Assembly: GCF_964019385.1 (NCBI RefSeq)
Contig: NC_088644.1
Coordinates: forward strand, 38,905,149-38,969,148
DNA length: 64,000 nucleotides
Reading direction: 5' to 3'
From: Sycon ciliatum
Taxonomy: Eukaryota; Porifera; Calcarea; Leucosolenida; Sycettidae
Shown: in pieces, positions 1 through 64,000 of the stretch
How positions within the stretch are numbered: position 1 is the first letter of the stretch
How the letters are laid out: every line of letters starts with the position of its first letter
Translations under genes and position numbers: made by a program
The notes under the pieces: generated by a model
Seen by the model: the letters and a program-made list of their open reading frames with translations, nothing else
Databases searched by the model: none
What the model was told of the DNA's origin: nothing

Positions 1-163
1 TACAGTTCCAATGTGCCCCAGTCCCCTGAAATCTATCAATATGGACTTGGATATTCTGGCCCTGTACCCATCTCTATCGTGAGAACTAGCTGATGAGAAA
101 TGCATGTACAATTATCAAGTGCTATTATCAAAACTTTAGAAAATCGCATTGTAAGAAAGTCTA

Positions 164-524
164 CACCACGTAACGCACATGGCTGATTGGTTTGCAGGCC
201 TGCCTATGGATCATGAGGTCCCGAGTTCGAGACCCGCGCTGGTAGCAGGGAGCGTGTAAAAGACATTTTTACGCGTGTTAAACTGCGCCGACACCCTCGG
301 TCAACTGGGTACTCACAGCTCGGAGTGAGGATAACAACGATGCAGTTTACAGGGTTATGGGCCGTTACACTCCCGATTGGTTGAGAGACTAACCTCCTCT
401 CCCCTGACTCACTTGTGAGGTCTGCATTCGCCACTAATTTGAACAGGCATAGTGGTGGCCTGCGGATGTAAAGGCTAGTTTGTATGTTTCTGAACATTCA
501 AGCGATGCCGGAATATTATTATTA
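164..524 (+). mobile_element. tRNA-derived SINE, full length with target-site duplication
   Basis: The head resembles a tRNA-type pol III promoter: an A-box-like stretch at about 181-195 and a B-box-like GAGTTCGAGACC at about 223-234. The 3' end is a short (ATT)n tail at about 511-524. The element is flanked by an exact 12-bp direct repeat, TAAGAAAGTCTA, at 152-163 and 525-536. This is the expected signature of LINE-driven retroposition. It differs in sequence from the SINE at 27.4 kb, so the window holds at least two SINE families. It lies just upstream of the first visible HSF2BP exon, probably in an intron. Confidence 0.75.
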
Positions 525-634
525 TAAGAAAGTCTAACCAGATGCAACTAGGAACTCAAAAGAAAGGCCCTGCAGAAATTTCTATTCTATCATGCTGCTT
601 GTTGTGCAACTTTCTCTTTTATTTTCAATGGCAG

Positions 635-5785
<5,151 letters not shown>

Positions 5786-8158
5786 TAAGCCTTGGCCTTG
5801 TCAGTACATCACAGAGTCATTACACGCCACGCCGGTGATCGCTGCCTTGCCTACAGAGCAATGCGGAGCACCTGTTTGTCACCAGGCCCTAGCAAAATCT
5901 AATTTTCCTGAATAGTGTTAAGCCATTGCAATGATTGTCATGGTACCTTCATCCAAGCTTTTAATTCCCATACATCCAGGAAGATTATTTAGGACTGACT
6001 GTTGAGTACCACCAATATATATTTTTTGCATTGCCTTACATCTTCTTTCCTTAGTACATTATGTAAGACATGGGGGAAGTCCCATTGGCTGACACTTTGA
6101 GGTGAGTGGCGCCATTATTAAATTTTGATCTTCAAGAAACCTGCACCGATTGTACATAGTCTTTAGCGCTGCCAGAAAGGTTAAGTAACGTGCCTAGCTA
6201 GGGCAGACCTTAAAGAAATCCTAACCTTATCTTGGTACTATTCTAGAACACAAATTCCGAAGTAGCTTTCCCTTTACAATAAAATTATGATATTATCACA
6301 TTGACCACAGCTTCCTGTGCATTCATTTTTTTAGCTAGGTCAGTATTACGAACCACCACTGCCAGTAAGGATAGCAGTGGTCTTACAGGTGGTCTTACAA
6401 GTAAGACAAGTAAGTACATGTTACACATCATGTTTACCGTTGCGGCGATCATATTCTTCTTCTCCATGCCATACTGGTGAAGAGTGTGTGTCAGGATGTT
6501 CGAGCCGGTCATGACTACAGCAGTTTGTAACTCTGCACCGCTCTGGACCGACATCGATATAGCCTCCAACAACTAGCGTCTTCTTGCCACATTGCTTGCT
6601 AGAAAGTCAAACTGCCCTGCAGCACGATAATTATGAAGGGTAGCGCGATAAACAACATGAGTCAGATATGCCAGGTAGGTGTACTGTAACAGCCACGAAA
6701 CAGATTATGCAGTGCATCGTCGTATTGTTGACAAACACTTCAACAGTCATCTCTGAGTGCAAAGTCGCCCAATAGGACGGCGCCAGGTCAGGTTCAAAAC
6801 ATGCGGGGAGAGCAGACAGACAAATCGAGGTGTGCGAAGACTACAGTCTACACTGCATCCACCGAGACTAGGGCATTTTGATTTCTAGTGCAGTGTTCAG
6901 TCTTTGGTTAGTATGTAACCGTACTAACGGCATGTGAGCTATACCGTGTACGTTGTTTGGTAATCGGGCGGAGATAGGGTCAGTCCAGCTGTGATCTGAA
7001 CAGGCGACCGCTCGCATAGATTGTTGCAGTAGCAGCTGCTAGCAGAAAGGCGGGTCCGGGTTGATTGATGGGCGCAAGCATGATTATCATGTGCGAGTTG
7101 CTGTTGTAAACTCGGTCACTACTTCATTTGCTGCCCTTGTTCCTGTACTTCCTTAGCTAGTCTGCTGGGGTAGATTCCTGTGGGTGTGTATTCCATATAA
7201 AGCGATGCATAGCCAATATCTTGCTGACGCCTTGCCATGCCATCGGCTTGGCTCCCGTGAGATCCCGGTGACACCCCTCTGCGTCCGACGCTCATTGCCT
7301 CGCGCTCGGAGAGCGATGAGCATGAGCAGCTTGAAAAGCCATCTACGTAGATGTAGATCTACAGTGTCGTGAACATATCCGGGAGTACATACGACCGATC
7401 TGTGATTGCGCCTCTGGGAATCTGGGAATGAGGAAGCACTGGCTAGTTCTCCTGGATCTGCTGGAGTGGATCGAAACGTGTACTGCAGTAGATCTACGAG
7501 GTCTCAGCGTGCACAATTACGCATGCAGTGGGAGACTGAGGATTTAAAATGCTCACATGTGCAGTGCCTTGGGCAGAACAGCATGCTATGATGGAGTCAT
7601 TACAATGCCGGGTTACGATTAGCCGGGCACCACTTCAAATCCCGGTTATGCTATAGATTCATGTACTCTGGCCCTAGATTACTGCGGGGCGTTATTTTCA
7701 ATTTTCGTGTCATTTCTGCTACCTAGTCCATGTAGACGTATATCAGTTCTCAGCAAAATCACACCCAGGTTCCTCTTTGTAGTCTTATAATACGAGGGGT
7801 GCTGCACCTAGTGTGCAAATAGTGCTCAAAATGCTGTGGAGGTAGAGCATAGAACAGTGGACAGAAAGTCTCTGTGGCTGTAACTCAGAGCCATGCAGCT
7901 CCAGCTGCAAAATATTTCCAGCATAGCCATCACCGCTCAGTGACACCCATAGCACCCTAACCCAATCCGCACCCAGTCCCCACACAAATACTGGCATACC
8001 CACCATTATCATGTTGTCTGGTGATTGCACAGTACAGTACTCAGGAGTGCATGAAACCCTGAGTGGCCAGTGTAACCATAGCGCCTTTCTGTCCACTGTT
8101 TGACTAGATACATAATATCTGTGGCAAGGTGGCTACAGACAGTGTACCGGTACTAGTA
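5786..8158. other. Intergenic region, no gene supported
   Basis: This holds the 3' flank of the HSF2BP homologue and then anonymous sequence. Open frames are short and lack splice-consistent neighbours. One - strand frame at 6285-6572 looks weakly helical but is not supported (see rejected items). No repeat with clear ends was found. Confidence 0.5.
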
Positions 8159-8348
8159 TACAGGCAACTACTGTAATAACGACTGCGGATAGAATAAAAT
8201 TCGCGAATAGCGACAGAATTTCCATGCCAGAGCAAAGTCCCATCTAACTGTAATTATTATAATGAGACTTCGGGTATAAGGACACTTCGCGAATAAAGAC
8301 ACTTTTCTGATGCCCCGCCGAGTGTCGTTATACGCAAAGTTGACTGTA
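8159..8348. mobile_element. MITE with TA target site, pogo/Tigger-like ends
   Basis: The 190-bp segment begins TACAGGCAACT and ends AGTTGACTGTA, so the termini form an imperfect inverted repeat (CAGtCAACT...AATAACGAC) bounded by TA. No ORF is present. Its length equals that of the MITE at 18838-19027, which has a similar CAGT terminus. Superfamily assignment to Tc1/mariner-pogo is inferred from the TA boundary and terminal bases. Confidence 0.55.
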
Positions 8349-9224
8349 TCTACGGCGGGAAGCTGTCGTTGTTTCGTGGTTGCTCTTTCGTGTGAGCGAG
8401 ACAGCGCAGTACACAGCTAGGTCACTAGGTGACAGGATACATGGACTTGGACAAGCCATCGTCACAACAGAGAGGATGAGATGGCAAGCGATGAGCAGTG
8501 ACGGTACCAAAATAAAAATACTCTAAAGACGCTGTGATAGGCTAGCTGGAAGCGGGTATTGCTGTTGTCGTTGTTGTTGTCCGTGTTTTGAATGCACAAA
8601 CCAAACGCACAGAACTGCCCAGTGATGGAGAAGCGAATAATGAGTGTCAGTGCACTATGCAACAAAAGAGCCCGGGAACCAGACGAGACAGGACAAAAGG
8701 GGGGTTTGTGCAGCACTAGTTCAAAGAAGAGAGTGACCGGGATGGTTGCATTGGTTGGAGCACATAGCTGATGATTCATCCTGAAACTTACAACCGGACA
8801 TCTCTCCGTGAGCAGGATAATGCATTTTGTTCTAAAGAGTTAATTGCTTGGCCGAAAACTCCCAACATGTAGAGGGTATCTTCACTGTCCGCATATCTCG
8901 TCAATGTGGTAGCACTAACCCCAGCAGTCCGTTTGATTCGACCCGAGGGATCGCTTCATCCCGTCCTGCCTTGCATGCATGGCAGTGGATCTTTACTAGT
9001 TAGAGAGACCTAGTTGTCAAACTCTATAAAGACTTAGTATAATCGAAATACCACCCATGCATCCCCATCATGATTGCATGAGGAGAATCCCCATCCCCAT
9101 AGTGATTACATGATGAAAGGAACCAGGGAGTGGTGAACATGCTCATTGCTGGTATATCTGGACTACACCATTTCAATAATTCCTTGTCTGAACCAGGCTT
9201 GTAGAGTAAACTATCCCCTCTCCC

Positions 9225-9523
<299 letters not shown>

Positions 9524-9866
9524 GAGGGTTTATTGCCTATATTGACCTAGTACGAAGTCAGTATTTGATTTCTCACGACATACCAATGCATGTGTTCAAT
9601 TCCTAAAGAGGAATCAATTACTAAGCAATCGAATACTTAGAGCCCTAATGAGCGAAATATGGAGGAATATTAAAACTGCTTAAGTATAGCGATTAGAGTC
9701 CAAGAGAGTGATACGTATAGATTATAACAAGGGACCGTATGTATATAGATATATGTTATGCAGAGCTCACAAACTTGTCAGTTTGAGCACTCTGGCAAGG
9801 TACGTTCGGGCCTGATTGGAAATTTTTATTTCCATTGCTATCAGGTTCGGCCTCATTTCCTCTGTG

Positions 9867-9910
9867 CTGCGCTGACGAGTCCACAAAGGACGAAACAGTT
9901 CTGTCCGCAG
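9867..9910 (+). ncRNA. Type I hammerhead ribozyme, copy 1
   Basis: All core elements are present in order: helix I strand CTGCG (9867-9871), core CTGACGA (9872-9878), helix II GTCC/GGAC closed by ACAAA (9879-9891), core GAA, and helix III ACAG/CTGT with a 2-nt loop (9895-9904). C9905 is the cleavage-site base and CGCAG (9906-9910) is the second helix I strand. An outer CTC/GAG pairing across a UGUG/AUU internal loop extends helix I. The very short helix III is typical of Penelope/retrozyme-type hammerheads. Confidence 0.9.
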
Positions 9911-10092
9911 ATTGAGTATTTCGCTCCTGCTCTTGTAGCAGTTGAGCACTCTTGCGTGGGGTAGTGCCTTTGCTGTTTGCGTTATGCAGAGCTCACTGAC
10001 TTGTCAGTTTGAGCACTCTGGCAAGGTACGTTCGGGCCTGATTGGAAATTTTTATTTCCATTGCTATCAGGTTCGGCCTCATTTCCTCTGTG

Positions 10093-10136
10093 CTGCGCTG
10101 ACGAGTCCACAAAGGACGAAACAGTTCTGTCCGCAG
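10093..10136 (+). ncRNA. Type I hammerhead ribozyme, copy 2
   Basis: This is identical in sequence to copy 1, 226 bp downstream. CTGACGA is at 10098-10104 and the predicted cleavage follows C10131. Two intact copies allow release of a unit-length RNA. Confidence 0.9.
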
Positions 10137-10176
10137 ATTGAGTAGATATATATATATATACACCACGGTATAAAAC

Positions 10177-10606
10177 CTCCATGAGCGACACTGACTCACG
10201 CTGCTATCTGGTATTCACGAGGTGTTTGTCGGGCTGGAAACGGAGCGTCTCTGTAAGTTTGTATCCCTGGTGATGTTTGTGCCTGGAGAGCACTACAATA
10301 ACATGACTATAAGTGGTGCTCTTGAGAAACCTGGGCCTACTCAAGCTCAACTGATGAGGTGTGAATTCCCCGAAACACTGTGTATTGAGGGGTGAATTCC
10401 CCGAAACACTGTGTATTGAGGAGGGAGTGGTGCTTTCTTGCAGGCTTGCCGAATGGAAAGGTCGATGGACTTCTCGTGTGCTCTGGATGGCAGTCGTGAG
10501 TCAGTCAAGTGAGAATTCAAGTCAGCAAGAATAGGGCAAGCTCCCACGTAGGGCGCAACACACAAATCCCCAAGTATCGCCGAAGTCGCACCAACCTCTT
10601 CTTCAC
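10177..10606 (+). mobile_element. Hammerhead-bearing element, second family, single unit
   Basis: The segment matches the two units at 60549-61377 (opposite strand) over most of its length. Shared blocks include CCATGAGCGACACTGACTCA near the start, GTGCCTGGAGAGCACTA, the ribozyme, GAATGGAAAGG-like and GACTTCTCGTGTGCTCTGG blocks, and a GGTGCGACTTCGGCGATACTT-type end (reverse complement). No ORF is present. It could be a solo Penelope-type pLTR or a monomeric retrozyme. The ribozyme 3' half is duplicated (31-bp direct repeat at 10361-10391 and 10392-10422). It directly follows the 226-bp-period retrozyme. Confidence 0.65.
10346..10389 (+). ncRNA. Type I hammerhead ribozyme, second family
   Basis: Helix I is CTCAA (10346-10350) with TTGAG (10385-10389). 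The core is CTGATGA (10351-10357), with helix II GGTG/CCCC (one mismatch), GAA, helix III ACA/TGT (10375-10383) and cleavage-site base A10384. The core is intact. The adjacent duplicated 3' half has a perfect GGGG/CCCC helix II but no CTGATGA. Confidence 0.8.
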
Positions 10607-11540
10607 AGTATAAAAACCGAGGCGAATATTATGGAGTGAGGTATAAGCCATGATACTCTTGATAGCGGTAGATCTACCAGCCAGCTGAGCTCGAACCCTG
10701 TCTTGCGACAGACCCTGATCCAGTCATAACGGCTCGGAGCAAGACACAGAGTAGATCTTCCTCGAGCGCGGACTCGCAAGTCCCGGGGCATCGAGGGGAC
10801 AAGAGAAATCCATGCAGAGAGCGAAGAAAAGCGACGGGCTCGGTCTCAGTTCGAATCTTGAAAGCGAGGAAGCCATTCACGGTCCCTGAAACATAGCAAG
10901 AGGTTCCGACAGATAACTATCGTCATTGGAACCTGGCTTCCCGGTATTGATGCCTGTGATAATTCTCGGGTATTCCGACTGTTCGTCCCTGGCGAGCGGT
11001 TTCGTCGGCTTCCGCCAATGTCCACGCAGCTCTTTTACTTGTCCGCGCGCGTTTCCTTTTCGGATTTAGCCACGGAGCGTCAAACAAGTTTGAAGTACTT
11101 TCGATGAGAGCTGCTGGAAGCGGGTTGTGCGTCGCCTGGCTCGTTCTCAGTGTTACCTGAAGAAGGCTAGCTAGTGGAAGCAGCGATACTATCACCGCTA
11201 CAGTGATAATATTGAATCGGTAGGACTGAACGTTCTACTCGACTCGATCCGACCAAAACTGTGGAAGTTGTGTCTGTGTCTTCAAAACACACGCTTTGCT
11301 AGCGTTTCTCAGAGGAGATATCATCAGTTTATTCTCTGCCTGGCTGAGCGACACCCATGACTTATGCCTGGTTGTTACCGAAGTGTTGCTCCTGCGACCC
11401 TCACGGTCCAAAGTAGCATACGTATAGCCTATAGCCTAGGTGTGTAAGGACGTGTGCAGCTAGCGTCTTCTCCACGTGTCGACACCATCTTTCCTCATCA
11501 CCTGATCATCGAGCGGAGAAAATCGACTTGCGGGTCAGGC
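10607..11540. other. Upstream region of the first CUB gene
   Basis: No supported gene. Short open frames on the - strand (for example 10923-11195) lack splice partners and domains. The region presumably holds the promoter and 5' UTR of the gene starting at 11541, but I see no TATA box or other element I can defend. Confidence 0.4.
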
Positions 11541-14500
11541 ATGGAGTTCACCGCGCTGTCTCAAGTACCACAGCGCAGCATGACATCTACCAAGCTACCC
11601 CCTAACAGCGGAGGTTATTGCAGCACTCTGAAGCTTCTCTACCTCTACCTTGTTTTGGTGGCACTTACGACGGATGACGCAAGCCTTGTATCTGCAAATA
11701 AGTAAGAGAAAGTGATGTTTACGATATTCACGAAGAGCTAGGATTGCCAGTGCTTGGCGGCTTTGACACAAGAGCAATGTTTTGAATGTTTCCGAAGGCT
11801 CTGGCCTCTGGCCTCTGCAGCCGTACCGGCTTCCGCATGACCCTCTCTGTGCGTTATGAAAAAGAATGTATCAATGAGCCATATATGCTACATCATACAT
11901 GTAGGCTATCTGTACTAAGTCTTACATGTAGTTTTTGTTGGTGATGGGACACCCTGCTGTGGCAAGTGTGGGACTGAGGCCGATGCCTCAGGCTTGGCGC
12001 AGCTAGAGACTAGGGACTTTCCCCAAAGCTCCTCGCAGCAGACAAACTCAGTGTGAGTGGAGTAATTATTCCGTCTCTTGTATCCTATAACTCTCCTGTC
12101 CTAAAGTGGGTATTTCTGGTAAGATGCTGGCTAGGCATGTCTTTGATCAGGTTAGGACACCCTTGCTGCGCCTAGTGCTTATCCAAAGATAGGTTATAGC
12201 TGTGCAATTCAGACACTGATTCATAGGAGGAAAAGTGCCTCTAACCCCTGAAAACCTAAATAGGACCTCTGCCGCAGCTGGAAATCAACAGACTGCAAGG
12301 CCATAGTATCCCTATACCAGCTCTATAGGAGCATAGAGCTGTCTCAGATCAAATGGTCAGCTTGAGAATTGCGAGGATTGATGGCCAGTAATAATAGCTG
12401 GATGCAGCAAGAAGCAAACGGCTCGGTCAGGCTGTAGTCTGCAGCAAGAGAAACATTTAGTCGTCTGCGACCTGGGGAATCACGGTATAAACTCGCACAT
12501 TAGAATCAGCTGTATGCCAATGTTCTTAATTTTTCATAAGACTTGCATACTTTATATGGACCACGTTATTGTGTTCTCCATCTGTGTTCTCGGTGTGACT
12601 GTTGATTCTCCAGGTTCGGAACATGGGAGTGTAAGTCGCGAGGTGTCGTTGTCAGCCGAGGTGACTTTGTCAATTCGTCGTACGCACCATTTGTGTCGCC
12701 TCGCACATCGTCCGAGTGTCCCGGACAGAACGTTTACTTTCACAACACCGAGTGCGACTTTGAGTTCGAAGCACCCGAGGGCTACCACATCTACGTGGAG
12801 TTTGTCTCTTTCGACTTGGACGTGAACTGTAACTACGACTATGTCTTCCTGACCAGCAGACGTCGCTCACGCCACATGTGCAGCACGGACCCTAACAAAA
12901 GTAGACTTCTGCTCTATGATGTCACACAAGAGTCGAAGATGCGAGTTGAGTTTGTAACTAACGACCACTATCGCTGTGGCGGATTTTCGGCATTCTTCTC
13001 AGCCTATAAGCCGCCACCGAGTGTCCGCGAATACTATCGTGAGTTCTTGCATGCATTTACTTGTGCTTTGAGCTGGTCATTGTACAAACACATCCTTTCT
13101 TGGAAAAATGTGGGCACAAGTTATGCGATCGAGTCCACCAACTAAACTAGATTTTGAACAGTCAGACAATTTGTGCCCACATTTTTCCATGTTACAATTT
13201 TTTCTTGGCTCACCATCTGAGTTCTTATTGCACATCCTTTCTTGTAGTACGATAAGGCCAAGGTCACTATACTAACTTGGTAGCCCATCGATGACCATAG
13301 CCATAGGGACGGGAGATGTCAGAGACGGTAGTGAGAGCAGCCCAGTGATGGTGGTGTTCATCTTCTTTCCCTCGTTCCCTTTGCCTCCAAACCAAAGTCA
13401 GGTACCATTGCATCCTAACCCAAATGAGCCCACTGTGAGTGAGAAGCTATCTTCGCTCACACCGGGAATCAAAGTCAGTTTTGATCACAACATCATTACA
13501 AAATTTGTGGAAGGCCAATGCTCTAAATCACTTTTATACCAACACACCATGGACGAAAACAGAAAACAATCAGCTAAGGAAGAAGGAAGAACGACAGCAA
13601 TAGAAGTGGGGAAAGTGGACATTTTGACAATGTTGATGCAATTGTTAGGTACTTCCTCCTGTACCTTTTCAATAAAGCATATCGTGCTAACACTAAATGC
13701 ACTGCAGAGTATGACAAAATGATTTTTAATTATTAGCACTCCTCGGTTTGACTGTCTCTGCTTGACTGAATGATTGTGTGTCACCACCCTCTGCTGCATT
13801 TGCCTGGAGCAGAGCTACAGGGAGTATGAGTAGAACAGGGAAATGCAACTATGTACAGCGGCATGGCTGTATTGCAACAATCAAAACTCTTCGGCTTATC
13901 TTTGCTCTCACTCTGTGCTGTGCAGGCCGAAAGAAAAGAAGCACCTACCCTGGAAGCTATCTTAAAGAGGCTCTGGCAGAGCTAGATGTAGATGATCACG
14001 AGAAGGTGCACGGCAGAAACCTACTGGGCTGGCATGATGACAGCGATGTACGTGCACTGGGTCATGACACGGCCACAGGACGAGAGCGACGCAGTGACAG
14101 TGACAGCGATAGTGATAGTGGAGCCACGAGAAGAACTTCTGTCCGGAGAAGCTACACCCGGAGGAGGAGGACGCAGACACGCAGGTACAGTGGCTCATCG
14201 TCAGCGGAGGGTGGCCGGAGATCCCGCAAGAAGCTGCCCAATGCTTTAGAAGCCCAGAGTGAGCACGCCTTTGAGGAGCTTTACGCAGAGTCACAGGAAG
14301 TTGTCGGAGATTCGCAGCTGCAGTATATTCATATGGTGTTGAAAATCAACGGGAAGCCAGTGACGATCGATGGCAAAATGTCTGGCAGGAGTCTTCGAAG
14401 CAGGGTGAGTGTTCATAAAAATAAAATGCATTTATAGTACTATCCTAAAGACTGTCCTAAGACAGTACAATGTACTTGTCTTTAGAATGCTATGCCATGG

Positions 14501-15161
14501 CGAGCATTTTCTCACTATTGGTGTTCGAGAAACAGAAAACACTGATATGAAACCAATGCTGCTATCAAACGATAGTGGCCTACTTGCGTGGATCATGTTC
14601 AGAGGTGCTGTCCAAGCCTTTCTGGCATCATCCTCAGGACATAGTCGTGAACCACTCTGGCACAAGACCACTGTGGATGTACCACACCATGCATACATAC
14701 ACATTTTCAGGATTTCCAGGGTTATGTTCCCCCGGTGTGTCGGGCTGGATGACATTCCCCATGTTATACATGTATACTTATGCACCAATGGAACGGGCTC
14801 ATTCTGTGCTTTTCCGAGTCTGCTCAAGCTACTAGTACTTATCTTGAAACGTCCCTTGGGTGTGTTCCCTCTTTCTGTGTAGATTGAAGCAGAGTGGCTG
14901 CGGTTCAAGGATGATGCAAAGATGAATGAGCTACGCAAGGAGGTCTACAAGCTGGCCAACATCGCCAAGAAGAACTACTGCAGGATGTGTTCTGAGACGT
15001 GCTTTGACAAATGCCAGTGCATCCGTGCGGGCACGTTGATGAAACTCAAGGATTATGTGACTGGTAGTAGCAGTGATGACAACCAACGTAGTAACAGCTA
15101 CCGTAGGAGAACGAAACGGAGCCGATCGGAAAGTTATTGCAAATGCCGCCCTGGAAAATGA
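11541..15161 (+). CDS. Secreted CUB-domain protein with basic cleavage sites and C-terminal Cys cluster
   Basis: Four exons join in frame: 11541-11701, 12614-13038, 13926-14404, 14883-15161, giving 447 residues. Exon 1 carries a hydrophobic signal segment (LKLLYLYLVLVAL, about residues 31-43). Exon 2 is a CUB domain (about 55-195): WEC start, an SRGDF tripeptide context, NTECDF, DVNCNYDYVFL and CGGFSAFF. Exon 3 is a charged linker with basic sites (RRKKR at its start, RRRRTQTRR, RSRKK) and an SDSDSDSDS run, so furin-type processing is likely. Exon 4 starts with an amphipathic helix (LRFKDDAKMNELRKEVYKL) and continues to CRMCSETCFDKCQC and a terminal CKCRPGK. The start is the first ATG in the frame. 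The layout (signal, CUB, processing site, Cys-rich end) recalls PDGF-C/D, but no PDGF cystine knot is recognisable. It is a paralogue of the gene at 39769-49611. Function unknown. Confidence 0.8.
13102..13189. repeat. Small hairpin repeat in CUB gene intron 2
   Basis: A perfect 18-bp inverted repeat (13102-13119 with 13172-13189, core AAAAATGTGGGCACAA) is separated by 52 nt. It is probably a MITE remnant. Nearby direct repeats of GAGTTCTT and CACATCCTTTCTTG flank it at about 13040-13100 and 13220-13246. Confidence 0.5.
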
Positions 15162-16362
15162 GGATGACTGAGATTGACTGTTGCCGTTCCACAAAGTACA
15201 GGATCAATAGATCTGTAGACCTGCCTGTAATAGTGCAGGTGCGATGCCTTAAATGATGAGCATCTCCCATGGATTGTGTTTGCTATTAGTTCTTAGATTG
15301 TAGATGTAGATGTGTGAGTACACTGTTCATCGTCTCATAGCCAGTTACACACCTCCATTTTTTGTTTTTATCTCTCCTGCCCATACCGGTGCACCGGATT
15401 GCTTGAGAGCTACCTTGAAGACCGTGCCGTAGTTGCTAAAACGCCGCAGTGTTAGTCTGAATCATTCTTGATCATCTTTTATACAGTTTGTACGAATACA
15501 TGCTCACCCAATGCAGGCTGTAAACTGCTGGATCAATTTGCTATATCCTTTAGTTCAAGCTGACCTATCACCTAAGATCAAAAGTACCTGTGTACAGATG
15601 TCGGTGAATTTCATCTGCCTGTGATCTAGTGTCCCATCCAAACAAATTCTATTCACTGAAATCCGGCTGTCTCATGACTTTACTACATGAAGTCTATCCA
15701 ATGACACATGTGCAAGTGCTATCTTCTCTCCATTGCTTGTATTTTCTTTACTATTTGCGGAACGACTTTTTCTGCCATTGATTCTTGTGCAAAATGTACA
15801 TTAGTCACACACAGCAAACGCCACAGAACACATATCATGTGAAGCTGCCAACAGACGAAACGTCTGTTGTTGTCAATTCAGTGGCATGTTACTTTGCCTT
15901 GCAAAATACCTCCAAAGGCAAGTTCTTTGAAGCAAGATATTGGTGGAGGCAAAGCTCCGGGATGCGCACTGAGGTGCGTGAAATGTCGAGATAAATACAA
16001 ATTCTCTTTACAAAAAATATAATAAAAGGTTAGAGAAATATGAGAGGCTTAGGATAATGCTGTGGTATGGGATCTCCCATTGTTATAAAATTCTTCTTTT
16101 GGAAATAGAATAATCTGATCATAATTACAATGCAAACAGAATACAATGGTACCAGGGAGTAGTACAATACTAGTAGTATCATATTCCCTTTCAACGAGGC
16201 AAGTTTCATTTACTGATATGGATTTCCGAGAAAACGAATATTGCAGACTTTCATGAGGGCCAGCCTGACGTCAGTAACATAGATAGCTGCTGCGATATAC
16301 GTGTTCATAACTGTGCAGTGCAGCTCGTCGGAAAGTCTGACATCCACATACATATGCGTAGA
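15162..16362. other. Convergent intergenic region
   Basis: This lies between the stop codons of the first CUB gene (+) and the 732-aa gene (-). It must hold both 3' UTRs. An AATAAA at 16021-16026 is a possible polyadenylation signal. No coding sequence was recognised. Confidence 0.5.
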
Positions 16363-19300
16363 TCATTTAGCTCCTTTACTCTTGGCTTTCCAGGACGTGA
16401 CCTCGTCGCGATGAGACTTGCTGGGAACGTAGTAGGTAAAGGTGAATGCTCGCGTGAACCTGTCCTGAATGTTCTCCAGCTTCAGTGGCTCTTTGGGCTT
16501 CTTCTTTGACGAGCGTTTGATCCCCATTGCTGCACCGCTGGCCTTGGCAGTGCCACTGGTGTCGATGGGAATGCGAAGTCCATTTATCATTCTGCAAAAA
16601 GATCACAAAACACAGAAGACAAACCATATTTGGAATGTTGCATCGCTTTACAGCCTATCACCAATGACCTGTCCACTGGTTTAAGTTCAAAATCCATTCA
16701 ATTTCATAGCTCCCTAGCAGAGGAATTGATTTGGACGTATATCGGTCCAATTCTCTTTGTTTTCTACCGGTCGGAATTGTCTTTTCATTTCGCTGTGCCA
16801 TCTTTAAGTTACCTACCAATCATTCGAAGGACTAATGACTGTTGTTCGAAATTTTGCAGCATTTCAAGTAAAAGAACAGGATATTTACTCACCTCACTGG
16901 CTGCGGCCAGTGGCCCGATAACTTCAGGTAAATCATGAAAATGGGTGAAGTGAATGGGATTTTCGGTCTTTAATCACTTTGGTGGTGGGGTCTGATCTAA
17001 CGTTACTCACCTCCCAATGCTCTAGGAGATGATCCTAGAGGGTGGTGGACTTCCTACGGATGCGGAAAACTCAGTCTAACTGAGTCTCAGGCAAACCATG
17101 GCATTTCATTTTTTTACGAATACCGTAAAGTACCGTTGATCCGCCCCCTCTCTAATTCCCGCCCCCTGTCGATTTTCTCCTTGTGAAGCGACTTCGGCGT
17201 ATACAACGAAATACGATGTTGAACCGACGCATGTACTGCTGTACACAATATTGCCAATCCAGGATCAAAATGTGCACAATCCAGCACATTGAGTCTGATC
17301 CTCTACGTTGTTTGACATCGTACTACACTTGACAGCCTTGATCTAATTCCCGCCCCCTGCCGAAAATCCAGCTGGGAAGCGACATGGCGTGGGGGCGGAT
17401 CAACGGTACTTTACGGTATATCAAGGGAGTGGAGTAGGTTAAATGTAGTACAAGTAATAGTATGTGTTATATACGGGTGCTCACCGAATGGTTTGAGGGT
17501 TTCCTGCAGCAGTGGCTGAGCCATCATCTCCATCTGAATCGTCAATCCCATCTAGTCCCGTGTGCCCATCACTGTCTGCATCATCACCACCTGCTCCATT
17601 GTCTTCCTCTGTCATGCTTACTGCCGACCCACTGGATCTGCCCAGTGCTGACTTGGCTCGTTTGGACTTTCGACGCTTTGCAGATGTCTTCCTACCTGAC
17701 TTCTTCGGGGATGCTGGTGGTATGTGTTGCGGTTTGTATTGTTCTAGGTCATCTCCAGGTGTATATACTTTGCCATCAGCACCAATGAATGTTCTTGGAT
17801 CATCAGCGGATAATGAACTGCCTTCATCGCCGTCAAGTGCCCCTGACCAATGCTTTCCCACTCCTTTCGCATCTGCGCCATCATCCGTTGAGTGTACATT
17901 GCTACGGCTGGAGGCGCCAGACTTGAGCATATCGCCCACCTCTGATCCAGCAATGGTGGACAATGCCCTGTGCAGGGAGCGTCCTTCGCCATCGTCATCC
18001 TCATCACCGTTGCCATCAGCCCCGATGCTAATGGCACTATTGACCGGTACCATCATCTCGTCACCGACTTGCAGTGTATCGCTACGTCTTGCTCCTCCCT
18101 TGCCGGATCGTGGCCGTGACCAGTTGAAGCCAGGAATGTTTCTCATGTTCCGCACGCACTCCTCGGGCACGTTGCCTGTTCTTTCCCAGAAGTCTTTGCA
18201 TCTGTCACAATGGTACTGGGGGATTGCAATTCGGCCCTTTCGCCAATCATTCGCCGACGGTGGTCTCTGGATTGGGGGAAAAACAAAGAGTAACGCAATA
18301 TTGGGTCGTGGATAGGGCAACATTATAGGGCGAAGAGGGATGTCAAGACTGAATAGGGGAGCAATACAGTATATCCTCATTCAAGAAAAGTACTATTTTT
18401 TATTACTGTGGAAGTGGATGCTTTTGGAAAACTTTCCAATCAAGTGCCTGCTAGTTATTTACTTCTCGCTGAACATCACAACCCCACTGAATTGTCCTCT
18501 TGTGTTGCTATATTGAACATTTCTCGTAACCTATAACTGCCAAACTTCATTAGTCTAGATGAATATTGTAGCTACCTAAATCTTCAATATTCAAATATTC
18601 AACTTATGCTCTTCAAGCCATATAAATAAAAATAAATAAATTCGACGGGGTGCGCGTACCGGGCAGGTCAAAAACAAGGAGTCGTACAACTCCCTGGGCA
18701 AGAACCACCTTTCCGCTTCCGTGGGACGCAACCACCCCATGATCAGGCGTCAGATGCGGCTCCTAAACGGTGGGGGAGGATAGATCAGATCCACCAACCA
18801 GAGGCCAAAGGCCTCGAATCCATTTGCCACATCCATGTACAGTCGTCCCTCTCTAATCCGGCACTTTATAATCCAGCACCCTCGATAAACCAGCACAATT
18901 TTCAGTAGCCAAAATGTCCTCTTCATGCACATTGCAGCAGTAAATCAGATTTGTTAATCCAGCACCCTCCCTAATCCAGCAGATTTTCGTGGCACAAATG
19001 GTGCCGGATTATAGAGGGACCACTGTATTACTCATGCCAGGCCACGAGTTCCCAACTAACTGTGGGTCGCAGCACGGTTGGAAAAATCCTTCCGCTTCCA
19101 AGCAGGACTTGAACCTGGTACCTCTCGTTTCCCAATCATGGTCTTAGACCAACCCACTGTGCCTGCCTGCCATCAAGCCTGGCATATGATTGCAAAACAT
19201 GATTATCCGTTTTGAAATCCACACCCTGAGTCTTAGGACAAAAACTAGTTCTCGTGCATTCGCTTAAAGTGATGAAAAGGGACCCAATGAAAATAATTAA

Positions 19301-21346
19301 TAGTTGTTTCTCTGCTTTGAAATATCCACTTTCAATGGCAACTTTATGACCCAGGTAAGGAAATGTTGGAAAAGATTTGATTCATGAAATTGATGTGGGA
19401 ATAGTACTATTGTGAATACACCACCATAAAGGTGCATTTAAAAGTCATTTTTCTCCAGAGTTCTGTTGGTTTTCTGCTCCATTCTATGGTGAAGCTAGCA
19501 TCAACTACTTACCGATCCTGTTTCCAATTTTTTGATGTGCAGTGCTTTGCGGAGCTCCTGCTGCTGTGCTGCTGCCGGATCTGTTTGCATCAGGAATGCC
19601 AGCTCCTCTTCTTCCTGCTCACGTTGAAGCCAGTCTTCTTCATCAATCTCCTCCAGCAGGCCAGGCCAAGCACGGGCCGATGGCACTGATAGCTTTCTTC
19701 CCTGAACAGATAACTCCGTTCCTGCGGAGTCGTTTTCCATTCCGCTGAGGCGAAATACTGCAGACCAAAGGAGCACAATTTGCCACAGAGGTTACAACAG
19801 AATGGCGCACATCACCGCTGAAGAGAACTCGTCGACATTTTTGCAGATGCCCCTGGTGTAATTGTACTGATGAAGATAATTTGTGCACACAATTGTCACG
19901 TGTATTACATACCAGAGTATACTCATACCTTGACTGTATGACCCTGATGTAGGCCGTTGCTGCTGTGGTGGCGTTTGCTGGAGTCGCGGCATTGCCGACT
20001 GTGGCCGCTTTCTAGGTGTTGCTGCTGATGGGCGCATATAGTGGTTTGAGGATGACGGTGTGGCATCTTGTGATGGATTCCCTCCTCTCCTGGTACCTTG
20101 AACGATAGGGTGTATATCATTGACATCGATGTGCAGTTGACTCGGTTCTGAGACACTGCGCCGACGCAGCTGTGATTGCCTCGCCTGATGCACTGCACTG
20201 CTGGGCCGCGTGTAGCTGGAGTGTGGACGCTCCGGTCGCTCCATCAGATGCCGGGATGTGGCCCGTGTGCATTGACCACTGGGCAGAGGCAACGAACCAC
20301 ACACACGCAACACTTTAGAGACCTCTTCTACATAATTATCACTCTATGCAACGGCATCACAGATTCTTCAGGAAATGACAATTTGCAGCATTATGAGTTT
20401 GCTACACAATCACACAGTCATTTCATTCGTGAATTGTTCCCAAGGAACAAGCATGTGTATGGAGAGCTAACGCTAAAGCTCAGGCTACAGCAGTGAAAAG
20501 TCAAATCATCACAAACCTGCTGCTTGAGAGGCCTTCTCTTTGCGATTGAGCTGCAGCTGCTGCTGCTGTCGATCTTCGAAACATCGGTCCTTTTGAATCT
20601 CCAAAACGTCCCGCACCCTGTTCCGCTATAACCGAGGTGGATGACTCGGAAGAGAGCAGAGCGGATGATCCTGAGCTGAGCGACTGGTGCGAACCATGGT
20701 GGCCAGCAGTAGTCGCGAATGCGCCAATGCGACGACCAAGTTGCGAGGAAGCAGTGCCCGAGGGCATGCGAGGTGCTGCAGACTGCAAGGAAACATCCGT
20801 GACACAAGGAAAATGATCGTGCCCTTGGGCTTCGTTCGCTTTCTGGCAATGCACTCTAAATTAAAGAGATCCGTACCGGAGATGCACAAACCATTGGTAA
20901 AAACTCTCTAGAGCTTCAACCGCCTCGCCGTTAGGCCCGTGTTCGACAGTATCATTGAGGCAAACAAAACGGGCAACAAGACTTGTCAAGACTGTAGACA
21001 CACTAGTACCAGTACTCACCTTGATGCGTCGTTGTCGTGTTCGCGATCCCGACGCTTTGTGGGACTTTGGCGATGCGGCCTGTTGCTTCAAGGACGCGCT
21101 GGCCACGGCGAAACGCCCTTCATCATCGCATTCCAACCTTGTGCTACTTGATGCTGCAGCCAGTGCTGATGTACTATCCTTCTCTCGCTCTCTTTGGTAT
21201 CTCGCTTTGATCGTGGCACGAAGCGCCTCTCTCTCAAGTTCCAGCATCTTCTCCGGAGAGAAAGCGCCGTCGGCCGGCTTTCCTTGCTGGGTCTCGCCGC
21301 CATGACGCTGGGAAGCCAATGGCGGGCATTCGTCTGCCATACCCAT
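16363..21346 (-). CDS. Uncharacterised 732-residue low-complexity protein
   Basis: Six exons on the - strand join in frame: 21346-21020, 20782-20517, 20278-19929, 19757-19513, 18266-17485, 16591-16363. I do not recognise the protein. In order it shows: an N-terminal charged helix (LELEREALRATIKARYQ, about residues 34-50); Ser/Ala/Gln-rich linkers; an arginine-rich stretch with repeated RPxSA-like motifs (RPSSA, RPSAA, RPQSA, RPTSG); an acidic helix (EEIDEEDWLQREQEEEEL); a short Cys-bearing segment (YHCDRCKDFWERTGNVPEEC); long Asp/Gly/Ser-rich and Lys/Arg-rich stretches; and a conserved-looking C-terminal block (IQDRFTRAFTFTYYVPSKS). No enzyme motif, signal peptide or membrane segment. RPxSA-rich, coiled-coil proteins are often cytoskeletal or ciliary, but that is only a hint. 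Introns contain a MITE, a SINE and a nested MITE. The start is the first ATG of exon 1. Confidence 0.75.
17121..17418. mobile_element. MITE with 28-bp terminal inverted repeats
   Basis: The ends are TACCGTAAAGTACCGTTGAT at 17121-17140 and its exact complement at 17399-17418, with the repeat continuing to a CCGCCCCC/GGGGGCGG block (28 bp in all). The TA at each end fits a Tc1/mariner-type target site. The 298-bp element has no ORF and sits in the last intron of the 732-aa gene. A second internal ATTCCCGCCCCCTG motif occurs near each end in direct orientation (about 17154 and 17346). Confidence 0.8.
18625..19172 (-). mobile_element. tRNA-derived SINE (same family as 27437-28017), split by a MITE
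   Basis: Read on the - strand, the element starts near 19165 with a tRNA-like head (CACAGTGGGTTGGTC; B box GGTTCAAGTCC). It continues through CAACCGTGCTGCGACCCACA and ends near 18628 in an A/T-rich tail. The order of blocks matches the 27.4-kb SINE, but the 3' half is diverged. The body is interrupted at 18838-19027 by a TIR element. A TCAAGCC motif at both outer edges may be the target-site duplication. Confidence 0.65.
18838..19027. mobile_element. Pogo/Tigger-like MITE nested in a SINE
   Basis: The 190-bp element runs from TACAGTCGTCCCTCTCTAAT to ATAGAGGGACCACTGTA. The inverted termini share CAGTNGTCCCTCT and AATCCGGCAC, and TA borders both ends. CAGTNGTCCCTC ends with a TA target are characteristic of Tigger/pogo derivatives. 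Removing it restores the continuity of the surrounding SINE. Confidence 0.8.
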
Positions 21347-22980
21347 GTCGAGAGGGAGCCAATGAAGATTTGCCCTCACATATTTCCTTGCTTTGTTTGA
21401 TCTGCTACAAAAAGAGGTTTTCTTGGCTCTAGTCCCTGGCCCGGGAATCGTCCCCGACGCTTCTAACCGCCATCTACGGGAGTGGTGTAGCAAATGCTGC
21501 GAGTCATCAAAATAGAGACATAAACAAAGCGAGAGCCTGAGTTGCACATCGTCAGCGCGTGGACAGATGCCGGTGCTGTCACTCGGTGATCGCGTGTAAA
21601 CACAGATGAACCGCAGCTCGACCTGCTCACGTCTCTCATCGCTCAGTTCACGTACATGTTTGGTGAGACGCATGCGCATCGTGGTCCGAACTTTGGGAGG
21701 GCTGTCATTGGACTGACCGCCCGTCGCGTGCGACCTGTAACTGGTCACAGGCGAGACTGTCGATCCGACGTCTGCCACTAAGTGCCAGAGATGGTCACCT
21801 TGCAGGTGCATGCATCGTTTTGGCTACCGACACTCTGATTGGCCATAGTGGTGCAGACCTCGTCAGGGGTGCCGATGACTACATAATACTACTGATACTG
21901 TGTGGGACTTGGACGTCGTTGGACTAGCACTACAGTTGTAGGGAGAGAGAGAGAGAGTTTCAAAACCAGATCTCAAAGACCAGGACTGGCAGGAGCATAC
22001 AAGAGCTAGCTCTCCTGACGGGTTGACGTAACGTCGTGAATAGAAAACGTCCTATTCGCTGAGGATATGACATGGTTTGTTTACACGAGGCTGAAGCACT
22101 GCATTGTCGTCAGCATTCATATCTAATAGTATACACAATAGTACGTGCTGAGCATACCGAATCAGTAGAAGACTCAAAAGGGAACGCTGTACGCGTTTGT
22201 CTGTGACCACGTGCAAGCCAAGCTCTACGTGACTATTTTGTCGGGGGACATGATAATCCTCGTTGCTTATGCAGGTCGCCACCGCACCAGCACTTCCCAT
22301 GCAAAGCACACTAGTACATTTCAAAGCCCTTTGAAATGTGCAAGTCCGTGTGAATCCAGCCATGCTCTGATGTCGTATCCAATGAATGACAGGCTGAAGT
22401 GACAGGCTGAAATAGGAAGGAATAGTCCGGATGCGAAGGGGCTTGATCGTGTCTCAGATAGCTCTCCTTGATGTATGTGTGTACGGGTTCGGGCTTCCAA
22501 GGTCACGGTTGTCTTACTCTTCCTTCATTGGCGCCATCAGAACCCATTCCAATACTAATATGGAGCAGCGTCCCCAGCTGCATCCACAGGTAGGAACCTC
22601 GTGCTACTGGTGCGTTCGGGTCCCGTCAATCGCGATTTAGGTGGATCAGTTCACATTTGGGGTGACAATGCACCAGTTCTAATTATTATTTCTTACTTTT
22701 ACGACGGGGCTGCACCAGTAGAGGTTTTCAGAACCGCTCACAGAGCGATATAAATGTATAATTATTCATGGCGATCAGAGTGACTGTTCGCCGGCTGATT
22801 AGTAATCGTGTGCTAGTTACTAAACATCTCCATCAACACAATGTCATTATCATGAGACTCTCACTCTCAGTCCAAAGCGCAGCATGGCTGTGGCGTGATG
22901 TGGCAGGCTACTGCCAGTACTGGTGCGATTCCACTTCGACAAGAATTTCACACTGGATGCGATTACACCTGCACACCTGG
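21347..22980. other. Upstream region of the 732-aa gene, then anonymous DNA
   Basis: The first few hundred bases should hold the 5' UTR and promoter of the - strand gene; no motif is defensible. A (GA)n stretch lies at about 21940-21957. Beyond 22,000 I see no gene. The end of the region merges into the 5' side of a LINE fragment, whose exact start cannot be fixed by eye. Confidence 0.4.
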
Positions 22981-23022
22981 ACGACCATGGTCGAGTGGCA
23001 GTCTACAAGGGATTCGTGCGAC

Positions 23023-23970
23023 TAGGCCTTGACAGATTATACTAGCATAATTTTTCGCATAATTCCTACCAAAATCGAATAATCGCATAATTCGAGGCAA
23101 ATTGCATACGAATCGCATAAAATTGGAATAATCCGCCTGTTCGCATCAAATTCCATACAGTTGTACATGTTCTACAAGTACAAGTAGACGCACCAGGAAG
23201 GCGTAGGTTTACGACTCCCTTGATAACATGTCCAGTCCACTACAATCAGTGACCAGGGTGACGGTCGTAGCTACATGTACATGTAGGTCGGACGGTGCGT
23301 TGAGTCAATTATTATTTGTGTACACCGGGTATTATTATTTTATTATTATTATTATGAAATGACCCAAAGGCAATGTGCCTATCGAGGGGTTCATTTGATT
23401 GAAAGAACAGTAGATGTAGATGTATGTACAAAGAGAAGTAGGGATTGATGAGGAGAGAAATGGGGAAAATCAACTGCGGGTGTACAGTGGGGTACAAGCT
23501 TCACCAACTTGTTGCTCCAAAAAAACGGCGTGCTGAGGGCACGAGGCCCATCGAGCACTCGGGAACTGTGATCGCATGCATGAGCAAACAGATTTTAGCA
23601 CTCTTTCAGCTAAAAAAGCTCAAAAATAGCGATATTTACCAAAAAACGCAATAGAGCCAAAGGGCGAAAGAAACGGGCTTTTCCAAAAAGGGTCAAAAAG
23701 GGCGAAAAAAGGGCGAGCACCTTTGGGAAAGGGCTAGCGTTGACCCCGTTGAACTTTTGCTACTACAGTACAACGCCCTCTACAAAAAAAAATCACCTGT
23801 TATTTTGCACAGAACCATCATAATTATACATGTTCATTAGCAGCATATGTGAGCATGATGCGGCATAATTATGATAACTTTTAGCATAAAAATAGCATAA
23901 TTCTGCAATTTTTTCAGCAATGCGAAAAGCATAATTTCACGAAAATATTAGCATAATCTGTCAAGGCCTA
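23023..23970. mobile_element. hAT-like non-autonomous DNA transposon with 8-bp TSD
   Basis: The terminal inverted repeat is TAGGCCTTGACAGATTAT at 23023-23040, with its complement at 23953-23970 (one position differs). The target duplication CGTGCGAC is exact at 23015-23022 and 23971-23978. Excising 956 bp restores the LINE coding sequence (...GFVR/PLLEY...). An 8-bp TSD is diagnostic of hAT-type transposition. Many GCATAATT motifs cluster near both ends, like the subterminal binding sites of hAT transposases. The 948-bp body encodes no transposase. Confidence 0.85.
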
Positions 23971-24302
23971 CGTGCGACCCCTACTTGAATATGCCCCACT
24001 GGCCTGGTCGAGCGCAGCGCAACTAACATGGCCCCGCTGGACGAGGTTCAGCAACGTGCCCTGCATTTCCTGGGACCTGGAACCATCCTCCAAAGTCTTC
24101 AGCTTCGTCGGATGGTGGCAGCCCTGTCATGCTTGTAGTTGTACAAGCTGCACTACATTCAATCTAGGGCCTCCCCAGGTAAAGGCCATGCTGCCACCAA
24201 CCAAGCGGCCCCCTGCCGTAGCTAGCATGTGCACACGGCAAAAACATCAGACGCACCATGGCTTCCAGCTGAAGTGGACACTCCCTCGCACAGCCCTGAC
24301 TA

Positions 24303-24305
<3 letters not shown>

Positions 24306-24345
<40 letters not shown>

Positions 24346-25759
24346 CAAACACAAGACAAGACACAGGGGATGTAGGGACGACGTGCCGATGTACAGGGAG
24401 CAACTCGACCGACCAGGGGTCTCGGCGTTAGCGTTGCAACCTGGCATCGAAAAAAAAGGGGGGTGCATGGTCAGGTAGCAAAAATAATAATTTGGTGCGA
24501 GAAAGGGGCGCTAGTATTGCACCAAATAATAATTATAAATACGTGTAATGACTAAACCAGAAGGGAAAATGAAGAAAGAGAACAATAATCATAACAAGCA
24601 AGTAGTAGTAGAGAGGTAAATACTAAATGGGTCTCAAATCTCAATATCATCGCCACAGATACTGTGTGGACCACAGCCATCTCTTTCGGATTAGATCCTT
24701 ACATACGTTGACCTTGAAGGTTTGGAGGCGTCTTGAATGAGGCTCGTGAAGCAGGAGGTCCGCAGGCAGGTTGTTCCAGGGTGTGATGGCGAAGAAGGGG
24801 AAGGATCGCAGGAGGTAGTCAGGGGCTGTGCGAGGGGGTGTCCACTTCAGCTGAAAGGCATGGTGCGTCTGACGTTTTTGCCGTGTGCACATGCTAGCTA
24901 CGGCATGGGGCTTGGTTGGTGGCAGCATGGCCTTTACCTGGGGAGGCCCTGGAATGTAGTGCAGCTTGAACAAGTATGACAGGGCTGCCACCATCCGACG
25001 AAGCTGAAGACTTTGGAGGATGGTTCCAGGTCCCAGGAAATGCAGGGCACGTTGCTGAACCTTGTCCAGCTGGGCCATGTCAGTTGCGGCTGCGCTCGAC
25101 CAGGCCAGTGGGGCATATTCAAGTAGGGGTCGCACGAATCCCTTGTAGACCGTCACTCGACCATGGTCGTCCAGGATGGGTGCTGCCTTTCGTAGGAAAC
25201 CCAGCCTTTGGGTGGCGCGCAGTGCAACACTGCGAGTGTGCGCTCTGTAGGAGAGAGTAGGGTCGAGCATGACTCCCAGCAGCTTCAGGGTATCTGTCTC
25301 CTGGAGTGCTTCACCTCCAAAGGTGACTGGTGGAGTGCAGGGGGGAACGTGCTTGCGATGTAGAGTCATGCGCTGTGTCTTGGCTGGCTCAAAACAGATA
25401 CGCCACTTGCGGCCCCACTCCTCAAGACTGTTGAGGGACCCTTGGAGGGAGGCGGTGGACTGTTGGAGATCGTCAGTTGGCTGTACTAAGCTGTAGAGTG
25501 TGGTGTCGTCTGCAAAGCTGCTCAGCTGCGTTCCTGGAGTTAAACATTGTTCAATGTCACAGGTGTATAGAAGGAAGAGGCTGGGTCCTAGGATGCTGCC
25601 TTGGGGGACACCAGCCTGGATGGGTTGAGCATTTGACGTCTGGCCTCCAACCACAACGCGGATGTTTCGGTTGGTGAGGTAGTCCTGTAGCCATACAAGC
25701 AGGCGTCCGTCGACGCCGGCCTGCTTTGCTTTGTACAGCACTCCTGTGTGCGATACCCG
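24306..25759 (-). mobile_element. CR1-like LINE copy B, 5'-truncated, inserted into copy A
   Basis: On the - strand the element begins inside the RT domain (about 25759) and ends in a 37-nt poly(A), seen as poly(T) at 24306-24342. It lies head-on inside copy A of the same family, splitting the DYLLRSF codons. TACC at both edges may be a short target duplication. Its 3' UTR shares the G/C-tract and hairpin block seen in the related copies. Confidence 0.8.
24647..25759 (-). pseudogene. Reverse transcriptase C-terminal half of LINE copy B
   Basis: One uninterrupted frame encodes the RT palm motifs AGVPQGSILGP and FADDTTLY (catalytic Asp pair), then the thumb and the C-terminal PWNNLPADLL block, ending at a TGA near 24647. 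The EN domain and RT motifs upstream of SHTGVLYK are missing through 5' truncation, as is usual for incomplete target-primed reverse transcription. Open frames extending beyond about 25759 are antisense to copy A and not part of the protein. The sequence is intact enough to be a young insertion but cannot be autonomous. Confidence 0.85.
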
Positions 25760-26505
25760 CCTCCTGCGATCCTTCCCCCTCTTCGCCATCACACCCTGGA
25801 ACAACCTGCCTGCGGACCTCCTGCTTCACGAACCTCATTCAAGACGCCTCCAAACCTTCAAGGTCAACGCATGTAAGGATCTAATCCGAAAGAGATGGCT
25901 GTGGTCCACACAGTACCTGTGACGATGATATTGAGACCTATTAAATAGTATTTACCTCTCTACTAGTACTTGCTTGTTATGATTATTGTTGTCTTTTTTC
26001 TTTTTCCCTCCTGGTTTAGTTATTACACGTATTTATATTATTTGGTGCAATACTAGCGCCCCTTTCTCGCACCAAATTATTATTTTTGCTACTTGACCAT
26101 GCAACCCCCCCCCCCCCCTTTTCGATGCCAGGTTGCAACGCTAACGCCGAGACCCCTGGTCGGTCGAGTTGCTCCCTGTACATCGGCACGTCGTCCCTAC
26201 ATCCCCTGAATGTTTTGTGATTGTCTCCACATGTCTCTTTGTAGGGCTGTGTTCCCAATAAAGTAAAGTAAATAAATAAATATAACCGTCTTGTCTGCCG
26301 CCCTGGGTCCAGTAGCGACTCGGACGTCACCCTCATAGAGTACCTGGACACCACAATCGACCTTGTGCGACACGGCGCTGCTCACACCATCCTCGCAGGG
26401 GACTTCAATGTGTCCAATGCGAGGTGGCTTGTAAGCACGAAGACAACTTCAGCCGGTGAGTACATGGAAGAGGTGGGTGCTGGGCGCCAGCTCACCCAGC
26501 ATGTG

Positions 26506-26730
26506 TTTATTTATTTATTTATTTTTTTTATTGAAAAACCACAAACCTTCAGACATGTGAATGTGCACATGATATACAGTGTACATACGTATGTATCGAG
26601 AAGGCAGCACGGAAACGGCAGTGGTGGTGAGGCCTGGGCAGCTCGTCCGACCGTGGGTCTCGGAGTCAACACTGGGCAGACGCACCGGGGGGGGGGGGGG
26701 GGGGTAGCTTAGGAGATAAGGGATGAAGCC
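26506..26730 (-). mobile_element. 3' end of a fourth LINE copy (D)
   Basis: The + strand starts with (TTTA)n and T-rich sequence at 26506-26530, i.e. a - strand A-rich tail. It then shows the family's 3' UTR hallmarks in reverse: the hairpin near 26650 and a G run of 18 at 26687-26704 (poly(C) on the - strand). No coding part remains. Confidence 0.55.
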
Positions 26731-27039
26731 AGCATGATCATAGTATATAATGCATATGCAGAAGTAATAATGATGTTAATCTTAAAAACAATAGTGCGGT
26801 GGACCTGCGCAGAGGAAAGGCATCATGGACATGATCTACGTGTATAACATAATAATAATTATAATAATTAAAAGTGAGCTAGGGCACATCATACGTACAC
26901 ATATGCGCATGTTCAAATAGGAGATCAACCTGATAGGGCGTTCGCCGGCGTTGGGTAATCTTGAAATAAAGATATTAATTTTATTGAAGAGATTATTATC
27001 ATACGCTCACATAAACACCACATACCAACCATGTGCACC

Positions 27040-27166
27040 CCCCCCCCCACACACACACGCGCACGCGCACACACACACACATGCTCGCACGCACGCACAC
27101 ACGCACGCACACACACATACACACACCACACACACACACACACACACATACACACACCACACCACA

Positions 27167-27238
<72 letters not shown>

Positions 27239-27285
27239 ACACACAGACACACACGTGCACATTCACGCAGACGCGTAATCATACA
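27040..27285. repeat. Compound (CA)n microsatellite
   Basis: CA repeats are mixed with GC and TA interruptions (ACGC, ACAT), with a pure run at about 27172-27235. Preceded by a C tract near 27039. Confidence 0.95.
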
Positions 27286-27436
27286 TAATATTTGTGCACA
27301 GACTCACTCTCTCACAGTAACGTCCAGAAAACCACCACGCCGAGCATGTATCTGCTCCCACTCGTGCGCTCAATACTGTAGATCTAATTCTTTCCGACTA
27401 TCCGGAAATCCTCTTTAACCCTCTTTTTCATTTCGT

Positions 27437-28017
27437 ACCAGGCAGGCACAGTGGGTTGGTCAAACTTCAAAAACCATGATTGAGATACGAGAGGTAGGTA
27501 CCTGGTTCAAGTCCTGCCTGGGAGCGTTTTTTTTCAGCCGTGCTGCTACCCACAGTCAACTGGGAACTTGTGGCCAGGCACAAGGGGTACATGGATGCAG
27601 CTAATGTGTCGTTCTCGGCACTTGTGCCAGTGGTTGTGAGACTTATCCACCCACCCCCACCGTTAGGCGCTGCATCTGCCGCTAGGGTTTACCGGGTGTT
27701 AGCGGCCGTCGGGAGTTCCCTTCGGGAACGGACACGATAATTTACTTAAACACACGGCGAGGAGACAATAATTTGATAACCGCAATCAATAAAACTAGCT
27801 GAACCGACATTTGTGTACTTTATTCATGCAATGTAAAAACTGTGGAGACGATGTGCAATAAAACGATGAAAATATGAAGAAATGGTTTTCCCTACACCAT
27901 TTCTTCATATTTTCATCGTTTTATTGCACATCGTCTCCACAGTTTTTACATTGCATGAATAAAGTACACAAATGTCGGTTCAGCTAGTTTTATTGATTGC
28001 GGTTATAATTTACTTAT
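27437..28017 (+). mobile_element. tRNA-derived SINE with a palindromic insertion
   Basis: The head is tRNA-like (CACAGTGGGTTGGTCAAAC; B box GGTTCAAGTCC at about 27504). The body is shared with 62012-62170 and, more distantly, 18625-19172. A 13-bp target duplication TTTTTCATTTCGT is exact at 27424-27436 and 28018-28030. The 3' end is split by a 256-bp insertion (27749-28004). Without it the SINE would be about 313 bp. Confidence 0.8.
27749..28004. mobile_element. Insertion built around a perfect 111-bp palindrome
   Basis: The arms at 27776-27886 and 27896-28006 are exact reverse complements over 111 bp, around a 9-nt spacer. The insertion is flanked by the 12-bp repeat ATAATTTACTTA at 27737-27748 and 28005-28016, which overlaps the palindrome end by 2 bp. 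There is no ORF. A duplication of this length suggests LINE-type retroposition. The transcript would be a long perfect hairpin. An amplification or assembly artefact cannot be excluded. Confidence 0.7.
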
Positions 28018-30330
28018 TTTTTCATTTCGTTTCCCACTCTCACACACACATGCTCACAGTCAATTCTGCCGTCGTGAGTCCCATTCGAGACGGATACGAG
28101 AATAATAAAAATAATAATCCGGAAACCCGTACCTCCCCGTTACCTCCCCTCGGAAAGTCTGACCAGCGGGTTGTACTATGTTCCTTTGCCTCAGCAGCGC
28201 CCGCGCTAGGGAGCCTCCCAAGTCTAGGCGTGCGTGGCGCTACAACCTTGCTGACTGGAGCCGCCTGCGAGCATTCCTGCACATCTCAGACTGGGATTCC
28301 CTTCTACAGGATGACCCAGTGGAGGCCTGCACTCGCCTAGCTCAGCAAATCCAGCTGGGCAAGGCGATGATCATCCCGAGCAAACGACTTATCACACGCC
28401 CATCGAATCCGACTTGATGGACACCTGAATGCAATGCTGCTGTCGCCGCAAAGCAACGACCTTGGAAGGCGTGTCAGCGGAATCCACACTCACAGCAGTT
28501 ATAAAACATGTATTCCGAATTTCCGATACCGTGGTATCGAATATTCGCACAATGGCAAGGGCACAAGCTGCCGGACAAATTACATTTCGCACTGAGCTTA
28601 CAGCTGGCTGCCTCAAAGACAAGGAATGGTGGAGTACCATTACGCGTGCAGGTGGTTTTGGACACCAGTCTGATATTCCCACACTCATTGATGAGAACAG
28701 CAGAGAGCACTGCACCGCGAAGGAGAAGTCGGAATGTTTTGGGAATTTCTTCTCACAGAAATGCAGTCTTGGAGACAATGGCATTGACCCGTCCAGCCTT
28801 CCAAGAGCCAAGCAACACAACCCACTATCAATTGGTATGATCCGCTTTCGCACTGCTGAGGTTCAGAGGGAGCTTCCCAAGCTCCAAGTCAACAAGGCCA
28901 CTGGTGCAGATAGTCTCCCAGCATGGGTTCTTCGAGAGTGTGCGAAAGAGCTCGCACCCCCTCTGACTAATCTGGTTGCCCTCTGTCTACGCTGCTCGCA
29001 TCATTCCAACCCCTGGAAAACGGCACACGGCGTGCCTATCCACAAGCGCGCTTCCAAAGCAGCAGTGATAAATTACCGACCTATCTCCCTTCTGAGCATT
29101 GTGTCAAAGATTATGGAGACCATCAACAACAGGCAAATTGTAAATCACTTAGAACGTCACATGATCCTATCTCCCAGGCAGTTTGGCTTCCGCCGTGGAC
29201 TTGGCACTGCCGACCTCCTCCCTGCCATCCATCATGAGTGGTCCGACATAGTGGGTCGCAAATGGAATCGCTCGACTTTTTTGCAGTCGACGTAGCTGGT
29301 GCTTTGATAACGTTTTGCACACTGGCATACTGCTCAAGGCTCAGTGCAATGTCTGTCGTTGGCTGGTCAATTCTGTCTTGGCTTCGCTCGTACCTTCAGG
29401 TAAGGAAGATAAGGGCTGTGACTGGTGACTTAGCTAGTGCACATTTTCGCTGCGCTCATCTTCCCCTCTTCGGTCCTACGTAACCATGAGCCTTCCAAGT
29501 TGGAAGGCTGTTGGTTTGCGCACTGGAGATGTGTTAGAGCTAGGTCTCGAGTCGCTGAATGTCTCAGTAGCCTGTCAGTTTTGTGCCCTGTTATCGCACT
29601 TTCTGACCGTTTATCATCTTGTTACAGTCGTGGGTAGTTGCTGCATAACTCGTTCTCATGTGTTTTTTTCTCTTTTTACATCTTTCTTCTTTCTTTCTTT
29701 TTAACCCCCCCCCTCCTCCTCCTCCCCCCTGGTGCGGGTAGTGTGCAAGAATACCGAGACCGTTGGTCGGTGGAGTTCACAACGCCCCACCTACACAGCT
29801 GCGCTAGTGGACCCTAGTCCTTGTAGTCAGCCAGTCTCAATAGTTGTTTGTTCTGTCAACCCACAACGTCTGTGTTCTAGTCGTATCTTCGTCCTTCCTG
29901 CAACTTTGTTATCTTTCTTGTTACAGGTATTCGTTTGTGTCTCGAGCCGGGTTTGTGTTCTTTATAAAAAATAAAAATAAAAGCACCAGAGGGTATCTTT
30001 TGTAGCTTTCCACTACGTGGTTCGCGGCTGTAGTTTTTATGGTGGGAGATCTGCGCCAAGCCAATGCTGGATTGTTCAATAGTAGACGCTCTGCAGAGCC
30101 TGGGAGCCATTGCCCATGACAGACCAGCATGGCGAGATCTATGCATGAGGGTCTGTGCATTGTGATATTCCGACAGATCCTGAAACAGTCAAACTCAGGA
30201 AATAGCACTATCATTATCACTCAGGCTGCAATATTCATATTATGGACATATTCATAAATGACATATCTTCAATACCCATGAGCTACATTGTATATAATAT
30301 ATATGATATAAGTATCATAATTATTATTAT

Positions 30331-31323
30331 AATAGCAATGAAAAGTATGAATGCCGCAGACACCACCACGCAACATGACAATTTGTTCAAGGTTTGGTTT
30401 TGTGTGTTTCCAAAATCGATTTTCACGTTCCGATCATCAGTGGAAATACGGAACTACAGAGATCAAGGGAAAAACAAAGGTTAAAAATCCAAAGAAGTGT
30501 GACACATGACGGGTAACTTGTGGTAAGTATTATCTCGGGACGTAGATGAGGTAAGGACAGTGGCACGGGACAGACGTAGGAAGGAGAACATGGATGGTAT
30601 CAGACGACTGACTGGTGGTGAATATGAGTTGGGTGATGATGCGGCGGATGACGAGAATACAGATGACGACGAGGCGGATGACGGCGAGGATACAGATGAC
30701 GACGAGGCGGGTGATGACGAGGCGGCGGATGAAGACGAGGCGGATGACGGTGAGACGGCTGGTGGTGATGGTGATAAAACGGACGAGGAGGAGTCAGGTG
30801 GCAGGGAAGGTGATGGAGCTGATGAGGGTGAAATTCGTAAGAAGTCAGCTGTGTATTTGCATTTGTTATCTCGTCCCGATTGTTTGAGTGTGTATGATGA
30901 TTCCCACTTCTCTGTACTGTGTCGTGCCCGTTATGTCCAGCAGTTGAAGGTCCTTGAAGCTGTTTGTATTCGTACGCATAAGCCCGATTTGTGTAAGCAA
31001 AAAGAACATGTTTTAGCACTTAGGTTATTTTCGTGAGTTTGCACCCCGTGTTCATGAGTTGTTTCTGCACTGTTCATGCCCGTTTGTCACACTTACTCTT
31101 TATTTTAGTTCTCACTTTTTGTAATACTTACCACAAGTTACCCGTCATGTGTCACACTTCTTTGGATTTTTAACCTTTGTTTTTCCCTTGATCTCTTTAG
31201 TTCCGTATTTCCACTGATGATCGGAACGTGAAAATCGATTTTGGAAACACACAAAACCAAACCTTGAACAAATTGTCATGTTGCGTGGTGATGTCTGCGG
31301 CATTCATACTTTTCATTGCTATT
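30331..31323. mobile_element. Long-TIR (foldback) element, about 1 kb
   Basis: The 202-bp inverted repeats at 30331-30532 and 31122-31323 are almost identical; the one difference noticed is C versus A in GGAACTACAGAG/GGAACTAAAGAG. Such similarity implies recent mobility or gene conversion. The 589-bp interior contains an acidic ORF. No transposase motif was recognised. The flanks are A/T-rich (ATTAT), so the target duplication cannot be fixed. Confidence 0.75.
30590..31036 (+). CDS. Acidic 148-residue ORF inside the long-TIR element
   Basis: The first ATG gives a 148-residue frame. Residues about 20-80 are extremely acidic, with tandem DDDEADDGEDT / GDDEAADEDEADDGE repeats. The C-terminal third is of ordinary composition (VYLHLLSRPDCLSVYDDSHF, then RARYVQQLKVLEAV and a CKQK end). 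No known domain. The DNA repeat behind the acidic part is a GATGACGA-type minisatellite. Being wholly between the inverted repeats, it is either the element's own product or a captured fragment. Confidence 0.4.
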   Translation: MDGIRRLTGGEYELGDDAADDENTDDDEADDGEDTDDDEAGDDEAADEDEADDGETAGGDGDKTDEEESGGREGDGADEGEIRKKSAVYLHLLSRPDCLSVYDDSHFSVLCRARYVQQLKVLEAVCIRTHKPDLCKQKEHVLALRLFS

Positions 31324-31707
31324 ATTAAACTTTTATCTCCACGTAGATTATTTGAATTATTATTATCATCGTTCTAGCTCATTTTTTCCCCTGTCATAGT
31401 CCTGTTGATCATGTTCAGCATAAGCGAAGTTGTGGATCATGCTTGCATGGTTGACTCCAACGCGTACATGCAAGTAATAATAATAATAAGAGGGCGCATT
31501 GAACGTCAAAGATTTGTTATTTGTAAACATGTATGGACTGTATTGGAATATAAAGCCGACGTCAGACAAAGCCGCCACGTGGCAAGGAAGGTAATAGGGA
31601 CTGGAGTGGCTCAACTACAGTCGACCACATAACGTAAGGGCTGAAATTATGCCTGACAATGATTGATTACTCATGCAATAGACATGCTAATCTGAATCGT
31701 CCACGGT

Positions 31708-32008
31708 CACCCCTCCACACTGCTCTCTTGGCCCATATTCACAACACCACTCCATAGCGAGGAAGTTCGTTCTTGGGTAGATGTTCCATATCCTCCAGAC
31801 AGCTCTTTTGCTCACTAAGAGCTCCTCAGTGGAGGTAGATAACGAATGAATAACAGATAAAGGAATAAAAGTCGCGTGGAGACATGAAACCGAAACGTAT
31901 GTTTTGCGCATATGCTATCACACTGCTCCTCTCGCTCGCCATGTAATAACGCCTTTGTTAGTGGAGTGGTGTTGTGAATGTGGGCGAAGAGTGCAGTATG
32001 GAGAGGTG
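31708..32008. mobile_element. MITE-like element with about 48-bp inverted repeats
   Basis: The left arm (31708-31755) and right arm (31960-32008) are imperfect reverse complements sharing GAGTGGTGTTGTGAAT and CAGTATGGAG/CAGTGTGGAG blocks. The interior is about 200 bp without an ORF. The outer boundary is uncertain. Confidence 0.5.
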
Positions 32009-32857
32009 GGCGGTCAGTCAGATTATTCTAATTACGATTACATATACCTGTATGCCAGATGTGTTACCTACGTACATGTACTTCAAGTAGATCTAGAGGA
32101 TGTTGTATCGCGGGTATCCCATGGCGGATACTGCGGACAGGAAGATAGACAGAATTTGGTACTTCTTCTGCTAAGTTCCATGCTTGTTTGGTATGTGGAT
32201 AAAGAAATGGAGCAGAATTCAATAAGGTGCCTGCCATAAGGTTTGTATGGTTCTACCAATTTCACTGTACATGTATTTCGAGCAGAATCTGCCAAATTTC
32301 TAGCATCATCCCCCCAGGGCTAATCGCGGGTGGCCTAGAAGCGCCAAATCACATTTTCCGCACCTACATGTACATTGTACGTGTGCAGTAGTCTGTCTGT
32401 AGGAGTAGTCAGCAAATACAATGTATGCACGCGGACAATGCTATATTCAACAACGCTACAGATGTAGAAGAGTGAAATTATGTTAGGCTGGCGGAGAAGG
32501 GTTTGCTATGAATCGTACCGAGATCATTGACTTCTTGAAGAAGTCGTCTTGCCTGAGTGGCAAGGCTGCGGATGCATGTACAATACATGTACGGTCATGT
32601 ATATGTATCAATACCATTCGCTAACGCCCCCTCTCACTACTCCCCTGCGTGGCCGTCACGGGATAGTCCAGCGCATGAAACTGAAATATTGTATGTGAGA
32701 AATGAGATGTCGTACGTTGAAGAGATTTTCTTGAGGGGTGACCCGTGCGGATCCTTTCTTCGTACCCTGTACCTGTGTAACCACATCATTAACGAACCTG
32801 CATTGCAGCAATGAGTGCCAATGACCCTATCAGTTATCGTGCTTGAGGTAACCTTTT

Positions 32858-32884
32858 CATCATCATCATCATCATCATCATCAT
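32858..32884. repeat. (CAT)n microsatellite
   Basis: About nine CAT units, followed by A/T-rich simple sequence to about 32940. Confidence 0.9.
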
Positions 32885-32944
32885 CTGCGTTGCCGAAAAA
32901 AATAATAATAGTAAAATAAAATAATAAAAAATAATAAACGGCAT

Positions 32945-33209
32945 TAGGGACCGTCCGGGGTTACCGATTGTTTTTACAAAACGAAAAGTTTTAGTATTTT
33001 TTAGCCCCCACCCACCCACCCACCTTTTCTGCAGGTAAAACGAATTCCAATAAAATATCGATGTCAATCTTCGACACCCAAAAGTAACTGGGCATTCTCC
33101 ATCTGCATTCAATAATTATTTTCAAAACGAAACTCCATCAAACCCACCCACCCACAAACGAAATCTTTTCGTTTTGGAAATATTATTGGTAACCTTGGAC
33201 GGCCCCTTA
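32945..33209. mobile_element. MITE with TAGGGNCCGTCC-type ends
   Basis: The left end TAGGGACCGTCCGGGGTTAC and the right end, whose complement is TAAGGGGCCGTCCAAGGTTA, match at most positions. Inside are mirrored AAAACGAAA blocks and (CCCA)n tracts on both sides (about 33005 and 33145), so the whole unit can fold back. No ORF. Confidence 0.6.
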
Positions 33210-33291
33210 TGCAGCTGTGTAAGCAGTAGATGCACAGTGTGACTGCCAGGCATCTCTGTCAGATGCCAACTGGCAATTCTTATGCAGAGAC

Positions 33292-33405
33292 ATACCAGTC
33301 CAAGAAACAGCATTGCTGTGGAACAGTTTGCCTAGAGAGCTGCGCACCGTATCCAGATTGCAAGATTTTAAGCTAGCCTGCCTTCCTTATGTATGCCTAG
33401 AATAG
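33292..33405 (+). pseudogene. LINE C-terminal fragment
   Basis: A short frame ends at a TAG (33403-33405) and contains ALLWNSLPRELRTVSRLQDFK, the conserved tail of CR1/Jockey-type reverse transcriptase polyproteins. Nothing upstream is recognisable, so this is a 5'-truncated relic. Confidence 0.6.
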
Positions 33406-33599
33406 GTTGTGTTTCGTCAGGTTTTGACATGTTCCTTTCTTCTCAGTATTCTCGCTCGCATAATACTCCACTTCTATGATAATATTGCCTATGCTGTTGC
33501 TCATTAGGATTTTGGCAAATTCTATCCTTCGCTTTCATATAACTGGGCCAGGAACCCGTTTGAACTTGCGAAGTAAAATAAAATCAATCAAACTATTGT

Positions 33600-33832
33600 C
33601 AGCAAAGGAAATCTTTCTCTTACCATCCACGACACCAAACATCACGTCACGTACAAGCTCGCAGCCAGATGGGCGGCATGTGTGCCCGAAATAGGTCAGT
33701 TTGCGTATCCTGACCCTGGCTAGCAGCTGTCTCTGTACTCCCAACTCCACCAGGATACTGTCATTTGTGCGCTTCTCCATCCAGGATACTCTGAGCAGAC
33801 GTCGGTAGCACCACATTTCTGCTGCCTGCGCA
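33600..33832 (-). pseudogene. RTE/L1-type reverse transcriptase C-terminal fragment
   Basis: The - strand frame reads MWCYRRLLRVSWMEKRTND, then ILVELG, RIRKLTYFGHTCR and VVDGKRK. This CYRRLLRxSWxxxxTN...YFGH...GKR pattern is a common C-terminal module of RTE-like and L1-like elements and distinct from the CR1-like copies nearby. It is truncated on both sides. Confidence 0.65.
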
Positions 33833-34315
33833 GGATGTGCGCTGGTGGAGAGCGGTTGCACCTTTTGGTGCTCCGCTCTCTTGGTGCACATCGGTAGCAC
33901 AGAAAGTAATGGCAACCTTCTGTGCTTGTTTTATTCTTGCCAAAGACTGTGGAGTAGTGGGCGAGCGGTGCTCTGGTGTTTGTTTTGTTTCATGAAGAAA
34001 GTTTTGAGAGAGCCGGTCCACGAAACGGTCAGCAAAGGAGTTGGAGGAAACCAACAAAAAAGGGTAACCTTTTTACTTGTTCTAAATGTCCTACATGTTC
34101 TTGTAAACGTACATGTACATGTTCTTGTAAACGTAGTAGTAGTAGTATTCTTTTATTTTCCATCGGAAGCCTCAACAGTGATGAACACAACTCTTAAGAG
34201 GGCCGATAACAGGGTAGAGGGGTGTGGGGTGAGGAAAAAAAAAATAATAATAATAGGAGATATTTAAACTAAACTAAACTGATACTTGGAACAATAAAGC
34301 AGCAGTAAGCAGTAA

Positions 34316-34593
34316 GCAGTAAACACAGGTATACAATACAAGCGATGCAGATGAATGAGGCCGTTTGCTGAAAAGAAGATCTAAATACTTCTGAAAAGAC
34401 GCTGCGTCTTTAAGCATGGTCATAATGGGATAGTGCAAGAATTAAAGAGATGTTTTTAAAAACGAATTTAAACTAGGAACGCAGTAAACACAGTTATACA
34501 ATACAGGCGGTGCAGATCAATGAGGGAGTTTGCTGAAAAGAAGATCAAAATACTTCTGAAAAGACGCTGCGTCTTTTAGCATGGTCTGAAGGT
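34316..34593. repeat. Tandem duplication in the LINE 3' end
   Basis: Two diverged copies of about 113 bp (34316-34428 and 34481-34593) are offset by 165 bp. Both contain GCAGTAAACACAG, TTTGCTGAAAAGAAGAT and ACTTCTGAAAAGACGCTGCG. The second includes the ORF2 stop; the first lies in the 3' UTR and so carries a decayed copy of the ORF2 end. Confidence 0.75.
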
Positions 34594-37501
34594 GCTTAGC
34601 AAATGTAGTGCGGTGCTGGGTGCGCCACTCCACAGGCAAAGAATTAAAGAACAGGGCAGCACGATTTGAAAAGGAATTGACACCGTCAGTCGTCCGGAAT
34701 TTAGATATTGCAATAGCAGCATTAAAAGAGCTTCTTGTTGTCCTAGGGCCGGTTGAAACTTGAGGGAAAAGGTCCGTCAGATTTGGGAGAGGGAAAACGA
34801 CATGATTAACATGGATAAATTTAGCAATGCTACGAATAAGGTAATGTTCAAACGGATCAATCGACAATCTAGCTAACAGCGGTATGACGTCCTCTTGTAG
34901 TTTCGAGCCACAAGCAGCGCGTACAGAACGACGATAAACGGACGAGAGTCGCTGTCGGTCCTTGGCGGATAGCTTCATTGCAAAGCAAGAGCAGCAGTAT
35001 AATAAGTCAGGCAGGATAACCGAGAGGATGAACTGCCGTGTTGCCTTCAAACTTAGTTGCCGAAAACACCGTCGAAGAGCGCCAATTTTCGTGCAAGTCT
35101 TCCTAACGATAAAGTCTATGTGACCAGACCAAGAAACATCACTGTCTACAATGACTCCCAGGATTCTCGTGCTAGACACTTGAGTCAGAGGCTGTTGGTT
35201 AAAAACGATTGGAGTTGAGAGGGGTTGAGAAGACTTAGAAATCATCAAAGTTACAGTCTTTGTTGTATTAATGCGCAGCCCAAGCTCGTCTAGATCCACA
35301 GAAATTGCAGATAACGAATCAGTAACGGTAGCGACGGCCTCAGCTTGTGTACGTCTGCTGGCATACAACGTCATGTCGTCAGCGAACATCGGGAGCTTGC
35401 AAGAAAAGGCCTCTGCTGTCAATGGGAGCTTCCGTACATATATGTTAAATAGCACCGGACCCAGAATGGTGCCCTGTGGCACGCCACTAGTGATTGCCAC
35501 CAACGGAGATGTTCCAGTGTGGGTAACCACCCGCTGTTGTCTGGCACAAAGGTATGATCGGAACCAGGCCAGGGCCACTCCCGAAATACCGACAGCTGCG
35601 AGAGCAAGAAGAAGCTGTTGATGCTTCACCATATCGAACGCTTTTTTCAAATCAATACAGACAACCGCCGTATGCAGTCCAGCGTCGCGCGAGACAAGCC
35701 AGTCGTTCGTAACCTTGGTGAGAAGCTGTCCGGTAGAACGGTGCTTCCGAAAGCCAAACTGGTCCACATGGAATGGGCAATGATCATTAAAAAAAAGATG
35801 TATACGAGAAAACACAAGCCCCTCCAGGAGCTTGGCTAGGATAGATGTTAAAGACACTGGGCGGTAGTTAGAAGGGCAGTCGCGGGGGCCTTGAGTTGAC
35901 TTCAGAATTGGTGTAATGTTTGCAATTTTGAACAAGGATGGGAATTGACTAGACGAGAGGGAAGTGTTGAATAAGATAGCAAGTGATAGAGCAATTACGT
36001 CTTTTGATATTTTAAGTAGACACGGAAGAATGCCGTCCGGTCCAGGGGCTTTATTACTTTGGAGGTCACCGATCCGAAGCTTCACCTCTGCTACTGTAAC
36101 GGCTGAAAACGTAGTAAGGTCGTCGGATTTAGCAGGTCCCATTGGGAGCTTGTAATTCGCTTCCTTATCTGTGACAATCGAGTGAAAATAGTCGTTCAAT
36201 CGCTCAGGTGGGATGGTAACCGTTTGCTTCGGAGAGGAACGCTTTGTGATCATATTCAAGGCTTTCCAGAACTGCCGAGGCTCCCGTTCATACCGCTGGC
36301 ACTGGTCTGAAAAGTAAAGATTCTGTAGGTGTCGATACAAGTTATTGCACTGGTTGCGCAGCCGCTTGAATTGTACAGATAGGCTCTCGTCTCGAAAGTT
36401 AGTAGCTTTTAGTTTCTTGAAGACCGATTTGCGCTTTCTAATCAAGGCAAGGAGGGGCGAGGTCATGAACGGGCAATTTTTCCGACGGGACTTCCTGTGT
36501 TTCCTGGTTACGTACGGTGCGATGATATCAAGCACAGCATTGACTTTCCCTGTCCACTCGTCCAACATCAGGTCTGGGGTACGGGATGTAAAGATATGAA
36601 GATCGGAGGACAGCAGCATATCGCAGAAACGCTGAGCGTTGAAGTTCCGGTAGTCTCTGCGTGTTTGATGGGTAGTAGTATTGCTCCGCGCATCCATGAT
36701 GGGCACTGGGACGGAAGTAACGACGAGGCGATGGTCTGAAAACTCACAGTCCACGACAGAGGCTGACGGAACTCGATCAATGTTTGTGAGAATACAGTCA
36801 ATGGATGTACGGGTGGAGCCTGTTATTCTTGTTGCTTCAGTTACTTTATTGGCCAGTCTGCACGGAAGTAGCAACGTGTCTTTGAGATGGTGGAACGCAC
36901 TGGACGTCTGACGCAGAAAGTCCACATTTATGTCACCTAGCAACACAATATTCTCGCCGTCCAGCTGCTCCGTGGATGTAGCGAGCCGATTCCAAAACTC
37001 TACCGGCTCGGATGGGGGACGGTATATGCAACCAAACAAGGTACTATCTTTGCCTGTGCCAGCTCTAAGCCACATCAACTCTAGACTGGAGTGTGAGTGG
37101 TCCAATATGTGCTTAGCCTTAACATGTTCCTTTACGAAGATGCAGATCCCGCCTCCTTTACGACATGGAGTGCAGGAGGATAGGCAAGTGCATCCATCAG
37201 CGCACGGCCTGTCTCGACGTAAGAGAATTGTGCCTGGTACAGAAACCTCAGTGTCCGAGATGCTTGAGTCGAGCCACGTTTCCGTAACCGCTAGCAGATC
37301 TAGGCAGTGCTCATCTATTAGCTTAGTTATAACATGGGTTTTATGTCGTAGGCTGCAAATGTTTATGTGGCCAACATTTAGTCGGTTGGATGGATGAATT
37401 GTAGAGTAGAATGCTGGGGTTGAGGGATTTGGAGACGAAGGGGTGAACACAGGAGCATGCGGGTTCAGGGGCTGTGAATACCGGTAGGTGGTGTGTGGCA
37501 T
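34517..37501 (-). CDS. LINE ORF2: endonuclease-reverse transcriptase, intact
   Basis: The 994-residue ORF is uninterrupted. The N-terminal APE-type endonuclease shows GHINICSLRHK, ETWLDSSI, GDINVDF and SDHRLV (about residues 45-265). The reverse transcriptase shows NKAPGPDGILP, NYRPVSLTSILAKLLE, QFGFRKHRSTGQ, DLKKAFDMVKH, GVPQGTILGPVLF and FADDMTLYAS (catalytic Asp pair) at about 480-750. The C-terminus ends with a FNSLPVEWR block. No RNase H domain and no zinc knuckle were seen. This fits the CR1/L2 group. The start ATG shares a base with the ORF1 stop (TAATG), which suggests translation by termination-reinitiation. All catalytic motifs look intact, so the copy may encode active enzyme. Confidence 0.92.
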   Translation of the reverse strand: MPHTTYRYSQPLNPHAPVFTPSSPNPSTPAFYSTIHPSNRLNVGHINICSLRHKTHVITKLIDEHCLDLLAVTETWLDSSISDTEVSVPGTILLRRDRPCADGCTCLSSCTPCRKGGGICIFVKEHVKAKHILDHSHSSLELMWLRAGTGKDSTLFGCIYRPPSEPVEFWNRLATSTEQLDGENIVLLGDINVDFLRQTSSAFHHLKDTLLLPCRLANKVTEATRITGSTRTSIDCILTNIDRVPSASVVDCEFSDHRLVVTSVPVPIMDARSNTTTHQTRRDYRNFNAQRFCDMLLSSDLHIFTSRTPDLMLDEWTGKVNAVLDIIAPYVTRKHRKSRRKNCPFMTSPLLALIRKRKSVFKKLKATNFRDESLSVQFKRLRNQCNNLYRHLQNLYFSDQCQRYEREPRQFWKALNMITKRSSPKQTVTIPPERLNDYFHSIVTDKEANYKLPMGPAKSDDLTTFSAVTVAEVKLRIGDLQSNKAPGPDGILPCLLKISKDVIALSLAILFNTSLSSSQFPSLFKIANITPILKSTQGPRDCPSNYRPVSLTSILAKLLEGLVFSRIHLFFNDHCPFHVDQFGFRKHRSTGQLLTKVTNDWLVSRDAGLHTAVVCIDLKKAFDMVKHQQLLLALAAVGISGVALAWFRSYLCARQQRVVTHTGTSPLVAITSGVPQGTILGPVLFNIYVRKLPLTAEAFSCKLPMFADDMTLYASRRTQAEAVATVTDSLSAISVDLDELGLRINTTKTVTLMISKSSQPLSTPIVFNQQPLTQVSSTRILGVIVDSDVSWSGHIDFIVRKTCTKIGALRRCFRQLSLKATRQFILSVILPDLLYCCSCFAMKLSAKDRQRLSSVYRRSVRAACGSKLQEDVIPLLARLSIDPFEHYLIRSIAKFIHVNHVVFPLPNLTDLFPQVSTGPRTTRSSFNAAIAISKFRTTDGVNSFSNRAALFFNSLPVEWRTQHRTTFAKHLQTMLKDAASFQKYFDLLFSKLPH

Positions 37502-38353
37502 TATGTGAGTGCTGGAGCTGTGCCGTCAGCACCAAAGCGCCATTCACGAACTGCAAAACCGAGCGAGTCCGGCCAAAATGCTTTGTCCTGTACGGTGGTG
37601 GCGTCCGACGCCAGCACTGTGACCCTGGCAAACCCTGTTCGGAAGCGCTCCGAGGTGTACACAACACTCTGCACGATGTGTACATCCTGTGCCTGACAAT
37701 GCTCTGCAATTGATTTGGCATCACATTCGGGGTCCACGTTGCCAACGTAGAACACTTTGACTCTTGGCTTACCCGTTAGTGCACATCGGGTGGTGCTCTT
37801 TGGAAGCTTGGGTGCCAGCCAGCGAGACGATTCCTGTCGCCTGTACGGCTTGGGAGGCTGGCGTTGTGGCCTTTGGGCAGCTGGGGCAGCTGCAGGGGCA
37901 GTATTTTTGGGCTGCAATGCTGGTTGTTGGTGCAAAGTTTCTGCATACGTGGGTCGATGTTGTGGGGTGGAGGATACGGTTTTGGTAAAGCTTGGTTCAG
38001 TGGGGTCATTGTTCAAAGTTTGAATCACCGTATCGTACCTCTCAACTTTGGCATGCAGGTCGTTCCTAAGTTCCCGTACTTCCGTCTTCAGGCACAACAC
38101 CTCTCTGGCAGAATCGTTGAATTTAGCTTCTATTTCTCTCATGGCGTGTAACTCAGTCTTCAACTCTCGGACGACATTAGTGAGTTCAGACAGAGCTGAG
38201 CACAGGCTGGCAACAACACCCTCATTAGCAGCCAGGGGGCTCGTGCTAGTAGGTTCACTTACTTCTTTGTCCTCATCCAGCGATGTTCTGAGCAGGGCAA
38301 CAAGATCGGGTCTGGTGGCTTTTCGTGGGATTTCCAGTCCACGCTGCCTGATG
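37501..38353 (-). CDS. LINE ORF1 protein, 5'-truncated
   Basis: The frame is open from the element's truncated 5' edge to a TAA at 37501-37503. It contains RQRGLEIPRKATRPDLVALL near its start (SAP-like), then a coiled-coil segment (LSELTNVVRELKTELHAMRE). A Pro/Gln/Ala-rich linker follows, and an RRM-like half (VKVFYVGNVD, then VRVTV-like strands and FWPDSLGFAVREW). Coiled coil plus RNA-binding fold is the usual plan for ORF1p, which coats element RNA. No initiator Met is left. It overlaps ORF2 by one base. Confidence 0.75.
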
Positions 38354-38383
38354 AACGTACATGTACATGTTCTTGTAAACGTA

Positions 38384-39768
38384 CATGTACATGTACGTGT
38401 GCAGTGCTTTCACTAACTAATTACTTACATGAGACTTGTACATTGTTTCCGAGTCCATAATACTCCAAGGACATGTACTCAACGCGCAACAAGTACAACC
38501 TTCTCTAGATTCCCCAAACTGGCACAATGGCATTGAAACGGTCCAAGACGAAATGATAGTAGCCGACTGGCCGAAATTAAAAAAAAAAAAAGTCCTTGTG
38601 AAGTTGATGCTGACATTGCCATTTCCAATGCCCCTGGGTATATATCACTTAATTTTAGCGAAAGTCCAGTTGAGAATCCTTCACAAGTAAAGCTACAACC
38701 ATTAATTTGCGCCTCGGTGATGGGTGAACTTTAACTGTTAGTACGATGGTACATGTACCTCCTGTCCTAGTCCGGGAACGTTGTGGGAAGTATTACTTAT
38801 GTACATGTGCTTTAAAAAAGGAATGGGAATGATGTCATTGATGACACCAGTAGCTGTGCGTTGGGTCACGTGGATGCTCTATGAATTAGAAAGCAACATA
38901 CCAGAGGAATGAATGACAGTACCAATGACAGTGGCAATCATAGACATACTAGTACCCATCCGAATAATTTATGGTGCTCTTCATTGTGATACCCTGACTC
39001 ACTGTACCAGGCCACGAAACACACTTTTCTTCAAAGGGAATCGACTCATGTTATGTACATGTACATGTACCTAGGTGGTTTGGGATTCTCCTAGTCTAAG
39101 TAGCGTTCATTGTTTCGTCTTGAATAACGCGATGGGATCCACTTCTTGATACTAGTAATCCGCTGCTTTGGACTAACGCTATGTGAGAGCTAGAGGTCAA
39201 GCTGCTGAACTATGCGGTTAAAATCAATGTCACGGCATGGTGCCTCTTCAAGGAAGCCTCCATGTTGATCATCAGTCCTCCCACGCACAGAACTTTCCCA
39301 TCGACGACCGGTCTGAGATCACTTCGGGTCGTGTGAACTAAACAATTCATGCATTTCATATCCTTAAACGGTCTAGTACTTAGTACTAGTAGTGGTAGTA
39401 GAGGTCCCGTGGCGATTGTGAGCGAGGCGCACTTGAAAATTCAAAGCTCGGAGCCCGTCTTGTTTCAACCTTGCTGAAATGTGGCCAACTCAACCCCAAC
39501 GGCCCAAGCCAAGCCAGCTAGACGCTAGTACTGACTGTATACATGTAGTGTAGTAGATCAACAAAATTTACTGGTCAGCTGACTGAGGGAGTCATGTCCT
39601 GTATGCTCTGCATTCCTGCAGACTGCGCTGGCAGTATTTATGCACCTTGGCATGTTTACGGAGTGTCACTCCTGTTGCCACACTCCCTGGGCACGAAACC
39701 GTCGTTAGGTTTCTCCGGGGCTCTTTCAGTTTGGAGGATACTGCAGGTAGCGTGAGCGACTTCTGGAA
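38384..39768. other. Region upstream of the second CUB gene
   Basis: No gene supported. It contains ACATGT-type runs (38383-38398 and 39055-39071) and A/T-rich stretches. The last few hundred bases should hold the promoter and 5' UTR of the gene beginning at 39769. Confidence 0.45.
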
Positions 39769-42700
39769 ATGCGGGCGGTGGCTGTGTGCCTGTTGGTGAC
39801 GTTCCTGGTTGATCGGACAAGGTAAGGATATATGCCGAGAGAAACTATGTCGACTAGGCCGCTGTTTATACTGCGCAAAAAATATGTCACCATGTGCTGT
39901 GAATTGTGCAATCATTCCTCATTGGCTTGGTGCATGGTAATGAGTACCCTCTTTATTATTCAAACAGTAGTTTGGAGGCGGTGGGAAAAGAAGAAGAGAA
40001 AGAGAGAAGGGAAAGAAAACGTTTGATAGAAAAGAAGTGTCTACTGAATTGTGTGGATTTGCGTCGTTGCATGCGAATACTTATTACGAAACTCTTTATT
40101 ATTATGGTTTGATACACTCATTGTCAAGATATTCTCGCTAAAACACAGGATTGTCTTTTTAGGAACACATTCAGTTTTGTAGCAAGCACCTTGATAATCT
40201 CAGCGAGTGATTTGTTGGCCGGAATGTTTTGGGAAAGAACAATAGAGTACTGCCGTACCATACACCACCATCCTTTACTTCACACGTGCTAGTGGAGTGC
40301 ACACTCACTATAAGTATAACAGTAGAGGACTATGATCAGGACTGATTCTCTCACGCTTGTCATTATGGTTAAACTGTATGTACTTCAAGTAGCAGGGTTC
40401 AAGCCAGGAAAACGTGTTTGGGGGGGGGGGCGGGGAGGGCGGGGGGGGGGGGGGGAGGAGGAGGAGGTAGGGAAACAAAATTTTCCCCCGTTTTTCCATG
40501 TTCCACTATTGCCTTGTCACAAAAATGCAACGTATGGTGCACAGAGCACCCGGAGCAATCGATTTGTGGCCGCATTTTCGCTGCTTGAACTTAAGCAAAT
40601 ACAAAAAGGGAGAACATGGGTAGGGTGGTACGCTGTCAGAGTAGGGGACCCGCCATCAGTGGGGGGGGGGGGGGGGGGGGGGCGCTGCGCCCCTACCGAA
40701 CCCTGCATAGGTGGACATGCAGAGTATTTGCAACCAGATTTCCATAATTTGTGCTGCTGTGCTGATCAACTAACTTTTCTTACATACATTACTGTCATTA
40801 GGTGAACTTGAAGTGTGCAGTCTTGTTTTGCAACTCAGTGTTAATGGCCGGCTGGGGGTGGCGCTGGGGGGGGGGGGCAGTACAGCAGGCTCTGTGCTGT
40901 GTCGGATCAAGGTGTGCCATGTGCTGTGTGCTGTGTGTGTGATCAGTGCTACAAGTGCTTTCATGCCGGGTAATAGCAGAACAGGAAAGTACTCACCTAG
41001 GCTACTGCAAGTGTCACAGCTGAGAAAGTTATACCAGATATTATCTAGGTAGTTGAGGATGCCAACTGCGAATTCTAATCAAGTTTTGTTTTGTTTTGTT
41101 TTCAAGAGGCAATCCTTGATGGGCACTTCATTTGGGATACAGTTGTCACCTCAACTTGTATTTCTGATACTGGACTGCTGTTACCTGTGACCCCTTGAAA
41201 TCGGATGTTCTTGTTGTATCACTAGCCAAGTGTGTTAGGTCTATGATGGGTAAACAAGGGCCCTTCCTGCTTGGAAAAGACCATGCACAGCATGGGTATA
41301 GTAGAGCAGTTAGCGTTGTTATGGGAGCTCTGAACACACTGCTAATACTGGTATCTGTCCAGGTTACCATTGTACTGATGTTCTACTAATTGTGACTTGT
41401 AAGCTGTACATGATTGTACATGCTAAGGTGTGTGTTGGATTGGATGTGAAGTATTGTCTAGTTGTTAACCCTCTGTTGTCCGTGCATACAAGCATCGATC
41501 CAATGGGCTTGATGGGGTAGGCATTCAATTTATAGTAACTTGAGAGATTAAAATATGTATCAATACTGTCTCCAAAATTTAACTCAGATGGATAACCAAG
41601 GATTAAAACGACCTTCGATCCTTTCTTCTCCATTATATCACTGTCTCCGAACCCTTTTTGCAGTACAGGGGAACTTGGTATTCGTATCCTAATTTTTAAA
41701 AGTTCTGTCACAAACAGTGAAGCGTAACGTGTTGGATCACTGCTGTAAATTGTTCAGAAGAAAAGAACCCTCATGTCGTTTTTTTGTAATTCTTGTGTGT
41801 GCCCAATGAATTGCCTTTCAGTGCCATTTCAGCAAGTCACAGCTGGGAATGTCACCTATCACCAGATGCAGTCGATACCACACTGACTAGTGAAGAGCAT
41901 GCTACCAAGTTCAGCTTGCCCAACGGCTTTGGACCGGGCGCAGAAGCCACATTTGTCAGTCCCGACACGCCGGCGAGTGAGAAGCACGAGGCGTGCAGTA
42001 ATCTCCGGCACGGCCGTTATCCACCCAACACCGAGTGCATATTCAACTATGAGTCGGCTGAAAACTCCTGGGTGTTTATGAAGTTCAAATCATTCCGCCT
42101 TGATCTCGATTGCCAAGCTGACTGGGTCCGAGTACAAACTGTTGGTGCGCCGATTGGCAGCGAGTTTGATGAGACCTTCAGCGCATGCAACGTGCCGACT
42201 GAAGTCATTTCGGACGGGACGATCATCCCCTGGCGACATGTGCGTCTCACGTTCAGGTCGGATGATGCATTCAGTTGCCGTGGTTTCATTGCTCTCTTCA
42301 TTGGACATATTCCCTTTTGGGGTAAGTAGTGAGTCCATTCCAATAGATAATGTAATTATTGCAAAGGAGTAAGTTTGGCAAATGCCGGCAAAGTGCTCAA
42401 TGCACAAAGTGCAGAGCGTTTCTCACGAATCACGACAAATCCAAACTGGACCTATTTCTCTTTTTCGTGTTTCGTGTTATAATGATTGTATAGAAGATTG
42501 AAGAATGCGGAGACATGCGGAGTATTACATGAATTTGTACGCGAGCACTCTACATGATGTCATCTTCGGCCGATCGGGTTTTCGGGTACTATTCTGTGCC
42601 CGTCAAGCCTAGGTCCTCGCGGGTACCACGGGTACCCGACTACCCGAGGTCTTCACGGGTAGCACGGGTACCCAACTACCCGTGTACACCACTAATCAGA

Positions 42701-45700
42701 AGCACAAGCTCGTTAGTGTGTATCCAGCAATGTTTTCATGCTTTGGATCACAGCATTGTATTAGAGAGGTTAAGATGCACGTATTTCTTTGATTGATTTT
42801 TATTTCACGGATCCTCCAGAGGCAAATAGATGCCTATCGAAGGGAGTCTCCTAAGTAAGTATGGAAAATGAGAAAGTATGTTCGTAAGGGAGAAGAGGTA
42901 GAAGATACATTAGTACAAAAGAAGTAAATTTCTGACGTGACGCAAAAGTTCAGCTCGCGTTACTTGGCTTGCACGTCGAAATATCAACGCGAGTGACCTG
43001 CTGCTCACATCGAAATTTGGAGTTTTACGCCAAATTTGACGTGAAATTGCGCGTCACGTCGGAAATACCGTGCATCTTAACCTCTCTATTGTCTGTACCT
43101 GTACGTATAGTTTAGGTAGTTTTCAGGTTTACTTGCTCACCATGAAGCGACCTGAGTGCTCAGTCAAGTGTCACATTTAGTTGCGACACAAACTGATTGT
43201 ATTTATTGTACCGAAACAATCTGCACTAATTCCTCTAGGCATGTTGGTCTGAAAAACGATTCTGATGGTTGCTCTATTCTAACATGCAAATGACTTGACT
43301 TATCAGCAACCCTTTCAGTGTCGACGTCAGTTTTCCTGGTTGTGCCGTTCCCTCATCCAGTCTTGCGATTGATATGTGCTAGAAGAAAATTAGTAGCTGC
43401 ATCCGATGCCTCAGTGCCTAATCATAGTTTGGTGGCGTCCCCCGTAAGCGGAAACCTGGTTCTCAACCTGCCCAGTTCGTGGATCCGTAAAATATAATCC
43501 AACACGTTTGGTGTACGATTCCCTCGGAGACAAGAATGCTTTTACGAAGAAGGCCACACTTTCTTGTACAGCATCTTGACAGTTTTCACTGGTATACTTT
43601 CAAGCCTTATCGTCAGGTGAAATACAGGCAAAATCAATTGAATAAGGACACTGTCCTTGCCTCCTGATGATAAGGCTTGAAAGCGTACTAGCGAGAACTT
43701 TCAAGAAGTTGTTTTTAAAAGAGCCTGAAGTGCGTCATTTTTCTAAGTATAGTCACGTTGTATTTGTGTTCGTAATTCTTTATCATGCTCAGCAAGCGGT
43801 GCCCCAGCGGGTCAGGCCGGATACCTGCCAGGTGGAGGTCCTGGACGTAAGTTACAACTGGAGAAATTCTGTCCTTGGAATGTGCTGTTGTGGGAACATG
43901 TATGCTCTTTGTGATCTGAACAGTGTACCGTGGGCAGTAGCCATGCTAGTATTTTTACTACATTTAAAATAGGGATGCAAGGTATATTCATATATTCGAT
44001 TGATATTCGTTTGGAGCCCGATGGAAGGAATATTTTCCCCTCTGGAATATTCGTTTGTTGTGACACATGCACATAGTATGCTATAGTGTAGCTCTATTGT
44101 AGTAATTCTAGAACGGATGGAGTGGTATGTGCATGTGTTATGTGTTGAGAAAGGGGACTATGACTCACAAGAGTAGGGGACATGACTCCACTAGACATCT
44201 ACTTGGTCTAGAACGACCGGGGAAAAGCCAAACTCTTTATAGGATTCTTTTGGTATAGAGTATTGGATTCATTTAGAAAAATTCGATTTTGTTCCGATTT
44301 AAATATTTGTTTCACCCCTAGAAAGAATTCAGCATTTTGAGAGAATACTTAGCATTCGTTATTCATTCGTTGTGGGTGAGTAATAGTTCCTTTGTGAAAT
44401 AGAATATTCGTTGCAGCCCTAAATTTTAAAACATCAAAGACAGGAGCCATTCCCACATGGATTTGGTTCTTTTTTTGTCCCGGCGTGATTGCGTATCACC
44501 CTACCCTGTAACTTCCCTTGCATTGCCCTCATCAGTTTAAAACAGTGACATGGACAGTTACTGTAGACGGTGAAAATAAAGAAAATAAAAAGGAAGTAGA
44601 AATACTGAACTACATCACCGTTTTGGAAGTATCTGATGCACCAAAACATTTCCCTCTATTCTCACTGTGATGACTACGTAGTATGAAAAGCTTCTTAACA
44701 CGGGAAACAGGGTGTTTCCTCACTCACTGTGATCACTAGGTAGTATGAAAAGCTTCTTAACACGGGAAACAGGGTGTTTCCTCACTCACTGTGATCACTA
44801 GGTAGTATGAAAAGCTTCTTAACACGGGAAACAGGGTGCTTCCTCACTCACTGTGATCACTACGTAGTATGAAAAGCTTCTTAACACGGGAAACAGGGTG
44901 TTTCCTCACTCACTGTGATCACTACGTAGTATGAAAAGCTTCTTAACACGGGAAACAGGGTGTTTCCTCACTCACTGTGATCACTACGTAGTATGAAAAG
45001 CTTCTTAACACGGGAAACAGGGTGTTTCCTCACTCACTGTGATCACTACGTAGTATGAAAAGCTTCTTAACACGGGAAGCAGGGTGTTTCCTCACTCACT
45101 GTGATCACTTGGTAGTATGAAAAGCTTCTTAACACGGGAAACAGGGTGTTTCCTCACTCACTGTGATCACTACGTAGTATGAAAAGCTTCTTAACACGGG
45201 AAACAGGGTGTTTCCTCACTCACTGTGATCACTACGTAGTATGAAAAGCTTCTTAACACGGGAAACAGGGTGTTTCCTCACTCACTGTGATCACTACGTA
45301 GTATGAAAAGCTTCTTAACACGGGAAACAGGGTGTTTCCTCACTCACTGTGATCACTACGTAGTATGAAAAGCTTCTTAACACGGGAAACAGGGTGTTTC
45401 CCCATTCACTGTGATCACTACGTAGTATGAAAAGCTTCTTAACACGGGAAACAGGGTGTTTCCTCACTCACTGTGATCACTACGTAGTATGAAAAGCTTC
45501 TTAACACGGGAAACAGGGTGTTTCCTCACTCACTGTGATCACTACGTAGTATGAAAAGCTTCTTAACACGGGAAACAGGGTGTTTCCTCACTCACTGTGA
45601 TCACTACGTAGTATGAAAAGCTTCTTAACACGGGAAACAGGGTGTTTCCTCACTCACTGTGATCACTACGTAGTATGAAAAGCTTCTTAACACGGGAAGC

Positions 45701-48700
45701 AGGGTGTTTCCTCACTCACTGTGATCACTTGGTAGTATGAAAAGCTTCTTAACACGGGAAACAGGGTGTTTCCTCACTCACTGTGATCACTACGTAGTAT
45801 GAAAAGCTTCTTAACACGGGAAACAGGGTGTTTCCTCACTCACTGTGATCACTACGTAGTATGAAAAGCTTCTTAACACGGGAAACAGGGTGTTTCCTCA
45901 CTCACTGTGATCACTACGTAGTATGAAAAGCTTCTTAACACGGGAAACAGGGTGTTTCCTCACTCACTGTGATCACTACGTAGTATGAAAAGCTTCTTAA
46001 CACGGGAAACAGGGTGTTTCCCCATTCACTGTGATCACTACGTAGTATGAAAAGCTTCTTAACACGGGAAACAGGGTGTTTCCTCACTCACTGTGATCAC
46101 TACGTAGTATGAAAAGCTTCTTAACACGGGAAGCAGGGTGTTTCCTCACTCACTGTGATCACTTGGTAGTATGAAAAGCTTCTTAACACGGGAAACAGGG
46201 TGTTTCCTCACTCACTGTGATCACTACGTAGTATGAAAAGCTTCTTAACACGGGAAACAGGGTGTTTCCTCACTCACTGTGATCACTACGTAGTATGAAA
46301 AGCTTCTTAACACGGGAAACAGGGTGTTTCCTCACTCACTGTGATCACTACGTAGTATGAAAAGCTTCTTAACACGGGAAACAGGGTGTTTCCTCACTCA
46401 CTGTGATCACTACGTAGTATGAAAAGCTTCTTAACACGGGAAACAGGGTGTTTCCCCATTCACTGTGATCACTACGTAGTATGAAAAGCTTCTTAACACG
46501 GGAAACAGGGTGTTTCCTCACTCACTGTGATCACTACGTAGTATGAAAAGCTTCTTAACACGGGAAACAGGGTGTTTCCTCACTCACTGTGATCACTACG
46601 TAGTATGAAAAGCTTCTTAACACGGGAAACAGGGTGTTTCCTCACTCACTGTGATCACTACGTAGTATGAAAAGCTTCTTAACACGGGAAATAGGGTGTT
46701 TCCTCACTCACTATGATCACTACGTAGTATGAAAAGCTTCTTAACACGGGAAACAGGGTGTTTCCTCACTCACTGTGATCACTACGTAGTATGAAAGCTT
46801 CTTAACACGGGAAACAGGGTGTTTCCTCACTCACTGTGATCACTACGTAGTATGAAAAGCTTCTTAACACGGGAAACAGGGTGTTTCCTCACTCACTGTG
46901 ATCACTACGTAGTATGAAAAGCTTCTTAACACGGGAAACAGGGTGTTTCCTCACTCACTGTGATCACTACGTAGTATGAAAAGCTTCTTAACACGGGAAA
47001 CAGGGTGCTTCCTCACTCACTGTGATTGCTAGTACCGTGTCTCAGTGGCCGCGAATCACGTTTGCATGAAGCTCCAAGTTGCAACGATGTGCACTGTAAA
47101 CTTCACTCTGCCTCCTGTTGAAGTTTCAGGTACATGCCTCTAGTGCTTGGATAAGTTCATGATGGCTGTCAAAGGAATATGTATGTACATGTACTAGTAT
47201 GTCACTAGCAATCTGTTTAGGTTGCTCCTAGCTGTTTGGGTCAGCAAAGATTTTCATTGTTGTCAGGAAATATCTGTGAAAGAAGAGAGAATATTTAAAA
47301 TACAGTTCTGATCAGAGGTATGTACATGTTGTCAATGTGCTGTAACAGGTCGTGGCTTCCAGAATTTACAAAGAGCCGTTCCGGAGAAAGATGTTTCAAC
47401 GAAGCAATGAATTAAAAAAAATGAAGCCGACATAATACCATGATGAACTAATAAAATAGAATATTTGAAGTAGAATTAAAAAGTCGGCGTTGTTGTGTTC
47501 TGCCTGGTGATGTCATGGTGTATTTTCTCACCTGTGCTTTGCAGATCCAGGTGGTCAGTCTATTTGTGGAGTCAGTACAGTAAGTAGAACACTACAAATA
47601 GTTACCGTCGATGAATAATTATCCTATCCACGATGGGAATTAACCGTATTGCGTGACCGATCCTTTCAATGTTCTAATCTTTACGTTTCCTTTCCCACCT
47701 GGACTCCTCCTTGGCTTACCTTTTCTCGCTAGCTCTCCTCTTGTACGTTCTTGCTATTAAGCGGGATTCACAGAAGCTTTTTTGCGATGCGGCACGCGAT
47801 GCGACAGCCGCGAAACCAGGAAATCCCCAAACCGCAGCCATCTCACAGCCCACGCAACTGCCGCAGCTGCGCCATCGCAGAAATTGAGCTTGGCTCAACT
47901 TTGGCGATGCGACACGCGATTTGACGTACGAATTTAACCTTTTCTACGGCAAAGTTGTACAAAGGTTCAAGAGTTGCCTGTAAAAGTTGTACCAAACCTC
48001 GCGTATACCATGGTGACGTAGCCACCTGCATTGAACTTCGCGCCAAATCAGCAAGGCGTTGTCGCATTGCTGACTTCTTCTGTGAATGGTATTTCGCGAG
48101 TTCGCATCGCACGCGTCCGTCGCAGATCACATCACATCGCGTGTCGCATCGCAAAAAAAGCTTCTGTGAATCCTGCTTTAAAACAAGTCGATCAATCCAT
48201 GGATTGTCATGGGAAGCTTGAATAAAACTCGGGCATTAGTGTTGGTGTTATCAATCTCCTTAGGTTCGTCAATACCTCTTGCCACTCAACGAGACGAAGG
48301 AAATGTGCACTTTAGGGGTGAAAAGGTATTGGGACAATATTCATTTGGTTTATAATTCTGGATGTGTAAGACGCCACTCTAGCCAGCATCTGTAATATTC
48401 GTGTATCATCTTTTCAGAAGTTGTCTGTCTCTTTCTCAATTTCGAAATTTGGTTGTATTGTGATTGATTGCTTTGTCTCTTTGCAGCCTGTCCGACCACC
48501 AGGTTTACGTGGTTTGCAGACGTACAGTAATATCGGGAGAACAAGGAGAAGTGTGGCCAAGAGTTCACAACTGCAGGGTGAGCCTGGCTTGGCGTATGTG
48601 CGGGACAAAAGAGCTAACACGGATATTGATGCGTTAAGGGAGATGTACTGCAATGACGAGGAAGTCCAGAGCGACATTGCACCGAAGGGAGATCTTCGAA

Positions 48701-49611
48701 AGAATAACAAGGGCGAGGCTGGCCGGCCCGGAGGTCTCATCGGACACAAAGGCTCGAGTTCTACGTCGGACCCTTGCAGTAGAGCCAACGTACTCAAGCG
48801 CTTTCTCAAGGAGAAACGGGATAAGTTGAGAGTTCTGGAGACGCTTCTTGGTGATCATGATTGCAGTGACTCATGTACCATCATTAGACGAGTCTGCGCC
48901 AGAACTGACTGTAGTACCCAATGCAACATAACAAGCTCTCCAAACCCCGCTACCACCACCACCACCACCCAGCAAGCCTTCCTGTATGATGAAACGGAAT
49001 CAGCTTGCGAGTCAAACACCCTCACTTCAACTCTTACTGATGTTGGCGAGCCACCATATTGGAACAGTGGAAAACAGGGTGTGCGGGGCATCCAAAACCC
49101 TGTTACTGTTCGCATTCCAATATTACCACCAAAGGGTGCCCCACCAACGAGCACAAGGATACGGCGACCACCTATTAGTGGCCCACCAGGTCCTCCTGGG
49201 TCCAGGGGCCCACCAGGTCCGCCTGGGTCACCAGGTGCTCCTCGGTCCCGGGGCCCACCAGGTCCCCCTAGGCCCAGGGGCCCACCAGGTCCTCCTGGGT
49301 CCAGGGGTCCACCAGGACCTGCCGGTTACAGGGGACGACCAGGTCCTCGTGGGTCCAGGGGACGACCAGGTCCTCCTGGTGCACGCGGCCCTCCAGGCCG
49401 TCGCCGCCGAGAAACGAGCCTGGAGACAGACTCACATATTATCCTGAACGAGGAGATCGATCAGCCACTGGAACATCATCGTGAACAGCGTCAGATTAAA
49501 GATGCACAGCAAGGTCCACAGGGCCTTCTAGGTGACCCAGGTGAAATTCGGTCTGGGAAAAGGAAGCCCAAGCTGCCAGATGAGTGTCGTTGCCGTAAGT
49601 GCAAAAAATAG
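39769..49611 (+). CDS. Secreted CUB protein with short collagen-like segment
   Basis: Five exons join in frame: 39769-39821, 41822-42321, 43793-43846, 47545-47579, 48487-49611, giving 588 residues. Exon 1 is a signal peptide ([15 protein letters not shown]). Exon 2 is a CUB domain: WEC start, [35 protein letters not shown]. Exons 3-4 are small and Gly-rich ([17 protein letters not shown]). Exon 5 has RTRRS (furin-like), an amphipathic helix ([15 protein letters not shown]) before a Cys cluster ([21 protein letters not shown] is split over this stretch), a Thr run, about 24 Gly-X-Y triplets ([10 protein letters not shown] type), RRRR, and a basic end CRCRKCKK. The exon phases and the CUB signature match the gene at 11541-15161, so they are paralogues. 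It is probably a trimeric secreted matrix or signalling protein. Intron 3 contains the 62-bp satellite. A polyadenylation signal may be AATAAA at 50500. Confidence 0.82.
40421..40886. repeat. Cluster of poly(G) tracts
   Basis: G runs of about 10-20 occur at 40421-40430, 40441-40455, 40661-40681 and 40867-40876, with (GGA)n between. All lie in intron 1 of the second CUB gene and on the sense strand. They could form G-quadruplexes; lengths are assembly-sensitive. Confidence 0.75.
42619..42683. repeat. Short GGGTAC-rich palindromic repeat
   Basis: Two units of about 39 bp each contain GGGTACC/GGGTAGC, ACGGGTACCC and ACTACCCG. The unit is rich in self-complementary CGGGTACCCG cores. It lies in intron 2 of the second CUB gene. 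Confidence 0.6.
42762..43088. mobile_element. MITE with TA target site
   Basis: The ends are TAGAGAGGTTAAGATGCACG and its complement (right end CGTGCATCTTAACCTCTCTA), about 22 bp each, bounded by TA. The interior has mirrored CGTGACGC and TTGACGTGAAATT blocks and no ORF. It sits in intron 2 of the second CUB gene. Confidence 0.75.
43578..43703. mobile_element. Hairpin MITE
   Basis: Imperfect arms share CTTTCAAGCCTTATC and its complement GATAAGGCTTGAAAG (about 43597-43611 and 43670-43684). They extend outward through TTTTCACTGGTATA and its partner. The total is about 125 bp with a short spacer. Confidence 0.55.
44661..47026. repeat. 62-bp satellite array, about 38 copies, with higher-order structure
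   Basis: The monomer is 62 bp and contains three palindromes (GTGATCAC, TACGTA, AAGCTT) and a hairpin-forming GGAAACAGGGTGTTTCC. Variant monomers mark a higher-order pattern: GGGAAGC occurs at 45074, 45694 and 46128, and TTTCCCCATT-type variants at 45400, 46020 and 46454. The spacings are 620 (10 units) and 434 (7 units) in both series. One monomer near 46795 has lost an A. The whole array lies in intron 3 of the second CUB gene. Confidence 0.95.
47761..48177. mobile_element. MITE with TTAA borders
   Basis: The termini GCGGGATTCACAGAAGCTTT and its near-complement at the right (CTTCTGTGAATCCTGC) are flanked by TTAA at 47757-47760 and 48178-48181. The subterminal parts repeat GCGATGCG and CGTGTCGCATCGC in inverted order. 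TTAA suits piggyBac-type insertion; a PIF/Harbinger 3-bp TAA/TTA site is an alternative. It lies in intron 4 of the second CUB gene. No ORF. Confidence 0.75.
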
Positions 49612-49752
49612 TACCGCAGAAGATTGCACTGGCCAGAACAGAAACTAACATTTTTTTAAACAAATAGTGTGTTAGGACTTACAGCGCTAGTAGTCATGAG
49701 TCATGGTTATGACACGTGCAACTGCCACTGATAGGTTGTGTTCACAGTAATT

Positions 49753-49902
49753 CAGGCGCGTGCCCCGTATGGGTTCCTGGGTGCCCGGAACCCCCCCCCT
49801 TTTTCGCTCAAAATGCAGGATTTTGCTTCATTTTTTGAAAATTTTCCCCGAGGGAGGCCCCGGAACCCCCCCCCCTTGAAAGGCACCGGCGCACGCGCCT
49901 GA
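49753..49902. mobile_element. Short hAT-type MITE
   Basis: The ends CAGGCGCGTGC and GCACGCGCCTG are exact complements, and CAGG(C/G)GCGT ends are typical of hAT MITEs. Internal C runs flank a TTTTTCGCTC...TTTCCCC core. An AGTAATT/AGTATTG similarity outside may be a decayed 8-bp TSD. Confidence 0.6.
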
Positions 49903-50728
49903 GTATTGTAGGCTACATGTTTAAGTATACGTGTATGTACAATGTACGTACTAAGCCTGCTGCTGATTACTAGTATACGGCTAATTCTTTCGCAGTCAAC
50001 AAGCACTGGGAGCATTTGTTCGACATATTTTCATTGCAGCATACGTGTTTGTACTGTATTGATGCTAGTTTTTTTTTAATGATATTCTTTATGTGTTGGT
50101 CATTCCAACACTTGGAGGTTAGCCCTTGAGAGTAGATTCTTGTGATCCACAAAAGAGGCTATGATACCTTCATGCAGGATAACTTTCATGTATTCAGTCA
50201 TTTCAAAAATGTCTTCAAACCTGATGCACGCTGCACTGTAGTACTGGGCGTAATTTGTAAAACTAGTGATTTCCGATAGCTTGGTCATTCTCCTCCAAGT
50301 GTGGACTCTGATGAGTTAGTGTACGGCAACAATGGTCACAATGTGACAACATCACATCTGCTGATGAAAGCAAGGAAAGCACGTACGGGTAACCCCATGT
50401 TCCTTCTCAATCTTTGAATCAATGATGGGTGGGAGAGAGGGGAGGGTATTCTCCTAGGAAAGACGTAACCATATAACTTTGTATAATTCCTGATTCTCAA
50501 ATAAAGAGCAACGCTGAGATAAAAGTACATGTATTATTTAATTATAGTACTTTTTCAAGTATATTGGAAATACGAACGGTAGGCAAAATTTAATAGATTG
50601 TAGGGCAATATTTCATTCAAAATACATCTTTGATAGCATAGGTGGGAGTCATGAAATATCTCAAGGTCAAGCCAAACATAAAAACATTATCACTTATGCT
50701 TGGAATTTCGTAAGCGATTATAATCGCA
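49903..50728. other. Convergent region between the second CUB gene and the SIX gene
   Basis: No coding sequence supported. It should contain the 3' UTR of the - strand SIX gene and possibly the end of the CUB transcript; AATAAA at 50500-50505 is on the + strand. Confidence 0.45.
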
Positions 50729-53192
50729 TCATGCTTCAACTGGCCGCTGCTCGACGAACGTTTGCGGTCGCCACATGACAAGACCGGCTGGTAGGCTTAG
50801 GGCGGCCGGTTGATGGGGGATGATGGAGAATTGGGGTTGTTGGTGCGGCTGCTGCTGGTGGTGTTCAGAGGAGTCGGATGATGCAGGACCTGTACTGGTT
50901 GGCGAGGAGCAGTCCGACCTGGGATGGTAAGATAGAGCAGCACACAGGTACACACACAGTTTATCAATATGTGACCTGGCTAGAGAATAGCGTTGGGATC
51001 AAAACACTTGGAAACGCTGAGAAGATTGTAAGAGAATTTCGAAGAATTCTGAAGTCTACTGTAATGCAAAGGGTACTATAGTTTGGGGTTCAATGAGCGA
51101 GAGACATTATCATGGTGGCAAGAAACCAGTACAGAATGGTAAGTGCTCAGAGATACATGTAGGGCACAAGACAACAAGTACTTCACACTCTAGTGACTTC
51201 ACATGTATGTTTCCAATGAACGATAGATGACTCAGGAGTCTGGAGAGTGATATCAGAATGGCAGTGTACTATGATAGTGTAATGGGGCAGCTGTAGCTGC
51301 TTCAACCTTCCTAAACGTAGCATATGAGAGTAATCTAACGACGAGACACACATGCACGGTATGTTCATCATAGTAACGTATACGTTTTAAGTCATGATCT
51401 TACCCTCTGACTACCCACGCTGGAGTACCATCCTGTGACGATGAGCTTGAGTGACTAGAAACAGCCATATCATCCTGATGGCCGCGACTACGCTGACGTT
51501 TGTTCTTGAACCTGCGCAGGGCAGCAACAAGGAAGGAGACGAAAAACAGCAATGGTGTCAGCACAGCCTTTTTTGGTGCATTGTTGTCACTTGTGTGGCT
51601 ATGCTGATATTGGATGCTGGGGCAGAGATGTCAAATTTGGCTTCACCAGTCATGCCTGCTGCCATTGTACACATTCTGTTGTCAGCTGAGTAATGCCAGG
51701 ATGATTGTAGGTGTCCAGAGGGATAGATCCATGACACTGACTGGAAACGTAATGTCATAAATCTATGCATTGCCAGTGCATGTACATGTACATGTATGGG
51801 AACGGAGCGAATTTAGCATCATACTCATAGTTAGTAGCTAGTCTCGGCCTTTGGGAGCCGGCATTGACCGGCCTTTCCAATCTAGGCAGCAGTGCACAGC
51901 AGGAGCACTCTACTCTCTAGGGCAGCTATGACAACGCTGGGTGCGTGGCGGGCGCTATGGGATTCAGATTACCCGTACCCGTACATGTACATGTGCATAT
52001 GACGCACATGTAGCTTCTGCACTGGACGACAGGGATTCCCAATAATTATTAATTTAAAGGGCGTCTACATCTGCTTAGAGGAAGTCGCAGCAATTCGATT
52101 CATTGAATACACAAGAAATTCCCCTAGGTCCAGACACATGCATGTACACTGCGCATGTAGGAGGAGTAATGAAGTGACAAGATTCCCGCCATGTCGGGTG
52201 GTCTTAGTGGGTAGTACTGCCGAGCTGTAAGCTGTGGGTGTGAGACATGACACAACGCCCTATGGCCTACTCAGCTACACAAGCAGTGCACGTTAAAATC
52301 GTCCCTTCGATCCGACTTCGCATATTCGGCGAGGTCAATGGCGCAGGTGAAGATGCATTTCTTGTCTCAAGGGAAGCTGTCGCAGCGCCCTTTCGAGCCA
52401 CTTGTAAGGAAAAGGGAACTCAATGTCGCACTTTTCCTTCCTAACAGGTTACTGAAGTAAAAGGACTAACGCTGTTTATCCGTTTGTGATAAGGACTAGC
52501 GATAATGGCAAAGCAGTCCAAATTCAAAGGTTTGAGCGAGTTGAAAACGGGAAAGTCTAAAGAAAAAAATAGTAACTACCGGTGTCCCTAACTAGATTCG
52601 CATGAGGAATCCTCACTTTAGGCCATCGTTGGCCTACCACTTTTAATTAAAGTCATGTTGCATTGGTTCCAATTTTCACTTACCAATTGCTGACCTGGAC
52701 GATGGTCAGGTTCGTCATGGCGGCTAGCTCTTGTTTTTGCTGTGCAGTTGGATACTGACTGCGATTGAACGCCACTGTCAACGTCTCGCGAACACGCTCG
52801 TCGAAGCAGAAGCTTGGCTGCGGGCCCTCGCAGATCGTGGCCGGCGGCGGGTACTTTCTCCGTACGCGGTACTTGCCGACCGGTCCGAGAGCCTTTCCGC
52901 ACCGCCTCTGTTCCGCTTCGTCGTAGTGCGCTTCGAACCAGAGATTCTGTAGCGTGGCGTGATGGGCACGGTCGAAGCAGCGGTTTCGGAGCATGCTGTA
53001 AAGTTCGGAGTAGCGACGCTGCTGGTAACACAATGCGCATCGACTGACCAGAATCGAATCGTTATTTGTAAACTGGGGAGTTCGTGGTAAGGACCATAAC
53101 AAGCGATCTAAGCGATCAAACTGCCTTGCTTCCAGCAAGGTGTTGCAAGCCGACTCAATGTCGGCAATGGAAAGAAGAGGTACAACCGACAT
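50729..53192 (-). CDS. SIX-class homeobox transcription factor
   Basis: Three - strand exons join in frame: 53192-52684, 51511-51404, 50918-50729, giving 268 residues. Exon 1 encodes the SIX domain (FDRLDRLLWSLPRTPQF, LQNLWFEAHYDEAE, GKALGPVGKYRVRRKYPPP) and most of the homeodomain, ending at VSNW. Exon 2 completes helix 3 with WFKNKRQR. Exon 3 is a Ser/Gln/His-rich tail. SIX proteins bind DNA and partner with Eya and Groucho in animal development. Divergent points are TICEG for the usual TIWDG, a Cys-rich SIX-domain stretch (SRCALCYQQ), RRCGKALG where relatives have RxRGKxLG, and FKNKRQR rather than FKNRRQR. The subfamily (1/2, 3/6 or 4/5) is not clear. I chose the ATG at 53192 because the SIX domain begins just after it; longer upstream frame has no family similarity. 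Confidence 0.9.
51778..51797. repeat. ACATGT tandem run
   Basis: A short self-complementary (ACATGT)n stretch. Similar runs occur at 34108-34120, 38354-38398, 39055-39071 and 51977-51992, making this a genome-wide simple motif. It lies upstream of SIX exon 2, in intron 1. Confidence 0.7.
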
Positions 53193-56100
53193 GATGCCAC
53201 GATGTCTTGAAACCAATGATCTGCAAGTAAAACTTTTTTTACAGCAAACAGCTAACTCACCAGCAACAGGACAAAGTGGAACTGATCTTCTCAGGCGAAG
53301 TGCAAGGACTTTTACTACCTTCCCACGCCAGTGTGCGAAACGGAGAGAATGAAGCGGATACTTTTGGGTGATGTCGTCAAAACCGCACGCCAGATCATTT
53401 ATCATAATTTTCCTCTGCTACATTGCTTCTTGGATTGGCAGCACAGTGACAGTTGACTTGGGAAAGCTGTCCAGGCAGTGACATTCGACAAACCACCTTC
53501 TTTGCAGGACAAGCAGCTTACGAATGCCACAGGCGACCTCCAGCTACTGCCTTCCCACGATCCCACAGGCCGTGCTGATCTGTTTAGGAATCCACGCTCA
53601 CTTCACCATGCCATGCACTGATGTAGTGCTCAGACACTGGGCCGGGATAGTATCGACATTGCAGACAGCCAGCCACAGCTATTCATGAGCCGCACTGTCA
53701 TGGAGACCTTACACGCTTACAGAGACGCGCTACAGTACAGAGAGTCTGAGAGACTGCATGTGTGTAGGCAGTTCGCCGGCATTCAGGATCAGGACAGGTA
53801 TCAGCAGCAAGACTGGATTCAGTGTCCGTGTCCTGCAAGTACAAGACGGTGAGGTACAGGTGCCAGTATCGATCCGACGATCAGTGACTCGGCTTTGGAG
53901 CCGGCTCAGCCGAGTGGAATTCATGGCAAGGCTCCATCCGTGTCGTGGATAGGTTGCAGGGGGGACGAGCTGAGAGTGAGACGATTCCATGATTGCGCTT
54001 GCCTCAGAGGCACGCCGGAGTGGACAGGGTTTGTGCGTAAGACCGTACTGCTGCTGGGCTCACACGACACTGGACAACATTGGCGTCGCTGAGGACAATG
54101 TCCCCAGGATAGACAACACAAATCAAGGAGTTCACTAACCTAGATGAGCTTAGTTCATCTATCATATGTGTGGATAGGCTGCAGGCAGGTTTATCAACAC
54201 GGAACATGAGTCTACTGGTGGACAATGACTATAATTATGCGTGCTATACCAAGCCATGCTACGCCATAACAACAATCAGAAACAGGCCGGGTTGAACTCC
54301 CGGACGTCTCCGGAGCCAAGGAATTCAGGCATCTGACTTTCTCCCTCTGAAGGGCACAGCCAGACAAGCCTCCAAGAGGTCCTCTTTCTCACGCTGTAAA
54401 CCAGTGCTGCGCCCTAATGGGCTTTTCGGGACATCCTTGTTGGCCGCCAGCTGATTGCGATAGGAGTAAGATGGGCGGGCAGTCACGGCGGCAGGTGGAC
54501 AGGTGGGCATGACACGGGAGAGATTATAATTTTCACTGAGAAAGGCACACTGCAGTACCGCATACACCAACAGTACGTACATGTGCCTCTCACAGCTCAG
54601 ACCTCCTGTTCCATACCTACACGACTACTCCGCACATCACACTCGGGGATTTCGTACATCATGTACTGTAGTACATGTAATCATGGATGAGAAACGTTCT
54701 TCCCGCAAACATGCCGCTCTCTGCATGTGGTTTGCCATGCGACCGTGCCCGGTTCCTGCATGTGTGAGCGTGTTCCACACAGGTGTGTAAATCCCTGAGT
54801 GAGGTGAAGATTAGGAAAGGACACTACAATCATGTACATGAACGTCGGTGACATGGCTGAGCCAAAGAATCAAGAATGCGATTCGGACAGATGCGGGGTC
54901 AGAGCGGACAATATCAATCTCATATCGCTGGTTCTCTATCACTTATCTATGAGAACTGTCTCCGAGTGCCGACAACAAAACTGAGTTTGCGATCAACACC
55001 TAGAGGTAGTTTCTCACGACAAAGCTGCACTCCGCACTCCTAACCTATTCTCCCATGGCGCCTTAGTACGAGACTCTTTCCGGATCATGCGGCTCTTCCT
55101 TGAACAGTTTGGTTTGCTGTGTTCCTTGTGCCCTCCAAGATGTTCTAACTACTTAGTTAGTCCCAGGCTTCCCAGCGATCGCAGACGTCAGACCAGATGG
55201 CAGCAGTCTCCAGTGCAGCTGATGCGGATGCTAATGGGCCTGAGTTATTAGTCCTAATCCTACAACATGTAGTTATAATTATGCTCTACATTGGCCATTC
55301 CTGGCGGACCAGATACATGTAATACAATGCACATGTATTGTATTGTATTGTATTTATTTAAAAGGATTCTCCAAAAGCAAATGGATGCTTATCACGGAAG
55401 TCTATGTGGTAACAAGCAGGTGCCTGGGAGGTTTGACCTGAACATGTGTGTTTGAGTGTGCATGGTGTCGCCTTCTTTCAAAGTTGAAATAATCATCATC
55501 CAGTCGGTGCCTAACAGCTACATGTAGTTCGTCGCGCTGAGGCAGTTTATGCCCTAAGCCGGTGTCGATTACCAGTCTGCGGTTGCATACTGACCCACAG
55601 CACATGGCCACAGCGTACAGGACACATCGCTGTGCCATCACTGGAAATGTGAGGGATCGGGTTTCATGTTCCACTGTTGTACAGCTTTATCGCCCGGCTC
55701 CGATTCATCATGCCCGTCTGCTGTGACTGATGTGGGCTGGCGTTGACAACACAACATGGTGTCACTTAGCGTACCGTCTTCAGGGACTGAGCAGCAGACA
55801 CCAAGAAGCTGCTGTATGATCTGACACCTACTTGACAGCGTTCTCAGGCTTTCTTGACGTCCGGATTGCGTTTAACAGCTCTGTCACCCGGAGCTTGTAT
55901 GCCCCAAGACTAGCTATGCATAGCCGGCGGGAATACATTAGTAAAGTGATCTCTGACACCACGTACGACTCCGGGAGACTCGGGCTGAGCTCGTCTCAGC
56001 TGCTTACAAATTCCAGCGCGCCGACACAGCAATACAGTGCGATTGGCTTCATTCGTTGATCTCTGATAGATGGAGTGACGGGAACTGCATTCTTGACGCA

Positions 56101-58759
56101 CTATTGATATTACGCAGTATGAAGTGATTGATGTACAGTTTAGGTGCAAGCAACTTCAGTCAATTAGTTGCACTGTGATCTCCCTTTAATATGCCATGCA
56201 CCACTCAACATTGGATTGATTTACTGACGCAGCACGTGAAGTACATGCAGTACCAGTATAGGATGTGCTTGGGTTGTGAGATAAACAACAGTCATGCAAA
56301 GATCTGATGGCGTCGTCACCCTGTCGTCATCTCTCTTATCAGCAACCGACTCCAATCTATCTCAGTGACTCGCTTCGTGATCGATTCGGAGGGCGATGAA
56401 GTCTAAAACAATTGCGTCAAGATTAGGTATATTTGCTTGACATTCAACCTTGCCTATGACCAGACTCGCACTGTGTTTTTAAAGTATGTTTCCTTGATGG
56501 AGCGCTAGTGACAGACGCTCAACGCAATAGAGGCCCAATAGGCAATACGCATCAAATCATTCATACTGCCGGACGCATTCATTCTGCATCCGAGCGGATT
56601 ATCAATTGGGACAGAGGGCGGGCGGGTCGTACTTACATTCTGGTCTTGATGACCCATGCCACTGTCCCACATCAATGCACTGAATACAGTGATGCACATG
56701 TAAATGAATCACAGTACAACTAAGGTGTACTTGATAGAGCGTGGACATTGATGAGTGCTGATTTTCGTGCCAAAATCAATGTGAATCTGTCGTTGTTCGG
56801 TACCCTGAGGAAAGGAATCATTTGTGGATCAAATCTGTCTTCTCCATCCGGTATTGTCCCATCCCGGGATAACCGGATAAGATTGTTTCGTGAAAGAACA
56901 TTGACAGAGCGCACTGGTCTCTATGGTCGTTTTACAGCCATGTTTACCCATGGGTTGATACCGTAGTAGTAAAACAGGCAACACAAATCTGTGCATAGGC
57001 CATCAGAGATGGGAATGGAACTAGTAGTAGTACTGTAATAGTATCGGAAAACGTCTTGACTGAGAGCATTGAATAGTGCCTAGTGGGTATCTGTCGACTC
57101 CTGTGCAGCGGGTCGCCAGACGGCTGCTTGCCGCATTTCTCATCATTGACCTTGGAGCCCTTCGTTGCATGGGTGAATCTATGCGCTAAACATTTCCCAG
57201 GAGTGGCCCGTGTTGTCCTTCAATCATGCACGGATTTCAGCCAGATTGGCCCCGACACACGGCGCAGAGAGCCACCAGCTTTCACCAGGAGCTTGTCTCT
57301 GGCTAGCTTAGGGCGTCAGATCATTGCTACAGTAGCTCAGTCGAAGATGACAGGTTGTGGCTGCACTTGCAGACCGACACCGGAGAGCGCTCCCACGGCA
57401 TCACAACACGACGCTGTCCACGCAGCCCATCACTTGCGCTCCTGGAGCCTTGTGAGATATCAAACAATGCTGCTGATACAGTGGAATTTTCAGTGTATTG
57501 TAGCTAGTAACTACAGTTACTTAGTCAAGCCGCTAGCCATGTCCTGCTGCCGTTCCCTGACCCTGATCCTGGGTGTGAATGATCTGTTGCCCAGCTGCAT
57601 ACTCATCGTAGGCATAACCAGTTCATGTGAACCTTAGTAATACTGAAGGTGTCTTCGTCTGACGGCGCTTCTAGGTTAAACTATTTGGTGACGTGCATCG
57701 ACTGCAACAAATTGAATGACAATTTCATGTAAAGTACCATAGATTCGTGTGTTGTCTAGTCGGCCCAGATCCAACACTCTCACTTGGACTAACTTTGGAC
57801 ACGTTCCAACCCAGTGTCTATTATCAGGCCCTCATACATTTCACGACGGCACAATCCACATAAATCGGTTAAGAGCAGCTGGAATGGTGCTCAATACGCT
57901 GGATGCAGAATGTGGGAACTGGCGGAAAGCACAAAACATGATGTGCATGTGTGGTTGCGTTGATAATCTTAGTTTCAGGCCCGTGGCGATCTTTTAACTT
58001 TAGCTGACCGTGATTCCTTGTGTGTGGTTCTGGATGTAAATGCAGATTTGGGGGTGGTCTGGCCGTATTGAATTGTCTTGGAAACAATACCGAAAAAGAC
58101 CATACCAGAGTTCTCTCTCTCTCTCTCACATGCACACACACACGGGCCTGTCAAATGGAGTTGGCATACCCGCATCATGTACATGTAAGGCGGTGGGGCA
58201 TAGCAACGCTTTCTGTTTGTCCAGTTCATGTCATCTCTGCCATCCACCGATGCAGAAGTATGCTCCCTACTAGACAATGTAGACAATGTAAACCCGTGTA
58301 GACATGTAGACATGCACTATTTAAGTATACTCGAGTGCGTGTGAAACCTACACGTCACAGACAAGAGCAGTGCCTGCGAACTGCGGTTGGTCCTGGGGAT
58401 GATACGAAAACAGCTCAAACAAGACAGAATCCTTTACACGACTGTATTGGTTAGTCAGTAGCATTGTGTACCCTGTACGAGATTAAACGGACTATTAATT
58501 GACTATAATTGGCAAGACTATTGGACAACTTATACATGCAAATACTGAAGACGGTGCACACCACATATTGGCCCTTCCAAACACCGTCTGGAGTCGTGGG
58601 ATAGATGTCTGCGACATACGCGTATTTAGTCGTCGGAGTCTAATCCTGTCCCGAACGTGCAGTAGTGTGGCATGAGCGTGAGAGGAGTAACGAGGTAAAC
58701 AAATGTACAATACACAATGTATTTTAGAACACGGAGGCTCCACTGCAGCCAATTCATAC
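53193..58759. other. Long stretch without a recognised gene
   Basis: This is upstream of the SIX gene. Several open frames (for example 57083-57637 +) have no domain, no splice-consistent partner and no repeat support. At 55362-55402 there is a GGATTCTCCAAAAGCAAATG-type motif shared with 42808-42845 and 23357-23395, probably a retroelement tail. Regulatory DNA for the SIX gene is possible, but nothing is identifiable by eye. Confidence 0.45.
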
Positions 58760-58881
58760 TATGATCAGTCACCACCGCTACACAAAGGTCGTTGACGCTG
58801 CAAATTTTATTCAAATGCTATCTCCAAATAAAAAAATTTGCAGCGTCAACGACCTTTGTGTAGCGGTGGTGACTGATCATA
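58760..58881. repeat. Perfect 49-bp inverted repeat with 24-nt spacer
   Basis: 58760-58808 and 58833-58881 are exact complements (TATGATCAGTCACCACCGCT and on). The spacer is A/T-rich. A transcript would fold into a 49-bp perfect stem, similar in size to a microRNA or siRNA precursor. No ORF and no clear target duplication. Confidence 0.85.
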
Positions 58882-60548
58882 ATATACTTGAAGTACAATG
58901 TACCTGCAGATACAATATGTTCTCCAGAAGTTCTACAGTAAGTCCGTGCTGACCCCACACAGAGACCAAACTTAGCAATCCGGCTAACTCCGGTATCACT
59001 ACATGTAGCGAGCCTCGGGACGCATGTGACTTGGCACGTTTTGTGGGATCCGAAACGTGAGGTTGGTGTCACGATGCGTGTGACAAGATGCATTTGTATC
59101 GTACTTTGTAGGGAACATACTCCGTCATTTATGCTGTGTCAGAATTTTAGTGCCGTGGTTGGTACTGACATGACTAAGCTTGTTGGTTTTGTGCCCTTGG
59201 ATGGTTCTTGGTCAGTTCCCATTTAATTACTAGTGTGTTCCCACGTAATCAGGGGGTCCTCATACACAGGTATGCCACAGGCATGCAATGCTCTCACCGT
59301 CAATTCAGTCCGTGTTTTGTGTTACGTGTATGCTGTGTCCTATGAGGAAATCAATGCAAGTAAGTTACGTATGTTGTATGTGTTCAACGCTGAAACAGCG
59401 TGTATCCGACATCTTGCCTACCCGGTGATGAAGACCCGCAGGCACGGAGGCGGCACCAACACCAAAGCATACCGGATTGTATCCGAACTGTCTGGATGAT
59501 TGCCAGTAGCTCACTGTCCATGTACAATGTGAAACAGCATAATTGAACGATAGCATTATACGATCATGTACCTGTCTACAGTGTAGTGTGCTTATCGGTT
59601 ACATCGTGTGTCATACTGCTTCCAGCGACCCCTTGGATATCGATGCGACCTTCACTCTACGTGGGCATGTATATTGCTGCACTGTACATGCATGAATTGT
59701 AGAAGTATCCGCGAACGAGTCACCCACGAACCCTCCTAACATCTGCATAGTCCGAATCCACCCCCGTTGGTTGCGGGTCTCAAGACAATGGCATAGTCGG
59801 TGGTAATGCGTTGTCTTCACTTTCTAATCAACCAACACACCAATTTCCTACGTTTACGACAATCACTTCAAAATGAAAAGCCAGTGCCGAAAAGATTGTC
59901 CTCTTCACCGATAAATGCGTAACTTGTCCTTCGTTGCCTCATGTCGGCAGAAGAAAGATACGAGAAATTATCTGTCTCCTTTCCCGTTTCAATCTATCCC
60001 TCAAACCAATGAAATTATCTGTGCTCGTCTATTGATCATAAGAACTAGCCCAGGCGTATGTAGTTGAGCAGTCCAACAACATAAAACTGTTGTCTGATGA
60101 GTGATGATCGCCTGCTTGTGAGGGAGACTCTGAGTCAAAACACAATCTTCTCCCTTTTCTTGTCGTAGATGAGGAGTCCGCCAGATAGGAACTGAGTGTA
60201 GATAGGAACTGAGCAGTTCATCAGCTTGGAACTGCATGTAAGTGTATATAGGAACTGAGGAGCTCGTCAGATACATGTAGGACCTGAAGGGTAGACGCCA
60301 CTATCTCTGGCATCATTGCCCATTGAGTTCATCCTGGCACGACATCGAGAGATACGACTGAATTGCCTTTGTCCGTCTTTGCACTGTGCACTGGTTAGAT
60401 GCTGATCGTATAGATATTGATCGTATGTAGGTGATCTGTCCCACTGCACTAGCCAACGATTATGGTATACCTGCGAGCAGCGCTTTCTCGCGCGCTGCTC
60501 AATACTGCAGGTAGCGCTTGCTCGCACAGATCTTGTTAACACAAACAA
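58882..60548. other. No recognised gene
   Basis: Anonymous sequence. Short repeated phrases such as TAGGAACTGAG (60185-60260) and GATCGTAT (60404-60426) occur but form no element with clear ends. Confidence 0.4.
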
Positions 60549-60713
60549 TGAGGTTGGTGCGACTTCTGCGATACTTGGGGAATTGTGCTTTGCTCCCTAC
60601 ATCGAAGCTCGCCCTTTTCCTGCCGACTTGAATTCTCACTTTACTGACTCACGACTGCTATCTAGAGCATCGAACCGTCCACTCGGCAAACCTGAACGAA
60701 TGCACCACTCCCT

Positions 60714-60764
60714 GCTCAATACACAGTGTTTCGGGGAATTTACCCCTCATCAGATGATCTTGAG
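60714..60764 (-). ncRNA. Type I hammerhead ribozyme (unit at 60.7 kb)
   Basis: On the - strand: CTGATGA (60753-60747), helix II GGGG/CCCC around TAAATT, GAAA, helix III ACA/TGT, cleavage-site base A at 60720, then TTGAGC. The core is intact. Helix I has two mismatches, so activity may be weak. Confidence 0.75.
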
Positions 60765-61154
60765 TAGGCTGAGTAAGATTATGCCTGACGAGCACCACTT
60801 TTATAGTGCTCTCCAGGCACAAACATGACCAGGGATACAAACTTACAGAGACGCTCCGTTTCCAGCGCGACAAACACCTCGTGAACACCAGATAGCAGCG
60901 TGAGTCAGTGTCGCTCATGGAAGTGCCTCCAAACCACCTAATCCGCAAGCCCGCGCTGGGGACAACAATGTGAAGAAGAGGTTGGTGCGACTTCGGCGAT
61001 ACTTGGGGGTTGGTGTGTTGCTCCCTACATGGGAGCTCGCGCTTTTCCTGCCGACATGAATTCTCACCTGACTGACTCACGACTGCCATCCAGAGCGAAC
61101 GAGAAGTCCATCGAACCATCCACTCGGCAAACCTGCAAGAAAGCACCACTCCCT

Positions 61155-61205
61155 GCTCAATACACAGTGTTTCGGCGAATTCATCCCTCATCAGTTGATC
61201 TTGAG
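61155..61205 (-). ncRNA. Type I hammerhead ribozyme (unit at 61.2 kb)
   Basis: On the - strand: helix I GATCAA with TTGAGC (one mismatch), CTGATGA (61194-61188), GAAA, helix III ACA/TGT, cleavage-site base A at 61161. Helix II is weak (GG/CC plus mismatches). The cleavage sites of the two units are 441 nt apart. Confidence 0.75.
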
Positions 61206-61377
61206 TAGGCAGAGGAAGATTATGTCTGAAGAGCACCACTTATATAGTGCTCTCCAGGCACAAACATGACCAGGGATACAAACACCTCGTGAACACCAGA
61301 TAGCAGCGTGAGTCTGTGTCGCTCATGGAGGTGCTGAACAAGCGCTTAGGACCGTTGGCCAGTCACAACCTTGTTGC

Positions 61378-62011
61378 CTCCAAACCACCTAATTCACAAT
61401 AATATTAATTATATTATTAGGAGTACGAAAAAGCGTTTTTACTTCGAGCTTCACGCACTAAGCGATCATCAGAAACTTTACCCTGCCTCTCGGTATTGAG
61501 CACTCTCTTGGACAGCCCGGAACCTCTCTGTTTTGAGATTGTTTACACAGATCAATCCCTACATTGTACAGGTGTAGCTGGTCCTCATGGAGCTCAATAC
61601 CTAAAGATACCGAAGCCATGTAGAGCGATACTGAACTTCCGCGGGGACAGGTAGCTGTTCCCACCTTGTTAGGTCTCATCCGCGGAGTTCAGAGATACTG
61701 GCCGAGCGGATCGCAATGATTGAAATCAATTGGACAACAAATGTGAGAGGTATAGCGAGTTTTCCATGAGGGCAGGGACCTTTGACGCTTTCAAGAAAGA
61801 GTCCTAAGCCAGGTCGAGGTGGGTGAGCGTACAATCATGTACATGCAGTACATAATTCTTACTTAGTCCGAACACTCACACACGGCCTCCTTGCTGAGAA
61901 CGTGTTTGTTTTGTTTGTTGTTTACTTATTTCTTACATCTCATGTCAAACGGGCAGTTCTGCCTACTGTAATGCTATGGAAGCGATGACAATCGCAAAAA
62001 AAGAGAGTAAA
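61378..62011. other. No recognised gene
   Basis: Anonymous sequence between the hammerhead dimer and the SINE fragment. Confidence 0.4.
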
Positions 62012-62170
62012 TTATCGTGTCCGTTCCCGAAGGGAGCTCACGACGGCCGCTAACACCCGATAAACCCTAGCGGCAGATGCAGCGCCTAACGGTGGGGGTG
62101 AGTGGATAAGTCTCACAACCACTGGCACAAGTGCCGAAAACGACCCCATTAGCTGCATCCATGTGACAAC
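62012..62170 (-). mobile_element. SINE 3' fragment
   Basis: Read on the - strand, it matches 27600-27742 of the SINE at 27.4 kb (AGTGGTTGTGAGACTTATCC, GCATCTGCCGCTAGGGTTTA, CGGGAACGGACACGATAATT). The tRNA-like head is missing. A T-rich tail follows on the - strand. Confidence 0.75.
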
Positions 62171-63562
62171 CGCAAGCAGAGTACGAAATGAAAAAAAAAA
62201 CAGTGAAAAAGGAAGTAGTAAGGATTGCAGGCAGGGTGAGAATGACAAGAAAGGAGTTCTCAAATAATTAATACAGTCATGTCGGGTCATCGAAGCATGC
62301 TTCTCTCGAGTCTTATCAGCAAGCTTTCAAAACCATCACATTTACCCGAAGTAAAATGCGCGTAGCAGGCGCTTGAACTCGCCGACAGACACGATCGACT
62401 TCATGCAGTCGGAAAGCATTCAAAGGCGGCACCTAGCTAGTAGAACTAGTGTCTGTTGGCTTGAGACAGAACGGCAGAAGCACAGACTCAGTGCACCAGG
62501 TGGAGAGGAAGGTTGAGTCACAACTGACCTCGAGCGGCCATCCTGTCAGTGAGCCTCGCAAGACAATGCGTGACGACAAGAGCGACGTCTCTCTAGATCA
62601 TGTTCAATGTCCCAGTATTATAACAGACACTTCAGGTTCTTTGCTATTTTTTGCTTTTGATTACGTGGCCAATTCTTGATGATGGGCAATTCCGTAGCCC
62701 GTTGTGTAAAAAAATGCGTAAATTCGTATTACAGAAACGTAACTAAATCAAAAATGCGATTACTTGTGACTGTTACCGCACGTGACTAGCACTGTCTGTA
62801 CCTGTATTGTGGGTCAAATAATTATTCAACCGAACGTGATCTCCTTAACTGGTTGTGTTTCTCAACAGCACTAGATGGTAACGTGAACTGCCGGTATTAA
62901 ACTCAGTTAGTAACTGTTACTGGCGAGCTTTACGCTTTATCTACATAATCATCAGCAGCAGGAGACAGGCTATGTCATGCGTCGTTGTCGCGGAAAGGAG
63001 ATGCGTGTTCACCATGTTGTAGCTGGCTTGCTAGCTCCTTACCTGGCCTGCATTGACTTTCTCGTGTTCGTCTACTATTATCTGATGAGCTGCTGACTTC
63101 TGAGGTGTGCCCGAACGGCTCCGCTTGAACATAATAATGAATACAAGAATCCATCGTTCTAATCGCAAAAGTTCTTTAGACTGCTTGTTTATAACACAGT
63201 TTTTGCAGTCCACAACAGAGACACTTCAGAAAGCCACCTATGCGTTTGGGTAAGGCCGACGTTCGACTCATCAAGTTCGTACATTTCCTTAGGATCAAGA
63301 GAGCATGGTTTACTTGGAGGGTATGTATATTGAACGGAGGCTACCAATACCATGCTGCCGCTTAGGAATACTGGCTGTGTTGTTGGGTCTGGTTGGCACA
63401 ATCTACAGCAAATCGCTGGGCACCTCGCAAGGTACGTGAACATCGGGTTCTTTGTCAGTGCTATTTTAAACTTCTGAAATAGATGCATAGCTTCGTTCAA
63501 GAAGACAGTTGTGAATACGAATGTGCCTGCGGGTGTGTTTGAGAGAGACAATATAGGGAGAA

Positions 63563-63564
<2 letters not shown>
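62171..63564. other. No recognised gene
   Basis: Anonymous sequence; open frames are short and without domains. Confidence 0.4.
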
Positions 63565-63642
<78 letters not shown>

Positions 63643-63668
63643 AAGAGGGGAAGAGAGGGAGAGAGAAC
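63565..63668. repeat. (GA)n microsatellite
   Basis: About 100 bp of GA repeat with AAAGA and GGGGA interruptions. Beyond it, the last 60 bp of the window resemble 8590-8645 (GCAAACCGAACG... against ACAAACCAAACG...), hinting at a shared dispersed repeat cut by the window end. Confidence 0.95.
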
Positions 63669-64000
63669 GAGGCGGGAGTCAAGGTAGACAAAGGAAATCA
63701 TGTGTGGGGGTAGAAAGATCCTCCAGGCATTGTCTATTTCTCTCAATTATTTTTCATTTGTAGAGAGGGTCACCAATCTTCCTAATATTCGGTAGAAGGA
63801 GTAGTGATTATGCAACATTCCACTTTAGGACAGGACATTGTCTGTCGATACAGTTTTCATTTTCACCTCCATCATAGCAATGAACTTTTTAAAATATTGT
63901 TGAGCTCAGGGATGGTTGGTTGTGTTTATTTGAATTCGCAAACCGAACGGACTGAACATGTCCAATGACAAGGAAGCGAATGAAGTCCAAATAACCCAGG

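Follow-up and report, generated by a model that had tools for sequence, protein, structure and literature searches.

A hammerhead-bearing repeat in the sponge Sycon ciliatum with the features of a non-LTR retrozyme and one fixed end to its insertions

How does a repeat of a few hundred base pairs, with two hammerhead ribozymes and no long reading frame, come to be inserted in the DNA of a calcareous sponge, Sycon ciliatum, from what RNA and by whose enzyme? Non-LTR retrozymes are established in animals, as described by Cervera and de la Pena (2020, PMC7229834), and the available text of a review (PMC7761336) states as open both their route back into DNA and the owner of the enzyme. The locus that raises the question lies in a stretch of 64,000 nt, analysed as a whole and called the window here. 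Its insert at 9755-10143 measures 389 bp and consists of one 226-nt unit plus 163 nt, or 1.72 units. An earlier note on this DNA had called it dimeric, which holds for the two ribozymes and their 226-nt spacing but not for the length, which is one lap plus 0.72 lap. A 164-nt sequence stands there twice in direct orientation, at 9755-9918 and again at 9981-10144 (99% identity), with starts 226 nt apart. Since base 10143 is common to the insertion and its target duplication, we place the retrozyme insertion at 9755-10142 on the plus strand, delimited by the direct repeat and by the 3' end found in 54 of the 56 distinct insertions compared below. Counting the first base after the ribozyme cut as position 1, it runs from a 5' end at unit position 76 to a 3' end at unit position 11. 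The flanking duplication, previously put at 8-9 bp, is 9 nt in its exact form, TAGATATAT, at 9746-9754 on the left and 10143-10151 on the right (plus strand); taken alone it might be chance, because the surrounding sequence is AT-rich. The description of the repeat as non-coding agrees with a search for ORFs of at least 100 aa, which gave none inside 9755-10143. GC content is 49.6% for the unit and 48.8% for the window element. A (CT)n microsatellite of ~300 bp, recognized by eye, lies upstream at 9205-9518.

Both ribozymes are type I hammerheads by their matches to Rfam model RF00163, at 9866-9911 and 10092-10137 (plus strand), with copies 226 nt apart from start to start, as the earlier note had it. 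Each match scores 30.1 bits, with an E value of 2.3e-5 in a 701-nt search and 0.0021 over the whole 64-kb window. The covariance model thus recognizes each ribozyme by E value but at a score under the Rfam gathering score of 34, and for that reason a default Rfam scan of the window at the gathering score lists no hammerhead. Genomic sisters reach 34.9 bits, and four are over the cut-off among the 21 matches listed from a genome search in which 74 of 76236 first-look candidates were scored. The predicted cuts, 9905^9906 and 10131^10132, enclose 226 nt, the length of RNA expected to be released; from the RF00163 positions and the 226-nt spacing, the full unit and predicted monomer RNA is 9906-10131 (plus strand). 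Read by eye, helix I is CUGCG/CGCAG, perhaps extended past an internal loop by CUC/GAG (9860-9862 with 9914-9916), and helix II is UCC/GGA with loop II ACAA; an internal loop reads UGUG/AUU. Helix III is ACAG/CUGU with loop UU. The core and all three helices are present as claimed, with the qualification that helix III is short, 3-4 bp with a loop of 2-4 nt. It is nevertheless a canonical helix III, unlike the ACGU of the minimal form carried by Penelope-like elements (PLEs). The linear unit folds better than shuffled sequence (z -3.1; 2 of 200 shuffles as good), and its circular fold reaches -75.6 kcal/mol against -63.0 +/- 4.9 kcal/mol in shuffles, 1 of 100 being as good. A chance hammerhead is ruled out by the E value of 2.3e-5 obtained twice and by over a thousand sisters in the genome, and we infer that RNA of the unit cleaves itself.

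The sisters are numerous. A ribozyme-core pattern matches the genome 1437 times (685 + 752; reversed control 0), and exact copies of helix III with the cut and the following ATTGAG number 1643 (792 + 851; control 0). The earlier note had named a single occurrence as refuting its reading; the 1437 core matches exclude that and rule out an origin by local duplication only. A whole-genome DNA search with the 226-nt unit, in which very common words are skipped, gave no candidates. The note had proposed a search for other dimers, and further multimers exist: two to five ribozymes are carried by 14 of the 56 distinct insertions, and one was detected in each of the 42 others. Units fall into two subfamilies, of 226 nt and of about 239 nt, set apart by a single piece that measures 19 nt in one and 32 nt in the other. 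A variant hammerhead has UUC/GAA for UCC/GGA in helix II, a pairing-preserving double change, together with a longer helix III, AGCAUGCU; it makes up 7 of the 81 ribozymes gathered by motif search in the window and an early set of the loci. We also observed a second hammerhead family with different helices, of which only two copies were seen (L013:2001-2042 and L020:2001-2045, both on the minus strand; RF00163 scores 32.6 and 32.5 bits). These two share the ATTGAG tail at an equal distance from the cut. Loci L034 and L036 have common flanks around inserts of 386 and 160 nt, one 226-nt unit having been lost or gained after duplication of the locus, in the manner of a solo-LTR event.

The ends of the insertions bear most directly on how they were made. 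We read ends in the window and in loci L001-L071, which comprise all 21 listed RF00163 matches and roughly the first half of the ~100 listed core places (all on contig C1). This gave 62 chains, 59 of them with usable ends, the others running beyond unit position 25 or lying too near the end of a locus. Removal of L012, L023 and L036 as duplicated flanks left 56 distinct insertions, all from loci chosen for a good ribozyme. One chain, in L003, joins two neighboring insertions and is counted once with an overstated length: foreign sequence separates its third and fourth ribozymes, which are spaced 207 nt apart, and both insertions end at the tail. The 3' end falls at unit position 10-16 in 54 of the 56, reading ..CGCAGATTGAG|TA; the two exceptions end at position 6 (L007) and exactly at the cut (L021). 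In the window this conserved tail, CGCAGATTGAG, spans 10132-10142 (plus strand) from cut to insertion end by the same comparison. The 5' starts are spread across the unit and cannot be distinguished from uniform (KS p 0.48), and insertion lengths range from 48 to 1140 nt, under a quarter lap to about five laps. A whole-unit blastn search of the window and every collected locus returned 68 distinct stretches, including L081 and L082, which were chosen for opposite-strand neighbors and stand outside the 56; a motif test places the end of 63 of the 68 at the tail. Of the five that fail it, L044 carries a tail with a single change, L002 reaches the tail past a deletion, and the ends of L007, L020 and L021 lie elsewhere. 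An artefact of the search is rejected as the source of the fixed end, since downstream ends were free to vary and yet 54 of the 56 did not; copies ending upstream of the ribozyme would escape, because the searches require a ribozyme. Further clusters of 5' ends, six each, occur at unit positions 73-79, where the window copy belongs, and 176-182, possibly pause sites of the reverse transcriptase.

Target duplications accompany these ends. Exact duplications of at least 9 nt flank 25 of the 56 insertions, compared with a mean of 0.41 and a maximum of 3 in 200 shuffles of the pairing between left and right flanks. Of these 25 duplications, 19 have high complexity, and 17 of the 19 measure 9-15 nt when G11 is taken as the end of the element; in L014 and L050 exact matches of 12 and 9 nt are offset from that point. 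The first target base is T and the second A in 16 of 19 cases each, and the preceding bases are A (12/19) and C (10/19). This T-A is identical to the next bases of the RNA, U12-A13, so primer and template could pair over a short stretch, although a preference of the nuclease would give the identical pattern. Because the 3' end is fixed, the 5' ends are ragged and the target is duplicated, we read the insertions as products of target-primed reverse transcription: such ends are what copying from one internal start site gives. Dozens of insertion ends thus indicate a single initiation site. Reverse transcription would start just 3' of the tail CGCAGATTGAG. Within an array or circle the tail continues into TATTTCGCTCC (window 9917-9927, plus strand), where a local fold pairs GAGU with GCUC (-2.4 kcal/mol); together with GAG, TATTTCGCTCC might fold into a small hairpin and expose the start site.

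A smaller set of loci points to priming on both strands. The loci examined contain four pairs of arrays in opposite orientation with under 300 nt between them, three facing outward (L019, L081 and L082) and one inward (L030). In the three outward pairs both 3' ends lie outside and at the tail. The elements of L082 abut, separated by 11 nt that resemble the unit; each outer end is the tail, and TACATCATTACA, a stretch of 12 nt, stands on both sides of the pair, inside a local repeat. The duplication of L081 is ambiguous because that pair sits in a (TATG) repeat, and L019 has none, which leaves L082 as the only outward pair with a clear shared duplication. The outward pairs, few as they are, suggest that both DNA strands were primed. 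In vitro work on a lizard PLE offers a parallel: as described by Frangieh et al. (2024, PMC11167929), that element cleaves and extends both target strands and starts at two internal sites past its hammerhead, which are the ends of its genomic copies.

The position of the start also constrains the template. Because the 3' end of the insertions, and with it the start, lies beyond the ribozyme cut, a cut linear monomer is excluded, and the template is either a closed circle or an uncut multimer. We consider it probable that the element is a non-autonomous retrozyme copied from a fixed site in RNA derived from read-through transcripts, by the reverse transcriptase of another element, most likely a PLE, acting in trans. 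Under this proposal, RNA reading through an array would be cut by the hammerheads into 226-nt monomers, which, by analogy with known retrozymes, are probably ligated into circles. The reverse transcriptase would then nick AT-rich DNA before T-A and begin copying at one internal RNA site about 11-13 nt past the cut, as the 3' ends imply. It would cover between part of one lap and about five laps, stopping anywhere and leaving 5'-truncated or tandem inserts with the target duplications, mostly of 9-15 nt, that are seen in the DNA. Occasional priming of both target strands would yield inverted arrays with their 3' ends outward, like the three pairs above. We put forward more tentatively, leaning somewhat toward doubt, that the circle carries its own start signal, the ATTGAG tail with the loop that follows it, and serves as a rolling template for an enzyme of PLE type with one or both target strands primed. 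The tail, which the different hammerhead of L013 and L020 also has, would be the recognition element. Were this so, genomic ends would record both the start site and the number of laps in the copying of a circular RNA.

The chief competitor to a circular template, rather unlikely in our judgement, is an uncut linear multimer, copied from an internal start upstream through several units. It draws support from PLEs, since hammerhead mutants of one such element had no effect on insertion in vitro and Frangieh et al. suggest unprocessed RNA as the main substrate (PMC11167929). In 16 arrays, drawn from a set that includes L081 and L082, the identity of units within an array has a mean of 0.957 and a median of 0.984, against 0.940 and 0.939 between arrays, an excess reached by 1 of 500 permutations. 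This speaks against the multimer, yet 5 of the 16 arrays (L027, L030, L045, L057 and L058) have a mean within-array identity below 0.95, a divergence that could also reflect age. Inserts of almost exactly one lap, which start at 10-16, also argue against it: there are 6 among the 56 where 1.7 are expected (p 0.008), an excess that depends on the interval chosen, weakening to p 0.054 at 8-18, and the clusters at 73-79 and 176-182 are equally large. Retrozyme RNA circles are described as plentiful in other animals (PMC7229834), a further point for the circle.

With a circle as the favored template, the remaining question is whose enzyme copies it. A GIY-YIG search of the genome gave 13 matches. 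In the 807-aa frame of L080, Pfam detects GIY-YIG and nothing else; we take the frame to include a reverse transcriptase, recognized by motif and by eye. Minimal hammerheads with helix III ACGU lie 3' of the endonuclease in L073, L074, L076, L079, L080 and L083-L086, and in L075, L077 and L078 the same motif search detected none. At its 5' side L080 bears a second version of its 3' end in inverted orientation (278-662 and 3124-3513, 96% over 390 nt); both ends face outward, AGTTGTCTTCC is present at both sides, and one copy is ~36 nt longer, a difference that would be consistent with two start sites. A long Penelope-like copy in L083 likewise contains large inverted parts (1-1047 and 1908-2954, 99%). 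One PLE family has 102 exact minimal hammerheads in the genome (control 0), and among its matches listed, opposite-strand neighbors within 6 kb face outward in 6 of 6 cases by eye, two of these pairs being equally spaced and perhaps one duplicated locus. Across 20 stretches with 23 ribozymes of this family, many copies end, by eye, close to one of two sites, the short one reading ..CTCTTAAC and the long one ..CTTTTACTT; those ending elsewhere include L089, L103 and one in L104 (by eye).

The resemblance of the retrozyme to these elements is one of behavior. As described for hammerhead PLEs (PMC11167929), copying starts internally past the cut, copies end at the start site and the target is AT-rich, and the extension of both strands by the lizard element is matched by what the outward pairs suggest for Sycon. 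The start lies about 85-92 nt past the cut in the lizard element, by the coordinates given in PMC11167929, and about 11-13 nt past it in the retrozyme; in PLE copies of Sycon the end is reached some 70-120 nt beyond their own cut. Compared with PLE loci L073-L080, the retrozyme unit gave no similarity above noise (best blastn E 1.4). Because no sequence is held in common with these loci and the distances from cut to end differ, behavior is what links the two. The retrozyme end GAGT resembles GAGTT, with which L080-type PLEs end, but this likeness was discounted, as another PLE family ends differently. A motif that might betray the helper is also absent from metazoan repeats generally, none being conserved according to the available text of the review (PMC7761336). 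Mobilization by a PLE is therefore favored and not proven. A direct test of the hypothesis becomes possible with a single purified protein and a single 226-nt RNA.

An APE-type LINE could instead move the same retrozyme, which we judge unlikely. The target duplications, mostly 9-15 nt, are LINE-like; 15-bp duplications round Nematostella repeats have been compared with those of LINEs (PMC4918200), and LINE-type reverse transcriptases occur in the window. A poly-A or simple-repeat tail was not seen, however, and the duplications start with T-A, whereas the L1-type target site is A-rich. The inverted pairs hold two complete 3' ends, which twin priming by L1 is not known to yield. They match instead a PLE that extends both strands, as the lizard element is described to do (PMC11167929). 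A 994-aa frame of the window at 34517-37501 (minus strand), probably a LINE, has a reverse transcriptase domain and an endonuclease match below cut-off; further pieces lie at 24647-25804 (minus strand) and, below cut-off, at 28429-29295 (plus strand).

Whichever enzyme is used, the element itself fits the metazoan class of non-LTR retrozymes. The earlier note had called it retrozyme-like, a judgement with which the genome copies agree: they are interspersed and of high copy number, occur in tandem or as partial units, and carry target duplications and a type I hammerhead in a 226-nt unit. Metazoan retrozymes are tandem repeats of ~150-450 bp with a type I hammerhead, dispersed as monomers to multimers, and this is what we find in Sycon. 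In the account of PMC7229834 the tandem unit measures 220-240 bp in Acropora, GC content is below 50%, duplications exceed 4 bp (at least 9 nt here in 25 of 56) and the repeats co-occur with PLEs bearing minimal hammerheads. Against the metazoan retrozymes described so far in the sources consulted, the sponge host, the fixed 3' end of the insertions and the outward inverted pairs stand out. Plant LTR retrozymes share a non-autonomous hammerhead unit thought to move via circles, but as described they have type III hammerheads, LTRs with PBS and PPT, and 4-bp duplications (PMC4918200), with circles of 600-800 nt (as given in PMC7229834); the Sycon element differs in its type I ribozyme, 226-nt unit and longer duplications (9 nt in the window). 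In open-licence papers, supplements excluded, we found no report of a hammerhead or retrozyme from Porifera or Sycon ciliatum, and in the open-licence literature retrozymes and target-primed reverse transcription were found together for LTR elements only. As far as the literature searched reaches, the element would extend retrozymes to sponges; that it is the first there is unproven.

Two other identities fare poorly. The element might be a degenerate terminal repeat (pLTR) of a PLE and not independent at all, given that its 163-nt direct repeat round 63 nt resembles the pLTR layout and that PLEs of the Sycon genome also bear hammerheads. This is very improbable: the hammerhead is canonical, with a helix III that the minimal PLE form lacks, the unit resembles none of L073-L080, units of 226 or about 239 nt form arrays of up to five ribozymes, and the window copy has no coding part of 100 aa, hence no reverse transcriptase or GIY-YIG frame of that size such as PLEs have. 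An ordinary satellite, in which DNA-level tandem duplication carries the hammerheads as passengers, can be set aside almost entirely. In its favor, the units stand in tandem, and L034 and L036, which have common flanks but differ by one unit, show that arrays can shrink or grow at the DNA level. It is contradicted by copies that are dispersed, single or partial, flanked by target duplications and alike in their 3' end.

Several other features were recorded along the way. Locus L072, on contig C291, has a 640-aa frame, open at one end, that by eye resembles bacterial UvrC; it was rejected as a PLE on that ground, and the contig is perhaps a symbiont or contaminant in the sponge assembly. The window also contains a SIX homeobox exon at 52680-53405 (minus strand), 100% identical to a SIX6-like protein of Sycon ciliatum over 71% of the query, and a collagen-repeat frame at 48421-49611 (plus strand). 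Hairpins at 27807-27975 and 58777-58865 matched several microRNA families on both strands, well below cut-offs, and are perhaps inverted-repeat transposons.
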